This document shows positions 1 to 64,000 of a stretch of 64,000 bases of DNA, piece by piece. Within the stretch, counting starts at the first letter, position 1; every line of letters starts with the position of its first letter. A model generated the notes under the pieces. That model had not been told where the DNA came from. It made no database searches and saw only the letters and a program-made list of their open reading frames with translations. A program made the position numbers and the translations under genes. The DNA lies in assembly GCF_900106535.1 (NCBI RefSeq), contig NZ_FNOH01000017.1, positions 62,001 through 126,000 of the forward strand, given 5' to 3'. The stretch is from Myxococcus xanthus. Lineage in GTDB: Bacteria > Myxococcota > Myxococcia > Myxococcales > Myxococcaceae.

Positions 1-120
1 TACGCCTGGCCGGCGACCTGCGCCGTCGGAATCCATACGCACCAACAGGCCTTTGCAGCCTGTCTCGCGGAATGCCCCTGGATGTGCGTCGACACGGGGG
101 ACATCGGCACGGGGCCGTAG
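1..120 (+). CDS. Possible 3' end of a Cys-rich protein (5' part outside the window)
   Basis: The first reading frame is open from the window edge to a TAG at 118-120. It encodes 39 residues with four cysteines and a Gly/Asp-rich end. Third codon positions are mostly G or C but include several A/T, so coding potential is only moderate. Cys-rich secreted proteins are common in myxobacteria, but no family can be named from this tail. It could also be non-coding leader DNA of the AraC-type gene that follows. Confidence 0.3.
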   Translation, partial: YAWPATCAVGIHTHQQAFAACLAECPWMCVDTGDIGTGP

Positions 121-202
121 TCAGAAATCTCTGTCATGGTCACTGGACTTGGGCCTTGAGAATCATGCGAACAACTCGCATGATTCGCTCACAGCACGCG
201 CC

Positions 203-1015
203 ATGATGCACACGATCTATCGGCCCCACGCACCTCTCGACAAGTTCGTGGACTTCTTCTGGGTGTCCGCCGGCTACGTCGCACGGGCGCCACGAGAACG
301 TGTGCTGCCGTCGGGCTCGCAGTCCCTTATCGTCCCTCTCGGCGCCCTCCCACTGCGCGTCTACTCCAGTGACCAGACAGACGAGGCCGCTGAAATCCGG
401 GGCGCGATCGTCACCGGCGCGAGAAGCAGCCCGCTGACCATCGCGGCCGTGGCTGGCCCGACCGCCGGTATCCACTTCAAGCCCGGCGGCGCGCGCGTCT
501 TCTTCGACGTGCCCTGCAACGAATTCGCGGAACAAGCCATTTCGCTGGATGCGATATGGGGCGCGTCGGCGCACTCACTGCGCGAACGGATAATGGAGGC
601 ATCCTCGCCGCGCGAGCGATTCCTGCTGCTGGAAGAACACCTCCTGCACCGACTGCGCCGGCCCGTCGAACCAGCGCCCGCGCTTCGTGCGGCGCTGGCC
701 GCGTTCGAGGAACCCGACCTCACGTCGGTCGCTGAAGTCAATCGCCGCACGGGGCTCTCTCCCAAGCGCCTGTTGGCCCTGTTCCGCGAGGAAGTCGGCT
801 TGAGTCCGAAGACGTACTGGCGCGTTCGACGGTTTCGAGCGGCGCTCCTCGACGTCGAACAGGGCGCCTTGCGTGGCGCCGCGGTGGCCGCCGAGCACGG
901 GTACTTCGACCAGGCCCACTTCCTTCGCGAGTTCCGGTCGCTCGCCGGCTCAAGCCCCCGCGAGTACCTGGCAACGCGGGTCGAGGGCACCGACCACGTG
1001 GCGGTCTCCGGGTAA
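203..1015 (+). CDS. AraC-family transcriptional regulator
   Basis: A 270-residue regulator. Residues 1 to about 105 resemble the DUF6597 sensor domain often found in front of AraC helix-turn-helix modules (it begins with the typical Y-R-P-H-A-P-L-D-K-F-V stretch). The last 100 residues carry both AraC helices, ending in the hallmark H-G-Y-F-D-Q-A-H-F-x-R-E-F followed by S-P-R-E-Y. The start at 203 (ATG ATG) is chosen because upstream codons look non-coding; no clear Shine-Dalgarno is visible. It lies 145 bp upstream of, and on the same strand as, two ABC half-transporters, and may regulate them. AraC regulators beside paired ABC exporters occur in siderophore loci, but the inducer here is unknown. 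Confidence 0.85.
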   Translation: MMHTIYRPHAPLDKFVDFFWVSAGYVARAPRERVLPSGSQSLIVPLGALPLRVYSSDQTDEAAEIRGAIVTGARSSPLTIAAVAGPTAGIHFKPGGARVFFDVPCNEFAEQAISLDAIWGASAHSLRERIMEASSPRERFLLLEEHLLHRLRRPVEPAPALRAALAAFEEPDLTSVAEVNRRTGLSPKRLLALFREEVGLSPKTYWRVRRFRAALLDVEQGALRGAAVAAEHGYFDQAHFLREFRSLAGSSPREYLATRVEGTDHVAVSG

Positions 1016-1160
1016 AAAGATCCAATCCGCGGCAGCTGTCCCGGCGTTTCCTAGGCGTCATGGAACCGAGTGAACGCCTCCCACAGCGCGTGCCGGCAGG
1101 CCCGGCATGGACGGAACGGTCGCACCCCAGCCGCAGGGGCCCCCACAAAGGGAGGCGAGC

Positions 1161-2966
1161 ATGAGCGCCGACTCCCCCGCCACGCGGGCCCAGGAACGCC
1201 CTCTCCGGGGCCTTGGTGCACTTCTCGGACCGCAGGGGCCGCTCGTCGCTGGGGCCGCGCTCGCGTCGACGTTGGCGGCGGCCCTCGCATTGGTGCCGTT
1301 CTTCGTCGTCGCACGCATGGCGACCTCGATTTACGCGACGCCGCCGGACCTCGACGCGGTTCGAGCGCTCGCCCTCCTCGCCGCGGGTGCGCTCGCGTTG
1401 CGTTACATCCTCGTCGCCGCCGCGAACATGCTGGCGCACGTCGCCGCGTTCCGCATCCTCCATGACCTGCGCGTGCGGCTCGCGAAGAAGCTCGGCGCCG
1501 TTCCACTTTCGTTTTTCAGCCGTCGTGGCGCGGGAGAACTGAAGAAGACACTGATGGACGACGTGAACCAGCTCGAGGCGTTCGTCGCTCATCACTTCCC
1601 GGATGCGGTCACCGCGCTCGTCGTCCCGCTCGCGACGGCCATCTCCCTCCTGTGGATTGACTGGCGCATGGCCCTTGCCAGCCTCGTGATGGCGCCGCTC
1701 GCCGTCATGGCGATGGCCGTCGCCATGCGCGAGGTCGGCAAGGCCCATCAACAGTGGAACGCGCTCCAGAGCCGGATGAACCGCTCGCTGCTCGAATACC
1801 TGCGGGGCATCCACGTCATCAAGACCTTCGGCCTGTCCGCGCGGCGCTTCAGCGACCTCTCAAGCTCCATCGAGGAAGGGCTCTCGTGGATGGAGGGTTT
1901 CATGCGCACCAACGGCCGTGGCTACGGTGCGTTCGGCGCGCTCATCGGCTCGAGCCTCGTCGTCCTCGTCCCCATGGGGGGTTGGCTCTACACGCGCGGC
2001 ACGCTTTCGCTCGAGTCGCTCGTGCTCTTCCTCGTACTCGGGCCACAGCTCCTCATGTCGATGATGCGGCTGATGTTCGCGTGGGGCAACGCTGACCGCA
2101 TCCAAGCGGGCAACGCGCGCATCCAGGCCATCCTCGCGGCGCCCGACCTCGAGACTCCCACGAGCGCCGCGCGGCCCTCGCACGATGGCGTCGCGTTCCG
2201 TGGCGTCAGTTTCCGTTACGAGGACGGCGGTCCGGAGGTTCTCCGCGACGTCTCCTTCGAAGCGCCCGCGGGCAAGGTCACGGCACTGGTCGGACCTTCG
2301 GGCGCAGGCAAGACGACGCTCGTGAGGCTCGTGCCTCGGCTCTGGGAGGCGACGAACGGCGCGGTGGAACTCGGTGGCGTCGACGTGCGCGCGCTCCCGC
2401 TCGACCAGCTGCTCTCCCACCTCTCGATGGTGTTCCAGGACGTCTTCCTCTTCCACGGCACCGTTCGCGAGAACCTGCGTCTCGCTCGGCCCGATGCCAC
2501 CGATGCGCAAGTCGATGCCGCGTGTCGCGCCGCGCGTGCGTACGACTTCATCCAGGCGCTTCCCGGGAAGTACGACACGCTGCTCGGTGAGCGCGGCGCC
2601 CGCCTCTCCGGGGGCGAGAAGCAACGCCTGTCCATCGCGCGGGCGCTCCTCAAGGACGCCCCGGTGCTGCTGCTCGACGAGGCGACGGCTTTCGCCGACC
2701 CCGAGAACGAGGCGCGCATCCAAGAAGCGCTGTCCGCGCTATGCGCGGGGCGGACGGTGCTCGTCGTCGCGCACCGGCTTTCGACCATCGCCACCGCGGA
2801 CCACATCGTCGTCCTCGACGGCGGGCGCGTGAATGACCAGGGGACGCACGACGAATTGCTCGCGCGCTGCGCGTTGTACCAGCAACTCTGGCGCAGCCAC
2901 ACCGAAGCGCTCGACTGGTCACTGGGCGATCCGGGCACTCCTGACGTTCAGAAGGAGGTGGTGTGA
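1161..2966 (+). CDS. ABC exporter half-transporter (TM domain fused to ATPase), subunit 1
   Basis: 601 residues: a six-helix type-I exporter membrane domain (about 20-310) fused to an ATPase. The ATPase motifs are Walker A G-P-S-G-A-G-K-T (about residue 377), Q-loop V-F-Q-D, signature L-S-G-G-E-K-Q-R (about 483), Walker B V-L-L-L-D-E-A-T-A and the H-loop V-A-H-R-L-S-T. The start at 1161 has a GGGAGG Shine-Dalgarno 5-6 nt upstream; an in-frame ATG at 1107 lacks one. The stop overlaps the next start by 1 nt (TGATG), so the two half-transporters are translationally coupled and probably form a heterodimer. The nearest named types are the YbtP/YbtQ and IrtA/IrtB siderophore transporters, a tentative resemblance. 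The substrate is unknown. Confidence 0.9.
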   Translation: MSADSPATRAQERPLRGLGALLGPQGPLVAGAALASTLAAALALVPFFVVARMATSIYATPPDLDAVRALALLAAGALALRYILVAAANMLAHVAAFRILHDLRVRLAKKLGAVPLSFFSRRGAGELKKTLMDDVNQLEAFVAHHFPDAVTALVVPLATAISLLWIDWRMALASLVMAPLAVMAMAVAMREVGKAHQQWNALQSRMNRSLLEYLRGIHVIKTFGLSARRFSDLSSSIEEGLSWMEGFMRTNGRGYGAFGALIGSSLVVLVPMGGWLYTRGTLSLESLVLFLVLGPQLLMSMMRLMFAWGNADRIQAGNARIQAILAAPDLETPTSAARPSHDGVAFRGVSFRYEDGGPEVLRDVSFEAPAGKVTALVGPSGAGKTTLVRLVPRLWEATNGAVELGGVDVRALPLDQLLSHLSMVFQDVFLFHGTVRENLRLARPDATDAQVDAACRAARAYDFIQALPGKYDTLLGERGARLSGGEKQRLSIARALLKDAPVLLLDEATAFADPENEARIQEALSALCAGRTVLVVAHRLSTIATADHIVVLDGGRVNDQGTHDELLARCALYQQLWRSHTEALDWSLGDPGTPDVQKEVV

Positions 2967-4744
2967 TGCTCAGGGAACTCTTCATGCTCGGCGAGCGGCT
3001 CGCGGGCCGAAAGGACGCACGGCTCCGGCGCGGCCTTCTCTTCGCCTTTGCCGAGGCACTCGCGGTCGCCGCGCCCTACACACTGGTCCTCTTCTTCGTT
3101 CGTGAAGCGCTCGAGCACCGGCTCTCGATGCACCTGACGTGGTGGCTCACCGGCGGCATCGCGCTCTCGGTGCTGCTGCGCCTGGCGTTCTCGATCAGAG
3201 CGATGTCCAACATCTTCGTCGCCGCGCACGCGCTCATGGGGCAAGCGCGCATCCGCACCGCCGACCACCTGCGGCGCCTGCCCATGGGGTTCTTCACGCA
3301 GCGAAGGAGCGGTGAACTGGCAGGCGTGCTCACCACCGATGTCGCGCTTGTCGAAGACGTGTGGTCGCACACCATCGGCATCTTCACGGCGAGCTTCGCA
3401 CTGCCGATGCTCGTCGGTCTCGGCCTCTGTTTCCTCGATTGGCGCCTGGGGCTCGTCATCCTCGCCGCCCTACCGGTGGCGCTCCTCGTGCTGGCCGCGA
3501 CCACGCCCCTCTTCGTGCGTGAGTTCGAAGCCGTGCTCGAGGCCTCGGCGGATGTCAACGCCCGCGTCGTCGAATACGTGCAGGGCATCGCCGTGCTTCG
3601 GGCGTTCGGCCGGCACGGCGAGGTCTACCAGCGCTTCGTGAAAGCAATGGAGCGCCTGCGCGACGCCCTCATTCGCGCCGATGTCTTGCCCTCCCCGCTG
3701 CTCGCCGTGTTCGGCTTCGTCGTCGAGATGAGCTTTGTCGCGGTGGCGTACGCAGGAAGCACCCTGGCGTTGCGCGGTTCGATTCAGCCCGGGGTGCTGC
3801 TCGTCTTCCTCATCGTGACGGTTGGGGTCGTTCGCCAGGTCGCGGATCTCGGAGTGGCTCTGCTCATGCTTCGAGCGTCTCAGCGCGCGCTCGGTCGCGT
3901 TGATCGGCTACTCGCGGAGAAGCCGCTCCCGGAACCGTCCGTAAGAGCGGCGTCGATCCAGAAGTTCGACGTGGAGGTCGACACAGTGTCCTTCGCGTAC
4001 GAAGACGCGACCGTGCTCGACGGCGTCTCGGTGACGTTCCCCGAGCGCTCGCTGACCGCGCTCGTCGGTGCCTCGGGCTCAGGCAAGTCGACGCTGGTCC
4101 ACCTCGTGGCGCGGCTGTGGGACATTCCGCGCCAGGGTGCCATCCGCATCGGCGGTGTCGATATCCGGGACATTCCGTTCGAGGAACTGCACCAGCACCT
4201 CGCGATGGTGTTCCAGGACGTCGTCCTCTTCTCCGGGACCATCCTCGACAACCTGCGCGTTGGACGGCCCGACGCCTCGCTCGAGGAAGTCCAGCGGGCA
4301 GCGCGGGCAGCGCGCGCCCACGACTTCATCACCGCCTTGCCGAACGGCTACGACACCCTGCTTGGGGAAGGAGGAGGAACCCTCTCGGGGGGTGAGCGTC
4401 AGCGCTTGTCCATCGCCCGTGCCATCCTCAAGGACGCCCCCATTGTGCTTCTCGACGAGGCCACTGCCTCCGTCGACGCGTCGGCGGAGGCTGAAATCCA
4501 GCGCGCCATCGACGAACTGGTCAGGAAGAAGACCGTCGTCGTGATCGCACATCGGCTGCGCACCGTGCGGCGGGCGCACCGCATCATCGTGCTCGACAAG
4601 GGGCGCGTCGCGGAGTCAGGCACGCACGACGAATTGCTCGCGAAGCGCGGCGTCTACGCAGCGCTCTGGCAGGAACAGGAGCGGGCCAAGGGCTGGCGGC
4701 TCGCTGCGAGTACAGCCGCCCGCGTCACCGAGGAGCAGACCTGA
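2966..4744 (+). CDS. ABC exporter half-transporter, subunit 2
   Basis: 592 residues with the same layout as the preceding subunit: six membrane helices, then an ATPase with Walker A G-A-S-G-S-G-K-S-T (about residue 367), signature L-S-G-G-E-R-Q-R (about 473), Walker B V-L-L-D-E-A-T-A-S and the H-loop I-A-H-R-L-R-T. An AAGGAGG Shine-Dalgarno lies inside the 3' end of subunit 1, 7 nt from the ATG at 2966; a GTG one codon earlier is possible. Both ATPase sites look intact, so the pair may be symmetric in catalysis. It probably works with subunit 1 as a heterodimeric inner-membrane transporter. The gene ends 46 nt from a convergent gene. Confidence 0.9.
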   Translation: MLRELFMLGERLAGRKDARLRRGLLFAFAEALAVAAPYTLVLFFVREALEHRLSMHLTWWLTGGIALSVLLRLAFSIRAMSNIFVAAHALMGQARIRTADHLRRLPMGFFTQRRSGELAGVLTTDVALVEDVWSHTIGIFTASFALPMLVGLGLCFLDWRLGLVILAALPVALLVLAATTPLFVREFEAVLEASADVNARVVEYVQGIAVLRAFGRHGEVYQRFVKAMERLRDALIRADVLPSPLLAVFGFVVEMSFVAVAYAGSTLALRGSIQPGVLLVFLIVTVGVVRQVADLGVALLMLRASQRALGRVDRLLAEKPLPEPSVRAASIQKFDVEVDTVSFAYEDATVLDGVSVTFPERSLTALVGASGSGKSTLVHLVARLWDIPRQGAIRIGGVDIRDIPFEELHQHLAMVFQDVVLFSGTILDNLRVGRPDASLEEVQRAARAARAHDFITALPNGYDTLLGEGGGTLSGGERQRLSIARAILKDAPIVLLDEATASVDASAEAEIQRAIDELVRKKTVVVIAHRLRTVRRAHRIIVLDKGRVAESGTHDELLAKRGVYAALWQEQERAKGWRLAASTAARVTEEQT

Positions 4745-4790
4745 TGGGCACTCCACCTGCGCTCGGGCTGGATTTCGCTCCCGCGGATCC

Positions 4791-6281
4791 TCAGCGCGTT
4801 CCGAAGCCCGTGCCCTTCGAGACCGTCCACAGCAGACGGATTTGCGTTGCACGCTGGCGGATGGCGTCGGAATCGCTGCCGAACTCACCCGCGCGGTTGG
4901 CGACGAAGGCTTCGAGCGCCACGCCGTGTTGGCCGGCGAGCAGGAGCTCGGCTCGCGCGGTGGCATAGGTGATGAGCTCCACGCCCTCACCGAGGAAGGC
5001 GCCCGAGATGAGATAGTTGCGCACGGACACGCCGACGCGCCCGACACCCCGCCGCACCAAGCCCAGCTCGAAGGCCGACTGCGCCCCAGGCCCGAAGTGG
5101 TAGTCACGAGCGGACTCCGGCGAGGTGAGACCGCCGCCATGGCCAAACGGCACACCGGCCATGTTCGCGGTGACGTCCAGGGTGAGCTGCGACGTGAGGG
5201 GAACCTGCGCCACGCCGCCGATGCCGAGGCTGACCGTGGAAACGCGCAGCGTGTTCGGATTGGCGAAGTCGTAGCCCGCCATCAAGCCCCAGAGCCCCGA
5301 TATGGAGCGGAACTTGAAGCGGTCGCCGTAGAGAAGCCCCCGGCTGAAGAACCCCACCGTCAGCGTGTCACGCGAGAAGCCCATGCGCGCGGTGAGCGTG
5401 AAGTAGTCGAAGGGCTGGTCATAGTCGCCCGTGGTGAGCAGCGGGGGGCCGTAGACCATTTCGACGCCAAGGTGCCCCTCCATCTTGTTGGGAACATCGA
5501 AGCGCGTGCCGTCGATGTCGTTGTAGTTGTCGACGTTGCTCGTGAAGCCGGCCATCAACTGGAGGAAGTTCCCCTGCACCGGGAGGAAGTCGTTCTTACG
5601 GCGGCCGAAGAGGTAACGGTTGATGCCGCCCACGGGTTCGACAAGCAGCGAGAGCACCGAGCGCGCCACCGTGGGTTCGCCTTCGTCGAGAATCGCGAGC
5701 GCGGTGCGATGCAGGACCTCGCCCAGCACGACGCCCCCGATGGACGTTGTAATGAGGTCGTTCGTGGATGGAGTCTCAGACTCCATGAACAGCTCCCACA
5801 ACACGCTTGACGCGACCGTGAACGGGACCGAGCCCCAGAAGCCGAAGCCGCTCGAGCGCGCCGCGGTGTAGGCCAACGAGCCCTGGTAGGGGTGCCCGAG
5901 CGCATTGGTCGCGAACGCATCCTCGTCCCACTCCCAGCCATCGGCGACGTTGCGGCGCATGGTCTCCAGCGAGATGTCCGCGTAGGGCTTTCCGAGGAGC
6001 TTCGCCGTCCCCCAGAAGATGGCGTGGAAGGCGCCCATCTCCACGATGGGCACAACGAAATTGCGCCCTCCTCCGTCCGGCGCGTTCCAGATGGCGCGGC
6101 GAGGCGGGTGCACGAGCTCCGGCACGAGAAGCCGGGGCTCCGCGGGAACGGCCTCGACGCACTCCTTCGACGCCAGGGGGGCATCCGCGGGCGCCGCGCC
6201 TGCGTCGCCTCCTGAGACGAGCGCGAACACAAGAAGCAGGCCTGAGACGCGATGCACGGGGAGCGAGTTCATGGCGTGCAT
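4791..6281 (-). CDS. DUF3943-type exported protein, probably outer-membrane
   Basis: 496 residues. A signal peptide follows the second Met (start alternatives 6281 or 6272): a short basic stretch, a Leu/Val-rich core, then A-G-A-A-P. The body contains the pattern of the DUF3943 family: a helical first third with Asp/Glu-rich W-E-W-D-E-D and a conserved E-L-F-M-E-S, followed by a beta-rich half with alternating Gly/aromatic strands typical of an outer-membrane barrel. It is convergent with the ABC transporter. Its role is unknown; DUF3943 proteins are recognised only by sequence. A 12-bp palindrome (GCTCCCGGGAGC, 6294-6305) sits just upstream of the start. Confidence 0.7.
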   Translation of the reverse strand: MHAMNSLPVHRVSGLLLVFALVSGGDAGAAPADAPLASKECVEAVPAEPRLLVPELVHPPRRAIWNAPDGGGRNFVVPIVEMGAFHAIFWGTAKLLGKPYADISLETMRRNVADGWEWDEDAFATNALGHPYQGSLAYTAARSSGFGFWGSVPFTVASSVLWELFMESETPSTNDLITTSIGGVVLGEVLHRTALAILDEGEPTVARSVLSLLVEPVGGINRYLFGRRKNDFLPVQGNFLQLMAGFTSNVDNYNDIDGTRFDVPNKMEGHLGVEMVYGPPLLTTGDYDQPFDYFTLTARMGFSRDTLTVGFFSRGLLYGDRFKFRSISGLWGLMAGYDFANPNTLRVSTVSLGIGGVAQVPLTSQLTLDVTANMAGVPFGHGGGLTSPESARDYHFGPGAQSAFELGLVRRGVGRVGVSVRNYLISGAFLGEGVELITYATARAELLLAGQHGVALEAFVANRAGEFGSDSDAIRQRATQIRLLWTVSKGTGFGTR

Positions 6282-6575
6282 CGGGCTCTAATTGCTCCCG
6301 GGAGCGAGTGCACGCACCAACCGCTGCAGGTGCGGAGCGAGCCACGACCCCAGCACAAGTTGAGAACTGTTTCCGATGGCACCGAACACTCGTGATGAAC
6401 CGACATCGAGCCAGGCAGACGGTGCCGGACGCGAGGGAAAAGCAGGCGAGCGGGTTCGCCCGCAGGCGACCTTCTCTGGAGGCCGTGGTGCATCGCGCCG
6501 CCGCGTCAACGACCCTGTGACATTCAGTGAACTCGAGCCGATGCGAGGCTCCGTCAGGCCATGCGAGAAGGTTCC

Positions 6576-7012
6576 ATGGAGCATCGCCACCTGGGACGGA
6601 CGGGACTGCAGGTGTCCGTGCTCGGCTCTGGCGCCGGACACGTAGGTGGCGTCCGAGTGCATCACCCGCGGCGTGGACCAGGTCCTCATGCGCTTATGCA
6701 CCGACGTGCTCGACGTGGTACATTTCCACTCGTGCCCGCTGGAGGTGCTCCAGCGCCCCGGGCTGGTGGAAGCGCTGGTTCGTGCAGTCGAGGAAGGAAA
6801 GGTCCGCGCGGCCGCCTACTCCGGTGACAATGCCGCCATGGAGTACGCGGCAGTGCGCATGACCTCAGCGAGTACTGGCACCGGATGCGGCCCCTGGCGC
6901 TCGACTCGCGGGGCTGGACTGGAGCGAGGAAGGACCTCTGCCCTCGGACTTCGTGGAAGCCATCCGCGACGCGTGCCGTCGGTGTGGTGCGGGTTGGGAT
7001 GGGACGATTTGA
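6576..7012 (+). pseudogene. Aldo/keto reductase pseudogene (frameshifts and internal deletion)
   Basis: Pieces of an aldo/keto reductase occur in different frames. At 6576 an intact start encodes M-E-H-R-H-L-G-R-T-G-L-Q-V-S, the classic family N-terminus. From about 6655 another frame encodes a segment with D-V-V-H-F-H and an Ala/Glu-rich helix followed by K-V-R-A-A-A-Y-S-G-D, matching the central strand-helix of the barrel. A third frame from about 6905 gives a C-terminal helix and stops at 7010-7012. The total of about 145 codons is roughly half the usual 300-330, and the catalytic Asp/Tyr/Lys region is missing. The gene is therefore dead. Confidence 0.75.
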
Positions 7013-7278
7013 GTCTGCACGTCAGCGACGCTTCCGCTGAGGGACTCCTCGGTGCGGCGTTTCATGTGTTCCGGCATGCTCGTCCGTCTTGACGCCTGGA
7101 TGCGGCTGGGCATCCAGGCCAGTCCCGGAAACATCGTGAAAGCTCGGCGTGAAACGCTGGAGACGGCCCGGAACAGTGTTCGCGGCATGTGGACACGTCC
7201 GCCTTGATGCAACGAAGCTGTGACACAGAAGGCCGGGCCCCCTCGCATCTCCGCGAGAAACCCGTGACAATCAACGAA

Positions 7279-8382
7279 ATGAACCTGCGACTCTCGATAC
7301 GCTCCCTGTTGATACTCTCCCTCACAGTCGCTCCCGCACTCTCCGGCTGTGGTTCCGATGACGTCGATCCGACGCCGGACGCGGGATTTGATGCGGGTGT
7401 TCAGCCCGACGCGGGCATTGAGCCGGACGCGGGCATTGAGCCGGACGCGGGCATTGAGCCGGACGCGGGTACTGAGCCGGACGCTGGCACTGAGCCCGAG
7501 CCCGAGCCCGACGCAGGCACTGAGCCGGACGCAGGCACTGAGCCGGACGCAGGCACTGAGCCCGACGCAGGTACCGAGCCCGACGCTGGCACAGAGCCCG
7601 ACGCTGGCACAGAGCCCGACGCTGGCACAGAGCCCGACGCTGGCACCGAGCCGGACGCGGGTACCGACTCGGACGGGGGCACTGACCCCGACGCTGGCAC
7701 CGACTCGGACGGGGGCACTGCTCCCGACGCTGGCACCGACTCGGACGGGGGCACTGACCCCGACGCTGGCACCGACCCCGACGCTGGCACCGACCCGGAC
7801 GGGGGCACTGACCCCGACGCTGGCACCGACTCGGACGGAGGCACTGCCCCCGACGCTGGCACCGAGCCGGATCCGTTCACCGTTTGCGAGGGCGAGTGCC
7901 AGGAAACCGCGACCACGATTCGATTGGGCGAGAACCAGCGTGTCTTGACCAGCGCCTACTTCGGATATGAAGAGACGGACAACCCGGAGGCCCCTTGGGA
8001 GCTTTGGATCGAGCTCAACAACAGCGCGCCGGGTGAGTGCCCCTCCGAGGATTCGCCGCTCCCGCCGCAGTTGGTCAACGTTCACAAGGTGAGGATGCCG
8101 GTGGACGCAACGCCGCAGGTAGGATCCATGCCGGGCGAGCCGACAGCGACGCTCGTCGACTTCGAGGGTGTGCTCACTACTGCGTACTTCCTGCACAGCA
8201 CGAGCCTCACCTTCACACCTGTGGCGGCCTCGCTCTGCCCCACCTGCGTCCTGAGCGGTACCCCTCCCGAATCGCACTTCGTGGCCTTCGACTTGAATGG
8301 CCTCTACGCCAATGGCGCCATCACCGGCCACGGGTACGCCACCTACTGCCCCTCGCTCGACTCCTTCAAGCGCAGGAAGTAA
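7279..8382 (+). CDS. Lipoprotein with long Pro-Asp-Ala-Gly repeat linker
   Basis: 367 residues. The signal peptide ends in a lipobox (L-S-G-C), so the mature protein is probably lipid-anchored. A low-complexity linker (residues 33-198) of P-D-A-G-x-E hexapeptides passes into D-S-D-G-G-T / D-P-D-A-G-T units. A folded C-terminal domain of about 165 residues follows, with six to eight cysteines, including C-x3-C near its start and C-P-x-C later. Start choice: ATG 7279 gives a good signal peptide; GTG 7264 is possible. The linker is strongly acidic and may extend the domain from the membrane or bind calcium. The C-terminal domain is not recognised. A strong hairpin follows the stop. Confidence 0.8.
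   Translation: MNLRLSIRSLLILSLTVAPALSGCGSDDVDPTPDAGFDAGVQPDAGIEPDAGIEPDAGIEPDAGTEPDAGTEPEPEPDAGTEPDAGTEPDAGTEPDAGTEPDAGTEPDAGTEPDAGTEPDAGTEPDAGTDSDGGTDPDAGTDSDGGTAPDAGTDSDGGTDPDAGTDPDAGTDPDGGTDPDAGTDSDGGTAPDAGTEPDPFTVCEGECQETATTIRLGENQRVLTSAYFGYEETDNPEAPWELWIELNNSAPGECPSEDSPLPPQLVNVHKVRMPVDATPQVGSMPGEPTATLVDFEGVLTTAYFLHSTSLTFTPVAASLCPTCVLSGTPPESHFVAFDLNGLYANGAITGHGYATYCPSLDSFKRRK
7375..7872 (+). repeat. In-frame tandem repeat array, 18-bp units
   Basis: About 27 in-frame copies of an 18-bp unit encode Pro-Asp-Ala-Gly-(Ile/Thr)-Glu. In the second half the units alternate as Asp-Ser-Asp-Gly-Gly-Thr and Asp/Ala-Pro-Asp-Ala-Gly-Thr, forming a 36-bp higher-order period. Neighbouring units are often identical at the DNA level (GACGCTGGCACAGAGCCC recurs), which points to recent slippage or unequal exchange. 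The length is likely to vary between strains. Confidence 0.9.
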
Positions 8383-8418
8383 CCGCGGTTCGGCTCACCT
8401 CACGGTGAGTCGGACCTG

Positions 8419-8445
8419 CCCAGGCCCCTGGCACAGGGGCCTGGG
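8419..8445 (+). terminator. Hairpin downstream of the repeat lipoprotein gene
   Basis: A perfect 12-bp stem (CCCAGGCCCCTG / CAGGGGCCTGGG) with a 3-nt loop lies 37 nt after the stop codon. No T-run follows, so it may stop transcription weakly or protect the 3' end. Confidence 0.6.
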
Positions 8446-8938
8446 CGCACCGGTCGGAAGCCCATCCGCTCTTGGAGTTGGACGCACCTACCGAGCTGCC
8501 CATTGGCCTGACGCTGGAAGCGGGCGATGGCCTCCATGAGGTTCGCCGACGTCGCCCTCCAATCCGGGGCTGCGGCATACGCCTTCGTCGCGGTCGTCGA
8601 GCTCGGCGCGGCACTCTTTGCATTGGAGGATGAGCCCATGCCCAGCAGACTTCGCATTGCATGAAAGACAGGCTGCCGGGTCGTGATAGCCACGGCGCCC
8701 CCCCAATGCATACGAGTTGGAGGCATTCTAGGGCAGACATTCGGTGGGTGGACTCGTGGGACCCCCTACACCGCCTGACATTGTGAAATCCTAAACGCTG
8801 TCAGACCCAGCCCGCTGGGGCAGCCATCTGGAAGAACACGGTGGTGACGCGCTTCATGCGGGGTAACTCAGACCACGCAAGCGCGCCGGAGGGCCGACGC
8901 GGGCGGGCTTTCCAGCGACGCCGCGTCCCTCAGCGACA
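8446..8938. other. Gap with no well-supported gene
   Basis: About 490 bp between two lipoprotein genes. The best frame is on the minus strand (8400-8726, about 108 codons), with fairly GC-rich third positions and a plausible helical segment around A-R-F-Q-R-Q-A-N-G-Q-L. However, its 3' end runs through the terminator hairpin, it has no Shine-Dalgarno and no recognisable family. It may be a decayed gene end. The rest (8740-8938) shows no coding signal. Confidence 0.4.
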
Positions 8939-10057
8939 TCAAATTCCCAGAGTCGGCGCTGATGCGGAGTCGGCGTTCGGCGCCATGCACCCGCGCTGGT
9001 AATGCTCCAGCGCCCGAATGAAGCGCTCGCGCTCTGGAGCGGGCCACTCGGCTGGCAGCTTCTCCACCGCGCGGCGCTGTTCCTGCACGGCCTGCGCGCA
9101 CTGATTTGTCCCGGCCATCACCGCCGCGGACGTCTCCAGGACATAGGGGTTGTCGAATGCGAAGGCGCGAGCCCGCTTCACCAGCGGCGCGGCGTCCGCG
9201 TACTGGCCCTCCTGGATATGAAACCAGGCCACTTCGTTGGCGGCCCACCAGGACGCGGGTGCAAGCGATTGAAAGCGGCGCAACGCTTCTCGGTACAAGC
9301 CGTCCTCGGGCCCTTCCTTCGCGAGCAGGACGGCGAGGTTTCCCCAAGCCAACGGGCTCGCAGGAGAGCCCACCGCCCGGGCCCGCGCCCATTCAAGCCG
9401 CAACCGAGGCTCAAGCACCTTCGCCATGGGCGCATCCCTCCTCGCTGGATTGAATTGGAGGGAGATGATGTAAGGCAATTCGATGGGATGCCCCGCCAGC
9501 GTCGCGGGGTGATACCGCATCTTCATTGCGTATTCGAGCAGCGACTCCTCGACACCTTTCGCGCCGCGTTCAAGGACCGTGCAGTCCCGGAGAACTCCAT
9601 CCAAGGCCAGTCGACAGCGAAGTACGCCCACGGTGAAGAGCTGCTTCATGACCACTTCTTCGGGAAAGTGGGGCGTCGCTTCGTTGCGCCTTCGGGGTAA
9701 CTCGAAGCGCTCGCGCAGGAAGACACAGGCATCCAGCAGGCCAGACAGACACGCGCCTTTGAGGTCATCCACGGCATCACGGACCTGCTGTGCCGTGGGC
9801 GTCCCACTCAGCGTCGCGGAGGCTTCCCCATAGACGGCCAGCGCCTGCTCCGGCTCCACGAGAACCTGGGGCTCTTCCTGGAAGATGCTGGCTGGCGCTG
9901 GCGTGTAGTTGTCGAAGGAAGACTCGCGGTCGTTCGCGTAGCGGTCCATCGCCATGGAGAGGGCGCCATGGCTTGCGGGCAGGTCCGGCAGATTCGCATG
10001 ACGGCAGCCCGCCGCGAGCAGCACCAACGAAGAAAGGGACAGGAGGCAACGGTGCAT
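8939..10057 (-). CDS. Lipoprotein with TonB-C-like domain and TPR-like helices
   Basis: 372 residues with a signal peptide and lipobox L-A-A-G-C at residue 18. Residues about 130-205 resemble the TonB C-terminal fold used in many myxobacterial proteins of unknown role (E-E-V-V-M-K-Q-L-F-T...C-x-L-x-L-D-G-x-L-x-D-C, then Y-A-M-K-M-R-Y-x-P-A-x-L-x-G-x-P-I). Residues about 220-350 are Ala/Leu-rich helical pairs with the spacing of TPRs. An AGGGGG Shine-Dalgarno precedes the ATG. A TonB-C domain on a lipoprotein, without a membrane anchor helix, is unlikely to energise receptors; it is more likely a binding module. The function is unknown. Confidence 0.75.
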   Translation of the reverse strand: MHRCLLSLSSLVLLAAGCRHANLPDLPASHGALSMAMDRYANDRESSFDNYTPAPASIFQEEPQVLVEPEQALAVYGEASATLSGTPTAQQVRDAVDDLKGACLSGLLDACVFLRERFELPRRRNEATPHFPEEVVMKQLFTVGVLRCRLALDGVLRDCTVLERGAKGVEESLLEYAMKMRYHPATLAGHPIELPYIISLQFNPARRDAPMAKVLEPRLRLEWARARAVGSPASPLAWGNLAVLLAKEGPEDGLYREALRRFQSLAPASWWAANEVAWFHIQEGQYADAAPLVKRARAFAFDNPYVLETSAAVMAGTNQCAQAVQEQRRAVEKLPAEWPAPERERFIRALEHYQRGCMAPNADSASAPTLGI

Positions 10058-10153
10058 CCCCCTACTCTACTTCGAACGAGGCCGGAACCACGTCGCTCGG
10101 CAGCGCTGCCCAGCTCACACGGGAGAAGCGTTGACAGGCGCATGCGGAAGTAG

Positions 10154-10207
10154 GGGCAACGAAAAAGCCCAGCACCCCGTCAAGAGTGCTGGGCTTCTGT
10201 CTGTGGA
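10154..10207. repeat. 54-nt direct repeat, copy A
   Basis: It aligns without gaps to 15,331-15,384, with 45 of 54 positions identical by hand count. Both copies contain a minus-strand terminator stem and end in TGTGGA. Together they bracket 5.2 kb of orphan genes and gene fragments. Confidence 0.7.
10162..10196 (-). terminator. Rho-independent-type terminator (repeat copy A)
   Basis: The minus strand reads AGCCCAGCAC, a 10-nt loop, GTGCTGGGCT, then TTTTTC: a perfect 10-bp stem with a U-run. No recognised minus-strand gene lies just upstream of it (10,200-10,300), so it is an orphan terminator. It lies within a 54-nt sequence (10,154-10,207) that recurs at 15,331-15,384. Confidence 0.75.
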
Positions 10208-10253
10208 AACTTCGTAAAAAGATGGGACCCCCGGTGCGGGGCGGAACGTCCAA

Positions 10254-10280
10254 GTGGCTCACGAATTTTCCGTGAGCCAC
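10254..10280 (+). promoter_or_regulatory. Perfect hairpin in the leader of the next lipoprotein gene
   Basis: A 10-bp inverted repeat (GTGGCTCACG / CGTGAGCCAC) with the 7-nt loop AATTTTC ends 11 nt before the GAGGAG Shine-Dalgarno (10,293-10,298). As DNA it could be an operator; as RNA it is a stable stem just upstream of the ribosome site. The regulator is unknown. Confidence 0.45.
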
Positions 10281-10303
10281 ATCCACCTGCTCGAGGAGTT
10301 TCC

Positions 10304-10987
10304 ATGACCGCTCGCCGTGCATCCTTCTTCCACATCTCATTGAGCGCCGCTGTCGCGATGGCCTTGCTGTCTGGCTGCGGTGGCCTCGCGACGTCCAACC
10401 CGCGCTACTTCACCGGCGGAAAATGGAACCAGTTGGACGGCCCCTACGCGCTCACCCCCATGCTCGCCTGCGCCTATCCGGCGGAGGGCAACGACAAGGT
10501 GTACCGCAACATCGAGGACTACCTCGCGCCAGCGCTCTGGAGCGCGTATAGCAAGGACGCCTCCGAGGTGAAGGTGAAGAAGTTGAAGGGGGACAGCGAG
10601 TGGTGCGACGCGTTCCCGAACATCGCAGCCGACCAGTTCGTCGTCCCTCCGCGAATGAAGAAGGAGCTGGCCGAGTACGTGAAACAGTTCGGCGCCAAGG
10701 GGGTCATCATCCCGGTCGCGCACATGTACCGCTCCCCCATCATGAAGGAGATCCTGGCCCCGGATGGGACGCAGATCGGGAGCGTGGAGACCGAGCGCTT
10801 CGGCGCTGACGGCACGGCGGGCCTCTACGTCCACTACATCAACGAGAGCGGAGAGCTCATCTACACCGGGCGTTCGCGGACGAACGGCCTGGGCGTGCTC
10901 CCGGATCCCATTGGGTACATGCGCGACCACGCGTCGGACTACGCACAGCAGATGACGCAGAAGGCGCCTCCGGTCGACCTGCTGTAG
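10304..10987 (+). CDS. Lipoprotein of unknown function
   Basis: 227 residues. A signal peptide with lipobox L-L-S-G-C (Cys about residue 25) is followed by a compact domain of about 200 residues with mixed alpha/beta character, including V-K-Q-F-G-A-K-G-V-I-I-P-V-A-H and a beta-rich second half. A GAGGAG Shine-Dalgarno lies 5 nt from the ATG. No family was recognised. It stands alone, with a hairpin upstream, and converges on the 772-residue orphan. The placement of the anchor suggests the periplasmic face of the outer membrane, as for most myxobacterial lipoproteins. Confidence 0.7.
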   Translation: MTARRASFFHISLSAAVAMALLSGCGGLATSNPRYFTGGKWNQLDGPYALTPMLACAYPAEGNDKVYRNIEDYLAPALWSAYSKDASEVKVKKLKGDSEWCDAFPNIAADQFVVPPRMKKELAEYVKQFGAKGVIIPVAHMYRSPIMKEILAPDGTQIGSVETERFGADGTAGLYVHYINESGELIYTGRSRTNGLGVLPDPIGYMRDHASDYAQQMTQKAPPVDLL

Positions 10988-11078
10988 TCCCCCTGCAATT
11001 CAAGACGACGGGGTGCACACGCGCGTCGTGGCGCTGCGTGCGCGCTCTCATCCATCCCAGGTACCGCGGCGCGGTGGC

Positions 11079-13397
11079 CTATACCGATCCGCGCTCAGGT
11101 CGCGGGGCGCCCAGGAGCCAGTGTGAGCCAACGGCCCAGCCAAGGAACACCCGGCCGGGCAGTGGCGAAACCTGTTCCTCGATCGCCGCGAGAAGCCGCG
11201 TGAGCGCTGGTGCGAACGGTTCCGCGATTCGGCGCGGTTGCGAGGCGAGGTGCTGCTGAGCCCAATGTCCAAAGTCCTCCTGCTCCGATTGGGAGAGGAG
11301 CGACAGGAAGAACACCATCTGCCGCCATGCGTAGGCGGCGTTCTTCACGTTGCGGAGCCGATGCTGGTAGCGAGGGGCATTGCGCAGGAGCATCTGGCAC
11401 ACGCTCTCGAAGCACCGGCGGGCCAGTTCGGGCAACTGTGGGCACAGCGTCCGCGAGAGGCCCAGCGCGTCGAACAGGACGGCGAGGTTGTGCGTGGTCA
11501 GGATTTGCGCCTGCTCGATAACCATCCCGTTGCCGCTGACCCCGCGGGGCTGATGCCCTTCGGCATGGGCACGTGCCAGGCAGCGTTGGGCGAAATCCGA
11601 GACGTGCTGTCGGCGGGACGGCTTCTGATGCGCGGCGTCGAGCCGGAGCGATGGCTCCATGGGGATGTCGTAATAACGCGCGTAGAGGCTGCCTTGAACG
11701 AAGGCCGCGGCACGTCGTGCCGCCTCGTCGAACTTCGGCGAGAACGCATTCATGAAGATGTCCGCCGCCAGTTCCTCCACCAGTGGGACTTTAAGTCCCG
11801 CCGCTTGCGCCAGCGCCCTCAACTCTTGCAGCAACTTGTTGGGAATGAGCACGGCGGGGAACGCCGAGATGGCCAGCGAGGAGATGCGCTCGAACGTCTG
11901 GGCCGCCACCTCCTGCTGGCCCAGGTCCGGCGTGCGGTGGGCGTCGATGGCGCGGCACCAGGGCAGTTCCTGGAGCTTGACCTGCGATTGAAGGTCGAGC
12001 AGCAGCAGGGACCGCCGCCGGCGGAAAGCCGCGTAGATATGCCCGTACAGCCGCCGGAGTTCGGGGTCATTCACACCCTGTGCCGCCACGTGCGCGGAGA
12101 CCTGGGGGAGCACCCTGGCCAGCACCTCGCTGGAGGTGACGACCTTTCGTGCGATCAGGTCCTCGAGCGATGCGTTCGCGCAGCGCACCAGTTTTCGTAT
12201 CAGGGATGAAGGGAACTCCGCGCCCGCGGCCACACCCTGACGAGATGCCTCCACCTCGGTGACCGAGGCCGTCACCTGCTCCAGGTCATCGAGACCCTCG
12301 CCGCTGGAGTAAGCGCCAAGTCGCGCCACGAGGACCCTCGCGAGGTCCTGGTGTGTCGGCCGCGACGCGAGGCGTTGCTGCGCCGTACGAAGTGCATGCA
12401 ACCGGTCACTGCCGGGCAGCCCGCGCGCTCGGGCGATGTCGTCGAGGACATGCTGAACGCGTCGCTGTTGCCCCGGTGTCAACGCGGCCGGCTCCTTCAC
12501 CGCCTGGGCGAGCACGTCGCACAGCTTCGAGAAGTGGCTCTTCGAGTGGTGGGGCCACTTGCAAAGAAGGTGTTTCGCCCGGGCCCGCGCCACCGTTTCG
12601 AGCAGCTTCGAGCCGCGTTCGCTCCACGTGGCAGGAAAGTGCCGGCAGACCCCTTCGGAGGTTCGCGTTTCGAGGAACAACTGGACGAGTTCGTCGTACA
12701 GCGGGGTCCAGACCTCGGCGGACTCGCGTCCCCGCTCGATGTCCAGGGGCAGGCGGACCCGCTGGAGTTGCTTCGTGGTTTCCGCCACGGACTGGAGATG
12801 GACGTGGAGCCCGTCCTCGGTGGAGGGCGTGTGGGGGACCGGGTAGAACCGCAGCCGGGAGAAGAAGGGCGCCAATTCCTCGAGCATCGTGCGTGCCTGC
12901 TCGGCGGCGCCGTGACGCAGCAGCCATGCGGCGACCAGGAAGGCACCTTCCTCGGGGACGTCGACGCGGTAGGCCCCGGTGGCCAGCATCTCCCCGAGTA
13001 ACGCAAGTCCCTCCTCACTGAGGAAGTACGCGTTGAGTGCTGCGCGCGGGCTGTGGCTGGCACTGGGCCCAAGCTCATTCAGCCACGCTTGCTCATGCGG
13101 CGAGAGGGGGCCTTCGGCGAGGAGTTCTCCGGTGGCAAAGCCCCCCGTCACCACCTTCAGGGTGGCCCACGCGGGCGCGTCCACAACGGGCGTGCGAGAG
13201 CCGACGTCGAGCGCGCCAGAAAAGATGCCTTCGAGCACCTTCCCCCAATGCGCCACCTTCGCGGTGCTGCGTGCGCGGATTTCGGGGTCGGGACTCTCCG
13301 CGGACATTGTCAGCGCGCGAGCGAGTTGGCCGAGCACGAAGCCCGGGTTGATGCGGAGGGCAGGCGTGGGATTGGAGGCGTCCGAAGAATGACTCAA
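11079..13397 (-). CDS. Large orphan protein, 772 residues, cytoplasmic
   Basis: No signal peptide or membrane segment is seen. The protein is rich in Leu/Ala/Arg helices throughout. Its C-terminal third holds the most distinctive stretch: an I-L-T-T-H-N-L-A-V-L segment, a Cys-rich helix and then K-N-A-A-Y-A-W-R-Q-M-V-F-F-L-S. This resembles a family of large uncharacterised bacterial proteins, but no function can be named. The start is a TTG at 13,397: an in-frame TGA lies four codons upstream and coding-like sequence begins at once; ATG 13,307 is the alternative. There is only a weak Shine-Dalgarno. It sits alone in an accessory region between two copies of a 54-nt repeat, flanked by gene fragments. 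Confidence 0.75.
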   Translation of the reverse strand: MSHSSDASNPTPALRINPGFVLGQLARALTMSAESPDPEIRARSTAKVAHWGKVLEGIFSGALDVGSRTPVVDAPAWATLKVVTGGFATGELLAEGPLSPHEQAWLNELGPSASHSPRAALNAYFLSEEGLALLGEMLATGAYRVDVPEEGAFLVAAWLLRHGAAEQARTMLEELAPFFSRLRFYPVPHTPSTEDGLHVHLQSVAETTKQLQRVRLPLDIERGRESAEVWTPLYDELVQLFLETRTSEGVCRHFPATWSERGSKLLETVARARAKHLLCKWPHHSKSHFSKLCDVLAQAVKEPAALTPGQQRRVQHVLDDIARARGLPGSDRLHALRTAQQRLASRPTHQDLARVLVARLGAYSSGEGLDDLEQVTASVTEVEASRQGVAAGAEFPSSLIRKLVRCANASLEDLIARKVVTSSEVLARVLPQVSAHVAAQGVNDPELRRLYGHIYAAFRRRRSLLLLDLQSQVKLQELPWCRAIDAHRTPDLGQQEVAAQTFERISSLAISAFPAVLIPNKLLQELRALAQAAGLKVPLVEELAADIFMNAFSPKFDEAARRAAAFVQGSLYARYYDIPMEPSLRLDAAHQKPSRRQHVSDFAQRCLARAHAEGHQPRGVSGNGMVIEQAQILTTHNLAVLFDALGLSRTLCPQLPELARRCFESVCQMLLRNAPRYQHRLRNVKNAAYAWRQMVFFLSLLSQSEQEDFGHWAQQHLASQPRRIAEPFAPALTRLLAAIEEQVSPLPGRVFLGWAVGSHWLLGAPRPERGSV

Positions 13398-13519
13398 TGG
13401 GAAGTCTCACGACAGCAAGGAGCGCGGGGAGGCGCTACTGGTGACCTGGCGCGCCATGACGGCTGACCGGCCATGCCCTGACATCGTACCCACTCCGGGT
13501 CCTCCTCCATGGACTCACT

Positions 13520-13639
13520 TTACAAGCCAACGGACGAGAGCGACGACAGATGGAGCATGCGCAACTGCCGCTCCAGCGTCAGTCCTCGGTCAGAGAAGTA
13601 CGCCACGGCCTCGGGTGGTGGCGTCGACAACGAGAGGTT
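13520..13639 (-). pseudogene. 3' fragment of an unidentified gene
   Basis: The minus strand encodes about 39 codons with strongly GC-rich third positions, ending in TAA at 13,520-13,522. The peptide has the look of a real C-terminus (P-P-P-E-A-V-A-Y-F-S-D-R-G-L-T-L-E). The reading frame loses coding character at about 13,640, exactly where a perfect palindrome begins, so the 5' part is missing. Confidence 0.45.
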
Positions 13640-13640
13640 C

Positions 13641-13659
13641 GCGCTCGCGGCGCGAGCGC
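13641..13659. repeat. Perfect palindrome at a double gene breakpoint
   Basis: GCGCTCGCG-G-CGCGAGCGC is a 9-bp inverted repeat around one base. To its left a minus-strand gene fragment loses its 5' end; to its right a plus-strand fragment loses its 5' end. It therefore marks a deletion or rearrangement joint. Confidence 0.6.
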
Positions 13660-13797
13660 GGCTCCATCGAGGAGTACGAGCGGCTGATGAAGCTGCGCTT
13701 GGATGCTCCCGAGGCCAAGGCTCCTGCCCCGGGCGCGTTCCACATGATGGAGATTCGCGACCACAAGCGCCTCTACGTCGAGGGCGACACGGCCTGA
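13660..13797 (+). pseudogene. 3' fragment of an unidentified gene
   Basis: 45 codons with almost only G/C in third position, ending in TGA at 13,795-13,797. The peptide begins S-I-E-E-Y-E-R-L-M-K and ends in R-L-Y-V-E-G-D-T-A, plausible for a folded C-terminus. No start codon with a ribosome site lies upstream, and coding character starts right after the palindrome. The parent family was not recognised. Confidence 0.5.
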
Positions 13798-13957
13798 GGT
13801 CGCGCCAGGCGACACGGCCTCCATCCGTCCCGGTGCTCTCCGGGACGGAGCGCGAGGCCGGAGCGTGCTCACGCCGCGAGCGCGAACCTCGTGTTCCGTT
13901 CGGACGGGTGAGCAAACCGCGTCCTCCGAGCCGAGGGGCGCGTGGAAGCCCGACCCT

Positions 13958-15112
13958 TCACGCCGTGCTCACGAGCCTCGCGCACGCCTCGCGCTCATAG
14001 GGGAGCCCCGCCTTCCGGAAGTGCCCCCCTGCGTTGCCGAAGCGCGGGTCCCAGAGGTGCGAGGTGTCCACGAGCGCGGCGAGGAAGCGCCGCTGTGCTT
14101 CTGTCCTCACCACCCCATCTCCACTCGGAAAGGCGTGGACGAGGAGGGGGCCCCACTCGAAGTCCACCCAGGACTTCTTGGTGGTCCGCGCGACCGCCAC
14201 GGCCGCGTCCACCACGAGGTCGAAGTCGGGGACGCGCTCCAGGAGTCGCTGAACGACCGTGAAGCGCGGCTGCATCGGAAGCTGCGGCGGCTTCACCGGG
14301 AACCAGTCGTTGATGTGCGCGGCATGCTGCTCCAGCGCGGTGCGCAACTCGCGTGTCGCGACCTCGCTCCGTGCCAGGGACGGAGCCATCGCCGCGCAGA
14401 GGCGCACCGAGGGCTCCGCATCCGACAGGAGGTTCTCCAGGGACACGTTGAGCTCTCCCAGCGCCAGGAGCAGGGAGCATCGCTCCGCCACATCCACCGT
14501 CCGCATCGCCATCTCCGTCAGCCGTTCCACCAGTTCGTCCGGCCGCACGTCCGACGCCGGTGACGCGGCATGCGCGGTGGCGGCCATCGCCGCGTGCATC
14601 CGCACCCGGGCATCCGGATGGTCCAGGTTGGCCAGCAGTGAGCGGGTCAGGAACGGCGCCACCCGGGCACACGCCAGCACGGACTGCGCATGGAGCGCGT
14701 TCGAGGCGTCCTCGTCCTCGTAGATGGCATCATCGTCGTCCGCGTCCAGGAGCGGCCCCAGGTCGAACCGGGCCATCGACTCCAGGTCCTCCATCGTCGC
14801 GCCGCTCCGCTCGAAGGCGTCCACCACACGCGCCAGGAACAAGAGCAACTCCGCGCGAACGGGCTCCTCGCCCGCATCCAGCCTCGCGTCGTCGAGCAAC
14901 CCGAGAATCACGAGCGCAACCGGAGCCGTCGCGGGGAAGACGGTGCCCTGATGGATGATGGCCGACCACAGGTGTTGCATGGCTGCGCCGCGGGCCCGCG
15001 CGTCCTCGGTGAGTAGGGCACGAAGGTGTTCAGGCGTGTCAGTGGCGCGGCCATAGGCATGTACCAGCCGTGACCAGTCCGTCGCGTCGAGTGCGGGAAT
15101 CCCGATGAGCAT
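13958..15112 (-). CDS. HEAT-repeat-type protein
   Basis: 384 residues, cytoplasmic. It opens with the pattern L-D-A-x-D-W-S-R-L-x-H-A-Y-G-x-A and has H-L-W-S-A-I-I-H-Q-G-T soon after. This N-terminus is shared by many HEAT-repeat proteins of myxobacteria and actinomycetes. About six helical repeats with the spacing D-A-R-V-R-x-x-A-A/D-x-E-P-S-V-R-L-C-A-A follow. The ATG at 15,112 is preferred; the frame is open further upstream but loses coding character. Proteins of this kind often occur near polymorphic toxins as presumed immunity or scaffold proteins, but no toxin is recognisable here. Role unknown. Confidence 0.7.
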   Translation of the reverse strand: MLIGIPALDATDWSRLVHAYGRATDTPEHLRALLTEDARARGAAMQHLWSAIIHQGTVFPATAPVALVILGLLDDARLDAGEEPVRAELLLFLARVVDAFERSGATMEDLESMARFDLGPLLDADDDDAIYEDEDASNALHAQSVLACARVAPFLTRSLLANLDHPDARVRMHAAMAATAHAASPASDVRPDELVERLTEMAMRTVDVAERCSLLLALGELNVSLENLLSDAEPSVRLCAAMAPSLARSEVATRELRTALEQHAAHINDWFPVKPPQLPMQPRFTVVQRLLERVPDFDLVVDAAVAVARTTKKSWVDFEWGPLLVHAFPSGDGVVRTEAQRRFLAALVDTSHLWDPRFGNAGGHFRKAGLPYEREACARLVSTA

Positions 15113-15330
15113 CGGCGCGACTATCCCCCACGAATGACAGCGCCTCAATGCATGCGCCCAGCGCGACGTCCCGCTCAAGGCGTGAACTCTTCCACGCTCC
15201 CGCTCACCCGCTGCCACACGCCGACGATTCGATGCCGCCAAGGAGCTTTCCTCCCCTGCCTCCTCCGAACCCACGACGCAGGATTCGGGACTGGCCGCCG
15301 CGGACGCCGCAGGGGAACATAAGGACACGA

Positions 15331-15384
15331 GGGCAAAGAAAAAGCCCAGCAACCCGATGAGATTGCTGAGCTTCTGAGTGTGGA
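15331..15384. repeat. 54-nt direct repeat, copy B, joined to a tmRNA/tRNA 3'-end-like sequence
   Basis: Partner of 10,154-10,207 (45/54 identical). Directly to its right, the minus strand of about 15,382-15,399 reads TCGATTCCCGCCGCCTCCAC, the usual 3' end of many tmRNAs and of some tRNAs, but without the rest of the RNA. A Gly/Ala-rich protein gene ends 20 nt further on. Confidence 0.6.
15339..15373 (-). terminator. Rho-independent terminator of the Ala/Gly-rich protein gene
   Basis: The minus strand reads AGCTCAGCAA, a 10-nt loop, TTGCTGGGCT, TTTTTC: a 10-bp stem with one G-U pair and a U-run, 48 nt after the stop codon of the gene at 15,421-16,590. Confidence 0.75.
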
Positions 15385-15420
15385 GGCGGCGGGAATCGAG
15401 GCCGCCGCTCGGCGGGCATG

Positions 15421-16590
15421 TCAGGCCTTGTGGAAGGCCTTGGCCAAGAACTTCTCGACGCGCGACTTCTCCGGCTCGATGGTGCTCGCGGGCGAGGCAA
15501 CGCTCGTGGCGCCAGCGAGCGCCGGGCGCAGTCCCGCCGCAATGCCCGGCTTCAGGTGGTGACGCAGGTCGACCGCCACGTCGGCCTTCACGTGGGTGCC
15601 CACGCCCACGGCGGCGTTGACGTCCGCGGAGTGCTTGAGGAAGCCATTCTCCAGGCCGAGCTTGCCGCCCGCCTGGGCCGCCGCGCCCGCCACCGCGCCC
15701 CCGGTGACCGAGCCATGCAGCCGGCCCACGTGGCCACCCGCCGTGACATACGCTCCCGCCGTGGCGGCCGCGCCCACCTGCCCCGAGAGCATCGCCGTGC
15801 CCATCTTCGGGTCCAGGCTGGCCACGCCCTCGGCGTAGGCGGAGGCGGAGGCCTTGGCCTCACCCTTGACGTACCCACCCACGTGCCGGTTGAAGTCGTG
15901 GCTCGCGCTCGCCGTGACGCCCACTCCCGTCTCCGCCTTGGCCATCAACGCGGCCGTGTAGGCGTGCTCGTTCCTGTCGAGCGACACACCTGCCTGGGCC
16001 TGCGCCTTGAAAGTGTTGGCCTCGGCGGAGACCTGGCCGCTGGTCACACCCAGCCGGCCCGCGTGCGTCTTCTGCAGTTCGTAGCCGACGTGAGGCCCAC
16101 GCAGCTCCGCCTGGGCCGAGTAATGGTGCACGCCACTGCCGCTGTAGCTCGAGGTGGAGGCCTGCATCGAGCCCACGTTGCCGCTCACCGTTCCGCCGAA
16201 GACGTCCTTCTGGAAGGGGCTGCCCGGCTTGTCGACGAACAGCTTCTGCTTCGCGGCCGGAGGCGCCGTGAGCTTGTTGTCACCACCGCTTGCCATCACG
16301 CTCGACGCCTGGCCCGTGCTCAGCTCCCAGGGGCTGTAGGAAGGCGCCCCCTCGGGCATGCCCGGGTGCTTCAGCGGCTTGGAGTCCGTGGCCGCCGGCG
16401 CAGTCGCTCCAGGAGGGCTCGCCGTGGGCTTGGTGGCCGTCACCGCGGTCGCCACAGGCTTCGTGGGCGTCGCCGTGGGCGTCGAGGCGGGGAGCGTGGA
16501 CGCGCGCGCCGGAAGCTTGGACTGGGGCAGCTTGGAGGAAGGGAGCGTCGCGGAGCGGGGCGGGGTCGAACCGATGCGGCGGGGGGACAT
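15421..16590 (-). CDS. Ala/Gly/Thr-rich protein of unknown function
   Basis: 389 residues. Residues 1-85 are a Pro/Ser/Thr/Lys-rich disordered tail with no signal peptide. Residues about 105-350 consist of short Gly/Ala-rich blocks that suggest a repetitive beta structure: alternating S-A-x-A, V-G-V-x-V-x-A-S-A and G-x-V-x-G-A-A-A-x-A-G-A. It ends in a basic helix. A GAGGAG Shine-Dalgarno lies 7 nt upstream of the ATG and a good terminator follows. The makeup resembles secreted or structural proteins and the filler regions of contact-dependent effectors, but no toxin or secretion domain is visible. It is likely exported by an unconventional route or is a cytoplasmic assembly protein; both are guesses. 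Confidence 0.65.
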   Translation of the reverse strand: MSPRRIGSTPPRSATLPSSKLPQSKLPARASTLPASTPTATPTKPVATAVTATKPTASPPGATAPAATDSKPLKHPGMPEGAPSYSPWELSTGQASSVMASGGDNKLTAPPAAKQKLFVDKPGSPFQKDVFGGTVSGNVGSMQASTSSYSGSGVHHYSAQAELRGPHVGYELQKTHAGRLGVTSGQVSAEANTFKAQAQAGVSLDRNEHAYTAALMAKAETGVGVTASASHDFNRHVGGYVKGEAKASASAYAEGVASLDPKMGTAMLSGQVGAAATAGAYVTAGGHVGRLHGSVTGGAVAGAAAQAGGKLGLENGFLKHSADVNAAVGVGTHVKADVAVDLRHHLKPGIAAGLRPALAGATSVASPASTIEPEKSRVEKFLAKAFHKA

Positions 16591-16824
16591 GGGAGGCTCC
16601 TCGGAAGGTCGGTGGAAGGGTCAGTACAGCGATGGCCTGTCCCACTGCAGCCGACGTGCCATGCCCATGTCGAACGATGTGGCCAATGCCTCCCTGTGGT
16701 TTCAAGGAGTTGGAGGGAGACACCTCGCGAGCGATACGCGGGCCCTGGTGACGGCAGACACCAGGGCCCGGACAACTGTCATCAGGACATCGAGGACGAC
16801 GCGCATGCGCCCACCATGTCCCCT

Positions 16825-17259
16825 TCAGCGACGGGAGGTGGGCGACTTCTCGCTGCTCGTGCGGCGCGCCCGGACAGGCGGCGCGGGCGCTTCTGGCTCG
16901 CTGTCGGGCAGCGCGGTGAGCTCTACGTGGTACGACTCCCGGTAGTCCGCCGCCCAGAACAGGGTGGCGAAGACGGGGAAGACGAACAGTCCTCCGACGA
17001 TGCCGCCCGCGGTGCGCGCCCCGCTCCATTGATCGCGTCGAATGGTGACGTACTCGGGAGCGTGGCCGTCCAACTCCAAGGTGAAGCTCTCCGTGTTGTT
17101 GACGGTGGCCGAGTCGCTGTACTCGTACGGCGTCCGGCCGAGCACTTCGCCCGAGCGCGACCGGACCTTCGCGCCGCTGGGACTGGAGCGAATCACCGTC
17201 GAGCTGGCGCAGCCGGTGGACAGGACGACGACAAGAGCGGAGGAGACAAAGCGCAGCAT
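16825..17259 (-). CDS. Small lipoprotein, PEGA-like
   Basis: 144 residues. A signal peptide with lipobox L-S-T-G-C (Cys 17) is followed directly by a PEGA-type beta domain: S-S-P-S-G-A-K-V-R...G-x-V-L-G-x-T-P-Y-E-Y, then a hydrophobic Gly-rich segment (G-G-I-V-G-G-L-F-V-F) that could lie in the membrane. The tail is Pro/Arg-rich. The ATG at 17,259 is chosen because the signal peptide begins there and AAGG precedes it. Known PEGA proteins bind surface polysaccharides or peptidoglycan; that role here is inferred. Confidence 0.7.
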   Translation of the reverse strand: MLRFVSSALVVVLSTGCASSTVIRSSPSGAKVRSRSGEVLGRTPYEYSDSATVNNTESFTLELDGHAPEYVTIRRDQWSGARTAGGIVGGLFVFPVFATLFWAADYRESYHVELTALPDSEPEAPAPPVRARRTSSEKSPTSRR

Positions 17260-17444
17260 GGGATGAACCTTCAGGTGAAAGGGGTCCCGCTCCCGGTGCA
17301 GCCGTTGGACCAGCCCTCCCCGCCCGTGTTCTGGCCTACTTGCGCGGGCCGGGGCGTCCAAGGGCGGAGCGCCAGTCCCGGCGCTTGGATACCATTCCCA
17401 GAGACGCCGTGACGGGGCACGGCCAGGCTGTCAGAGGCCGCCCC

Positions 17445-17562
17445 TCATCCCGCCATCCACGCACCGGACTCGTCCACGAAGCCGAACTTCCCACTCTCCA
17501 CGACCAGCGCCAGCCCATCCTGGAAATGGCCCATCGTCTTGAAGCCGAAGCCGTTTGTCCGT
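17445..17562 (-). pseudogene. WG-repeat gene remnant
   Basis: The minus strand ends in TGA at 17,445-17,447 after about 38 codons with strong GC3 bias. They encode a WG (KWG) repeat: F-K-T-M-G-H-F-Q-D-G-L-A-L-V-V then S-G-K-F-G-F-V-D-E-S-G. Full WG-repeat proteins have many copies; only the last one and a half remain. The 5' part is replaced by the start region of the next plus-strand gene. Confidence 0.6.
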
Positions 17563-17591
17563 ACGCCGCTGGCTCGGCGAGGATGCGCGGC

Positions 17592-18410
17592 ATGGATGAC
17601 TTCTACGCGGACGTCCTCGACCACGTCGGACGTCCACCCCGAGAGTTCGGTTCCGTCCACCTGCACGTGGAGCCCGTGATTCGCAATCCACTCGGGCAGG
17701 CCACCGCCGTCGTGTGGTTCCAGGCTGCCTTCGAGCCCCTCGCCACCACCCCGTCGTCCGTGCTGGTGATGGGCAGGCAGAAACAGGGCTCCGCGCACCG
17801 GATGCTGGGCCAGTTCCCGCTGCCACCTCTTGCGGGAGGCCGCGTGGTGCGGTGGCGGCTTCCGCTCGAGCTGCCCCCGGAGTTCGATGAAGTCCACTTC
17901 CAGGTGGAGTCGAGTCTTCACCCCAACGCCGGACGCGTGCGGCCCGCGTGGAAGCTCTTCGACACCCTGGAGATTCCCAAGGAGAGTGACATGAAGGCGG
18001 TGTCGAGCGAGGTCTCCATGGGAATCGACCTCGGTGAATCGCTGCTCAACACCGTGATGTCTGGGGGCCTGAGTGTCACCGCCTACATGAAGATGGGACC
18101 CCAGGTTTCACCGGGCAGCCTGGCTGTGAAGCGCCACGCGGCGGCCACGCTTCCGACAGCCTTCATCGCAGCCGTGGTCGACGGCCCCTTGGAACCACTG
18201 TCCGACCTGCAATGCGAGCTCGTCTGGGAGCCGGGGATGGCCCTCCCCGCCGCCAGTGCCGCGCCCAGTTGGAGCACGGAGCCCACGCCTGCCATGGCAG
18301 CGCATGTCTTGAAGACACTGCGAACCTGCTACGCCTGCGGCTTCGAGGGCCCGCGAGAGGAGTATGAGCGCGCCACGATGTGTCCCCGGTGTGACGCGAC
18401 GTGGATGTAG
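17592..18410 (+). CDS. Unknown protein with C-terminal zinc ribbon
   Basis: 272 residues without signal or membrane segment. The first 230 residues are beta-rich and not recognised. The last 30 hold a probable zinc ribbon, C-Y-A-C-G-F-x11-C-P-R-C-D, of the rubredoxin-like type. The ATG at 17,592 has GAGG 9 nt upstream; the frame is open further left but that DNA codes for the WG-repeat remnant on the other strand. It stands alone between accessory genes. Confidence 0.65.
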   Translation: MDDFYADVLDHVGRPPREFGSVHLHVEPVIRNPLGQATAVVWFQAAFEPLATTPSSVLVMGRQKQGSAHRMLGQFPLPPLAGGRVVRWRLPLELPPEFDEVHFQVESSLHPNAGRVRPAWKLFDTLEIPKESDMKAVSSEVSMGIDLGESLLNTVMSGGLSVTAYMKMGPQVSPGSLAVKRHAAATLPTAFIAAVVDGPLEPLSDLQCELVWEPGMALPAASAAPSWSTEPTPAMAAHVLKTLRTCYACGFEGPREEYERATMCPRCDATWM

Positions 18411-18624
18411 GCCTGCCAGGAGAACCCGCTGGCTCTTGGATGTTGATTCACAGACATGACGCCTGGTCCAGGACCTACAGCGGCTCCGCGGGCCATGACG
18501 TCTACACGTGAATACTGAGTCACTCACTCTGACCGTTCGTCGCAGGCCTCACGGCCTTGGGACGGCGCGTGGGGGCCCATTTCCCATCCCGGTTATCGGG
18601 CCTCCGTTGAGATAGAACGGGCGC

Positions 18625-19707
18625 ATGCTCCACTCGCGTCGTTTCGTCCTGGCCCTCTCGTCCGTGGTCGCGGTCGCCACCGCCTGCAGTTCGCCGGATC
18701 CAGTCCCGGACCGCCCCAACATCCTGCGCTTCGAAGCAAACCCGGCGACCATCGCTCCGGGCGTGTCCGCCGAGCTGTCCTGGGAAGTCACCGGCGCGCA
18801 GGACATCTCCATCGATTACGGCGTGGGTGAGGTGACCGGAAGGTCGGTGCAGGTCCGCCCGACAGCGACGACGACGTACACACTCTCGGCGACCAACGAG
18901 AGCGGCAGCACCACCGCGAGCACCACGGTCGCGGTGAGCACGTCCGATGGGACGAATCTCTCCGGAAGTCTCACGACGCGCACACTGACGCGCGCGGGCT
19001 CGCCGTATCGCGTGACCGATGACTTGACGGTGCCCGCGGGGAGCCGGCTCACCATCGAGCCCGGCGTCCACCTCATTTTCATGGGACACCACAAGCTCGC
19101 CGTGCATGGGCGAATCACCGCGCAGGGCACCGCGGCCAGCCCCATTGTCTTCACCGCCAACAATCCCACCCGAGGCTGGGCTGGACTGCGCCTGGCGGCG
19201 ACGTCGGACGCCGGGTCGGACTTCCTGGAACACTGCATCTTGGAGTACGGCAACAAGATCGACGGCGAGAACGGCGCGGGAGCGGAGGGCTCCTATTCCG
19301 AGAACGCCGGTGGTGCGCTTTGGATTGGCTCACGCGCGAACGTGAACCTGAACCACAACGAGTTCCGCTTCAACAAGGCGCCCGCGTTCGGCGGCGCGCT
19401 GATGCTGATTGCGCCGACCAGTTCGGGTGTCGCCACCGGGAACATCTTCCACGACAACGAATGCACCGGTCCGCGAACCCAGTTCGGAGGCGTGGGCGGC
19501 GCGGTCAACACCGCGCACCTCCCGGCCAGCAATCAATGGACGTTCCGCGGCGGCGAGTTCCGTAACAACAGGGCACCAGAGGGCGGGGCACTCTACTTCT
19601 TCGACAGCAACGTGCTCCTCGACGGGGTTTCGCTGTCTGGAAACAGCCCCCAGAACTGGGCGACGCCGGAGCCACACCGGCTGACGCTCATCAACACGCC
19701 GAGGTAG
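18625..19707 (+). CDS. Lipoprotein with Ig-like domain and right-handed beta-helix
   Basis: 360 residues. A signal peptide ends in the lipobox-like A-T-A-C (Cys 21). Residues about 30-108 form an Ig-like domain typical of secreted bacterial proteins (ending P-T-A-T-T-T-Y-T-L-S-A-T-N-E-S-G). Residues 125-345 show parallel beta-helix rungs: short N-x-F/A-G-G-A-L repeats with Asn ladders and a G-G-A-L-W-I / G-G-A-L-M-L / G-G-A-L-Y-F series. The fold is shared by polysaccharide lyases and adhesins; no catalytic set is obvious. Probably a cell-surface carbohydrate-binding or structural protein. Confidence 0.75.
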   Translation: MLHSRRFVLALSSVVAVATACSSPDPVPDRPNILRFEANPATIAPGVSAELSWEVTGAQDISIDYGVGEVTGRSVQVRPTATTTYTLSATNESGSTTASTTVAVSTSDGTNLSGSLTTRTLTRAGSPYRVTDDLTVPAGSRLTIEPGVHLIFMGHHKLAVHGRITAQGTAASPIVFTANNPTRGWAGLRLAATSDAGSDFLEHCILEYGNKIDGENGAGAEGSYSENAGGALWIGSRANVNLNHNEFRFNKAPAFGGALMLIAPTSSGVATGNIFHDNECTGPRTQFGGVGGAVNTAHLPASNQWTFRGGEFRNNRAPEGGALYFFDSNVLLDGVSLSGNSPQNWATPEPHRLTLINTPR

Positions 19708-19766
19708 CGGGAGGCCCCCGCAGCACGGTCCCCATCGTTCGAGGCTCACCTGACCGGGTCCGCGAC

Positions 19767-20666
19767 TCAGCTCTCCGAGGACAGCCGGGAGATGGCCTCC
19801 ACCACGGAGCCGGGCACGGAGGTTTCGCCGAAGAAGCGCGAGAGTTCGGCCTGAGCCTCGCGGGCTTGCGTCGCGGTGATGCGGCCCTCGCGCTGCAACC
19901 TCCCGATGATGGCGCCAGCCCGGATACGCAGCGTCTCGGGCTTCTGGGCGGGCAGCCAGCGGCGTGGGGCGGGCAGCATTCCCGCGAGCATCGCCCCCTG
20001 TGCCACGGAGAGCGCCCGCGCCGAGGTACCGAAGTGCTCACGCGCCGCAGCCTCGATGCCGTACACGCCCTCTCCCCACTCCACCACATTCACATACAAC
20101 GTGAGGATGTGCTGCTTGGACAGATGGGTCTCCAGTTGGCGGGCGAGCAGCAACTCCTTGCCCTTGCGCAGGAGGCTGCGGTCCGTGGAGAGGTAGAGGT
20201 TCTTGGCCAACTGCTGGGTGAGCGTGGACGCGCCGCGGCCCAGGCGCGCCTTCCGCACGGACTGTTCGAGGGCGTTCTCCACCTCGATCCAATCCACGCC
20301 CTCGTGCTTGTAGAAGCGCGCGTCCTCGGAGCTCAGCACGGCATCCAACGCATGCGGCGCCACCGCCTCCAGAGGCACCCAGGCCTGCCGTACACGGGGC
20401 TTCTTCCCCTCCGCCAGCGCCTCCTCGGCCCGCTGCGTGATGAGCGCGGTGGTGCGCGGGTTCTGCGTCTGAAGCGCGCGGACGTCGGGCAGCCGCACGT
20501 ACTCCACGCTGAGCCAGACGACGAACAGCAGCCACCCGCCAAACATCCAGCGGCCCCAGCCCGGACTGGAATCCTTCCTCACGGCGCGCCGGGCGCCGGC
20601 AGGGAGCTGCTTCGTCTTCTGCGTCCGGGGGGAGGAGGCACGGACGGAGGGCGGACGGGAGGCCAT
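19767..20666 (-). CDS. mtgA: Monofunctional peptidoglycan glycosyltransferase (GT51)
   Basis: 299 residues. A basic Pro-rich cytoplasmic tail, one membrane helix (about 45-63), then the GT51 domain with its key motifs: S-S-E-D-A-R-F-Y-K-H-E-G-V-D-W (catalytic Glu), G-A-S-T-L-T-Q-Q-L-A-K-N-L, K-G-K-E-L-L-L-A-R-Q-L-E and E-W-G-E-G-V-Y-G-I-E. There is no transpeptidase domain, so it only polymerises glycan strands from lipid II at the inner membrane. The length suits the monofunctional (MtgA) class, slightly longer because of the N-terminal tail. It is divergent from the TPR gene, with about 95 bp between the starts. Confidence 0.9.
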   Translation of the reverse strand: MASRPPSVRASSPRTQKTKQLPAGARRAVRKDSSPGWGRWMFGGWLLFVVWLSVEYVRLPDVRALQTQNPRTTALITQRAEEALAEGKKPRVRQAWVPLEAVAPHALDAVLSSEDARFYKHEGVDWIEVENALEQSVRKARLGRGASTLTQQLAKNLYLSTDRSLLRKGKELLLARQLETHLSKQHILTLYVNVVEWGEGVYGIEAAAREHFGTSARALSVAQGAMLAGMLPAPRRWLPAQKPETLRIRAGAIIGRLQREGRITATQAREAQAELSRFFGETSVPGSVVEAISRLSSES

Positions 20667-20760
20667 CGGTATGCACACATCTGCCCCGGTCCACGGTCCC
20701 TGTCCAGAAGACGGCCGGGAAGTCACGCAGCGGCCTGTCTTGAGTAGGATGCCAGGCTCA

Positions 20761-22356
20761 ATGCCATCTCTTCGTACCGCGCTCGGCGCGGGAGTCCTCG
20801 TCATGGGCCTGGGCGCCGGGCTTGCCGTGATTGCTTCACGGGCAACGCGGAGCGCCGAAGTCGAAGCGCGCATCGCGGCACGCCAGGAGCCCGTCCTGAC
20901 ACCTGCCCCCGGCCCCGCGCCGCAAGGGCTTCCCGTCGTGACGCCTGCCGGGCGCGAGGAGGGTAAAGTCCCCCAAGGGCATGTGGACGGGGTGGCACTG
21001 CGCTCGCTCCTGCTCCGACGCCAGTTCGAGGAGCTGACGCTGGCGGTCGAGCAGCTCCAGTGGGGCATGGAGTCGAACCCCCAGGACGAGCACTGGATGA
21101 CCGACGGCATCCTGGCGCTCGGCAACGGCTCCTCCGAATCGACGGAGCTCCTCGACGCCTGGGTGGAAGCGTCACCGCGCTCCTTCGCGCCCTACCTCGC
21201 CAGGGGGACCCACTGGGTGTCGGTGGGATACCTGCGCCGCGGGGGGAAGACCGTGGGGGCAACGGCGAAGGAGGAATTCGCCGGGATGCATGAGGCCTTC
21301 GAACGCGCGGTGCCCGATCTCGTCCGAGCGTGGTCGCTCCAGCCGAAGGCGGTCGCGGCGGCGCGGCCGCTCATCTACGTGGCGAACGCGCTGGGCGACG
21401 ATGAGGCTCGCGAGCGCGCCTACACTCGCGCCATGGAGCAGTGCCCCACGTGTGCGGACGTCCGGGCCGTCTATCTCCACGGACTCGCCCCCCGCTGGGG
21501 CGGCACCTACGAGAAGATGGACGCCTTCGCCGAGGCGCAGAGCCTTGCTCACCCCAAGGTGGGCTTCCTGCGCGGCTTTGCCGATTTTGACCGCGCACAC
21601 GACCTAGTGGTCCAGGGCAAGAACGACCAGGGACTGGTCCTGCTCGCCCAGGCACTGTCAGCCGGCGACTACTGGGAGTTCAGGCTGGCTCGGGCGAAGC
21701 AACTGCGCCGCACCAAGGCCCTGGACGCCGCGCTGGAGGAGGCGAACCGGGCCGTGGCCCTGCGGCCCGCTCGTGCGTCCGTCTATTTCGAACGGGCTCG
21801 GATTTTCTCCAACAGCCGGAAGTGGGAACCCGCGGGCAAGGACCTCCTGCACGCCTTGCGGTTGGACGCGACGGACTCGGACGGACGGGCCCTGCGGGAC
21901 CACGTGGTGAAGGGGGTCATCTACGACGCCTGGGAGGCGCACAAGGCCGGACGCCGCGAGGAAGCGTTGGGCCTGCTGGAACTGGCTGGGGAGCTCGCTC
22001 CAGGCAACCCCGAGGTGGCACGGCGGCGCGCATGGGTCGTCAAATCTCCACAGCAGGCGGAGGCGCGGGCCGAGGAGAAGCAAGGCGAGGGGGCGGAGGA
22101 CTTCCGCACCGTGCAGCAACGGGACTACGCCCTGGCGCGCGAGCGGCGCTTCAAGGAAATCCTTCCGCTCTGGGATGCCTTCATCGAACGCAATCCCGAC
22201 CACGGGCTGGCCTACATGGAGCGCAGCGGGACGCACTACCACCTGCGGGACCTCAAGTCCGCGCTGTCCGACCTGAAGAAGGCGTGTGACCTGGGCGTCA
22301 ACGAAGGCTGTGCCCGGGCGCGCCAGGTCGAGCGCGCCAAGGCCGCGGCCCGCTGA
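20761..22356 (+). CDS. TPR protein with N-terminal membrane anchor
   Basis: 531 residues. An N-terminal hydrophobic segment (residues 5-24) with few positive charges could be an uncleaved anchor or a signal peptide. The rest is helical, with TPR-like pairs clearest at about 290-400 (R-A-S-V-Y-F-E-R-A-R-I-F-S-N-S-R-K-W) and at the C-terminus (G-L-A-Y-M-E-R-S-G-T-H-Y-H-L-R-D-L-K-S-A-L-S), which ends in a Sel1-like A-C-D-L-G-V-N-E-G-C. The start may be 20,749 or 20,761; an AGG lies near both. Probably a periplasmic scaffold. Confidence 0.75.
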   Translation: MPSLRTALGAGVLVMGLGAGLAVIASRATRSAEVEARIAARQEPVLTPAPGPAPQGLPVVTPAGREEGKVPQGHVDGVALRSLLLRRQFEELTLAVEQLQWGMESNPQDEHWMTDGILALGNGSSESTELLDAWVEASPRSFAPYLARGTHWVSVGYLRRGGKTVGATAKEEFAGMHEAFERAVPDLVRAWSLQPKAVAAARPLIYVANALGDDEARERAYTRAMEQCPTCADVRAVYLHGLAPRWGGTYEKMDAFAEAQSLAHPKVGFLRGFADFDRAHDLVVQGKNDQGLVLLAQALSAGDYWEFRLARAKQLRRTKALDAALEEANRAVALRPARASVYFERARIFSNSRKWEPAGKDLLHALRLDATDSDGRALRDHVVKGVIYDAWEAHKAGRREEALGLLELAGELAPGNPEVARRRAWVVKSPQQAEARAEEKQGEGAEDFRTVQQRDYALARERRFKEILPLWDAFIERNPDHGLAYMERSGTHYHLRDLKSALSDLKKACDLGVNEGCARARQVERAKAAAR

Positions 22357-22401
22357 GGCGCGACCTCACAGCCCCACTGCTCCAGCGACGCCGTGGGACG
22401 C

Positions 22402-24087
22402 TCAGAGTTCGTTGAGGATGAGCAGACCGCGCACGGAGTCGGCGGCGTACACGTACCCGTCGCCGGGTACTCGGATGCCGAAGGTGCCCTCGAAAAGGTT
22501 GTCCGTGCGGCCGGGGTCGCTCTCACGGAAGGTGTTGTAGTGCGCCACCTGGCGCGGCTTCGTGGGGTTGGACACATCCAACACGCGCACGCCCTCGTGA
22601 TACCAGGCGATGTAGAGCAGGTGGCCCTTCAGAATCAGGTTGTGGATGGACGTGACGGGGCTGAGACGGAACTCACCCATCTTGACGATGTTCGCCGGGT
22701 CGGTGACGTCCAGCACGCGCAGGTGGCTGCCATTGAATTCCGTGCCCTCGAAGGCGATGGTGCGCCCGGCGAAGGTCCCCACGGCGCTGTGGTGCGCGTA
22801 GGCGTTGAAGCCGTGCACGTACTGGCCCAGGTGCCGCACGTTGTCGAGGTCGGTGACATCCATGATGGAGTAACCACCGAAGCCATTGCTGACGTAGAGC
22901 CGGCCCTCGTACGCGAAGGCGTCGTGCGCGCCCCCCGAGGAGAACTCGGACGGCACGGTGATGAGCTGGAGCAGGACGGGCGCCAGCGGCGAGGTGACGT
23001 CGTGAACATAGGTCACCTCGCCGGGCGACATCGCATAGAGCCGGTTTCCATCCACCAGCACGGTGTGCGCCCCCTGCCCCGCGGGCAGGTGGCGCACGTA
23101 CTCTGGCTGCGCGGGGTTGGAGATGTCATAGACGACGACGCCCGCGCGGTTTCCGGCGATGTAGAGGGCATCCTCCTTGGCCCACACGCCATTCCAGCTC
23201 GAGTCCCCCGGCAGACTGATGGAGGCCTTGAAGATGGGGTGCGCCCTGTCACTCACGTCGAAGACGGTGAGCCCGCCGTTGCCGATGCCGCCGAGGTCGT
23301 CGATGGAGACGACGTAGGCGTGGTTCTTCGTGACATAGACGTCCACGGCATCCCCCAGTGCGACGGGGGACTCGGAGATGAGGCGCAGCCCGCCCGAGGA
23401 CTCGCCCTCCCCTCGCTGTGAGGGCATGCGCCACGCTTCGAAGGTGCCCGCCCGGCTGAACCTTCCGTTGGTGCAGCGGGCGTAGCAGCCCGTGATGATG
23501 CCGGGTGAGGGCACCTGGCAGCCGGCGAGCGCGGTGACAGTGACGGCCCCATTGAAGGGATTGGTGCGGCTGCCAACGACGAAGAAGCTCCCGCCGTCCG
23601 TGTTCCGCGTCAGCAACGGCTGGCCGTTGAGCGTGTCCGTCCCTCCGTCGGAGAAGAGCTGGTAGGTGGTGAAGTCGGGGGTAATCTGGCTCCCTCCGTC
23701 AGACAGCAGGCGCTCACCTCGCATGTCGGCCAGGTAGATGCCGTGCTGCGCCACCTGGGAGAGCGCCTCCGGCGAGCATTGCGAAACGTCATAGCGCGAC
23801 AGGTCATCACACCGGATGGTGGTGGGGTCTCCCTGCTGATTGAAGTCGCATGGCGAGTAACGGCCCCGGTCAATCCAGTCACCGTGTTCCTCCAGCACGG
23901 TGTAGCCGCCATCCCACGGCGCCTCCGCGCTCGCATCGGGAGCGCCGGAGTCCGGCGACCCCGAGTCCTCGGGAAGCCAGGTGCCTGCATCAGGAGCGGG
24001 GTCGGATTCGTCGCAGGCGGAGAGCGTGGACAGCAACAGGACGCAGGAGGAAAGCAGCACCCAGGACGGACGCAACACGGAAGGCAT
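22402..24087 (-). CDS. LVIVD-repeat surface lipoprotein
   Basis: 561 residues. The signal peptide ends in L-S-A-C (Cys about 23) and is followed by an Asp/Ser/Pro-rich linker. From about residue 240 at least six LVIVD-type repeats form a probable beta-propeller: each contains G-x-L-x-V-x-D-V-S-D/N-P-x-x-P and an A-Y-V/L-Y-I-A strand (for example V-Y-D-I-S-N-P-A-Q-P-E-Y and V-L-D-V-S-N-P-T-K-P-R-Q). LVIVD proteins are typically secreted and of unknown function. The neighbours on the same strand are three more exported proteins, but the gaps (250, 77 and 109 bp) do not require one operon. Confidence 0.8.
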   Translation of the reverse strand: MPSVLRPSWVLLSSCVLLLSTLSACDESDPAPDAGTWLPEDSGSPDSGAPDASAEAPWDGGYTVLEEHGDWIDRGRYSPCDFNQQGDPTTIRCDDLSRYDVSQCSPEALSQVAQHGIYLADMRGERLLSDGGSQITPDFTTYQLFSDGGTDTLNGQPLLTRNTDGGSFFVVGSRTNPFNGAVTVTALAGCQVPSPGIITGCYARCTNGRFSRAGTFEAWRMPSQRGEGESSGGLRLISESPVALGDAVDVYVTKNHAYVVSIDDLGGIGNGGLTVFDVSDRAHPIFKASISLPGDSSWNGVWAKEDALYIAGNRAGVVVYDISNPAQPEYVRHLPAGQGAHTVLVDGNRLYAMSPGEVTYVHDVTSPLAPVLLQLITVPSEFSSGGAHDAFAYEGRLYVSNGFGGYSIMDVTDLDNVRHLGQYVHGFNAYAHHSAVGTFAGRTIAFEGTEFNGSHLRVLDVTDPANIVKMGEFRLSPVTSIHNLILKGHLLYIAWYHEGVRVLDVSNPTKPRQVAHYNTFRESDPGRTDNLFEGTFGIRVPGDGYVYAADSVRGLLILNEL

Positions 24088-24336
24088 CGTGGACCTCGCG
24101 AGCAAAGGCCGCCCATGAACGTGGGGGCCATGACTCAAGCGGCCTGACGCCCTGATTCCCTCATCGAGGCGAGAGATGGTTGCGGCGTGGAGGAAAGGTC
24201 CGCCCGCGAGCTCGGAATCCCGGGGAAATCGCCCCGTGCGGTCCTGCCCTTGCATGACGTCTGGACCACGCGGCTCCAGCGTCCAACAGCCACGCCCAGC
24301 CGGGTGAGGACAGGGCGTGGGCGGGCCGTGGGAGGC

Positions 24337-25317
24337 TCAGGTGTCGCCGCTGAAGCTGCCCACAAGCTGGATGTGGCTCTTGCCCGTCTCCGAGCAGGTC
24401 GCGTTGACGCTGACGCTCCAAGACGGGACCTCGGAATGCCAGGTCACGGTGCCCGTCCAGTTCGAGCAGGCTCGGGCGTTTTCATCCGCGAACAGGGAGA
24501 GCGACACCCTGGAGGTCGGCAAGGTGAAGACCTGCCCCGGCGCCGTCATGGGCCGGGGCAACCGGATAATCAGCGTCGAGAAGACCGCGCCACAGGTGAC
24601 GCTCTCATTGCCCGTGATTCCCATCTGCACGGTGAAGGTATCCGTCGAGAGGCAGCTTGAGGGCGCGTAACAGTAGGAACGGTCAGGCGAAACGAAGCCG
24701 CCATTTGTGTTCTCGTAGCCCGCGCCCGTGCTGCTGATGGGGCGGCTCATGCTCCACTGACACGTGGGCCTCTCGGTGCGGCAGCACGCGGCGTCGCCGG
24801 GGGCGCAGGCAGTCGTGAAGCACCCCGTGGGATTCGTCGTCGTGCCACCCGCACACTTCGTGTTCAGCACGGCGTCCGTACCCGAGCGCGTGCAGGCCCA
24901 CAGCCTCGTTCCCTCGCAGAAGAACTCTCCCGGCGTGCAGATCTCCGGCGACTCCCCCACAGGGCCCATGGGGCCCGCCGGCCCGGTGTCGCCCCGGGGC
25001 CCCTGGGGGCCCTGCGCCCCCGTCGCGCCAGGCAGGCCCTGCTCGCCCGTGTCGCCCTTGGGCCCCTGCGAGCCCTGGGGGCCCATGACGCCGCGCGGGC
25101 CTTCCACGCCCATCGGGCCTCGTGGGCCCGTCAGGCCCTGCTCTCCACGCGGACCCGCGAGGCCCTGCGGCCCCGGAGGTCCGCCCGAGGGGCCCTGCGG
25201 CCCTTGCGGTCCCGCCGGCCCCTGGGGGCCCACGGGCCCCTCAGAAGAACAAGCGGTGGTGAACAAACAGCACAGCAACAGCGGGAGGAGTGCTCGCCCG
25301 AAGGAGGTCTTGGTCAT
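24337..25317 (-). CDS. Collagen-like lipoprotein
   Basis: 326 residues. A signal peptide with lipobox T-T-A-C (Cys 23) is followed by about 31 Gly-X-Y triplets (residues 27-123) with the usual Pro and Gln/Arg content (G-P-Q, G-P-R, G-D-T), broken once by a double Gly. After it comes a Cys-rich head of about 200 residues (C-x4-F-F-C, several single Cys, then a beta-rich end). Bacterial collagen-like stalks form trimers that lift a globular domain from the surface, so this is probably a trimeric, lipid-anchored surface protein. The head is not recognised. No strong Shine-Dalgarno is seen. Confidence 0.85.
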
Positions 25318-25394
25318 TGACGGGCGCGTGCCCTAGCAGCTTGCCCTCGCCCGGAGCAAGTCCGTCCGGAAGCGGGGGCGGAGCAGCCCTCCCG

Positions 25395-26465
25395 TTACCA
25401 AGTGTAATAGCAAGCGTTGCTGCAGTTCGTGCCGTTGCAGAGCGCGAGGTCAGCGTAGTTGTGGCAGGCGGGGACGGTCAGGTCCGACATGGTGTAGCGG
25501 GTGATGATGTCTCCGCAGGCAAGCACGGCGTCCGCCGTGCCAGAATTGTCGGCCACCGACATGGCGTTGGAGACGTACGAGGAGCCGCTCGCGGGCAGGC
25601 CTTCGGTCCACCGGCCCATGGTGACGCGCGTGGCGGCGAGGGCCGGAGCGATGTGCGCCCCGAGCTTGACGTTCCCCATCTGTCCAGGGTTGAGCTGCAC
25701 ACTGTCGGCCCCCGTGCCTCGGCTGAAGTTGAAGGTCACCGGCCCATTGCCCGCGCAGTTCAGCACGGCGAAGTGCATGGAGTGCCCTGGATGATTGAAT
25801 GACAGGGCCCCGTTCCAATTGGTGGCGCGCAGACGGACTCGCGTCGCGGTGCCCCGAACCTTGTCGCAGGCGAGCAATTGAGGGGAGCACTGATAGCCGT
25901 CCTCACTTCCGAGTGGGAAGTCACAGTCCGGGGAATTGCAGTAGTAGTCGCTCGTGAAGGCCGTGTGGATGACCTCCTGGCTTGGGTCCCCGCAGGTGGG
26001 GTCCCCATAGACGGAGGCAGCCCAGGCGCGGTTCGAGGCCGAGCAGCTCCCGGTGAGCGAGCGAGGCTCCTCGGGGAAGGTGGTCGGTAAGGCGGAAAGC
26101 TCTGCCTCGTTCTGCCGCCGGAGCTGCGCTCTTTCGCCCTCATCCATCGCGACGAGCGCGTGGTCCGCCAGGGCCGGGGGCAGCGCGTGCCCCTCGGGTG
26201 CCACGGCCAGGAACACCTCCGCCGCCGAGTGTGTCTGGAAGAACCGAGGGGCCACGAGCGGACGCCGCGGATACTGGGCGATGACGGCCACGTTGACCGC
26301 GCCCCCCTCTCCCTCGAGCCAGAGCACATGGCTGTCAGAAGTCCCGATGCGGGCAATCTCGCGCGGTCCGGACGACTCGGTGGGCGCCGCCCATACGGGG
26401 AATGCCCCCAGGAGGGAGAGGGCACCAGTGCAGGCCAGCGCTCGGAATGAACGGGGCAACGTCAT
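25395..26465 (-). CDS. Secreted Cys-rich protein
   Basis: 356 residues. A signal peptide ends near V-W-A-A-P (no lipobox). The N-terminal 100 residues carry strands and an E-R-A-Q-L-R-R-Q helix. Residues 130-356 are Cys-rich (about 13 cysteines) with a beta-sandwich-like run (A-T-R-V-R-L-R-A-T-N-W-N-G) and the C-terminal motif C-N-G-T-N-C-S-N-A-C-Y-Y-T-W. The family was not recognised. It is likely disulfide-stabilised and extracellular. An upstream ATG at 26,498 would give 11 extra residues that look non-coding. Confidence 0.7.
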   Translation of the reverse strand: MTLPRSFRALACTGALSLLGAFPVWAAPTESSGPREIARIGTSDSHVLWLEGEGGAVNVAVIAQYPRRPLVAPRFFQTHSAAEVFLAVAPEGHALPPALADHALVAMDEGERAQLRRQNEAELSALPTTFPEEPRSLTGSCSASNRAWAASVYGDPTCGDPSQEVIHTAFTSDYYCNSPDCDFPLGSEDGYQCSPQLLACDKVRGTATRVRLRATNWNGALSFNHPGHSMHFAVLNCAGNGPVTFNFSRGTGADSVQLNPGQMGNVKLGAHIAPALAATRVTMGRWTEGLPASGSSYVSNAMSVADNSGTADAVLACGDIITRYTMSDLTVPACHNYADLALCNGTNCSNACYYTW

Positions 26466-26574
26466 AGCGGGAACTCCGTGAGGAAGGACGGCGCTCATTC
26501 GCCGTCACTCCCCTGAACGGAGCCGAGCCCCGATTTCCCTCACCGAGAAACGAAGAACCCTGGCCGCGGTCCTG

Positions 26575-27645
26575 TCACTCCTCGAAGAGCGAGAGCTGCC
26601 CCAGCGAGCGCAACGCGCCCACCGACTCTTGCGGAGTGGCCCGAACACGGACCTGCGACACCGGTGTCGTGCCCGTGAGGTCCACTTCCATGAAGGACTG
26701 CACACTGGCGCCATCGAGCAAGTTGGCCAGGGGCATCCACTGGGCGCCGTCGGCGCTTCCCTCCAGCACCAGCTCGCTCATGGTGCCCGTCACCCCGAAG
26801 TTGCGCAGCACGGCCTTGCGAGGCACCACGGGCCGCGAGAGCTGCACGGCGACTTCACGGACGCCCTCCTGGAAGAGCACAATCCCGCCGAGGTCGCCGT
26901 TGGTGACGCGGCAGGGCGTCTCGGCGTTCAGGTAGGTGCACGCCGCGCCACGGCTTGCCGGGACGAGGGCGCGGCGAGGCAGGACAACGTCATCGCTGGT
27001 ATAGGTGAGACCGACCGTCACGCCCCCCGCATTCACATCGCGCGTCGTGATGATGGAAGCCTTGAGCCCCTCCGCGTCCTCGAGGACGTAGTCGCTCAGG
27101 AGGACCGGCGAGGTGGCCTTGAGCACCTGCCAGGCCTCCCTGGCGCTCGACGGGTGGAGGGACAGCACGTGCTCATTGTTCCCGGCACCGTGGGTGGCGG
27201 ACAGCGGCCGGAAGCCCACGCTCACGCCCTGCGCCTGCGCGGTGGCCGTCATCGTGCCGGTCCACTCCTGGATGACGGGCAGCGCGACCTCCGACTGCTG
27301 GATGAGGAAGAAGGCCGAAACGCGCCTTCCCTGGGACTGCTCGGGCGAGCGGGCCACGAAGCAACGCGCGATGCTCCCGTTGCGGGTGTCCGCCCCCAGC
27401 AGGTCGACCTCGAAGGTGCCATCGACGCGGGTCTTCACCGACCTCCAGCTCGACGAGAAGGCAGCGAACGCGCACGCGGAGTTCTCACTCCGGTAGAGCT
27501 TCAGCAGCGCGTCCGAGAGCGGCGCGCCCGCCTCGTCAACGAGTCGTCCACTCAGGACGATGTCCTGGTCCTCCGCCACCTTGCTCTCGGTACAACCGCC
27601 CGACATCGCCAACACACCCAACGTCAACGTGCGCATCCATCGCAT
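26575..27645 (-). CDS. Lipoprotein with carboxypeptidase-regulatory-like domain
   Basis: 356 residues. A GGAGGAGG Shine-Dalgarno precedes the ATG at 27,645. A short signal peptide ends in M-S-G-G-C. Residues about 30-110 look like a carboxypeptidase regulatory-like (Ig-type) domain: L-S-G-R-L-V-D-E-A-G-A-P-L-S-D-A-L-L and V-D-G-T-F-E-V-D-L-L. The C-terminal 130 residues resemble a discoidin-like (F5/8C) fold: E-V-A-V-Q-L-S-R-P, an L-E-G-S-A-D-G-A-Q-W segment and V-R-V-R-A-T near the end. Such domains bind surface sugars. Probably an outer-membrane protein facing outward. Confidence 0.7.
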   Translation of the reverse strand: MRWMRTLTLGVLAMSGGCTESKVAEDQDIVLSGRLVDEAGAPLSDALLKLYRSENSACAFAAFSSSWRSVKTRVDGTFEVDLLGADTRNGSIARCFVARSPEQSQGRRVSAFFLIQQSEVALPVIQEWTGTMTATAQAQGVSVGFRPLSATHGAGNNEHVLSLHPSSAREAWQVLKATSPVLLSDYVLEDAEGLKASIITTRDVNAGGVTVGLTYTSDDVVLPRRALVPASRGAACTYLNAETPCRVTNGDLGGIVLFQEGVREVAVQLSRPVVPRKAVLRNFGVTGTMSELVLEGSADGAQWMPLANLLDGASVQSFMEVDLTGTTPVSQVRVRATPQESVGALRSLGQLSLFEE

Positions 27646-27991
27646 GGGAACCTCCTCCACTGGTGAGCCTGGATGTCAGTGCAAAACCGGTGCAGAGGCC
27701 CGCTTCCTCTGAGGACGCGAGCCCGGGCCGGTCCGTTCCTGACAGCGGCGTCCTGGCGCGCCGCCTACGCGGGTGCCACCGCCGCTTCGCAGCGCCTTCC
27801 CGCGTCGGAGCAGTTGGGACCGGCGGCTGTGCGCCGGAGCCAACCTCGCACCCGACGCAGGCAAGGGGTGTGCGCTGAGCCCTCCTCCTGGCGCGGTGCC
27901 ACGCCTTCCATCTGGAAACTCGTCTCCCGCCCCCAATCACGCCACAGTCTCTTGCACGCCCCTGCTCCACCGCCCGACTTGTGGAACCCCC
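27646..27991. other. Divergent intergenic region, 346 bp
   Basis: Promoters for the lipoprotein (left) and the S9 peptidase (right) must lie here. No convincing sigma-70 or sigma-54 site, operator or small gene could be made out by eye. Frames that remain open through it have no coding bias. Confidence 0.5.
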
Positions 27992-29908
27992 ATGACCTCC
28001 TGGTCCACCCTCACGCGAGCCCTTGTCGCCGTCGTGGTCCTTCCCTCACTGGCGCTGTCCGCTCCCCGCGCCGGGGCGACCAGGCCCCCAGGCCCGGAAA
28101 AGCGTTACACCGTCGAGCAGTTCATGGAGACGACCTCCGTTCTCGGTGCGTCCTTCTCCTCGGATGAGAAGCGGGTGCTGTACTCGTCGAACGAGACCGG
28201 CGTCTTCAATGTCTTCTCCGTCCCGGTGACGGGCGGAAAGCCCACGCAACTGACCCGCTCCACCCAGGACGCCTCCATCGCCGTCGCCTACTTCCCCACC
28301 GATGACCGCGTCCTCTTCACGCGAGACTCGGGAGGCAACGAACTCGTCCACCTCTACGTCCGCACGCTGGACGGCCAGGAGAAGGACCTCACGCCGGGCG
28401 ACGAGCACCGCGCGTCCTTCTTCGGCTGGAGCCAGGACGGCGCCGCCTTCTACGTCCTCACCAATGAGCGCGACGCACGCTTCCAGGACCTCTACCGCTA
28501 CGACGCCAAGACGTATGCCCGCACCCTGCTCTACGCGGGCGATAGCGAGCATGTGCCCGGCGCCCTCTCCCCGGACGAGAAGTGGCTGGCGCTGGAGAAG
28601 TCACGGACGCTGTCCGACAGCGACGTCTACCTCTACGAGTTCGCCACCCAGCAGCGTCGGCACCTCACCGCGCACGAGGGCTCGGTCAGTTGGAAGGCGG
28701 CGACCTTCGACCCGGCGTCCTCCGCGCTGTACCTGCTCACCAACGAGGGCTCCGAGTTCATTCGCGTGGAGCGCCACGTGCTCGCTACCCGGAAGCGAGA
28801 GTTGGTGGAGCAGGTGGAGTGGGACGTGCTTTCCACGGTGTTCTCGCGACGCGGCGCGTGGCGCATCACCCGCGTCAACGAGGACGGCCGCACCACGCTT
28901 CGGGTCCACGACGTGAAGGCCGGCAGGCGCGTGTCCCTGCCAGGGATTCCAGAGGGGGCGATCTCCGGTGTGAGTCTGTCCCGCGGTGAGAAGCGCATGG
29001 CCTTCCACGTCGACGGAGACCGCTCGCCCGGCAACCTGTACGTCTACGACTTCGAGACGAAGAAGCTCACCCGGCTGACCGACACGCTGGGCCGGGCTCT
29101 GGACACCCAGCACCTGGTGGAGTCGGAGCGGGTGCGCTTCAAGTCCTTCGACGGGCTGGAGATTCCGGCGCTGCTCTACAAGCCCCATCAGGCCACCGCG
29201 AAGCAGCGCGCCCCCGCCATCGTCTTCGTCCATGGGGGACCGGGAGGACAGTCCTCCAAGGGCTACAGCAGCTTCTTCCAGTTCCTCGTCCACCACGGCT
29301 ACGTGGTGCTCGCCGTCAACAACCGGGGCAGCGAGGGCTACGGCAAGTCGTTCTTCGCGGCGGATGACCAGCAGCACGGCAAGGCGCCGCTCCAGGATTG
29401 CGTCGAGGCGAAGAAGTACCTGGCCGCCCTCCCCTACGTGGATGGCGCGCGCGTGGGCATCCTGGGCCCCAGCTACGGCGGATACATGGTGCTCGCGGCG
29501 CTGGCGTTCCATCCCGACGTCTTCGCCGTGGGCGTGGATGCGTTCGGCATCTCAGACTGGCTGAGCGCGCTGCGAGAGCTGCCGCCCCACAAGGAGGCCC
29601 TGCGCGAGGCACTCTACCAGGAACTGGGCAACCCCCAGACGCAGGAAGCGATGCTTCGAGAAATCTCCCCGCTGTTCCATGCGGAGAAGATTCGCAGGCC
29701 CCTGCTCGTCATCCAGGGCGCCAACGACCCGCGCGTGCCCCAGGCCAAGACGGACGCGCTCGTCGAGGCCGTCCGGAAGAACGGCGTGCCCGTCGACTAC
29801 TTCGTCCTCCCCAATGATGGCCATGGCTTCAGCAGCACGAAGAGCGAAGCGGAGACCTCCGTCAGAATCCTCTCCTTCCTGGACCGGTACCTCCGACGGA
29901 GCCCCTGA
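27992..29908 (+). CDS. S9-family prolyl oligopeptidase, exported
   Basis: 638 residues. A signal peptide of about 25 residues is followed by a WD40-like beta-propeller (about 45-380; repeats such as F-F-G-W-S-Q-D-G and S-P-D-E-K-W-L-A) and then the alpha/beta-hydrolase domain. Catalytic residues are visible: nucleophile Ser in G-P-S-Y-G-G-Y-M, Asp in G-A-N-D-P-R-V-P and His in N-D-G-H-G-F; the oxyanion strand is F-V-H-G-G-P-G-G. The length and layout suit the acylaminoacyl peptidase / DPP-like group. It should cleave short peptides in the periplasm or outside the cell, in keeping with a predatory, protein-digesting lifestyle. ATG 27,992 is chosen since the signal peptide starts there. Confidence 0.9.
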   Translation: MTSWSTLTRALVAVVVLPSLALSAPRAGATRPPGPEKRYTVEQFMETTSVLGASFSSDEKRVLYSSNETGVFNVFSVPVTGGKPTQLTRSTQDASIAVAYFPTDDRVLFTRDSGGNELVHLYVRTLDGQEKDLTPGDEHRASFFGWSQDGAAFYVLTNERDARFQDLYRYDAKTYARTLLYAGDSEHVPGALSPDEKWLALEKSRTLSDSDVYLYEFATQQRRHLTAHEGSVSWKAATFDPASSALYLLTNEGSEFIRVERHVLATRKRELVEQVEWDVLSTVFSRRGAWRITRVNEDGRTTLRVHDVKAGRRVSLPGIPEGAISGVSLSRGEKRMAFHVDGDRSPGNLYVYDFETKKLTRLTDTLGRALDTQHLVESERVRFKSFDGLEIPALLYKPHQATAKQRAPAIVFVHGGPGGQSSKGYSSFFQFLVHHGYVVLAVNNRGSEGYGKSFFAADDQQHGKAPLQDCVEAKKYLAALPYVDGARVGILGPSYGGYMVLAALAFHPDVFAVGVDAFGISDWLSALRELPPHKEALREALYQELGNPQTQEAMLREISPLFHAEKIRRPLLVIQGANDPRVPQAKTDALVEAVRKNGVPVDYFVLPNDGHGFSSTKSEAETSVRILSFLDRYLRRSP

Positions 29909-30018
29909 AGCCGCGAGCACGGCTTCGCACTTGTGCAATTGCATGCACAGTGGCTGACACGGCCTTCTGTTATTTCATGGGGTTTCGCATTGGCATGCCC
30001 CTTGATGGGTATGTGCAC

Positions 30019-30648
30019 ATGAATCTCAGCGCCCTTCGCGTCCGTGCTCTTGCTGGCCTCGTGTCCGCGCCGATGCTCGCGCACGCCCAGGAAGAACCGA
30101 CTGTCGCACCCCATTCCGCGCCTCCCGCTGTCCATGGGGGAACCCAGAGGTTGAGCAGCGCGGCGGCCCTGGGCGTGCACTCGCTCTCGGTGGACTCCGT
30201 CTCCCCCGCGTCGATGGCCTTCATCGTGGACATCGAGCAGCCCCTGTCACCGTTCATCTCGGTGTTCGCAGGCGGGCACGTGGGCGTGAACCTGAAGGCG
30301 ACGGGCCTCCAGGCTGGCGGCCGTGTTTATCTGACCGGGAGGCCCTTCCAGGGCCCCTTCCTGTCCGTCCAGGGCGATGGCACCTTCTTCGACGCGGATG
30401 ACGATGTGTCGAAGCTCCGCGCCTCCGTCAGCGGACTGGTCGGGTATTCGCAGCAGTTGGGCAACCAGTGGCATATCGCCTTGGCGGGCGGCGCTGGGTT
30501 CAGCCACCTCCGGCAGGAGACCGAGCTGCCGCGCTCCGCGACCTGCACGCTGTTCTCCTGGTGTCTGCTTTCGACGCCCGAGCGCACCGTCGAGACAACG
30601 CAGACGCTGCATCCCGTCGTGAGGCTCACGGCGGTACACCGGTTCTAG
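30019..30648 (+). CDS. Outer-membrane beta-barrel protein
   Basis: 209 residues. A signal peptide ends near L-A-H-A-Q. The mature protein has alternating hydrophobic strands (V-G-V-N-L-K-A-T-G-L-Q-A-G-G-R-V-Y-L, A-S-V-S-G-L-V-G-Y-S-Q-Q-L) and ends in Phe (V-H-R-F), the terminal aromatic that signals assembly by the BAM machinery. The size fits an 8-stranded barrel of the OmpA/OmpW-like type. Single gene, function unknown. Confidence 0.7.
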   Translation: MNLSALRVRALAGLVSAPMLAHAQEEPTVAPHSAPPAVHGGTQRLSSAAALGVHSLSVDSVSPASMAFIVDIEQPLSPFISVFAGGHVGVNLKATGLQAGGRVYLTGRPFQGPFLSVQGDGTFFDADDDVSKLRASVSGLVGYSQQLGNQWHIALAGGAGFSHLRQETELPRSATCTLFSWCLLSTPERTVETTQTLHPVVRLTAVHRF

Positions 30649-30672
30649 GGCAGAACATGCATTCATGGTCCG

Positions 30673-30813
30673 GTGAAATCGGCCTTCAAGGGTGAGCAGG
30701 TGAAGGCCGTGCTCTCCCGGTGGCACGACCATTTCCGCGTCCGTCTGTGGGTACCCACGGAGAGCCGGACGGTGCAGACCCGCGCCATGGCCCCCGAGGA
30801 GCAGTCCGACTGA
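30673..30813 (+). CDS. Small ORF, 46 codons, unknown
   Basis: GTG start (30,673) to TGA (30,811-30,813). Third positions are almost all G/C and the peptide is a plausible amphipathic helix plus strand (K-A-V-L-S-R-W-H-D-H-F-R-V-R-L-W-V). No Shine-Dalgarno is clear; it could be the 3' end of a lost longer gene rather than a complete small protein. Confidence 0.35.
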   Translation: MKSAFKGEQVKAVLSRWHDHFRVRLWVPTESRTVQTRAMAPEEQSD

Positions 30814-30849
30814 CTGCCCGCTGATGCGACTCCGAGGTAGGCTGACACC

Positions 30850-31233
30850 ATGGTGCCTCTGACCGACCGGGCTTCGCTACCTCAGGAAGCGCGCTCCGCC
30901 CTGGAAAAGGAGCTGGCGTCCCTGACGCTGCTCCAGGACGTCGTGCGATGGGGCTTCGCGAGCTCGCCGCCGCGCGATGTCACGGAGGTCATCGTCCAGG
31001 ACGAGTTCACCCACGACGTAGTGATGCCGTGGATGGAAGGCAGCTACCTCGTCTTTGACACGACCTGACTGGGCGGAGTCACTTCGGTCTCCGTGTGGGA
31101 CCACCGACCCAGCGCAGATGAGCTCCTCGATGCCCGGCTTGCATCCGGATGGACGCCGACGCCCACGAGCACCGTCGACGGCGACATCATCATGGGACAT
31201 GCCGCGTGCAGAGTGCCGCCTCAACGGCCCTGA
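30850..31233 (+). pseudogene. Small unknown gene interrupted by an in-frame TGA
   Basis: ATG 30,850 opens a frame that reaches TGA at 31,066-31,068 after 72 codons and then continues in the same frame, with no shift, for 54 more codons to TGA at 31,231-31,233. Coding bias and protein-like sequence are equal on both sides: before it E-G-S-Y-L-V-F-D-T-T, after it L-G-G-V-T-S-V-S-V-W-D-H-R-P, so the whole looks like one 127-codon gene. A single-base change (TGG, TGC, TGT or CGA to TGA) explains it best. No selenocysteine insertion element was seen. The family was not recognised by name. Confidence 0.65.
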
Positions 31234-31260
31234 CAGCCGGCCGCCTCGGCTGCCCGCTGG

Positions 31261-31734
31261 TCATGGTGCCCTATGCCCCCCCAGCAAGGGGGAAGGCGCG
31301 CTCACGGCGGGCGGCAACGTGGCCGGCAAGGCTCCCGCGGTGGCACTGCCGAACATGCGCCGGATGTGGTCGCCGTAGAGGGTGATCGTCAGCAAGCCAA
31401 TCAAGACGAGGAATGAGAACGCGGCCACCACGGTCGCCGCCGTGCCCAGGAGCGTGACCGCCTCCTCTCGCTGCTGGCTCCAGATGCGACGGCAATCCCC
31501 CGTGACAACGGTCCCATCCGGCCGGCGGTAAAGCCGGACACAGACGCTTCCACCGGGCTGGAGCAGTGATTCCACCTCCAGCGTGGTCATCTCACTCAGG
31601 TTGTGGACGGAGAGCCTGCAGGCACCACAGTGCCGGACACGTGCATCCCCTTTCATGTCCTCCCAGCGCATCTCGCAGGGCGTCGCGATGGTGAGGCGTT
31701 CCGTCAGGGCGCGTGTGTCCACGGCGGAGGACAT
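31261..31734 (-). CDS. Membrane protein with N-terminal Cys motif
   Basis: 157 residues. Residues about 15-80 contain C-E-M-R-W-E-D-M-K-G-D-x-R-V-R-H-C-G-A-C-R-L-x-V-H-N-L-S, a short zinc- or iron-binding-like module found in many myxobacterial proteins of unknown role, followed by R-L-Y-R-R-P-D-G-T and T-G-D-C. One membrane helix (about 97-120) and a Pro/Ala tail follow. The N-terminal module is probably cytoplasmic. ATG 31,734 is preferred to 31,767. The binding of a metal is inferred from the four cysteines. Confidence 0.65.
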   Translation of the reverse strand: MSSAVDTRALTERLTIATPCEMRWEDMKGDARVRHCGACRLSVHNLSEMTTLEVESLLQPGGSVCVRLYRRPDGTVVTGDCRRIWSQQREEAVTLLGTAATVVAAFSFLVLIGLLTITLYGDHIRRMFGSATAGALPATLPPAVSAPSPLLGGHRAP

Positions 31735-31821
31735 TATGGGACACGCCCTTCTACAGACATCGGCCATCCGTCCGTAGGATGAATGACCGATGCCTCGGGC
31801 GACACGGAACCAAGTCGCCGG

Positions 31822-34707
31822 CTACTGGCCGTCGAGCCTGCCGTCCAGGTTCCGGTCGAGCGCGATGCGCGTACCAGAGCCCGGAGGGACCGCGGTGAAG
31901 GTCACCTCCTGCCCCGCGGTGTTCGCCAGCGCTCGGAGCGCCGCGGTGGAGATGTTCGCGCTGCCGTCATCGGGCTTCCAGGTCCCGGGACCCCGTTCGT
32001 ACAGGAAACCCTTCACCCGGCTGCCCACGGCCACCTTCGCGACCACGTCGGCCTCGTAGGTCGCGCCACCGAGCACCTTCGACGTGAACTGTGCTCGGGC
32101 TCGCGCAATCAGCAGGTCGATGCGCGCCCCCACGTTGGCGGCATTCGATGCCGTGAGCGTCACCTGCTGGCCGACAATCGGCGCCAGGTCGGTATCCGCC
32201 GCCAGCATGAAGTCCTCCATCTGGCGCCGCTCGGTGTCGTTCCGGAAGCCCACGAGGGGCCCACCGATGCTGGTGTTGGAGAACACGATGGCGCTGAAGA
32301 AGCGGAACATGGTGTCCACCGCGCCGTCATGCGTGAAGCCGAAGCCGCGAACCTGGTCACCCAACTGCCCCGTCTCCGGGTGCAGGAAGAAGCTGCTGTC
32401 CGGGAAGCCGAACATGCCAACCTTCGTGTACATGTTCCGCACGTGGGGAATCTTCATGATCTGGCTGATGCCCTCGAAGCTGGAACGGGTGTCCGTGCCG
32501 AAGAAGCCCCGCGCACCGTCAACCGTGTGGCAGCCATTGCAATTGAACCCGTTGTCATCGCCAATCGCGATGCCGTCCACCCGGCGGCTTCCGAAGTAGA
32601 AGTCGCTCGCCGCTTTCTGCGAAGCCGTGAGTGCGTTGTCCAGCCTTCGAATGGGGTTGGGCGGCAGTTGCACCTGGAGCTGGAAGGCCGTGAACGTGTC
32701 CATCTCCGCCTCGGTGGGCATCGACGCGCGGCCCAGCAGTTCCGGGAAGGCGACGATGAAGTTCTTGAAGGACATCTCCTCCCCGCCGGCATCGACGCCG
32801 AAGAAGCCATTTGAACGGTCACCCCGCCAGTGCATGGCGCCCTGGTTCGACATGCCGCGCAGGGTCTGCGTCGTCATGGGCCCCTTCATCGGGTGGAACT
32901 CGTTCTGCTTCCCCGTCCCGTTGATGGGTGAGCTCGGGTGGCCGGTGAAGGAACGGAAGATGCCAATCTCGAGGTCGCTCGCGAGGCGCATGTTGATGGG
33001 ATTGGCCGTCACCGTCGCATCCGGGTTGCCCAGGTCCCAGGCGAGCTCGTCCTTGTCACCGAAGATGTGGCAACTGGCGCACGACGACTCACCGTTGGCC
33101 GATGAGAAGTTGGCGTCATAGAGGAACGGGCGGCCCTGGACGACGGAGGCGGGCTCCGGATTGTAGAGCGACACCGAGGACAGCTGCGCCTTGGTGGCCA
33201 GGTCGATGACATTCACCGCGTTGTCGAAGCGGGTCATCACGTAGAGGCGGTTGCGTGCCTCGTCCAACACCAGACCGCTGGGCCCGCCGCCACTCACGGG
33301 GATGTGGTTGGCGCTCGCGGTGCGCGGGTCGAACGCATTGCTCTCCAGCGACGCGGTGTCGTAGACGCCAATCTTGCTGGAGCTGAACGCGGCCACGTAC
33401 AGCTTCGTGCCATCCTGGGAGACGACCATCTCCGTCGGCGTGGAGAGGCTGTGGTTCTTCACCGAGGGGTCGAAGCCGGGCTTCCCCGCCAGCTTCGAGT
33501 AGTCGATGTGCTTGTTGAGGTGCCGCGGGTAGGCCGTGCCCCCGGAGATGACGGTGATGCGCATCTGCGCGAGGTTGCCCTGCACCGTGCTGCCGCCATA
33601 TTCACCGGCGCCCTCGAAGCGGGTCAGGTTGTTGGCCTCGCTGTTGGACGCATACACCACACCCGACTTCGGGTTGGTGACCAGGTTGAAGAGGGTGGTC
33701 CCCACGCCCGAGAAGGAAGCCGTCTCCTGAAGGGTGTCCGCGTCGATGGCGAAGACGTCCTTGTCCGGCAGACGCAGGCGCACGCCGTTGTTGAAGTTGC
33801 GGCCCAGCGTGTCCTGCCACTGCCCGGCGGCGCTGTTCCATTTCACGATGAGGGCGGTCTCCGGCGCCTTCGCGCCCTCGAAGTTCGTGGCGGGCCCAGG
33901 CAAGCCGCCTGGCATGAGGTTGTTTCCGAATGGCGGGGTGTCGGGGAAGACGAGGCACATGTCCCGCTCCTTGAACCCGTCGCACACGCTCCCCAGGCTG
34001 ACGGAGGTCGTCTGATTGCCGGACTGGGCAATGGCCGCATAGACAGTCTTCTTGTCCGGGCTGGTGGCGAGCCCGCGCGGCGTGTCGCCGAAGAGCGTCA
34101 CGATGCGCAGGGGCGTGCCGCCCAGCGTCGCCCCGAGCGAAGCCGGGTTGAAGACCCAGACGTCCGCGCGCCCCACGCCAGGCGTGGTCAGCTTCGGGTC
34201 CCCCGAGCCAGGAACCGCTGCGATGGACGGATCGGTGCGGTGCTGGCCCCGGTGCGCGGTGGTGATGAAGGCATGGCCGTTGGTGCCCGCGAAGACGATG
34301 TCGCGCGGCTCATCGCCCACGAGCAGCGTGCGCACCACCCGCGGCGTGCCCACCATGCTCACCACGCTGACGCTGTCCGACAGGTGGTTGACCACCCAGA
34401 CTTCCGTGTTGCTGCGCGCAGCGACAGCGACGGGCTCCAGGCCCACGGGCACCGCCGCGATGAGCGAGAGCCCCGCGCTGCTGATGGAAAAGACCTCCAG
34501 GCGGTTGTCCGGCGTGTTGACGGCGAACAACCGAGTCCCGTCCGGTGAGAGCGCCAGGGGACGCACGTGCGCGCTGTCGAACGTGATGAACGAGGGCACC
34601 TGGGCCGCCGCGGTGAATGCGGCCAACAAGGACACCACGGCGCACAACGAAACGGCGCGGGCGCGCCAACAGTTCCTGCGCACGCCCACTTGCTGAGTAC
34701 CCACCAT
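31822..34707 (-). CDS. Beta-propeller protein with two c-type heme sites
   Basis: 961 residues. A signal peptide (to about residue 35) is followed by a YVTN-type beta-propeller (about 40-520; repeated L-x-x-S-P-D-G-T-x-L-F-A-V and N-R-L-Y-V-M-T-R). A cytochrome part then follows, with heme motifs C-A-S-C-H (about 550) and C-N-G-C-H (about 724), each with downstream Met candidates. The layout resembles di-heme peroxidase/MauG-like domains fused to propellers. The tail ends in a Ca-binding D-R-N-L-D-G-R-L-D-G loop. A GAGGAGG Shine-Dalgarno supports the start. It should be a periplasmic or surface redox protein; the substrate is unknown. It is divergent from a MalT-type regulator. Confidence 0.85.
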   Translation of the reverse strand: MVGTQQVGVRRNCWRARAVSLCAVVSLLAAFTAAAQVPSFITFDSAHVRPLALSPDGTRLFAVNTPDNRLEVFSISSAGLSLIAAVPVGLEPVAVAARSNTEVWVVNHLSDSVSVVSMVGTPRVVRTLLVGDEPRDIVFAGTNGHAFITTAHRGQHRTDPSIAAVPGSGDPKLTTPGVGRADVWVFNPASLGATLGGTPLRIVTLFGDTPRGLATSPDKKTVYAAIAQSGNQTTSVSLGSVCDGFKERDMCLVFPDTPPFGNNLMPGGLPGPATNFEGAKAPETALIVKWNSAAGQWQDTLGRNFNNGVRLRLPDKDVFAIDADTLQETASFSGVGTTLFNLVTNPKSGVVYASNSEANNLTRFEGAGEYGGSTVQGNLAQMRITVISGGTAYPRHLNKHIDYSKLAGKPGFDPSVKNHSLSTPTEMVVSQDGTKLYVAAFSSSKIGVYDTASLESNAFDPRTASANHIPVSGGGPSGLVLDEARNRLYVMTRFDNAVNVIDLATKAQLSSVSLYNPEPASVVQGRPFLYDANFSSANGESSCASCHIFGDKDELAWDLGNPDATVTANPINMRLASDLEIGIFRSFTGHPSSPINGTGKQNEFHPMKGPMTTQTLRGMSNQGAMHWRGDRSNGFFGVDAGGEEMSFKNFIVAFPELLGRASMPTEAEMDTFTAFQLQVQLPPNPIRRLDNALTASQKAASDFYFGSRRVDGIAIGDDNGFNCNGCHTVDGARGFFGTDTRSSFEGISQIMKIPHVRNMYTKVGMFGFPDSSFFLHPETGQLGDQVRGFGFTHDGAVDTMFRFFSAIVFSNTSIGGPLVGFRNDTERRQMEDFMLAADTDLAPIVGQQVTLTASNAANVGARIDLLIARARAQFTSKVLGGATYEADVVAKVAVGSRVKGFLYERGPGTWKPDDGSANISTAALRALANTAGQEVTFTAVPPGSGTRIALDRNLDGRLDGQ

Positions 34708-34894
34708 AGGGACCTCCTCACGAGACGGGAAAGCGTTGCTGTCCAGGGATTAGCAGTGGACTTCGCGACAACGCCCCCACCGAAGGGAGGGGAACCGGCC
34801 CCTCCCCACGCCCAAAGGCAGCCACCGGCACGGCGCGTCAGGCTTTGCTCGCGAGCACAAGGCGCCGCAAAGCCGCGAAACCGCACATGTAACG

Positions 34895-34928
34895 CATTGC
34901 GGCGTCCATTACGTGACACTCATTGCGG
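34895..34928. promoter_or_regulatory. Direct repeat in a divergent promoter region
   Basis: CATTGCGG occurs at 34,895-34,902 and 34,921-34,928, with start points 26 bp apart, in the 304-bp space between the heme propeller gene and the MalT-type regulator gene. It could be a binding site for that regulator. Evidence is limited to the repeat and its position. Confidence 0.3.
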
Positions 34929-35011
34929 GGTTGCCTTCGCGCACCTCAACCCGACTCGCACGTTTTCCGTGGTTTAGTGCCTGACGCAACCGGCCGAAGA
35001 GGGACGTGCTC

Positions 35012-37714
35012 ATGCCGAGCCTTCGAAGCGCTCTGGATCTGCTGCCCACGAAGCTCTCCCCTCCCCGGGCGGCATCCGTGCTGGTGCCGTGTGGCGCCGC
35101 CTTGCGGAGAATCGACCATGGGGTGAGCGGGAAGCTGGTGCTGGTGACAGCCCCGCTCGGCTCCGGCAAGACGACGCTGCTGACGCAGTGGTACCGCGAA
35201 GCACGCGTGCCGCACCTGCTTGCCTGGCTGTCGCTGGACGAGCAGGACAACGCTCCCGAGCGGTTCTTCGCATACCTGGTCGGGGCGATTCGCCGGGCCG
35301 CTCCAGACTTCGACGCGTACAGCACGAGCCAGCCCGAGCACGCGACGGCCGTCATCCTGCAAAGCCTGTGGAGCCTGGGCCGCGAGCTCGTCGTGGTGCT
35401 GGACGACTTCCATGTCCTTCGCGAGCGCCCACTGGTGCGGGCCTTCTCGTACCTGCTGGACCACTCACCACCGCACGTGCATTGGGTCGTCTCGTCGCGC
35501 AACATCCCCGAGCTGGACCTGGCCAAGCTGAAGCTCACCGAGCAACTGGTGACGCTCGACGGCCGGGACTTGAACCTGGACGGCGAGGCCATCCGCGAGC
35601 TGGGCCTGCGCCTGTGCGGCGCGGTGCTCACGCCGGAGGACATCGACTCCCTCCGCACGCGGACAGAAGGCTGGGTCGCTGGCGTCAAGCTGGCGCTGCT
35701 GTCGGCGGGTGAGCACGCGAGCGTGAGCGATGCGCTGAGGAAGGCCATTGGCTCCAATCACGACGTGGCCCGGTACCTGGCGGACGCGGTGCTGCGCGAG
35801 CAACCCGAGGAGGTCCGCGAGTTCCTGGTGCTGAGTTCCGTGGTGGAGCAACTCCACGGCGCGCTCTGCAACGCGCTGCTTGGCATCACCCGAGGACACA
35901 CACTGCTGGGGCAGCTCGAGCGGTCGCAGTTGTTCATCCAGGCGCTCGACACCGAGCGGCAGTGGTACCGGTACCATCCACTGTTCCTCGATGTGCTGCG
36001 CGCCCAGCTCGCCTGTGACTACGCGGACCGCATTCCTCGGCTGCACCGTGCGGCGAGCGCCTGGTTCGCGGAGAACCAGATGCCGGACGAGGCGCTGACG
36101 CATGCGTTCGCCTCGGAAGACAGGGACTGGTGTCTCGCGCTCACCGCGCGCTGCATGGAGGCGTGGATGCGCGAGGGCGAGCTCGCCTCCGTCCTCCACT
36201 GGACCGCGAAGCTGACGGCGCAGGAGGTCATCCGGTCACCAGCCATCTGCGTGGGCCACATCGCCTGCCTCATCCTGTCCCGTCGCTTCGCGCATGCGAC
36301 CGCGGCGCTGCGGGATGCCCAGCACCACCTCGACACGGCCGATGAGGTATCCGCCCCCGAACGCGAGCGGCTGACGAAGCGGCTCGCACATCTCACGCTG
36401 CTTCACGCCGTGTTGTCCGATTCGGCGCCGGACACCGGCATGGACCTGGACGCGTCTCCGGGCTCCGAGGAGTCGGACGTCTTCATCGCGGGCGCCGTGC
36501 TGGCGGCGAAGGCCTACCGGGCGCTCCGAATGAACCGCTTCGATGCGATGCGCCGACTCGCGCTGAGCGCCCGGGAGACGTTGCAGGGGCACAACAACCC
36601 GTTCCTGGTCGGATACACGGACGTCCTTGTCGCGCTGGCGGACCGGGCGCAGGGGAACATGAAGGACGCCGCGGCGCGTTGCGAGGAAGCCTTCGAGCGC
36701 GCGAGTCGTGGACGGCGCAACCCCGTCTGGGCGAACGCGGCCACGGCGCTGGCCAACGCTCGCTATGAGCAGAACCGGCTCGACGAAGCCGAGGCGCTCT
36801 GCGTCGAGGTGCTGCCGCTGCTCCCGCAGGCCTCCGTGTTCGAGACGTTCGCGCTCGCCTACCTCATGCTGGCCCGCATCAAGACGGTTCGCGGGAAGTA
36901 CGCGGAGGCGTACCGGCTCCTGGACTACCTCCACGGCGTGCTTGAGTGCGGCCACCAGACGCGCTTCCTGGCCCATGTCTGCGGGGAGAAGATTCGCCTC
37001 TACCTGGTGGAGCAGGCGCCCGCACGAATGCGGGTGGTGGCCCAGGAGTTCGGCCTGGGCGAGCGCATGCGCCGGGGCGAGTGGAGCGAGAAGCGCTTCT
37101 ACGACGAGACGTGGGAGCGGCTCGGACTCGCGCAGGCGTGGGTGCTGATGGCGCGCGGCCGTCACGACAAGGCGCACGCGATTCTGGAGGTGCTGCGGGC
37201 CAGCGCGCACGAGGTGGGCTATGTGTCACGCGAGACGGCGCTGCTGGCCACCATCGCGGTGTGCCACTGGCGCGCGGGTGACGCGATGGCCGCATTCGCA
37301 GCATTGAACCGGGGCTTCGCACTGGCGCAGCGCTTCGGCTTCGGGCGCAGCGTTTTCGACGAGACGCCGGGCCTGCAGGAGGTCGTCATCGCGGCCGCCC
37401 GGCAACGGAAGCTGAGCTACGCGTTTCCCGACCGGTACGCCACGCGGTACCAGGACCTGCTGTCCGCGGGAACGCGCGTGCCTCGAGAGTTCGCGGCTCC
37501 ACCCTCCGCGCCCCTGGAGCCACTCACCGAGCGCGAACTCCAGATGCTCAAGCTGCTCGCACAGGGGCTGAGCAATCAGGAGATCAGCGAGCGCTCCAAC
37601 GTCGCGCTTTCCACGACCAAGTGGCACCTGCGGAACGTGTTCGCCAAGCTGGACGTGACCACGCGCACCGCCGCCATCGTCAAGGCGCAGGAGCGCCTGC
37701 AGAGGCACCTGTGA
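35012..37714 (+). CDS. MalT-type LuxR-family transcriptional regulator (LAL)
   Basis: 900 residues: an N-terminal STAND ATPase with Walker A A-P-L-G-S-G-K-T (residues 47-54) and Walker B E-L-V-V-V-L-D-D-F-H (about 128). A long helical TPR-like sensor region (about 330-800) follows, and then a C-terminal LuxR helix-turn-helix (L-T-E-R-E-L-Q-M-L...L-S-N-Q-E-I-S-E-R...S-T-T-K-W-H-L-R-N-V). This is the MalT / large ATP-binding LuxR layout: ligand and ATP binding drive assembly on DNA. ATG 35,012 has GAGG 9 nt upstream. Divergent from the heme propeller gene, it is a good candidate to control it. The ligand is unknown. Confidence 0.9.
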   Translation: MPSLRSALDLLPTKLSPPRAASVLVPCGAALRRIDHGVSGKLVLVTAPLGSGKTTLLTQWYREARVPHLLAWLSLDEQDNAPERFFAYLVGAIRRAAPDFDAYSTSQPEHATAVILQSLWSLGRELVVVLDDFHVLRERPLVRAFSYLLDHSPPHVHWVVSSRNIPELDLAKLKLTEQLVTLDGRDLNLDGEAIRELGLRLCGAVLTPEDIDSLRTRTEGWVAGVKLALLSAGEHASVSDALRKAIGSNHDVARYLADAVLREQPEEVREFLVLSSVVEQLHGALCNALLGITRGHTLLGQLERSQLFIQALDTERQWYRYHPLFLDVLRAQLACDYADRIPRLHRAASAWFAENQMPDEALTHAFASEDRDWCLALTARCMEAWMREGELASVLHWTAKLTAQEVIRSPAICVGHIACLILSRRFAHATAALRDAQHHLDTADEVSAPERERLTKRLAHLTLLHAVLSDSAPDTGMDLDASPGSEESDVFIAGAVLAAKAYRALRMNRFDAMRRLALSARETLQGHNNPFLVGYTDVLVALADRAQGNMKDAAARCEEAFERASRGRRNPVWANAATALANARYEQNRLDEAEALCVEVLPLLPQASVFETFALAYLMLARIKTVRGKYAEAYRLLDYLHGVLECGHQTRFLAHVCGEKIRLYLVEQAPARMRVVAQEFGLGERMRRGEWSEKRFYDETWERLGLAQAWVLMARGRHDKAHAILEVLRASAHEVGYVSRETALLATIAVCHWRAGDAMAAFAALNRGFALAQRFGFGRSVFDETPGLQEVVIAAARQRKLSYAFPDRYATRYQDLLSAGTRVPREFAAPPSAPLEPLTERELQMLKLLAQGLSNQEISERSNVALSTTKWHLRNVFAKLDVTTRTAAIVKAQERLQRHL

Positions 37715-37906
37715 AGGCTGGGGCCGTCCGTGGAATGAACGCTCCTTCCACGCCGCGCCGCGCAACTGGATCTCCCGAGCCCCCGCTCCCGGACATGGAC
37801 AGTTGTCCTCTGGCATGAGAGCCCTGGGGGCGGTTGAATCGGAACATCCGCGCCACCGCATCGTGTGGCAGGCGCGGCGGGGCTCCAGGCCCCAGGAGGA
37901 GCGTCC

Positions 37907-38455
37907 GTGCCCGCAGCGACCATCCCCACCATCGAGACCGAGCGCCTCGTCATGAAGGGTCACAGCCTCGAGGACTATGAGGAGTGCCTCGCGCTGTGGA
38001 GTGACCCCGCGGTGGTCCGCTACATCAGCGGCAAGCCGTCCACACGCGAAGAGATGTGGTCCAGGCTCCTGCGTTACGTGGGCCATTGGGACCTGCTGGG
38101 CTTTGGATTCTGGGTGGTGCGTGAGAAGGCGACGGGCCGCCTCGTAGGCGAGGTGGGCCTGGGCGACTTCCACCGCGACATGCAGCCGCCCCTGAGCGCC
38201 GGGCCCGAGGCGGGCTGGGTGCTCGCCCCCGGCTTCCACGGCAAGGGTTACGCCACAGAGGCGGTACGCGCGGCGCTGGCCTGGGCAGATGCCCAGCTCA
38301 GCCCTGAGCGCGTGGTGTGCATCATCGCCCCCGAGAATGCAGCGTCCATCCGCGTCGCCGACAAGTGCGGCTTCCGGCAGACGGGCCAGGGACGCTACAA
38401 GGGAGAGCCCTCGCTCATGTTCGAGCGACTGGCGCCGGTGAAGGCTGGGACATGA
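37907..38455 (+). CDS. GNAT-family N-acetyltransferase (RimJ/RimL-like)
   Basis: 182 residues. The GTG at 37,907 has an AGGAGG Shine-Dalgarno 7 nt upstream. The fold is that of the acetyltransferase_3 group: I-E-T-E-R-L-V-M at the start, F-W-V-V-R-E-K...G-R-L-V-G-E-V-G-L in the middle, the acetyl-CoA loop W-V-L-A-P-x-F-H-G-K-G-Y-A-T-E and I-A-P-E-N-A-A-S-I-R-V-A-D-K-C-G-F. It should acetylate an amino group of a small molecule or ribosomal protein. The stop overlaps the next start (ATGA), so it forms an operon with the YdeI-type gene. Confidence 0.85.
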   Translation: MPAATIPTIETERLVMKGHSLEDYEECLALWSDPAVVRYISGKPSTREEMWSRLLRYVGHWDLLGFGFWVVREKATGRLVGEVGLGDFHRDMQPPLSAGPEAGWVLAPGFHGKGYATEAVRAALAWADAQLSPERVVCIIAPENAASIRVADKCGFRQTGQGRYKGEPSLMFERLAPVKAGT

Positions 38456-38712
38456 CCATGGCCCCGGTGAAGCGACCCACGCTCAAGCGCGCCGTCAACC
38501 CGATGCCCGCGAATGTCCGGGCGGCGTTGCTCCAACGCGGGCTCATGGACGCGTACAAGGCGCGTCCGCCGTACCAGCAGAATGACTATCTCGGGTGGAT
38601 TGCCCGGGCAAAGCTGGAGGCGACCCGACAGAAGCGGCTCGACCAGATGCTGGACGAACTGGCCGGCGGCACGAAGTACATGAACATGGCGTGGTCTGGC
38701 GGGCGGAAGTAG
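38452..38712 (+). CDS. YdeI/OmpD-associated-type small protein
   Basis: 86 residues. It matches the C-terminal part of the YdeI/OmpD-associated family: P-A-N-V-R-A-A-L-x-x-R-G-L-M-D-A-Y, Y-L-G-W-I-A-R-A-K, E-A-T-R-Q-K-R-L-D-Q-M-L-D-E-L. In other bacteria members aid resistance to cationic peptides, but the role here is inferred from family only. The domain is complete though short. Translationally coupled to the acetyltransferase gene by a 4-nt overlap. Confidence 0.8.
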   Translation: MTMAPVKRPTLKRAVNPMPANVRAALLQRGLMDAYKARPPYQQNDYLGWIARAKLEATRQKRLDQMLDELAGGTKYMNMAWSGGRK

Positions 38713-38734
38713 CGCGCAGCAGCAGGGCGAGAGT

Positions 38735-39319
38735 ATGCGCGAGGTGCGAATGGCAGGTCGACTTGTTCGTAGCGTCCCCGACTGCACTTCGGATCTTGCT
38801 GGGTTCCAGCGGGTGCTTGCAGAGACCGTGCGCTGGTGTGCATTCAAGGTAACTCAGAAGTCACTCGAAACCTGCCTCCGCACACCATACATTCTGCCCA
38901 ACCCACTCGTGGTGTCGAATCGATTCGACGCAATGAAGCGTGTTGCGTCGAATCGACAGCACCTGCTCATGAGCGTGAAGGGAGCATTGGACTCGGATGC
39001 TAAGCCAGACCACGGTATCCTGCAGGGAGGCAGACTGCTCATCTTCTTCCCAGATGGCACGTTGAGTGATGGGGCAGCCGAGGCGTCCTCTCACGGGTAT
39101 TTTGATGGTGAGAACGGGCCGCCCTGGGACACCTGGGTGGGAGTCTTTTCCGACGAGACGATGCCTCGCAATACCGGCAATGACTATCTCATCTCCTGGG
39201 TTCCCCCCATATTCTTCGACATGGTCGAAGCGGGGCTCAGGGACAACCCCGAATCTTGCATCCAGTGGCTTGACCAAACTGACCTGAGCATGGCGCAGCG
39301 CCTCAAAGGCCTGCGCTGA
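38735..39319 (+). CDS. Orphan protein, lower GC than neighbours
   Basis: 194 residues, no signal or membrane segment. The sequence has the look of a small alpha/beta protein (G-G-R-L-L-I-F-F-P-D-G-T-L, W-D-T-W-V-G-V-F, L-I-S-W-V-P-P-I-F-F, N-P-E-S-C-I-Q-W-L). The last motifs recall small proteins often coded beside polymorphic toxins, but no toxin gene is near and the family is not recognised. Third positions include more A/T than in the flanking genes, which points to recent transfer. The start is 38,735 or, with GAGG 7 nt before it, 38,750. Confidence 0.6.
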   Translation: MREVRMAGRLVRSVPDCTSDLAGFQRVLAETVRWCAFKVTQKSLETCLRTPYILPNPLVVSNRFDAMKRVASNRQHLLMSVKGALDSDAKPDHGILQGGRLLIFFPDGTLSDGAAEASSHGYFDGENGPPWDTWVGVFSDETMPRNTGNDYLISWVPPIFFDMVEAGLRDNPESCIQWLDQTDLSMAQRLKGLR

Positions 39320-39379
39320 GAGCAGCGCCAATCCGGCACCCATTCCTGCACGCCGCACATTCCCAGTAGACTGCCGAGA

Positions 39380-40414
39380 ATGAGAATCCTCTTCATCATT
39401 CTCACTGCGGCAATCACGCTCTGCCTGTGGCCGACGACAGCGCAGGCATGTGTTTGCGTCGCGGGCGGGGGGAACCTTCACACCGACCTCAAGGTGGCGC
39501 GTGAGCGTGCGAGCGCCATCTATCGGGCTCGCGTCGTCCCAGCCCCTCGTGGCCCCTACTTGGGAACCGTGGACGTCGAGGTCCTGGAGGTCATCAAAGG
39601 CCCGGTCGTCACCGGCGAGAAGTTCAATCTTCCCCAGGGTGGCGGAGGCGACTGCCGGGTCCGGTTCCGGGGCGAAGCGGAGTATCTCATCTACGCCGAA
39701 CCCAAAGACGCCAGGTTGATATGGCACTGCTCCCGCTCCCGACCGATGACCTCTTTGGATGATGCGGAGTGGGTCTGGCTCACGACGGGGAAGCTCCCTT
39801 CCCTTCCGGCCGTGGTCCAGCGCGAATCCGTCTCATGCGAGCCCTGCGACATGGAACGCATTGGAGGCAGTTTGATTACACCCCCAGGGAAGGCCCTCAT
39901 CCCTCCGCATGAGGAACGCAAGGCACTTGCCTTGATGAAAGCCCGTCGCCCATTCCTCACCCACTCCAGCGCTGCCTCGACCGGGCAGCGGTTGGTCATG
40001 GTCGGCAGGTCATGGGAAGGCAAGTCGTTCGAGCTGATTCAAACGCCCGCCCATGCCGCCGAAGCACGCTGCACACAGCAGGTCCACCTCCGCTGGTGCA
40101 AGCAGCTCACCGTATCGAAGCCCTACCCCGACGAAAGCCCGCGCTTCCAATGCGTCGAACCCGAAACCCCTGAACTGGCGTGCGACGAGGCCCAGAGTCG
40201 CCAGTCGAAGTGGGAGCCGCTGGAAACCCTCGCCGCGGACCAGTGCCACTGGCGCACTTCCAGCTATGCCCGTTGCACGTTCAACGGCCCACCTGTTCCT
40301 CACCCAGAGGGGGTGCCGACATCGCCGCTGCTGGTTTGCCGCCCTGAAGCAGGACGCCATCCCAGGTACGCGTGCAGCGTCCAGGCAGCGTCGCCCCCAT
40401 CACAACCTGAGTAA
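39380..40414 (+). CDS. Secreted protein with NTR/TIMP-like N-terminal domain
   Basis: 344 residues. A signal peptide ends at A-Q-A; the mature chain begins C-V-C-V, the Cys-x-Cys start of netrin-like (NTR/TIMP) domains. The fold is supported by A-x-x-I-Y-R-A-R-V-V, V-D-V-E-V-L-E-V-I-K-G and a Cys-rich end (C-R-V-R-F, W-H-C-S). In animals this OB-fold inhibits metalloproteases; bacterial copies are uncharacterised. Residues 140-344 are Cys-rich (about 10 cysteines) and not recognised. Probably extracellular and disulfide-bonded. Confidence 0.65.
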   Translation: MRILFIILTAAITLCLWPTTAQACVCVAGGGNLHTDLKVARERASAIYRARVVPAPRGPYLGTVDVEVLEVIKGPVVTGEKFNLPQGGGGDCRVRFRGEAEYLIYAEPKDARLIWHCSRSRPMTSLDDAEWVWLTTGKLPSLPAVVQRESVSCEPCDMERIGGSLITPPGKALIPPHEERKALALMKARRPFLTHSSAASTGQRLVMVGRSWEGKSFELIQTPAHAAEARCTQQVHLRWCKQLTVSKPYPDESPRFQCVEPETPELACDEAQSRQSKWEPLETLAADQCHWRTSSYARCTFNGPPVPHPEGVPTSPLLVCRPEAGRHPRYACSVQAASPPSQPE

Positions 40415-40433
40415 ACGGCGCGGACCGTCAGGC

Positions 40434-40808
40434 TCACGCCTTCGCGGGCGGCTTCGTCCCCGCGTCCTTGCCTTCATCCCGGCCGTGCACGGCCGCGGGC
40501 GGACTGGTGGCTTCCACGGCGGAGAAGGTCTCCAGCACCTTGTACGTGTGACTGGAGCCACGAGGCACCAGCCAGGAGTCTCCAGGGTTGAGCAGGATGA
40601 CCTGTCCCTCGAGGTGCAGCTCCGCGCGGCCCTTCAGGACGAAGCCCACGGTTTCGTAGTCCCTCGCGGTGGCGGGTGCCGGTTCTCCGGGCGGTTCGTC
40701 CTCCCACAGCCGCATCGACAGGCGGACGCCGGACGCCAGGTACTTCTGCCCCATTTCGCCCTTGGGAGAGTGCCGACTCTCCACCTTCTTCACGCTGGTG
40801 TCGCCCAT
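40434..40808 (-). CDS. Cupin-domain protein
   Basis: 124 residues. A single cupin barrel: Y-E-T-V-G-F-V-L-K-G-R-A-E-L, then L-N-P-G-D-S-W-L-V-P-R-G-S-S-H-T-Y. The usual first metal motif G-x5-H-x-H is reduced (no His in Y-E-T-V), while the second motif keeps one His, so metal binding may be weak or absent. The C-terminal tail is charged and Pro/Ala-rich. Such proteins usually bind small ligands. Single gene. Confidence 0.7.
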   Translation of the reverse strand: MGDTSVKKVESRHSPKGEMGQKYLASGVRLSMRLWEDEPPGEPAPATARDYETVGFVLKGRAELHLEGQVILLNPGDSWLVPRGSSHTYKVLETFSAVEATSPPAAVHGRDEGKDAGTKPPAKA

Positions 40809-40936
40809 GCCTTCGTCTCCGTTGGATGGCGGCGGATGTGCCGCGCGTCTGCCGGAAAAGGTAAGGAAGGCATCCAGGTGCCGACGGGCACTCGGCGCGG
40901 GCCGCCAGCCCGGCGCACGAGGAGCCAGACATGCGA

Positions 40937-40968
40937 AGGCCCCGCCTCCCTGCTGGGAGACCGGGCCT
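40937..40968 (-). terminator. Hairpin after the cold-shock gene
   Basis: Minus strand: AGGCCC ... TCCC AGCA GGGA ... GGGCCT, a two-part stem 32 nt after the csp stop. The U-run is poor (TTCG). Confidence 0.45.
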
Positions 40969-40999
40969 CGGGCACACTCGGAAGTGGCCTGCGGGTGCG

Positions 41000-41200
41000 T
41001 CAGACGGCGCGGACGTTCTGCGCCTGCAGGCCCTTGGGGCCACGCGTGACCTCGAACTCCACCTGCTGCCCTTCCTGGAGGGTGCGGAAGCCATCCATGT
41101 TGATGGCAGTGTGGTGGCAGAACACGTCCTCACCGTTGTCCTGCGCGATGAATCCGAACCCCTTGGCGTCGTTGAACCACTTCACGGTACCGATTGCCAT
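41000..41200 (-). CDS. csp: Cold-shock protein (CspA family)
   Basis: 66 residues, full length for the family. RNP1 is K-G-F-G-F-I and RNP2 is V-F-C-H-H, followed by [17 protein letters not shown]. It begins [11 protein letters not shown]. The RNP2 sequence has His-His where V-F-V-H or V-F-A-H is usual, a mild variation. As an RNA chaperone it binds single-stranded RNA and DNA. The frame extends 23 codons upstream, but the family start at 41,200 with AAGG before it is clear. A terminator-like hairpin follows. Confidence 0.95.
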
Positions 41201-41550
41201 GTGACCTTCTTCCTTCTGCTTCGAGGCCGCCGCCAAGGGCTGCCCGATCGACGTGTGCGGAGCGGACACCGCCCCGGCCCCCTAACGACAAACTTCCTGG
41301 CGCCGCCTGTCCACCGGGCAACCGCCTTCCGGGCAAGCAGCCGTCCGCCACCGGACACTCCACTTCCCCCGCCCCTCCCGCCAGGGCGACAAGCCGTCTT
41401 CTTCCCCTCACTCCCCCCACCCCTCTCCCGGGGCCGTCTTCACACTTCTTCACCGCGCGCGGGCGTGGCCTTCATACCCGCCCTCTACCTTCCCGCTCGT
41501 CACCACCAGCGCCGCCCCCCAGGGGACGGCCTCATTGGGAGCGTGGAGCC
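41201..41550. other. Divergent intergenic region, 350 bp, pyrimidine-rich
   Basis: The space between csp (left) and the Spy-like gene (right). It should hold the csp promoter and, as is usual for the family, a long 5' leader. The plus strand from about 41,360 to 41,460 is C/T-rich. No clear promoter, operator or small gene was found by eye. Confidence 0.5.
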
Positions 41551-42117
41551 ATGTTCGGGTTTCTCTTCGGAACCGCCTGCCTCGCCGGGCTCATCTACAC
41601 GGTCCGTGGCGGACGCCACGGGTATCGCCGCGGAGGTCGCTGGAGTTCGCGCGGACGCCTGCGCTGGCTCTTCGAGCGGCTGGATACATCACCTGGCCAG
41701 GAGAAGGTCCTCCTCAAGGCCGCCGACGATGTCATGGAGGCCTTCGCCAAGGCCCGTGATGAGGTAGGCCCCAGCCGCACCGCCCTGGGCGCCGCGCTGC
41801 GCGGTGAGCACTTCGACGGCGCCGCGCTGCGTGAGCTCTTCGCTCGCCACGATGTCGCCATCGACAACGTGCGCCGCACGGTGCAGGGGTCGCTCGCCCA
41901 GGTCCACGAGGCGCTGGACCCGCGGCAGCGCCGTGAGCTCGCGGACCTCCTCGAGCACGGCTTCGGCTCCGCCTACGGCTGGCACGGAGGCCATGGCGGC
42001 TGGCACCGCCGCTGTGGCGGCCCCGGCGGCTGGCGAGGCGGCGGATTCGGCCACGGTGGCCATCGCCACGGGGACGGCCACGGCCCGTGGGGACGCGATG
42101 ACGCGCGTGGGGTGTGA
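41551..42117 (+). CDS. Spy/CpxP-like envelope stress protein with His-rich tail
   Basis: 188 residues. An N-terminal hydrophobic segment (1-18) suggests export or anchoring. Residues about 40-135 are helical, with the LTxxQ-type motifs of the Spy/CpxP family in altered form (L-D-T-S-P-G-Q-E-K and L-D-P-R-Q-R-R-E-L). The last 45 residues are rich in Gly and His (about 10 His in G-H-G-G-W-H / H-G-G-H-R-H-G-D-G-H), suited to metal binding. It heads a probable operon with a His-rich peptide, a response regulator and a sensor kinase, and is the likely periplasmic sensor/chaperone of that system. Confidence 0.75.
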   Translation: MFGFLFGTACLAGLIYTVRGGRHGYRRGGRWSSRGRLRWLFERLDTSPGQEKVLLKAADDVMEAFAKARDEVGPSRTALGAALRGEHFDGAALRELFARHDVAIDNVRRTVQGSLAQVHEALDPRQRRELADLLEHGFGSAYGWHGGHGGWHRRCGGPGGWRGGGFGHGGHRHGDGHGPWGRDDARGV

Positions 42118-42163
42118 GCCCCAAACCAACGCCCCCTTTCGTCGTCCTTGAAGGAGAGACTCC

Positions 42164-42391
42164 ATGCGCCGCCGTCTGCTCATCGTCCTGCTCGCCCTGG
42201 GCACCGTTGGAGGCTATGCCTCCGGGTTCGCCAGCGTGGCCCGCCACCGCCACCGCCATCACCTGCGCCACTGTCACCATGGCGCCTGGGAACACGGATG
42301 GAGCCCCCACGGCAGGTGGGAGCCTTCCAGCCAGCGAGGGGTGGCCCCCCCGCCGGCGACTCGCGTGTCCATCCACACGGCCTCCCCCTGA
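42164..42391 (+). CDS. Short exported His-rich peptide
   Basis: 75 residues. A clean signal peptide (M-R-R-R-L-L-I-V-L-L-A-L-G-T-V-G-G-Y-A-S-G) is followed by a segment with about ten His in 25 residues (R-H-R-H-R-H-H-L-R-H-C-H-H). After that comes a Pro/Ser-rich end. It lies 46 nt after the Spy-like gene and 15 nt before the response-regulator gene, so it is probably co-transcribed. A metal-binding role in the periplasm is inferred from composition. Confidence 0.7.
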   Translation: MRRRLLIVLLALGTVGGYASGFASVARHRHRHHLRHCHHGAWEHGWSPHGRWEPSSQRGVAPPPATRVSIHTASP

Positions 42392-42406
42392 AGTAGAAGG
42401 CGGTTC

Positions 42407-43087
42407 ATGTCCACGCGCGTCCTGCTCATCGACGACGACACCCGGATGTATGAACTGCTCGAGCAGTACCTCGGGCAGAACGGCCTCAGCGTCACCCACG
42501 CGGCGGATGGCGGACGGGGGCTGGCGGCGCTGGAGGCCAGTGCCTTCGACGCGGTGCTGCTCGACGTGATGATGCCCGGCATGGACGGCCTGGAGGTCTG
42601 CAAGCGCATCCGCGCCAAGAGCCGCATCCCCGTCATCATGCTCACCGCGAAGGGCGACGAGACGGACCGCGTGGTGGGCTTGGAGCTGGGCGCGGACGAC
42701 TACCTCCCCAAGCCCTTCAGTCCCCGAGAGCTGCTGGCGCGGCTGCGGGCCGTACTCCGCCGCTCGCAGCCCTCGGCGGTGGCGGACCGGCTAGAGTCGG
42801 GCGGCGTGTCCATCGACGTGGCCGGGCGCGAGGTACGCGTGGAGGAGCGCGCCGTGGAGTTGACGGGCCTGGAGTTCGATTTACTCGTCGCGCTGGTGCG
42901 CAGGGCCGGACGCGTCGTTCCGCGCGACGCCCTGCTGGGCGAGGCGGGCCGCAGTGACACGGTGGTGGGCGAGCGCACCGTCGACGTGCACATCTCCCAC
43001 CTGCGACAGAAGCTCGGTGACGTGGGCACCCGCCTCATCAAGACGGTGCGCGGCGTGGGCTACGTGTTCGCCAAGGAGGGTCCGTGA
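42407..43087 (+). CDS. OmpR-family response regulator (CpxR-like)
   Basis: 226 residues. Receiver domain 1-120 with acidic pocket D10/D11, phospho-acceptor D53 (V-L-L-D-V-M-M-P-G-M-D-G), the conserved Thr and Lys (K-P-F-S-P-R-E-L), then a winged-helix DNA-binding domain with the usual V-V-G-E-R-T-V-D-V-H-I-S-H-L-R-Q-K-L-G. AAGG precedes the ATG. The stop overlaps the kinase start (GTGA). It should control the metal or envelope stress genes upstream, including its own operon. Confidence 0.92.
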   Translation: MSTRVLLIDDDTRMYELLEQYLGQNGLSVTHAADGGRGLAALEASAFDAVLLDVMMPGMDGLEVCKRIRAKSRIPVIMLTAKGDETDRVVGLELGADDYLPKPFSPRELLARLRAVLRRSQPSAVADRLESGGVSIDVAGREVRVEERAVELTGLEFDLLVALVRRAGRVVPRDALLGEAGRSDTVVGERTVDVHISHLRQKLGDVGTRLIKTVRGVGYVFAKEGP

Positions 43088-44484
43088 AACGCGGCAGGCC
43101 CCGGGCGCACAAGCGCGGCTGGGACGCGTGGGGCGAGCCGCGCGAATGCGGCCCCTGGGGACACCGGCATCCGCCGCACGGTTACTGGCATATGGGCCGC
43201 CTGGGCGGCTTCGTGCGCGCCCGGCTGCACCGGCGCCTGTTCATGTGGTTCGGCCTGTCCATCCTCGCCACCGGCGCCGTGGTGGCCACGGTGATGAGCC
43301 TGGTGGGCGGAGGCACCTGGAAACAGGAAGGCGACCGCGTGCGCGCCTTCGTGGGCCACCGCTTCGAGGAGGTCTGGGACGAGCCCGCACGGCGGGACGC
43401 GCTGGTGGCCTCCATCGAGAAGGACTTGCAGGTGGGCGTGGAGTTGCGGGACGCGTCCGGCGCGATGCTGGCGCAGAGCCAGGTGCCGTGCCGGCGGCCC
43501 GAGCTCAACCTGCCCGTGGTTCGCGATGGCATCACCCTGGGCTCGGTGCGCGCTTGCTACGCCAGCTTCCGTCCGAAGAACCCGCTGCGGATGGTGCTGC
43601 CGCTGGCGCTGTCGTGCATGGTGCTGTGGCTGGCCTCGGGGAAGCTCGCGCGGCGGCTCGCACGGCCCATGGATGCGCTGGTCCGGGCCACGCGAGAGCT
43701 GGGCTCGGGCCGGCTGGACTCGCGCGCGGACGTCGCGCCGCATGTCACGGGAGAGTTCGCCGTGCTGGCGGATGCCTTCAACGACATGGCGGGGCGCATC
43801 GAGAAGCAGGTGGCGGACCAGCGCGAGCTGCTCGCCGCCGTGTCCCACGAGCTGCGCACCCCGCTGGCCCGGCTGCGCGTGCTGACGGAGCTGCTCCGCG
43901 ACGGAGGCGGCAACCCGAAGACGTTGGACCAGGTGGACCGCGAGGTGGTGGAGCTGGATGCCCTGGTGGGGGAGCTGCTGGCCAGCTCCCGGCTGGACTT
44001 CGGCCAGCTCACCCCGCGTGTCCTCGATGGCCAGACGCTGGCCACGCAGGCCCTGGAGCGCGCGGGGCTGGCGAGCTCCCTGTTGGGTATGGACGTGGAG
44101 CGCGCCGGGCTCGTGGGAGACGCGACGCTGCTGGGCCGCGCCCTGGCCAACCTCCTGGAGAATGCGCGCAAGCACGGCACCGGCGCCGAGGCACTGCGCA
44201 TCCAGGAGCGAGGCGAACACCTGGCCTTCTGCGTGGAAGACCGGGGCCCCGGGCTGCAGCCCGGCGAGGACGAGCGCATCTTCCGGCCCTTCTACCGGAG
44301 GGACCAAGGCACCGAAGCGCGCGAGGCGGGCTCCCTGGGCCTGGGTCTGGCGCTGGTCCAGCGCATCGCGCACGTCCACGGCGGAGACGTCTTCGCGGAG
44401 AACCGCCCCGGCGGCGGCGCTCGGGTGGGCTTCACCGTGCGGAAAAACGGCCCTCCGGCTTCAGAGGGCCGCCCCACCGCGTAG
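43084..44484 (+). CDS. Sensor histidine kinase with His-rich N-terminus
   Basis: 466 residues. The first 45 residues are cytoplasmic and His/Gly/Trp-rich (G-P-W-G-H-R-H-P-P-H-G-Y-W-H-M-G). Then TM1 (about 51-72), a periplasmic loop of about 95 residues, TM2 (about 169-186), HAMP, the HisKA box S-H-E-L-R-T-P-L with phospho-acceptor His 255, and the HATPase domain (N-L-L-E-N-A-R-K-H; D-R-G-P-G-L; S-L-G-L-G-L-A-L-V). The GTG start overlaps the regulator stop by 4 nt. It pairs with the regulator as a Cpx-type system. The coding end contains the terminator of the convergent gene. Confidence 0.92.
   Translation: MKRGRPRAHKRGWDAWGEPRECGPWGHRHPPHGYWHMGRLGGFVRARLHRRLFMWFGLSILATGAVVATVMSLVGGGTWKQEGDRVRAFVGHRFEEVWDEPARRDALVASIEKDLQVGVELRDASGAMLAQSQVPCRRPELNLPVVRDGITLGSVRACYASFRPKNPLRMVLPLALSCMVLWLASGKLARRLARPMDALVRATRELGSGRLDSRADVAPHVTGEFAVLADAFNDMAGRIEKQVADQRELLAAVSHELRTPLARLRVLTELLRDGGGNPKTLDQVDREVVELDALVGELLASSRLDFGQLTPRVLDGQTLATQALERAGLASSLLGMDVERAGLVGDATLLGRALANLLENARKHGTGAEALRIQERGEHLAFCVEDRGPGLQPGEDERIFRPFYRRDQGTEAREAGSLGLGLALVQRIAHVHGGDVFAENRPGGGARVGFTVRKNGPPASEGRPTA
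44442..44471 (-). terminator. Rho-independent terminator of the cupredoxin gene, inside the kinase gene
   Basis: The minus strand reads CGGCCCTC, an 8-nt loop, GAGGGCCG, TTTTTCC: a perfect 8-bp stem with a U-run, 22 nt past the stop of the convergent gene. It lies within the last codons of the kinase gene on the plus strand. Confidence 0.8.
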
Positions 44485-44492
44485 CGCGTTCG

Positions 44493-45323
44493 TCACTTCT
44501 GCGCGGACGCGTCCTCCGCGGAGAAGGAGAACGCGGCCTCGGCCGGCGCGTCGTCCGTCACCGTGACTTCGGCCGTCTTCGAGCCGAGCGTCTCGTGCCA
44601 GGCCTCCACCGTGTACGTGCCCGCGGGCAGTCCTTCGAGCGCGAAAGCACCGTCCGCGCCCGTCGTCGCGAAGTACGGGTTCTCGTTGCTGACGACGAAG
44701 GCAGACATCCACGGGTGCACGTCACACTTGAGCTTCAGCACGTCCGCGTCCGCGGGCAACGGCCGCTCCACCGGGGCGCCGGACGGAGGCTGCGCGACGT
44801 TGAACACGGGCTTCGTGCCCGCGATGCCGCGCACGTTGTGCAGCGTGCCGTCGCTGTTCTTGAACGCCACCTGCTGCCCCGCCATCGCGCCCTGCACGCG
44901 CGGGACATAGGTGCACTTCGACTGGTCCACCACCACCGGCGTGGCAGGCGCGGGAGGCGCGCCGGGCACCTTGCCCTTCACGCGCACCACCACGTTCTGG
45001 AGGTTGCCGTCCTTCACCAGGACCGACGCATCCTTCGTCGCCATGCCCTCGCACGCCGGGTCATTGCTCGCGGGGATGTCCGCGGCCTCAGGCGGAGTAC
45101 CGGTGAACTTCACCGTGCCCTTCACCACGCCCTTGCCCGCTGGAGCCACGGGCGCCGCGGCGGCACCTTCCGGCGCCTGGATGGGCGAGGCCGCGTGGGG
45201 CTCCTTCTTCGCGGCGGGCGCGGCGGCGGGTGGCGCGGCGGCCGGCTCCTCCTTCTTACAGGCAGAAAGGGTCAGCAGCCCCGCGGTCCCCAGCAGCGTC
45301 AGGCCGAGCGTGCGCAGCGTCAT
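44493..45323 (-). CDS. Cupredoxin-like lipoprotein with carboxypeptidase-regulatory-like domain
   Basis: 276 residues. A signal peptide with lipobox L-S-A-C (Cys 22) is followed by a Lys/Pro/Ala-rich linker and a cupredoxin-like domain. The likely copper ligands are His in D-G-T-L-H-N-V-R and Cys/His in L-K-C-D-V-H-P-W-M (with Met). The last 75 residues are a carboxypeptidase regulatory-like domain (D-G-A-F-A-L-E-G-L-P-A-G-T-Y-T-V-E-A-W-H). AGGAG precedes the ATG. It is on the same strand as an ABC-2 transporter and CtaB, so it is likely a periplasmic copper or electron-transfer protein for cytochrome oxidase assembly. Confidence 0.8.
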   Translation of the reverse strand: MTLRTLGLTLLGTAGLLTLSACKKEEPAAAPPAAAPAAKKEPHAASPIQAPEGAAAAPVAPAGKGVVKGTVKFTGTPPEAADIPASNDPACEGMATKDASVLVKDGNLQNVVVRVKGKVPGAPPAPATPVVVDQSKCTYVPRVQGAMAGQQVAFKNSDGTLHNVRGIAGTKPVFNVAQPPSGAPVERPLPADADVLKLKCDVHPWMSAFVVSNENPYFATTGADGAFALEGLPAGTYTVEAWHETLGSKTAEVTVTDDAPAEAAFSFSAEDASAQK

Positions 45324-45423
45324 CGTGCAATCTCCTCGGGAAGTCAGGTGATGCGTCTGCCCACCTCGTAGCGAAAGGGGCAGCGCCTGTCCAACCCACC
45401 GGGACACCGCGAACGGCCGCCGT

Positions 45424-46281
45424 CTACTCCCGGCGGCTGACGCTGAAGGAAGCCAGCCCGATGAACACCGCGGCGAACGCCACCAGCACCGGCACTTCCA
45501 ACCCCGCCGAGGACGACGACGCGCCCAGCGCCACCGACGCCTCCGCGCCGTGCAGCGCCCGCCGCACGCCCTCCACGGAGTAGCGCATCGGGTTGAGCCG
45601 CATCACCCAGGCCAGCCAGGTGTCCGCGCCCTTGAGCGGGAACACGGCGCCGGACAGCACCCACATGGGCAGCATGACGATGCTCATCACCGCGTGGTAG
45701 CCCGCACTGGAGCGCACCCACCACGCCAGCGACATGCCCATGCCCGTCAGCGCCAGCGCCGACAGCACCATGACGGACAGCAGCAGCGGCACGTTCAGCG
45801 TGGCCGCGCTCACACCCGCCAGCGGCGCCAGCAACAGGAACAGCGACGCCTGCAGCAGCGCGATGGCGGACGAGCCCAGCGCCTTGCCCAGCACCACCGC
45901 CAGCCGCGAGCCCGGCCCGGCGAGCACCGCCTGGAGGAAGCCCTCCTTGCGGTCCTCGATGACGGTAATCGTCGCGAAGATGGCGCTGAACAGCAGCACC
46001 ATGGTGACGACGCCCGGGAAGAAGAACTGCTGGTAGCCCAAGCCCTGCGCGCCCTCCACGCGGAAGGAGCCCGCGAAGCCGGAGCCGATGACGAACCAGA
46101 AGAGGACGGGCTGCGCGAGCGCGCCCACCACCCGGGAGGGCTGGCGGAAGAAGCGGACGATGTCGCGCATCATCAGCACCCGCACCGTCGCCCACTGGAG
46201 CGCGAGCGTTCCGGGTGGCGACGACACGGCCGGAGCCCCGGCGTTCATCGGTTCGGGGGCGGCGGACAGCTCGGCGCTCAT
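45424..46281 (-). CDS. ABC-2 type transporter permease
   Basis: 285 residues. The N-terminal cytoplasmic 40 residues are followed by six hydrophobic segments (for example P-V-L-F-W-F-V-I-G-S-G-F, V-V-T-M-V-L-L-F-S-A-I-F-A-T-I-T-V-I, L-L-L-S-V-M-V-L-S-A-L-A-L-T-G-M-G), typical of ABC-2 permeases including the E-D-R-K-E-G-F-L-Q motif between helices 2 and 3. Start overlaps the ATPase stop by 4 nt. It works with the ATPase at 46,278-47,270; the substrate is unknown, possibly a heme or lipid-linked factor given the CtaB gene upstream. Confidence 0.85.
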   Translation of the reverse strand: MSAELSAAPEPMNAGAPAVSSPPGTLALQWATVRVLMMRDIVRFFRQPSRVVGALAQPVLFWFVIGSGFAGSFRVEGAQGLGYQQFFFPGVVTMVLLFSAIFATITVIEDRKEGFLQAVLAGPGSRLAVVLGKALGSSAIALLQASLFLLLAPLAGVSAATLNVPLLLSVMVLSALALTGMGMSLAWWVRSSAGYHAVMSIVMLPMWVLSGAVFPLKGADTWLAWVMRLNPMRYSVEGVRRALHGAEASVALGASSSSAGLEVPVLVAFAAVFIGLASFSVSRRE

Positions 46282-47270
46282 CGACGTCTCCTCGGCGCGG
46301 GTTCAGCGGTGGGCACGTCCGCGCCCAGCGCGCGCCCCGTCAATTGGAGGAACACGTCCGCCAGCGTGGGCCGGCGCAGCGCGACGGAGGTCAGCCGCCC
46401 GGCGGGGAAGGCCTCCACCAATCGGGGCACCAGCGCGTGGCCCCGCGGGGCCTCCACCTGCACCCGCCCCTCCACCACCTTCGCGTCCAGCTTCAGCCGC
46501 TCGCGCAGCTCGGTCGCCAGCGCCTCCGGCTCGAGCGCCTCCACGGAGAGGATGTCCCCACCCATGCGCGAGGCCAGCGCCTGCGGCGTGTCACACGCCA
46601 CCAGCTTGCCCGCGTCCAACACCGCCAGCCGGTCACAGACGTCGGCCTCGTCCGCGCGGTGCGTGGTGAGCAGTACCGTGAGGCCCTCGCTGTCGCGCAG
46701 GCGCTTCAGGTGTGCCCAGAAGGTACGGAAGGCCGCCTCATCCAGGCCCTGTGTGGGCTCGTCCATGAGCAGGACGCGCGGCTGGTGCACCAGGGCCCGC
46801 GCCAGCTCCAGGCGCCGGCGCATGCCACCGGACCACGTGGACACCCGTTCGTCGCCACGGTCGGCCAGGCCGATGAGCGACAGCATCGCCTCCACCCGTT
46901 CGCGGGCCCGCTCTCCGCCCAGGCCATACAGCCGGGCGCCGAGCATCAGGTTCTCCCGCGCGGTCAGCAGGTCATCCAGGCTGCTGCGCTGGAAGATGAT
47001 GCCCATCTGCCGGCGCAGCGACGGGTCGCTCAGCGACAGCTCCCGGCCCTCGAAGCGAACGAGGCCCGCATCGGGGGACAGCAGCCCGGCCAGCACCTGG
47101 AAGGTGGTGGACTTGCCAGCGCCATTGGGGCCCAGCAGGCCCAGAATCTCCCCCGGCCGCACCGACAGGGACAGGCCATCCACGGCCGTGCGCCCCTTGA
47201 AGCGACGCGTGAGCCCCTCCAACTGGAGCAGCGGCTGAGAGGTGGCAGTGGAAAGCAGGACTTCGGGCAT
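46278..47270 (-). CDS. ABC transporter ATP-binding protein
   Basis: 330 residues. Walker A G-P-N-G-A-G-K-S-T, Q-loop I-F-Q-R, signature W-S-G-G-M-R-R-R-L-E-L-A-R, Walker B V-L-L-M-D-E-P-T-Q-G-L-D and H-loop T-T-H-R-A-D-E-A-D are all present. The C-terminal 80 residues are an extension seen in ABC-2 export ATPases of the CcmA/DrrA group. It is coupled to the permease (ATGA). ATG 47,270 begins the conserved protein; longer frames upstream overlap the ctaB end. Confidence 0.88.
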   Translation of the reverse strand: MPEVLLSTATSQPLLQLEGLTRRFKGRTAVDGLSLSVRPGEILGLLGPNGAGKSTTFQVLAGLLSPDAGLVRFEGRELSLSDPSLRRQMGIIFQRSSLDDLLTARENLMLGARLYGLGGERARERVEAMLSLIGLADRGDERVSTWSGGMRRRLELARALVHQPRVLLMDEPTQGLDEAAFRTFWAHLKRLRDSEGLTVLLTTHRADEADVCDRLAVLDAGKLVACDTPQALASRMGGDILSVEALEPEALATELRERLKLDAKVVEGRVQVEAPRGHALVPRLVEAFPAGRLTSVALRRPTLADVFLQLTGRALGADVPTAEPAPRRRR

Positions 47271-47299
47271 GAGCGGGCGTCCCCCGTTCGCCCCGGACG

Positions 47300-48184
47300 C
47301 TATTCGCGAGGAACTCGGTCCAGCGCCAGCGCGGCGAACAGGCCGGTGAGGTAGATGAGTGAGAAGAAGAACGTCTGGCGGGCCCAGGTGTTTCCCAGCC
47401 GCCGGAAGAAGCCCCACGCCCCCAGCCCGAGGAAGCTCAGCCCCAGGAGCACCGCCGCGGCCAAGTACCACGCGCCGGCGATGTGGAGTTGGAAGGGCAG
47501 GAGCGTCATCGGAATCAGCGCCACCAGGTAGAGCACCACCTGCGCGCGGCTGGACTCGTCACCCCGCTCCAGGGGCACCGACGTGAGGCCCGCCGCCCGG
47601 TACTCCTCCTTGCGGAAGAGCGCGATGGCGATGAAGTGCGGCATCTGCCAGAGGAACATGATGGCGAAGAGCGAGAAGCCCCCCACGTCCATCTGGTTGG
47701 TCACCGCCGTCCAGCCCATGAGCGGAGGCAGCGCGCCGGGCACCCCGCCCACCAGCATGGCCGCGGACGTGCGCGCCTTCAGCGGCGTGTAGGCCAGCAC
47801 ATAGCTCAGCAGCGCCACCAGGCCCAGCGCGGCGGTGAGCACGTTGGCGCCCAGGGCCAGCGCCGGAAGCGACACGGCCGCCAGGGAGATGCCGAACCAC
47901 AGCGCCACCGCCGGCTCCATGCGCCCGGAGGGCAGCGGCCGGTTGCGGGTGCGGTCCATGAACTGGTCGCTGTGCCGCTCCCAGTAGCAGTTGAGGGCAT
48001 TGGCCGCGCCCACGGTTCCCGCCGTGGCCAGCAGCGTCACCAGCGCGTTGACGGCGCCCATGTGGCCGGGCGCCAGCCACATGCCCCCCGCCGCGGTGAC
48101 GAGCACCAGGGAGGAGAGGCGCGGCTTGGTGAGGGAGATCAGGTCGGACGCGACTGTCGGCAAGGACTCGGCACGCGCGTTCAC
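47300..48184 (-). CDS. ctaB: Protoheme IX farnesyltransferase (heme O synthase)
   Basis: 294 residues. The polyprenyl transferase motif N-C-Y-W-E-R-H-S-D-Q-F-M-D-R-T-R-N-R-P-L-P (Asp-rich, Mg-diphosphate binding) and the second motif Y-T-P-L-K-A-R-T are clear, with about nine membrane helices. The second site F-L-W-Q-M-P-H-F-I-A-I-A-L-F-R-K-E-E-Y is typical of CtaB/Cox10. The GTG at 48,184 has GGAG about 6 nt upstream; the frame continues 65 codons upstream without coding bias. It adds the farnesyl group to heme B for the terminal oxidase. A SCO-like or Cu gene would be expected nearby; only the cupredoxin is in the window. Confidence 0.92.
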   Translation of the reverse strand: MNARAESLPTVASDLISLTKPRLSSLVLVTAAGGMWLAPGHMGAVNALVTLLATAGTVGAANALNCYWERHSDQFMDRTRNRPLPSGRMEPAVALWFGISLAAVSLPALALGANVLTAALGLVALLSYVLAYTPLKARTSAAMLVGGVPGALPPLMGWTAVTNQMDVGGFSLFAIMFLWQMPHFIAIALFRKEEYRAAGLTSVPLERGDESSRAQVVLYLVALIPMTLLPFQLHIAGAWYLAAAVLLGLSFLGLGAWGFFRRLGNTWARQTFFFSLIYLTGLFAALALDRVPRE

Positions 48185-48501
48185 ACAGACTCCAGAGGTA
48201 GGCACGACAGACACGCTGCCGGCGCGGTAACGGCCTTCCCCATACAGGCACCACCCGGGGGTGGGCAAGGACACGGCGCCCCCGGGAGACTCCGGCGGAC
48301 GGACGCCCGGCTGGCCCCCGTGAGACACCAGGGCGACACCGGACTCCCGCCACCCACCCAGGTGCGTCGGGGGAGACAAACGCCCCGGGCATAGCGTCAG
48401 GGCGCGGGGGCAGCAACCACGACAACGGGGCTGACCGCGCGTTCAACTGCCCGCGCGCATCAGCCCCGCTTGTCCGGCGCCTGGAAGGCAGCCGTGGTTT
48501 T
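48185..48501. other. Region upstream of ctaB, 317 bp
   Basis: Holds the ctaB leader and the terminator-like hairpin of the TPR gene. An in-frame extension of ctaB reaches 48,379 but is not coding-like. No other feature was found. Confidence 0.5.
48426..48468 (-). terminator. Hairpin downstream of the TPR gene
   Basis: CGGGGCTGA / TCAGCCCCG (9 bp) with an inner CGCGCG pairing, 34 nt after the stop codon of the TPR gene on the minus strand. The sequence after it (TTGTCG) is a weak U-tract. Confidence 0.55.
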
Positions 48502-50865
48502 TCAGCCGCCCGCCAGCGAACGGGCCGCAGACGCGTGCTCGCCGCTCGGTTCGCGCTTCAGGTACTCCTGGGCCAGCATCTTCGCCTTCGCCCCCTGCTT
48601 CGAGTCCTTCGAGAGCAGCGTGGCGTAGAAGTAGTAGGCCGGCGAGTACGCCTCATCCGCGTTGAGGGCGCGCTGGTAGGTCTCGTCCGCCTTCGCCGTG
48701 TCGCCCTTGCTCTGGAACACGCGTCCCAGCTCGGTGAGCGCAATGGCCGCGCGGTCCGACTGCCCCAGGAACTCCTGGCTCGCCTTCTCCAACTGCTCCT
48801 GAGCCAGGTCCCACTTGGACCGCTCGCGGTAGATGGCGCCCATGGCCAGCCGGGCCTCCGGGTTCTTGGCCTTCGGGTCCTTCACCGCGCGCTGGTACTG
48901 GGCCAGGGCCTCATCCAGCTTGCCCTGACGGCGGTACGCGTTGCCCAGCATCACCACCAGCTTCGGGCTGTCGCCCATCGTCTTCAGGGCCGTCTGCAGC
49001 GCCTCGGCGGCATCCTTCTCGCCGCCCTGCTTGCCCATGAGCGACTTGGCCAGCTCGACGTAGAACTGGGCGCGCGAGGCGTCCATGCGGATGGCCTTGC
49101 GAATCTCCTCCGCCGCCGCGTCGAAGTTGCCCTCCGCCAGCAGGCGGCGGCCCTTGATGAGGTGCAGCTCCGGGTTCTGCTTGTCGAGCGAGAAGCCGGT
49201 CTCCTCACTCTTGAGCATCTCCGTGCGGGCCTTGTCCTTGTCCTGGGGGACGGCGGTGGCCTCGGCCAGCTTCTGCTGCATGTCCGGCTTCAGGTCCACC
49301 ATGGCCGTCGACACGCGGCTGATGAGCAGCGAGCGCGCCATGTGCGCCGCGGCCAGCTGCCGCGGAGACGGCGGCGGGTCGGACTCCAGCAGCTTCTTGA
49401 GCATGGTGTGGGCCAGCTCGAAGTTGGGCGAGTCCTGCTCCAGCATCAGCAGGGAGCGTCCCAGCAGCGACTCCGGGTGGTCCTTCCCGTACCGGAGGGC
49501 GGAGTCGTAGTTCCGCCAGGCGGCGGCGTCCTGCCCCAGGCGGCGGTACACCGCGCCCAGGCTCGCGTAGGTACGAGGGTCATCCGGAGACAGCAACTGC
49601 GCGCGGTCCAGACTGTCGCGGCCGCGCTCCAGGTCGCCCGCGTTCATCTGGATGAGGCCCAGCGTGAGGTACAGCAACGAGCTGGAGCGGCCCTGCGCGT
49701 CCAGGCCCTTCACCTTCTCCTCCAACTGCCCCAGCGCGTCCTTGCCCTTGCCGCTGTAGGTCTGGATGAGCGCCTCGGACGCGATGAGGTGCGAGCTGAG
49801 GTCGCCGCTCTTCTTGCCCACGGCCAGATGCTCCTCGGCCTGGCGGCGCGCATCGTCACCACCGCCGTGCTCACCCCAACGGATGGCCCAGGCGTAGGCG
49901 AGGTAGCCGTGCGCCACGGCGGAATCGGAGTCCACCTCCAGCGCCTGGTCCGCCGCCTCGACGGCCTTCTTGTAGCTGTCGAAGGAGTCGTGCTTGAGCA
50001 GCTCGCTGGCCACATCCAGGCTCTTCTTCAGCTCGCGAGACTTCGTGCGGGCGTTGGCCGAGTACCAGCCATAGCCGATGGCGAACAGCGGGATGGCCAC
50101 GAGCAGGCCCAACGTCACCATCTTGCTGCCCTTGCCACCCGAGGAGGGGGAGCGGCGGGACACCGGCTCGTCGTCCTCGTCCTCATCCACCTCTTCCACG
50201 ACGACCTGGGGCCGACGCGGCTGAGGGGCGGGACGCGGCGCGGGGGCCTCCGCGCGCGCGGTGGGCGCGGGCTTCGCGGCCTGGGTGGCGGCGGGCTTCG
50301 CCGCGGGCGCTTCCGTCCCCGCCGTCGCCGCGACGCTGGAGAGCGCGGAGGCGGACTGCTGGGTGGCGGACGGAGCCGGCGTCGCGGGCGCAACCGGAGC
50401 AGCGGGCGCGGCGACCGGAGCCGGCGCGGCGGGCCGCGGCGGTTCAATCTTGTGCTGCTGGAGCAGCGTGACGGTGTCCGGGTCGCCCGGGTCCGCGGTG
50501 TAGGCCTTGAGAAGGTTCGCCTTGCCGGGCTCCGCTTCGCCGGTCTTCAGCTGAAGCGCGCCGGCCATGCGCAGCGCAACCTTGTCTTCAGGCTGCACCT
50601 GAAGGGCGCCGAGCGCCTCTTCCAGTGCCTTCTTGTCCTTGCCCTGCTCCGCATAGACGCGGGCGAGCAGGAGGCGGGGGTCCGCCGCATTCGGGTGGGC
50701 CTTCACCCCCTTCTTGCAGACGACCATCGCCTCCATGAAGCGGCCCATGCTCAGGTACGCTTCAGCGAGAGGCTTGTAGGCCGCCGACGAAGGGTCGGAA
50801 GCAAAGGCGTGTTCAAGCTTCGCGAGCTCGGCCGGGCTCAACGTCTTCGAAGAGGAGATAGACAT
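48502..50865 (-). CDS. Large TPR protein with one membrane helix
   Basis: 787 residues. N-terminal TPRs (about 8-130), an Ala/Pro-rich linker and an acidic run (E-E-V-D-E-D-E-D-D-E), one membrane helix (about 247-268), then at least ten more TPRs to the C-terminus (for example A-A-W-R-N-Y-D-S-A-L-R-Y-G-K-D-H-P-E). With Lys/Arg on the N-terminal side of the helix, the short TPR part should be cytoplasmic and the long one periplasmic. It could scaffold an envelope complex. The ATG at 50,865 has no Shine-Dalgarno, only a C-rich leader. Single gene. Confidence 0.85.
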   Translation of the reverse strand: MSISSSKTLSPAELAKLEHAFASDPSSAAYKPLAEAYLSMGRFMEAMVVCKKGVKAHPNAADPRLLLARVYAEQGKDKKALEEALGALQVQPEDKVALRMAGALQLKTGEAEPGKANLLKAYTADPGDPDTVTLLQQHKIEPPRPAAPAPVAAPAAPVAPATPAPSATQQSASALSSVAATAGTEAPAAKPAATQAAKPAPTARAEAPAPRPAPQPRRPQVVVEEVDEDEDDEPVSRRSPSSGGKGSKMVTLGLLVAIPLFAIGYGWYSANARTKSRELKKSLDVASELLKHDSFDSYKKAVEAADQALEVDSDSAVAHGYLAYAWAIRWGEHGGGDDARRQAEEHLAVGKKSGDLSSHLIASEALIQTYSGKGKDALGQLEEKVKGLDAQGRSSSLLYLTLGLIQMNAGDLERGRDSLDRAQLLSPDDPRTYASLGAVYRRLGQDAAAWRNYDSALRYGKDHPESLLGRSLLMLEQDSPNFELAHTMLKKLLESDPPPSPRQLAAAHMARSLLISRVSTAMVDLKPDMQQKLAEATAVPQDKDKARTEMLKSEETGFSLDKQNPELHLIKGRRLLAEGNFDAAAEEIRKAIRMDASRAQFYVELAKSLMGKQGGEKDAAEALQTALKTMGDSPKLVVMLGNAYRRQGKLDEALAQYQRAVKDPKAKNPEARLAMGAIYRERSKWDLAQEQLEKASQEFLGQSDRAAIALTELGRVFQSKGDTAKADETYQRALNADEAYSPAYYFYATLLSKDSKQGAKAKMLAQEYLKREPSGEHASAARSLAGG

Positions 50866-50974
50866 TAACGGGGGGCAGCTAAACGGGCGGGAAGGATACG
50901 CCTGACAAGAAGGGTTTTTATGGCACCCGGTACGCAGCACGTCAATCGCCGGAATCCATGTTGGCAGCTTGCGC

Positions 50975-51003
50975 TTGACACGGTGAAGGGCCTCCGGTAC
51001 TAG
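50975..51003 (+). promoter_or_regulatory. Sigma-70-type promoter of tRNA-Ala
   Basis: A consensus -35 (TTGACA, 50,975-50,980), 17-bp spacer, then TACTAG at 50,998-51,003 as the -10. Transcription would start near 51,010, 49 nt before the tRNA. One of the clearest promoters in the window. Confidence 0.65.
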
Positions 51004-51058
51004 CCCATCCCACTTCGGCGGCCCCAAACCGCGGAGGCGCAGCAGGCAGTCCAGTTGT

Positions 51059-51134
<76 letters not shown>

Positions 51135-51147
51135 TGCAACAAACGAA

Positions 51148-51176
51148 GGGCCTCACGGGAAACCGTGAGGCCCTTT
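51148..51176 (+). terminator. Rho-independent terminator of tRNA-Ala
   Basis: A perfect 11-bp stem (GGGCCTCACGG / CCGTGAGGCCC) with the stable GAAA tetraloop and a TTT tail, 14 nt after the tRNA. Confidence 0.88.
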
Positions 51177-51206
51177 GCATTTGGGGCATCCCGGCGAACT
51201 GCCGAA

Positions 51207-51234
51207 TTGCAAAGCATCCGGGCTTTGTTATCCG
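51207..51234 (+). promoter_or_regulatory. Possible promoter of the DUF2760 gene, maybe leaderless
   Basis: TTGCAA (51,207-51,212), 16 bp, TATCCG (51,229-51,234). Transcription from it would start almost at the ATG (51,241), and no Shine-Dalgarno is visible, so translation may start on a leaderless mRNA. The -10 is a weak match. Confidence 0.3.
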
Positions 51235-51240
51235 GTGCCG

Positions 51241-51867
51241 ATGACCGACCAGCCCGCCTCTCTGTCGTTCTTCGCCCGCTTCTGGCTCGCCTGGCTGTGC
51301 TTCTGGCGCTGCCTCGTGTCCCGCGAGTTCGCGCAGGCCGTGCTGCCCACGAGCAAGGCCTATGACGCCGGCCAGCTCGCCCAGCTTCCTTCGGGCGGCC
51401 CCGCCCCCACCCCGCTTCCGAAGCAGGAGGAGGTCCGGCCCACGCCCCGAGCGCCCGAGCCGCCCCCTGCCCTGCCCCCCGAGCGCGAGCACGCCAGCGC
51501 CCTGTCCTTGCTGGGCATGCTCCAGCGAGAGGGCCGCTTCGTGGACTTCCTCCAGGAGAACGTCTCCGCCTTCTCCGACGCGGAAGTGGGCGCGGCGGCG
51601 CGCATCGTCCATGAGGGCTGCCGCAAGGTGGCCCAGACCTACCTGACGCTGGAGCGGGTGCTGCCCCAGTCGGAAGGGGACTCGGTGCCGGTGCCCGTCG
51701 GGTTCGACGCCCAGCGCATCCGCCTCACCGGCAACGTGGCGGGCCAGCCGCCCTACAACGGAATCCTGCGTCACCACGGTTGGATGACGACGGCGGTGAA
51801 GCTGCCCACCGTCAGCCCGGCCATCGACCCGCGCGTGCTTGCTCCCGCGGAGGTCGAGCTTTCCTGA
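51241..51867 (+). CDS. DUF2760 protein
   Basis: 208 residues. A hydrophobic amphipathic N-terminus (F-F-A-R-F-W-L-A-W-L-C-F-W-R-C-L) may touch the membrane. A Pro-rich linker (45-85) is followed by the DUF2760 domain (about 88-208): A-L-S-L-L-G-M-L-Q-R-E-G-R-F-V-D-F-L-Q-E, A-Y-S/F-D-A-E-V-G-A-A-A-R-x-V-H-x-G-C and L-R-H-H-G-W. The domain is known only in association with Hsp70-like genes. It is followed, 61 bp later, by two Hsp70 genes on the same strand, so a shared chaperone task is likely. Confidence 0.8.
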   Translation: MTDQPASLSFFARFWLAWLCFWRCLVSREFAQAVLPTSKAYDAGQLAQLPSGGPAPTPLPKQEEVRPTPRAPEPPPALPPEREHASALSLLGMLQREGRFVDFLQENVSAFSDAEVGAAARIVHEGCRKVAQTYLTLERVLPQSEGDSVPVPVGFDAQRIRLTGNVAGQPPYNGILRHHGWMTTAVKLPTVSPAIDPRVLAPAEVELS

Positions 51868-51928
51868 GCCGGCCACCACGACCTCACAGCGCGAACAAAC
51901 CCGCGTCTTCCAGGAGTTCTCGTCCGAT

Positions 51929-53791
51929 ATGGCCCGCTATTCCATTGGCATCGACCTGGGCACTACGCACTCCGCAGCGTCCTACTTCAATCTGGAGGAG
52001 GGCAAGCCCCGCGGCGGCGCGCAGTCCATGCTGCCCGTCCCCCAGTTGACCGCGCCCGGCACCGTCGAGGCCCGCCCGCTGCTCCCCTCCTTCCTCTATC
52101 TCCCCTCCGAGCAGGAGTTCCCCGCCGGCAGCCTGGCGCTGCCGTGGAAGCCGGAGGCCAGCACCCTGATGGGTGAGTTCGCCCGCACGCACGGCGCCAA
52201 GGTGCCCACGCGGCTGGTGGCCTCCGCCAAGAGCTGGCTGTCCCACCCCGGCGTGGACCGGCGCGCGGCGCTGCTGCCGTGGCAGGCCCCCGAGGAGGTG
52301 CAACGGGTGTCGCCGCTAGACGCCTCCGCGCGCTACCTCCGCCACCTCAAGGACGCGTGGGACCACACCTTCGCCCGCGAGCGCGAGGAGTCCGACAACG
52401 CCCTGGCCGAACAGGACGTCATCATCACCGTCCCCGCCTCCTTCGACGCGGCGGCGCGCGACCTGACGCTGGAGGCCGCCAAGGCCGCGGGCATCCCCAA
52501 CATCACCCTGCTGGAGGAGCCCCAGGCCGCGCTCTACGCGTGGCTGGAGGCCATGGGGGAGAACTTCCGCAAGCAGGTGCAGCCCGGCGCGGTCATCCTC
52601 GTGGTGGACGTGGGCGGCGGCACCTCCGACTTCTCCGTCATCACCGTGCGCGACAACGCCGGTGACCTGGAGCTGCTCCGCGTGGCCGTGGGCGACCACA
52701 TCCTGCTGGGCGGCGACAACATGGACCTGGCGCTGGCGCACACGCTGAACCAGCGCATGGCGGCCGAGGGCAAGAAGCTGGACGCCTGGCAATTCAACGC
52801 CCTCACCCATGGCTGCCGCCAGGCGAAGGAGGCGCTCTACGCCGACCCGTCCATGGAGCGCGCACCCATCTCCATCCCCGGCCGGGGGTCGTCGCTCATC
52901 GGCGGCACGCTGCGCACGGAGCTGACGCGCGAGGAGCTGGACCGCGTCCTCACCGACGGCTTCTTCCCCGTGACGCCCGTCACCGAGCTGCCGCGCACCG
53001 CGCGCCGCACCGGCCTGGCGCAGATGGCGCTGCCCTACGCCCAGGACGCCGGGGTATCCCGTCACCTGGCCGCCTTCCTCACCCGGCAGGCGCAGGCGCT
53101 CGCGTCCAGCCCGGACGCGCCGGTGGACGTCAGCGGCAAGGCCTTCCTCCACCCCACGGCGGTGCTCTTCAACGGCGGCGTCTTCAAGGCCGGCCCGCTG
53201 AAGGCGCGCGTCATGGAGGTGATCAACGGCTGGCTCACGGCGGATGGCGGAGCGCCCGCCGAGGCGCTGGAGGGCGCGGACCTGGACCTCGCGGTGGCGC
53301 GCGGCGCCGCCTATTATGGTTGGGTGCGCCAGGGCCACGGCCTGCGCATCCGCGGCGGCACGGCCCGCGCCTACTACGTGGGCGTGGAGACGGCGATGCC
53401 CGCGGTGCCCGGCATGGAGCCGCCCGTGAAGGCGCTCTGCGTGGCCCCCTTCGGCATGGAGGAAGGCACGCAGGCGGACGTCCCGCCCCAGGAGTTCGGG
53501 CTCGTCACCGGTGAGCCCACCCGCTTCCGCTTCTTCTCCTCTTCCCTGCGGCGCGACGACAAGGTGGGCGTCATGCTGGAGGACGTCGACACCGAGCTGG
53601 CCAGCGGCGGGCTGGAGGAGCTGGCTCCCATCGAGACGACCATGCCCGGTCAGCCCTCCGTCTTCAGCGACCTGACGCCCGTCAACCTCCAGGCGGCGGT
53701 GACGGAGGTGGGGACGCTGGAGCTCCGGTGCCTGGAGAAGGATGGCCCCGGGCGCTGGAAGCTGGAACTCAACGTCCGCATGAAGGAGTAG
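51929..53791 (+). CDS. Hsp70-family protein 1
   Basis: 620 residues. The nucleotide-binding domain is complete: phosphate 1 I-D-L-G-T-T-H-S-A, connect/phosphate 2 V-V-D-V-G-G-G-T-S-D-F, G-G-D-N-M-D-L-A-L and the adenosine part L-F-N-G-G-V-F-K. A beta-type substrate region follows, but no C-terminal helical lid is clear. It lacks the E-E-V-D end and does not match DnaK closely. It is likely ATP-dependent and used with the partner below. No DnaJ or GrpE gene is in the window. An upstream ATG at 51,839 in this frame overlaps the DUF2760 gene and looks unused. Confidence 0.9.
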   Translation: MARYSIGIDLGTTHSAASYFNLEEGKPRGGAQSMLPVPQLTAPGTVEARPLLPSFLYLPSEQEFPAGSLALPWKPEASTLMGEFARTHGAKVPTRLVASAKSWLSHPGVDRRAALLPWQAPEEVQRVSPLDASARYLRHLKDAWDHTFAREREESDNALAEQDVIITVPASFDAAARDLTLEAAKAAGIPNITLLEEPQAALYAWLEAMGENFRKQVQPGAVILVVDVGGGTSDFSVITVRDNAGDLELLRVAVGDHILLGGDNMDLALAHTLNQRMAAEGKKLDAWQFNALTHGCRQAKEALYADPSMERAPISIPGRGSSLIGGTLRTELTREELDRVLTDGFFPVTPVTELPRTARRTGLAQMALPYAQDAGVSRHLAAFLTRQAQALASSPDAPVDVSGKAFLHPTAVLFNGGVFKAGPLKARVMEVINGWLTADGGAPAEALEGADLDLAVARGAAYYGWVRQGHGLRIRGGTARAYYVGVETAMPAVPGMEPPVKALCVAPFGMEEGTQADVPPQEFGLVTGEPTRFRFFSSSLRRDDKVGVMLEDVDTELASGGLEELAPIETTMPGQPSVFSDLTPVNLQAAVTEVGTLELRCLEKDGPGRWKLELNVRMKE

Positions 53792-53816
53792 AAAGCCATC
53801 CGTCAATCGGAGGCGT

Positions 53817-56594
53817 ATGCGAATCGTTGGCATCGACCTGGGCACCACCCATTGCGCCGTGGCATCCGTGGACCCCTCGCGGGGCGCGGGTGCCCCCGTG
53901 GAGGACTTCGCCCTTCCGCAGCTCGTCCGTCAGGGCGAGGTGGCCCCGCGGGCCCTGTTGCCCTCCACCGTGTACGTGCCCGCCGGCCACGAGCTGGCGG
54001 AGGGTTCGCTCACGCTGCCCTGGGGGGATGACGGCGGCCCGTGGGTGGTGGGTGAGCTGGCCCGCTGGCAGGGCGCGCGCGTGCCGGGGCGGCTGGTAGC
54101 CAGCGCCAAGAGCTGGCTGTGCCACCCGGGCGTGGACCGCTCCGCACCCATCCTCCCCTGGGGTGCGCCCGCGGACGTCCAGAAGCTGTCCCCGGTGGAC
54201 GCCAGCGCCCTGCTGCTGACGCACATGGCTCGCGCATGGGATTACGCGCACCCGGACGCGCCCCTGTCGAAGCAGGAGGTGGTGATTACCGTCCCCGCCT
54301 CCTTCGACGAAGCGGCCCGCGCCCTCACGGTGAGCGCGGCGCGCAAGGCCGGCCTGGAGAAGTTCACCCTCCTGGAGGAGCCCCAAGCGGCCTTCTACGA
54401 CTACACCGCGCGCCACCGGGCGGACCTGGAGCAGACGCTCTCCAACGTCCGGCTGGTGCTGGTGGTGGACGTGGGCGGCGGCACCACGGACTTCACGCTG
54501 GTGCATGCGGGCCTGTCGCCCGAAGGCCCCATGCTGCGGCGACTGGCCGTGGGCGACCACCTGATGCTGGGCGGCGACAACATGGACGCCGCGCTCGCGC
54601 GCCGGGTGGAGGAGAAGCTCTTCACGGACGGCCGCCGCCTGTCCGCCACGCAGTGGACGCAGGCCATCCAGGCCGCGCGCACCGCGAAGGAGGCGCTGCT
54701 CGGTCTCGCCCCGCCGGAGAAGCACGGCGTGTCGCTGGTGAGTGGCGGCAGCAAGCTGCTGGGCGGCACGTTGTCCACGGAGCTGACGCGCGACGAGGCG
54801 CAGGCGCTGGTGCTGGACGGCTTCTTCCCCCTCACCACCCCCGCTGACAGGCCACGCCGCGCCGCGCGAATGGCGCTTCAGGAGCTGGGCCTGCCCTACG
54901 TGCAGGACGCGGCGGTGACGCGGCACATGGCGGCCTTCCTCGCGCAGCACGCGGCGGCGGGCTTCGCGGCGCTGGGCGAGACGGCGCCAGCGGAGGGCGC
55001 CCTGCCCCGGCCGGACGCCATCCTGCTCAACGGCGGCGTGTTCAACTCGCCCCAGATTTCCGAGCGGCTGGTGGAGGCCCTCTCCGCATGGTGGCCGAAC
55101 GCGCCGCGCATTCCCCTGCTGCGGCACGAGTCCCTGGAGCTCGCGGTGGCCCGGGGCGCCGCGTACTACGGCCTGGTGCGGCGCGGTCACGGCCTGCGCA
55201 TTGGTGGCGGCGCGGCGCGTGCCTACTACGTGGGCCTGCAGCGCGCGGCGGACAGCGCCGAGCAACCCGCGCTGTGCCTCATCCCCCGCGGCTTCGAGGA
55301 AGGCCAGAAGGTCGACCTGGGCGAGCGACCCTTCTCGCTCACCCTGGGCCGGCCGGTGCAGTTCCAGCTCTACTCCACCACCAGCGACCGCATCGACAAG
55401 CCCGGCGATTTGGTGCCGCTGGCGGAGGACCTCAAGCCGCTGCCGCCCATCCACACGCTGCTCAAGGGCGCCTCCAACAAGGTGGCGGAGGTGCCCGTGC
55501 ACCTCCAGGCGGCGCTGACGGAGATTGGCACCCTGGAGCTGTACTGCGTGTCCAACGTCGCGGACGAGCGGTGGCGCCTGGAGTTCGAGCTGCGCGGCAC
55601 CGGCGGCTCGCACGAGCTGACGGTCACCGAGTCCATGCCCGCGCGCTTCGTCGAGGCGAAGGACAACATCGAGCGCGTCTACGGCAACAAGCCGCTGCCC
55701 ATTGGCCCCAAGGACGTGAAGCAGCTCGGGCGCACGCTGGAGAAGGCCCTGGGCTCGCGTGAGACGTGGCGCGTCCCGGTGCTGCGGGAGATGTGGAGCA
55801 CCCTCTTCGCGGGCGCGAGCAAGCGCCGGCGCTCGGAGGACCACGAGCGTGTCTTCTACAGCCTCACCGGCTTCAGCCTACGGCCGGGCTTCGGCTACCC
55901 GCTGGACGGCTGGCGCGCGGAGCAGACCTTCGGCCTGTTCGACGCGCTGGTGCAGCACCACACGGACAAGGCGGTATGGACGGAGTTCTGGGTGATGTGG
56001 CGCCGCATCGCGGGCGGACTGGACGAGGCGCGGCAGCAGAAGCTGTACGCGTACCTCCAGCCCCACCTGGCGCGGAAGGTGCCACCGGACGCGCCGCCGC
56101 CGGGGAAGCTCAAGGGCATCCAGCCCGAGGGCCTGGAGGAGATGGTCCGCACGGCGGCCTCGCTGGAGCACCTGCAACCGGGTGACAAGGCGGAGCTGGG
56201 CCGGTGGATTGCCGCGAGGCTGAAGGCCGAGGCGAAGTCCGGCGGACCGTGGGCCTGGTCCCTGGGGCGGCTGGGCGCGCGCGTGCCCCTATACGGCAGC
56301 AGCCACAAGGTGGTGGACGTGGACACGGCCGAGGCCTGGCTCACGCTGCTGCTGGAGTTGGACCTGCGGAAGATTGACGGCGCGTCCTTCGCGGCGGCGC
56401 AGCTCGCGCGGCTCACGGGAGACCGCACTCGCGATCTGGACCCGGACCTGCGCGAGCGCACGGCCCAGGCCCTGCTGGCGGCGAAGGCCTCCGAGACCTG
56501 GGTGCGAATGGTGCGCGAAGTCGTGGCGCTGGAAGCCGCAGACGAGGCTCGCGCGCTCGGGGATACGCTCCCCGCCGGTCTGCGGCTGTCGTAG
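53817..56594 (+). CDS. Hsp70-family protein 2 with C-terminal DUF3731-like domain
   Basis: 925 residues. The ATPase motifs are I-D-L-G-T-T-H-C-A, V-V-D-V-G-G-G-T-T-D-F, G-G-D-N-M-D-A-A-L and L-L-N-G-G-V-F-N. After the beta domain (about 440-600), a helical extension of about 320 residues follows, which fits DUF3731: K-R-R-R-S-E-D-H-E-R-V-F-Y-S-L-T-G-F, G-F-G-Y-P-L-D-G-W-R, W-T-E-F-W-V-M-W-R-R-I-A-G-G-L and L-G-R-L-G-A-R-V-P-L-Y-G. GGAGG lies close before the ATG, 25 nt after the first Hsp70 gene, so the two are co-transcribed. The client protein is unknown. Confidence 0.9.
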   Translation: MRIVGIDLGTTHCAVASVDPSRGAGAPVEDFALPQLVRQGEVAPRALLPSTVYVPAGHELAEGSLTLPWGDDGGPWVVGELARWQGARVPGRLVASAKSWLCHPGVDRSAPILPWGAPADVQKLSPVDASALLLTHMARAWDYAHPDAPLSKQEVVITVPASFDEAARALTVSAARKAGLEKFTLLEEPQAAFYDYTARHRADLEQTLSNVRLVLVVDVGGGTTDFTLVHAGLSPEGPMLRRLAVGDHLMLGGDNMDAALARRVEEKLFTDGRRLSATQWTQAIQAARTAKEALLGLAPPEKHGVSLVSGGSKLLGGTLSTELTRDEAQALVLDGFFPLTTPADRPRRAARMALQELGLPYVQDAAVTRHMAAFLAQHAAAGFAALGETAPAEGALPRPDAILLNGGVFNSPQISERLVEALSAWWPNAPRIPLLRHESLELAVARGAAYYGLVRRGHGLRIGGGAARAYYVGLQRAADSAEQPALCLIPRGFEEGQKVDLGERPFSLTLGRPVQFQLYSTTSDRIDKPGDLVPLAEDLKPLPPIHTLLKGASNKVAEVPVHLQAALTEIGTLELYCVSNVADERWRLEFELRGTGGSHELTVTESMPARFVEAKDNIERVYGNKPLPIGPKDVKQLGRTLEKALGSRETWRVPVLREMWSTLFAGASKRRRSEDHERVFYSLTGFSLRPGFGYPLDGWRAEQTFGLFDALVQHHTDKAVWTEFWVMWRRIAGGLDEARQQKLYAYLQPHLARKVPPDAPPPGKLKGIQPEGLEEMVRTAASLEHLQPGDKAELGRWIAARLKAEAKSGGPWAWSLGRLGARVPLYGSSHKVVDVDTAEAWLTLLLELDLRKIDGASFAAAQLARLTGDRTRDLDPDLRERTAQALLAAKASETWVRMVREVVALEAADEARALGDTLPAGLRLS

Positions 56595-56607
56595 GACTGG
56601 AAGGAAT

Positions 56608-56651
56608 GCTCCCGCGGGAGTTGGACCTGGAAGGTCCAGCCCCCCGGGAGC
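56608..56651. terminator. Two-part hairpin between convergent genes
   Basis: Outer stem GCTCCCG / CGGGAGC, inner stem TGGACCT / AGGTCCA, 13 nt after the Hsp70 stop. It could end both the chaperone operon and the convergent zinc-ribbon gene. Confidence 0.5.
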
Positions 56652-56669
56652 TGGGACGGCGACGGCGGC

Positions 56670-57068
56670 TCAGCCCTGCGCGGCGGCGACAGGCACGGCG
56701 GGGGATTCACCCGCTTCGGGGCTCGCGGCGGCCGGCACGACCTGGAGCACCGGGGCCGCCTCTTCCACCGGCGCGACGGCAGCGGCGTCCTTGCCCGCCT
56801 TGGGCTTCTTGCTGCCCGCGCCCGAGCGACACGTGCGGCACCAAGGCTGATTCCGGATGGCGCCATCCGCCATCTTCCGCAGGCCGAACTGCGCCAGCGG
56901 CTTCAGCGTCTTGCACTTGATGCACATCAGCGAGATGAGCACCTCTTGGCCATCCGCGTCGTAGACGGCGGACTTGCGACGCTTGCGCGGCTGGCCCTGC
57001 CCCGGTTCACGCTGCTTCGCCTTCTCAGGCGCAGGCGGCGCCATCATCGGGGTCACTTTGTAGAGCAT
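56670..57068 (-). CDS. Zinc-ribbon protein
   Basis: 132 residues. A basic start (K-Q-R-E-P-G-Q-G-Q-P-R-K-R-R-K-S), then a four-Cys module: C-I-K-C-K-T-L-K-P-L-x-Q-F-G-L-R-K-M-A-D-G then W-C-R-T-C-R. The rest is an Ala/Pro-rich tail. The module looks like those of HNH-associated or DNA-binding proteins of phages and bacteria. Function unknown; the basic N-terminus suggests nucleic-acid contact. Confidence 0.75.
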   Translation of the reverse strand: MLYKVTPMMAPPAPEKAKQREPGQGQPRKRRKSAVYDADGQEVLISLMCIKCKTLKPLAQFGLRKMADGAIRNQPWCRTCRSGAGSKKPKAGKDAAAVAPVEEAAPVLQVVPAAASPEAGESPAVPVAAAQG

Positions 57069-57222
57069 GTCGGTTCCTCCAGCTCACGGGAGTCCACCCA
57101 CGCAGGCCCTGGGCCACCTCGGAGTGGACACTCGCAGGGACTAGAGTAGGACCTCCGCTTCCCGTTGGAAACTGATCCCAGGCCGAAAAATCGGCCCCCG
57201 GCGCGATTTCTGTGTCCTTCCC

Positions 57223-57251
57223 CTGGGGTGAGTCCTTTCGTTCACCCCCAG
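57223..57251 (-). terminator. Hairpin downstream of the 5'-nucleotidase gene
   Basis: CTGGGGGTGA / TCACCCCAG on the minus strand (one bulge), about 40 nt after the 5'-nucleotidase stop. A second small stem, GGCCGA-AAAA-TCGGCC, lies at 57,181-57,196. Confidence 0.45.
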
Positions 57252-57289
57252 CGGATCAACCGTCGTCCGAATTTTCAGCCGGGACGCTC

Positions 57290-59077
57290 TCAGCGCGCCT
57301 CTTGCTGACACCCTGCTACACCCGTGTAGCGGACACGTCCCAAGTCGGGGGCCTCCAGCGTGCCGCCCCGGGCTTTCCCGTAGGCGACGAGCGCTTCGCG
57401 CAGGTCGAGCCCGTCGACGGGGGTCATCTCGATGCGCTCCGGTGGCACGGTGCTCAAGAGGGGCTCAAGCCCGTCACCGCCTCGCGCCAGAAAGTCCGGG
57501 AGGGCCACCCGGTACATCTTGCGGGAGTCCACCACGAGCGGCTGACCGCCGGCGAGGGCCACTCCCGAGAGCCGCCCAGGCCCCGGGCAGCGCTCCAGCG
57601 TCACCTCGAGGCCGGAGACGGCGAAGACGGAGCCCATGTCGTTGCCATAGGCCAGGTGCAGCAACCGCGACAGCTCGGGGCCCGTCAGGGTGGCCACGGC
57701 CACCGTGTTGTCGAAGGGCAGCACCTCGAACACCTGACCGAAGGTGAGCGGCCCCGCGGCCAGGTCGGCCCGGACGCCGCCCGGGTTCATCAGCCCCACG
57801 TCCGCATTGGCCGACGCACGCAGCACGTCCGCCACCAGATTGCCCAGCACGCCCTCCTCCGTGTAGCCGCGGGCCAGGGGCGTGGCCGCCACGAGCCCCA
57901 ACTGGCGATTCTGCGCCTCCCGTGCCAGCTCCAGCGCTGGCGCCAGCAGCGGCGCCACCTGCGCGTCGGGCACCACCGGCTCCGCCATGAACGACGCGGG
58001 CTCCAGGCGCACCTGGGGCTCGTTCCGCAGGCGGCGGCCGTCACACGTTCCCTGGGTGGCGTCCACCTTCGCACAGAGGGGAATGGCGGCCTGGATGCGG
58101 GAGCGTTCGGGCAGGATGCGGCGACTGTCCGGGTCCACGAACAGCTCCACCACGCCCAGGGAGCGCGCCAGCCCCGTCGTCTCGATGATGGGCACCTGGG
58201 CGAAGAAGTGGCCCATCGTCTGGTGGGTGTGTCCCGCCACGATGGCGTCGACCGTGCCTGGCGGCAGGCGCTTCAGCATCGACAGAATCTCCGCGTCGCC
58301 CTCGTCGCAGCTCGACGTGTCGCGGGGGTTGCTCAAGTCCGCGCACTTGCCTCCCGCATGCGCCACCACCACCACCACCTCCGCGCCGCGCGCGCGCAGG
58401 GAACGGGACGCTTCCAGCGCGGCGGGCGCCAGGGGCAGGAAGCGCAGGGACGACACGTTGGCGGGATTGGTGACCTTGGGGGTGTCCTCCGTGGAGAGCC
58501 CGATGATGCCCACCTTCACGCCCTTGACCTTCATCAGGTACGTGCCGTCATTGCCCGTCCAGGCGGGGCGCGCGCCGGTGGAAGCGTCGCGGAGGTTCGC
58601 CGACAACATGGGGAATCGCGCCTGGCCGATGCGCGCCTTGAGCGCACCCAGCGCATCATCCCCGGGCCGCTGCGCCATGGAACCCGGCCCCACAGGGCCA
58701 TAGTCGAACTCGTGGTTGCCAATGGCGGCCGCGTCCACTCCCAGGTGGTTGTACACGTCGATGACGACGGCCCCTTCCGTGAGGTTGGAAGGCAACGTGC
58801 CCTGGAACATGTCGCCCGCGTCCAGCAGAACCACGCCCCCCGGGTTGGCCGCGCGCAGCCGCGCCACGTAGGCCGCGAGCGTGGCGGCGCCGCCCTCCTC
58901 CACCACCTGGCCGTCCTTCAGTGGCGTGCGATGAGGCTCCACCTGTCCGTGGAAGTCGTTGATGCCCACCAGGGTGATGTGGATGGGCTCCGGCGGCGCG
59001 CCGCGGGTCCAGAAGCCGGAGCACGCGGAGGTGGCCCCGCACGCCAACGCGAGGGCGATGAGTCGAAAGAAACGCAT
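57290..59077 (-). CDS. 5'-nucleotidase / UshA-type lipoprotein
   Basis: 595 residues. Signal peptide and lipobox T-S-A-C (Cys 19). Metallophosphatase domain: V-G-I-N-D-F-H-G-Q, L-D-A-G-D-M-F-Q-G, G-N-H-E-F-D-Y-G and V-A-G-H-T-H-Q give the five metal-binding blocks. The C-terminal substrate domain shows N-P-G-G-V-R-A-D-L, E-V-L-P-F-D-N and Y-R-V-A-L-P-D-F-L-A-R-G-G-D-G. It should hydrolyse nucleotides (or related phosphoesters) outside the inner membrane. It lies 45 nt after the phytase-like gene on the same strand, so both are likely co-transcribed. Confidence 0.92.
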   Translation of the reverse strand: MRFFRLIALALACGATSACSGFWTRGAPPEPIHITLVGINDFHGQVEPHRTPLKDGQVVEEGGAATLAAYVARLRAANPGGVVLLDAGDMFQGTLPSNLTEGAVVIDVYNHLGVDAAAIGNHEFDYGPVGPGSMAQRPGDDALGALKARIGQARFPMLSANLRDASTGARPAWTGNDGTYLMKVKGVKVGIIGLSTEDTPKVTNPANVSSLRFLPLAPAALEASRSLRARGAEVVVVVAHAGGKCADLSNPRDTSSCDEGDAEILSMLKRLPPGTVDAIVAGHTHQTMGHFFAQVPIIETTGLARSLGVVELFVDPDSRRILPERSRIQAAIPLCAKVDATQGTCDGRRLRNEPQVRLEPASFMAEPVVPDAQVAPLLAPALELAREAQNRQLGLVAATPLARGYTEEGVLGNLVADVLRASANADVGLMNPGGVRADLAAGPLTFGQVFEVLPFDNTVAVATLTGPELSRLLHLAYGNDMGSVFAVSGLEVTLERCPGPGRLSGVALAGGQPLVVDSRKMYRVALPDFLARGGDGLEPLLSTVPPERIEMTPVDGLDLREALVAYGKARGGTLEAPDLGRVRYTGVAGCQQEAR

Positions 59078-59122
59078 GAGGGCGCGCACTTCAGCGCGGC
59101 GCGCGCCCGCTGGCAACGCGCT

Positions 59123-60373
59123 TCAGTCGCGACGGCGACGCCCCACCCGCACCAAAGCGAGCAACGCGAACGCAGCGGTGGCCGGCACGGAGGCCGAAGC
59201 ACACGAGCAGCCCGACTCGTCGGGACGATTGCCCGGACCTGGCGCGGGCCCCGGACCACCGGAGCCACCTCCGTCCCCCGGGCCACCGTCCGTGCCCCCG
59301 TCCGTCCCCCCGTCCGAATCGAACCGCGTGTCGATTCGCAGCGCGGGGTCGAAGGCCTCGGCGACCGCCGGCCAGCGCGCGTACAGGAAGCGCTGCGGGT
59401 TCGAGAACGCGTCACTGCCCACGAAGAGCCCGTCGGGATACGTCGTACCCAGCGACGACGCGGTGACGGCGAGGGCCACTGGGTCATTCGCCCGGATGAC
59501 GCCCCCATCCTCGTCCGCCAGCCGGAACGAGCCCACGAGGGTCCTCGCGCGCCGCTCATAGACGGCGAACGCATCCGCGCCCGTGTCCGCGACCAGGATG
59601 TACCCTTCGCCATTGCGCGCGCGGTACAGCGCGACCCGGCCCACATTGGCGGAGAGCCCGCCCGAGCCCTGGATGGAGAGCTGCTGTCCGGTGGCGCCCG
59701 CGTCCGCTGCCGCCGGATAGCGCCACAGGCCCTGCCCCTGCTGGGTGACGAACAGGGAGTCCGACGCCTCGTCCACGGCCAGACCCGCGATGGGCCCCGT
59801 CGTGGCGAGCGTGCGAACCAGGGTGGCCGTCACGCTCCCCGTGTCCCCGGCCAGTTCGTACTGCCGGAGCACGCCCGTGGACGTGCCCGCGAACACATAG
59901 AACCGGCCCGAGTCCTCGTTTTGATAGAGCGCCACGGCGGAGAACTGCGTCCCCGTCAGGAAGCCCGCGGCGCCAATCCGCTCCACCCGCTCCGCGCGGT
60001 CGGGGTCCGCCGTGTAGGCCGCCAGCCCGTTGAAGTTGATGCTGGCCGCCACCACCAGGGTCTGCTGCACCCCGGACAGCGGGAAGCCGTCCCGCACGGC
60101 CACGGCCGACATGGGGCCATCCGTGAGCTCCGCATCCAGTTGCTCGCCCCCCAGGCCGAAGGTGACGAGGCCCGCGTTGGGGCTGTTGTAGGCGGTGAGG
60201 AACAGGCTGCTGCTGGGGGCGCCGGGACTCACCCAGAGGGCCACGTCCTGGAGCACCCCGCCGGTGATGGACGGGGCGGGCTCGGACTGCGCCGTCGGCG
60301 ACACGGAGACCTGCGCGGACACCGGAGTGCCCAGGAGCAGCGCCGCCAGGGCCAGGGGGGTTGGGTTGCGCAT
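59123..60373 (-). CDS. Phytase-like beta-propeller with MYXO-CTERM tail
   Basis: 416 residues. A signal peptide ends near V-S-A-Q. The body resembles the beta-propeller 3-phytase family: D-x-A-L-W-V-S-P at about 43, A-V-A-V-R-D-G-F-P-L, V-F-A-G-T-S-T-G-V-L-R-Q-Y and G-L-A-V-D-E-A-S-D-S-L-F-V-T-Q-Q. The end is a Gly/Asp/Pro linker, then C-S-C, a hydrophobic segment and R-V-G-R-R-R-R-D: the MYXO-CTERM pattern used for anchoring proteins at the myxobacterial surface after processing. With the nucleotidase it could release phosphate from external substrates. Conservation of all calcium sites was not checked. Confidence 0.8.
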   Translation of the reverse strand: MRNPTPLALAALLLGTPVSAQVSVSPTAQSEPAPSITGGVLQDVALWVSPGAPSSSLFLTAYNSPNAGLVTFGLGGEQLDAELTDGPMSAVAVRDGFPLSGVQQTLVVAASINFNGLAAYTADPDRAERVERIGAAGFLTGTQFSAVALYQNEDSGRFYVFAGTSTGVLRQYELAGDTGSVTATLVRTLATTGPIAGLAVDEASDSLFVTQQGQGLWRYPAAADAGATGQQLSIQGSGGLSANVGRVALYRARNGEGYILVADTGADAFAVYERRARTLVGSFRLADEDGGVIRANDPVALAVTASSLGTTYPDGLFVGSDAFSNPQRFLYARWPAVAEAFDPALRIDTRFDSDGGTDGGTDGGPGDGGGSGGPGPAPGPGNRPDESGCSCASASVPATAAFALLALVRVGRRRRD

Positions 60374-60482
60374 GACCGCCTCCAGATTGAGCGATGAGAG
60401 CGCCCTAACTTGGCACGAGGCGTCAGGCTTTCAAGTAGGAAGCGGCCGGGAACGGTTGGCGATGAGTGACAGCGTCGGCTAG

Positions 60483-61490
<1,008 letters not shown>

Positions 61491-62417
61491 ATGCGCATTC
61501 TGGTAACAGGCGCGGATGGCTTCGTCGGCCGGCACTTGTGCGCCCTGCTGCGCGCCGCCGGCGACGAGGTAGTGGAGGCCCACGGGCCGCGCGGTGAGGG
61601 CATCAACAGCAACGCCCTGCACTTCGACGTGGCCAATGAAGCCTCGGTGAAGGCGGCGGTAGCCGAGGTGAAGCCCGAGGGCATCATTCATCTGGCGGGC
61701 TTCAGCTCGGTCGCGAAGAGCCACCACAACCCGTCCCGGGTGTTCGCGGTGAACACCATGGGCGTGGTGCACCTGCTCACCGCGGTGCGCGAGAGCGTCC
61801 CGAAGGCGCGCGTGGTGCTGGTGGGCTCCGGCGAGGTGTACGGCCCGGTGCCCGAAGGCACGCGCGCCACCGAGGACACCCCCGCGGTGCCCCTGAGCCC
61901 CTACGCTGCCTCCAAGTCCGCAGCAGAGCTGGCCGCGGTGCAGTTCCACCGCAGCTACGGGCTGGAGGTCGTCATGGCGCGGCCCTTCAACCACCTGGGC
62001 GCGGGGCAGGACCCCACCTTCGTGGTGCCCTCGTTCGCGGCGCAGATTCGCGCCATCGGGCTGGGCACGGTGGACCCGGTGCTGCGCACGGGCAACCTGG
62101 ATGCGGTGCGCGACTTCTCCCACGTCCGCGACGTGGTGGAGGCCTACCGGCTGCTGCTCGACAAGGGTGAGCCGGGGCAGGCGTACAACATCGGCAGCGG
62201 TGAGGGCCGCACCATCCGCAGCCTGCTGGAGGAGATGCTGTCGCTGGCGGGTGTCAGCGCGCGCATCGAGCTGGACCCCGCGCGCCTGCGGCCCTCCGAC
62301 ATCCCCAGCCTCGTCGGCGCTCCCGACAAGCTGAAGGCGCTGGGTTGGGTCCCGAAGCTGACCGTGGCGGACGCGCTGCGCGATGTGCTCGGCCCCCGCG
62401 TGCCCGGCGCGGCGTGA
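61491..62417 (+). CDS. rmd: GDP-4-keto-6-deoxy-mannose reductase (RMD-like)
   Basis: 308 residues. Short-chain dehydrogenase of the extended type: T-G-A-D-G-F-V-G-R-H-L, S-G-E-V-Y-G, Y-A-A-S-K-S-A-A-E (catalytic Tyr-x3-Lys), F-N-H-L-G-A-G-Q and R-D-F-S-H-V-R-D-V. With Gmd directly upstream, the product is most likely GDP-D-rhamnose. Fcl-type epimerase/reductase activity is less likely since the Fcl pattern is not visible. The stop overlaps a possible small ORF (GTGA). Confidence 0.88.
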   Translation: MRILVTGADGFVGRHLCALLRAAGDEVVEAHGPRGEGINSNALHFDVANEASVKAAVAEVKPEGIIHLAGFSSVAKSHHNPSRVFAVNTMGVVHLLTAVRESVPKARVVLVGSGEVYGPVPEGTRATEDTPAVPLSPYAASKSAAELAAVQFHRSYGLEVVMARPFNHLGAGQDPTFVVPSFAAQIRAIGLGTVDPVLRTGNLDAVRDFSHVRDVVEAYRLLLDKGEPGQAYNIGSGEGRTIRSLLEEMLSLAGVSARIELDPARLRPSDIPSLVGAPDKLKALGWVPKLTVADALRDVLGPRVPGAA

Positions 62418-62620
62418 GCAAGCGAAGGCGCGCGCGTGTCCCCAAGGATGCGCGCGCGTCGGAGGCCCGGCTGGGCGACCGATGCCTCGCCAGCTTCGAT
62501 GGGACTGGCGTCGCGGGCCCGCGATTCCGAAGTGAATGGCCTCATGACGAGGTGATGCGTCAGGCGTCCCTGTTCACTGAAGCGCCGCCCAGGCCTGAAG
62601 CCGCCGCTCCAACGCCGTAA
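62414..62620 (+). CDS. Possible small protein, 68 codons
   Basis: GTG at 62,414 overlaps the rmd stop, giving coupled translation. The product is Arg-rich at the start (S-K-R-R-R-A-R-V-P-K) and Pro-rich at the end. It overlaps the 3' end of a convergent gene by 47 nt. It has no recognisable family. It may be no more than read-through sequence, but the coupling and coding bias make it worth listing. Confidence 0.35.
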   Translation: MSKRRRARVPKDARASEARLGDRCLASFDGTGVAGPRFRSEWPHDEVMRQASLFTEAPPRPEAAAPTP

Positions 62621-63299
62621 GGGTCCACAGGTCCGCCGGATTGTCCGGCCGTACCTGGGCCAGGTCCCGCTGAAGCGCCTCGCGCGCCCCCACGACGCCC
62701 CACTCCGACAACACCCGCAGCGCCATCAGCGAGTGCTTGCGCGCCACCAGCGCGAGCAGCACCGCCACGACGCGAGGGCTTCGCTCGTCGGCCAGCCGCT
62801 GCACCGCCTCGTGACGCACCTCGGGCGTGGAGTCCGGCGCCTCCAGCACCTCGGCCAGCGAGGTGAAGCGCGCATCATCCAGCAACGGGCGCGGGCCGGG
62901 CTGCGGCTCCCAGTGCTCGACGGTGACGTTCGTCCGGCCCAGGCAGACGCACTCCCGGCGCACGCCGTCATCACCGAAGAGGTCCATGATGCGATCTCTC
63001 GACGGCGTGCCCCCCACGAGCAGTTGCCCCGCACGTTGGGAAAGCGTGGGTGACACGCCGAGCAGATGGACGCGCAGCACCGTGGCCTCGGCCGCGGCGC
63101 TCTGCCCGGTGGAGGTACGGGGCCACTTGAGGAAGACCTCCGCCATCCCCCGCTCCTGGACATACCAGCGGTACTCCAGCCACACGGCGCTGGGGCGGAG
63201 GGCGAAGCGGGCATCTTCCTGCTCGCGGAGCCGGGGGGCGCCTTCCGCAAGCCCGGTGAAGCAGCGTTCCAGCAGGAGCAGGGCGTCGGAGAGCGTCAT
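62574..63299 (-). CDS. Unknown protein with HEAT-like C-terminal half
   Basis: 241 residues. The first 140 residues are alpha/beta and not recognised (L-E-Y-R-W-Y-V-Q-E-R-G-M-A-E-V-F-L-K-W). The last 80 are Arg/Ala/Leu helices with HEAT-like spacing (V-R-H-E-A-V-Q-R-L-A-D-E-R-S-P-R-V-V-A-V-L-L-A). ATG 63,299 is chosen since upstream codons look unlike protein. Divergent from the NADAR gene, 83 bp between starts. Confidence 0.65.
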   Translation of the reverse strand: MTLSDALLLLERCFTGLAEGAPRLREQEDARFALRPSAVWLEYRWYVQERGMAEVFLKWPRTSTGQSAAAEATVLRVHLLGVSPTLSQRAGQLLVGGTPSRDRIMDLFGDDGVRRECVCLGRTNVTVEHWEPQPGPRPLLDDARFTSLAEVLEAPDSTPEVRHEAVQRLADERSPRVVAVLLALVARKHSLMALRVLSEWGVVGAREALQRDLAQVRPDNPADLWTLTALERRLQAWAALQ

Positions 63300-63382
63300 G
63301 AAGGTGGGCAGTGTAGCGACGTTTGTCAGGCCGCTGGGCCGCCAACGTTCGTGTACAATCAACACCATTTCCGAGGTCGCCC

Positions 63383-63904
63383 ATGAGCGAAGCAGAACAA
63401 CAGCGGTTCACCTTCTTCTGGCAGGCGCACTCCCCCTTCTCCCAGTGGCACCCTTCCGACTTCACCGTGGACGGCGTGCGCTACGTGTGCGCGGAGCAGT
63501 ACATGATGGCAGGCAAGGCGCGGCTCTTCGGTGACAACGAGGCGCTGGCGAGCATCCTGTCATCGAAGTCGCCCAAGACGCACAAGGCCCTGGGCCGCAA
63601 GGTCCGCGATTTCGACAACACGCGCTGGGAGAAGGCGCGTGAGCGCATCGTCTACGAGGGCAATCGCGCGAAGTTCACCCAGAGCCCGGAGTTGTTGAAG
63701 GCACTCCTGGCCACCGCGGGAACGGAGTTGGTGGAAGCCAGCCCCGTGGATCGCATCTGGGGTGTGGGGTTGGATGAGGAGGACCCGCGCATCCTTCACC
63801 CCGCGAAGTGGCGAGGACTGAACCTGCTGGGCAAGGTCCTCACGAAGCTGCGCGAGGACCTGCTGGCGGAGGGCGTCACCGAGGCGTCCTCCGCTGAGTC
63901 GTAG
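63383..63904 (+). CDS. NADAR-family protein
   Basis: 173 residues. NADAR motifs are clear: F-F-W-Q-A-H-S-P-F-S-Q-W, A-E-Q-Y-M-M-A-G-K-A-R-L-F, Y-E-G-N-R-A-K-F and W-G-V-G-L-D-E-E-D-P-R-I. NADAR domains act on N-glycosidic bonds of ADP-ribosylated or riboflavin intermediates; some are linked to NAD metabolism or to reversing ADP-ribosylation. The exact substrate of this copy cannot be read from sequence. A TACAAT at 63,354-63,359 may be its -10. Confidence 0.9.
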   Translation: MSEAEQQRFTFFWQAHSPFSQWHPSDFTVDGVRYVCAEQYMMAGKARLFGDNEALASILSSKSPKTHKALGRKVRDFDNTRWEKARERIVYEGNRAKFTQSPELLKALLATAGTELVEASPVDRIWGVGLDEEDPRILHPAKWRGLNLLGKVLTKLREDLLAEGVTEASSAES

Positions 63905-63907
63905 GGC

Positions 63908-64000
63908 TCAGAAGTCGTAGCGCACGTGAGCCTGGTCCGACAGGACCAGGTTCACCGTGCCCGAGGTCTTCCCGAACTGCGCCCCGAAGAGCTGCGAAAC
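63908..64000 (-). CDS. 3' end of a probable outer-membrane protein (continues past the window)
   Basis: The minus strand is open from the window edge to TGA at 63,908-63,910. The 30-residue tail ends V-R-Y-D-F: alternating residues with a terminal Phe, the C-terminal signature of outer-membrane beta-barrels. The identity of the protein is out of view. Confidence 0.6.
   Translation of the reverse strand, partial: VSQLFGAQFGKTSGTVNLVLSDQAHVRYDF

Follow-up and report, generated by a model that had tools for sequence, protein, structure and literature searches.

A conserved two-component operon of Myxococcaceae with a Spy-type protein and histidine-rich tails points to a Cpx/Bae-like envelope-stress system

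ZraP, a periplasmic protein of the Metal_resist family, is tied to a two-component system whose regulator, ZraR, is an NtrC-type sigma-54 regulator, while CnrX, which has a Metal_resist core and a membrane anchor, works in the periplasm and has an anti-sigma/sigma pair as its partners. The envelope-stress pair BaeSR controls the secreted chaperone Spy, and the bae operon itself encodes neither a Spy-type protein nor a small protein. MgrB and SafA are small membrane regulators of kinases. To our knowledge, all known relatives within the Spy superfamily act in the periplasm, Spy, CpxP, ZraP and CnrX included. In Escherichia coli, the genes under Cpx control include spy and cpxP, and the product of the latter inhibits the kinase CpxA (PMC6737893). 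SilE and PcoE, periplasmic and disordered proteins, have all ten of their histidine positions in common (PMC5008109).

A four-gene operon conserved in Myxococcaceae

Within the window, the whole 64,000-nt stretch of Myxococcus xanthus DNA that was analysed, four genes follow one another on the forward strand. The first (41551..42117) encodes Spy1, a 188-aa protein of the Metal_resist/LTXXQ family; the second (42164..42391) a small membrane protein of 75 aa; the third (42407..43087) an OmpR-family response regulator of 226 aa with receiver and Trans_reg_C domains (Pfam); and the last (43084..44484) a sensor histidine kinase of 466 aa with HAMP, HisKA and HATPase domains (Pfam). The gaps of 46, 15 and -4 nt agree with an earlier reading of this DNA made from its sequence alone, which had described the genes as tightly packed. 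The kinase gene starts with GTG and overlaps the regulator stop by 4 nt; among relatives its start lies at -4 in 41 loci, at -1 in 16 and within 10 nt in most others. Because of this overlapping or abutting arrangement, and because Shine-Dalgarno-like motifs (GGAG or AAGGAG) precede the Spy1 start codon in many relatives, we regard both the Spy1 and the kinase starts as credible.

Spy1 is present in 89 of 96 Myxococcaceae genomes, mostly as a single copy. Across 81 Myxococcaceae loci (80 relatives and the window), the order Spy1-regulator-kinase is kept in 76; four of the five exceptions are cut by contig ends, and in the fifth (L125) no regulator or kinase was found within 4.5 kb of Spy1. The regulator is 70-100% identical across the family. 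The small gene is found at 71 loci and is missing where the Spy1-regulator gap measures 9-40 nt (L107, L108, L110, L111, L134). Some other families of the phylum have related operons too, both with the small gene (L160 to L164) and without it (L165, where the regulator is partial). More distant Spy-regulator-kinase operons (L172, L175, and L173 with only a partial regulator match) encode a Spy protein with an ordinary signal peptide and have neither the small gene nor a His-rich tail. Outside the phylum, a shallow first look that leaves absence unproven gave two weak matches in 398 genomes and none in 192; the one readable weak match (L277) is a different protein, with an N-in anchor. The open-licence literature yielded nothing on a His-rich kinase with CpxP, on MXAN with a heavy metal sensor or on this Myxococcus operon, nor any description of the small membrane protein.

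The kinase comprises a basic, His-rich N-terminal tail, a first transmembrane segment (TM1), a small periplasmic domain, a second transmembrane segment, and the HAMP, HisKA and HATPase domains. The model of its periplasmic domain, about 90 residues long, shows a PAS-like sensor of the WalK/CitA/CusS type, a fold that is very common. Two periplasmic cysteines, 136 and 158, are nearly invariant; L130 and L136 lack both, which makes an intramolecular disulfide between them likely. The best NCBIfam matches of the kinase are CpxA, RstB and BaeS, all below cut-off: the kinase scores 156.7 of the 486 bits set for the CpxA equivalog, and the regulator 184.5 of 341 bits for CpxR. The heavy-metal models TIGR01386/TIGR01387 likewise score below cut-off, at 119.9 of 292.6 bits for the kinase and 181.6 of 279.2 bits for the regulator. 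The sequence-only reading had drawn a comparison with Cpx-type systems, and the description as a Cpx-like two-component operon with a Spy/CpxP-type protein is supported.

Like CpxP-CpxRA, the Myxococcus locus joins an OmpR-type regulator and a HAMP/HisKA kinase to a Spy-type accessory protein, and has a Spy protein among its putative targets. In contrast to the Cpx locus, however, Spy1 is the first gene of the operon that carries the regulator and kinase rather than a divergent gene, the orientation predicted for its domain is cytoplasmic, the operon also encodes a small membrane protein, the DNA box consists of TTCAC repeats, and the kinase has a long, basic, His-rich N-terminal tail. The locus resembles BaeSR in pairing an apparent envelope-stress kinase and regulator with putative control of a secreted Spy chaperone, but the pair falls below the BaeS and BaeR cut-offs. 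With ZraP-ZraSR it shares a Metal_resist-family accessory protein tied to a two-component system, whereas its regulator is of the OmpR type.

Predicted Spy1 topology and the small membrane protein

Spy1 matches Pfam PF13801 (Metal_resist, 'Heavy-metal resistance') with an E-value of 8.5e-11 and 42.5 bits against a cut-off of 29.2, and 22 of 22 Spy1 relatives match it at E <= 0.01. It consists of an uncharged N-terminal hydrophobic segment, a linker rich in His, Arg, Gly and Trp, a helical core, and a C-terminal tail rich in His, Gly and Cys. The structure model is helical, with pLDDT of 73-85 over most of the core and 62-68 at its ends. In Foldseek, CnrX is the top match at a non-significant E of 0.21, and structure comparison gives Z-scores of 7.5 for VIA and 6.8 for Spy, both within the noise expected for helical proteins. 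Against solved structures, phmmer returned no close sequence match and a profile search gave weak Spy matches (E 0.1). Spy1 is akin to CnrX and NccX, its best Foldseek matches at non-significant E, in its Metal_resist core and membrane anchor, and differs from them in its kinase/regulator partners and in the predicted inversion of that anchor.

This inversion is suggested by the distribution of charges around the N-terminus, MFGFLFGTACLAGLIYTVRGGR. Lysine and arginine are absent from residues 1-15 in 78 of 79 relatives, while the net charge of residues 16-35 averages +5, with a minimum of +3. Following the positive-inside rule, which is strong, not absolute, and is applied here to a short hydrophobic segment of 15-17 residues, the C-terminal domain of Spy1 is predicted to face the cytoplasm. 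By this charge rule, neither a Sec signal peptide nor an N-in anchor is predicted that would place the domain in the periplasm. The sequence-only reading had placed His tracts on both sides of the inner membrane, presuming a periplasmic Spy domain; the charges predict the opposite orientation. With the Spy1 core acidic (mean net charge -4) and the kinase tail basic (median net +9), a contact between the two in the cytoplasm is conceivable.

The small membrane protein begins with an Arg-rich stretch, continues into a single hydrophobic helix bearing GxxxGxxS[GA], and then has a His-rich stretch that includes Cys37. Residues G13, G17, S20 and C37 are invariant in 71 of 71 sequences, and [YF]18 and [GA]21 are also kept. 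Histidine, by contrast, varies from 0 to 10 residues among these 71 relatives, mostly 3-5 with 0-1 in several genera, and only two alignment columns hold it in at least 50% of them. Only 43 of the 71 sequences have a cleavage-like AXA. What is kept in this protein looks like a packing membrane helix rather than a metal sponge like SilE. Both SilE/PcoE and the protein described here are small, contain histidine and are encoded next to a two-component pair, but here the His positions are unconserved and the conserved part is the membrane helix. We accordingly dropped, as the main reading, the cleaved metal-buffer peptide that the sequence-only reading had put forward, since its proposed ligands vary while the helix motif and the single Cys do not. 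Like MgrB and SafA, the Myxococcus protein is small, has a single helix and goes together with a sensor kinase, and it may act in feedback.

Histidine composition of the tails

In the window, three of the four products are His-rich, as the sequence-only reading had noticed, and the regulator is not. The Spy1 C-terminal tail has 7 His in its last 48 residues, or 8 counted from residue 136, an enrichment slightly smaller than the 'about 10' first given for it; the small protein has 9 in 25 residues; and the kinase N-terminus has 4 in GHRHPPHGYWH and 6 in the net-positive cytoplasmic tail formed by its first 49 residues (43084..43230, forward strand). Assuming a His frequency of 2.2%, binomial P values are 8e-5 for the Spy1 tail, 2e-9 for the small protein and 7e-4 for the kinase N-terminus.

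The sequence-only reading had proposed asking whether these tracts are conserved in relatives. Among 75 kinases, the window included, the median His content of the tail before TM1 is 14%, and it reaches at least 5% in 70. Pooled His amounts to 12.3% in this tail against 6.9% expected from base composition per codon position (the kinase core has 2.0%), to 14.8% against 5.9% in the Spy1 linker, and to 11.8% against 5.3% in the Spy1 C-terminal tail. Genus means, which are only a partial control for relatedness among genomes, reach 8% in 17 of 19 genera for the kinase tail, 14 of 17 for the Spy1 linker and 13 of 16 for the Spy1 C-terminal tail. In 13 other kinases of the same genome, the region before the transmembrane segment has a pooled His content of 2.7% with a maximum of 7.9%. 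Individual His positions turn over among relatives. The outcome is thus divided: composition is kept in the kinase and Spy1 tails while positions are not, and in the small peptide the tract is for the most part not kept. The His bias of the kinase and Spy1 tails is real, and it is conserved as composition rather than as sites.

It is quite improbable that these tails are low-complexity sequence free of constraint in a high-GC genome, with functionless histidines. His stands at about twice the codon-position expectation in each of three segments and does so again in most genera although positions turn over, and other kinases of the genome have no such bias before their transmembrane segments. 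In favour of this view, the tails are hypervariable in sequence and length (16-210 residues before TM1 in the kinase) and keep no His positions.

A promoter box, its putative regulon and the signal

Upstream of Spy1, on the forward strand, lies a direct-repeat box, CTTCACACTTCTTCAC (41438..41453), in which TTCAC repeats stand 10 bp apart and which we propose as the regulator binding site. A third repeat, CTTCATA in the window (41470..41476, forward strand) and CTTCACA in most relatives, follows 32-33 bp past the first TTC, and a -10-like element, TACCTT (41486..41491, forward strand), begins 48 nt past the box start. The box precedes Spy1 in 78 of 79 loci scanned; among these 78, the third TTCAC falls 32 or 33 nt past the first TTC in 75, and the TACcTT element 47-48 nt past it in 70. 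Because the box sits at the operon's own promoter, we infer that the operon's own regulator binds it; a paralogous regulator could also be its reader.

Across the whole genome, the IUPAC form of the box has four exact matches against none for a reversed control, and six sites against one when a single mismatch is allowed. At two mismatches, 29 sites against 22 in the control are at background level, and weaker sites cannot be separated. One of the exact matches, at G000:C13:256307 (also in G014, G016 and G064), lies antisense inside ribosomal-protein genes, where coding conservation explains it, and was set aside, as was a one-mismatch site (C12:186905) close to where a coding sequence starts.

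The remaining sites suggest a putative regulon, which rests on four promoter classes. Besides the operon itself, an exact box precedes a second Spy gene, Spy2, followed by an AstE/AspA-like gene (L210, and likewise L218 and L225); by coordinates it also precedes the second Spy in G077, G064, G014, G041 and G060, giving eight genomes of five genera. In contrast to Spy1, the second Spy of the same genomes begins MK(K/R)..., an ordinary export signal; in NCBIfam it hits the model for the periplasmic chaperone Spy with an E-value of 1.5e-6, scoring far below the model cut-off. An exact box also stands ahead of a gene for a secreted protein (L211, also L215 and L229) that appears outer-membrane-like from its sequence, without a family match, and is called envelope-like here. 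The fourth class is a membrane calcineurin-like phosphoesterase followed by a TetR gene, with one mismatch in L213 and an exact box in L219, L222, L224 and L226; it matches the YaeI/LpxG models weakly, below cut-off. The boxes of the phosphoesterase and the envelope-like protein recur in several genera. Each promoter class that was viewed by eye has a TA-rich -10-like element about 48-49 nt past the box start.

Operon anatomy and the putative regulon together suggest an envelope-stress system of the Cpx/Bae kind, apparently specific to Myxococcota. Our leading reading, which we judge to have slightly better than an even chance, is that the operon is the envelope-stress two-component system of Myxococcaceae, with Spy1 and the small protein as feedback subunits of the kinase. 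An envelope signal would alter the kinase by way of two of its parts, the small PAS-like domain in the periplasm and the basic, His-rich tail in the cytoplasm; the kinase would phosphorylate the OmpR-type regulator, which would then bind the TTCAC direct repeat and switch on its own operon, Spy2, the envelope-like protein and the membrane phosphoesterase. The small protein may act as a feedback accessory subunit, its GxxxG helix lying beside the membrane helices of the kinase, and Spy1 as an adaptor anchored in the membrane, with an acidic helical core that would face the cytoplasm and could meet the basic tail of the kinase. The His-rich tails would probably tune this contact by becoming protonated or by binding Zn, Ni or Cu loosely, without forming a specific metal site. 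A pure envelope-stress model has no need of the conserved His enrichment and explains it only by assumption; the tails may serve to tune the system to metal or pH, or to sense either.

The strongest competing explanation is a true Zn, Ni or Cu sensor, in which metal would be bound by the His tails of Spy1 and of the kinase and by the His/Cys stretch of the small protein, with Spy1 in the role of a CnrX or ZraP. It draws on the His enrichment of the kinase tail and of the Spy1 linker and C-terminal tail, kept over 14-19 genera, on the invariant Cys of the small protein, on Cys clusters such as ECESCGPQC in the kinase tails of some genomes, and on the 'Heavy-metal resistance' family of Spy1, with CnrX first in Foldseek albeit at E 0.2. 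However, no metal-efflux or metal-binding gene is found among the promoters sharing the box at one mismatch or fewer. Cysteine is not enriched in the kinase tails (1.5% against 3.1% expected from base composition), the histidines keep no positions and nearly vanish from the small protein in several genera, and the only invariant His of the Spy1 core, H119, belongs to a general HxxL motif that is also present in the phylum's ordinary secreted Spy proteins. We consider such a sensor unlikely, while giving it appreciable weight; with box partners that include no efflux or other metal effector, and heavy-metal model scores below cut-off, the dedicated sensing of zinc, nickel or copper suggested by the sequence-only reading is so far unsupported.

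A more speculative combination, to which we give rather little credence, is that an inverted, cytoplasmic Spy1 and the GxxxG/Cys small protein clamp the intrinsically disordered, basic, His-rich tail of the kinase, which evolves fast while keeping its composition, so that metal or pH gates an envelope-stress kinase from inside. Less probable still, the tails would be surface regions that sense pH or lipid, His protonation altering their binding to acidic lipids and hence the kinase. Their composition, rich in Arg, Gly, His, Pro and Trp and strongly basic, would suit such a role, as would the membrane segment that adjoins them in Spy1 as well as in the kinase, but composition by itself cannot separate it from metal binding.

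The operon promoter box, its occurrence at Spy2, the envelope-like protein and the phosphoesterase, and the prediction of a cytoplasm-facing Spy1 are new here. The predicted inverted-anchor Spy protein, the conserved small membrane protein and a kinase tail that is His-rich by conserved composition are the unusual features of the system. Should Spy1 truly face the cytoplasm, it would be, as far as we know, the first of its superfamily to do so. The tail itself offers a clean natural case in which the amino-acid composition of a signalling region, not its sequence, has been preserved over long evolutionary times. If the envelope-stress reading is true, it would identify the Cpx-like envelope-stress response so far missing in myxobacteria, which are predators whose envelopes are unusual, and would come with a reporter promoter at hand and a short list of targets.

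Surroundings of the operon

A cold-shock protein gene (41000-41269, minus strand) lies upstream of the operon and is divergent from it, as is likewise the case at locus L134. A gene for a lipoprotein-like protein with a carboxypeptidase-regulatory domain (44493-45407, minus strand) is convergent with the operon. Elsewhere in the window, two Hsp70-like genes follow one another in tandem (51839-56594, plus strand).

Other genes under the promoter box

The TTCAC direct-repeat box of the operon promoter (41438-41453, plus strand) is shared with a second, signal peptide-bearing Spy gene at L210 (G000:C5:61630), L218 and L225, each time followed by an AstE/AspA-like (deacylase) gene. In several genera, it also precedes a membrane-bound calcineurin-like phosphoesterase, weakly similar to YaeI/LpxG, and a TetR regulator (L213, L219, L222, L224, L226).

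Variants of the encoded proteins

Solitary Spy-like genes (L166, L168, L170, L171) encode an uncharged N-terminus and basic flank like those of Spy1, and no regulator or kinase was found adjoining them. In some genera (L106, L109; L114-L124; others), a Pro/Ala/Val-rich tail lengthens the small membrane protein to 100-174 residues, and the Spy1-regulator gap is widened to 370-840 nt. Within one Myxococcus subclade (L079-L082), the cytoplasmic kinase N-tail carries CxxCxxxC-like clusters (ECESCGPQC, ECEVCGPDC), which possibly form a metal site in that subclade.
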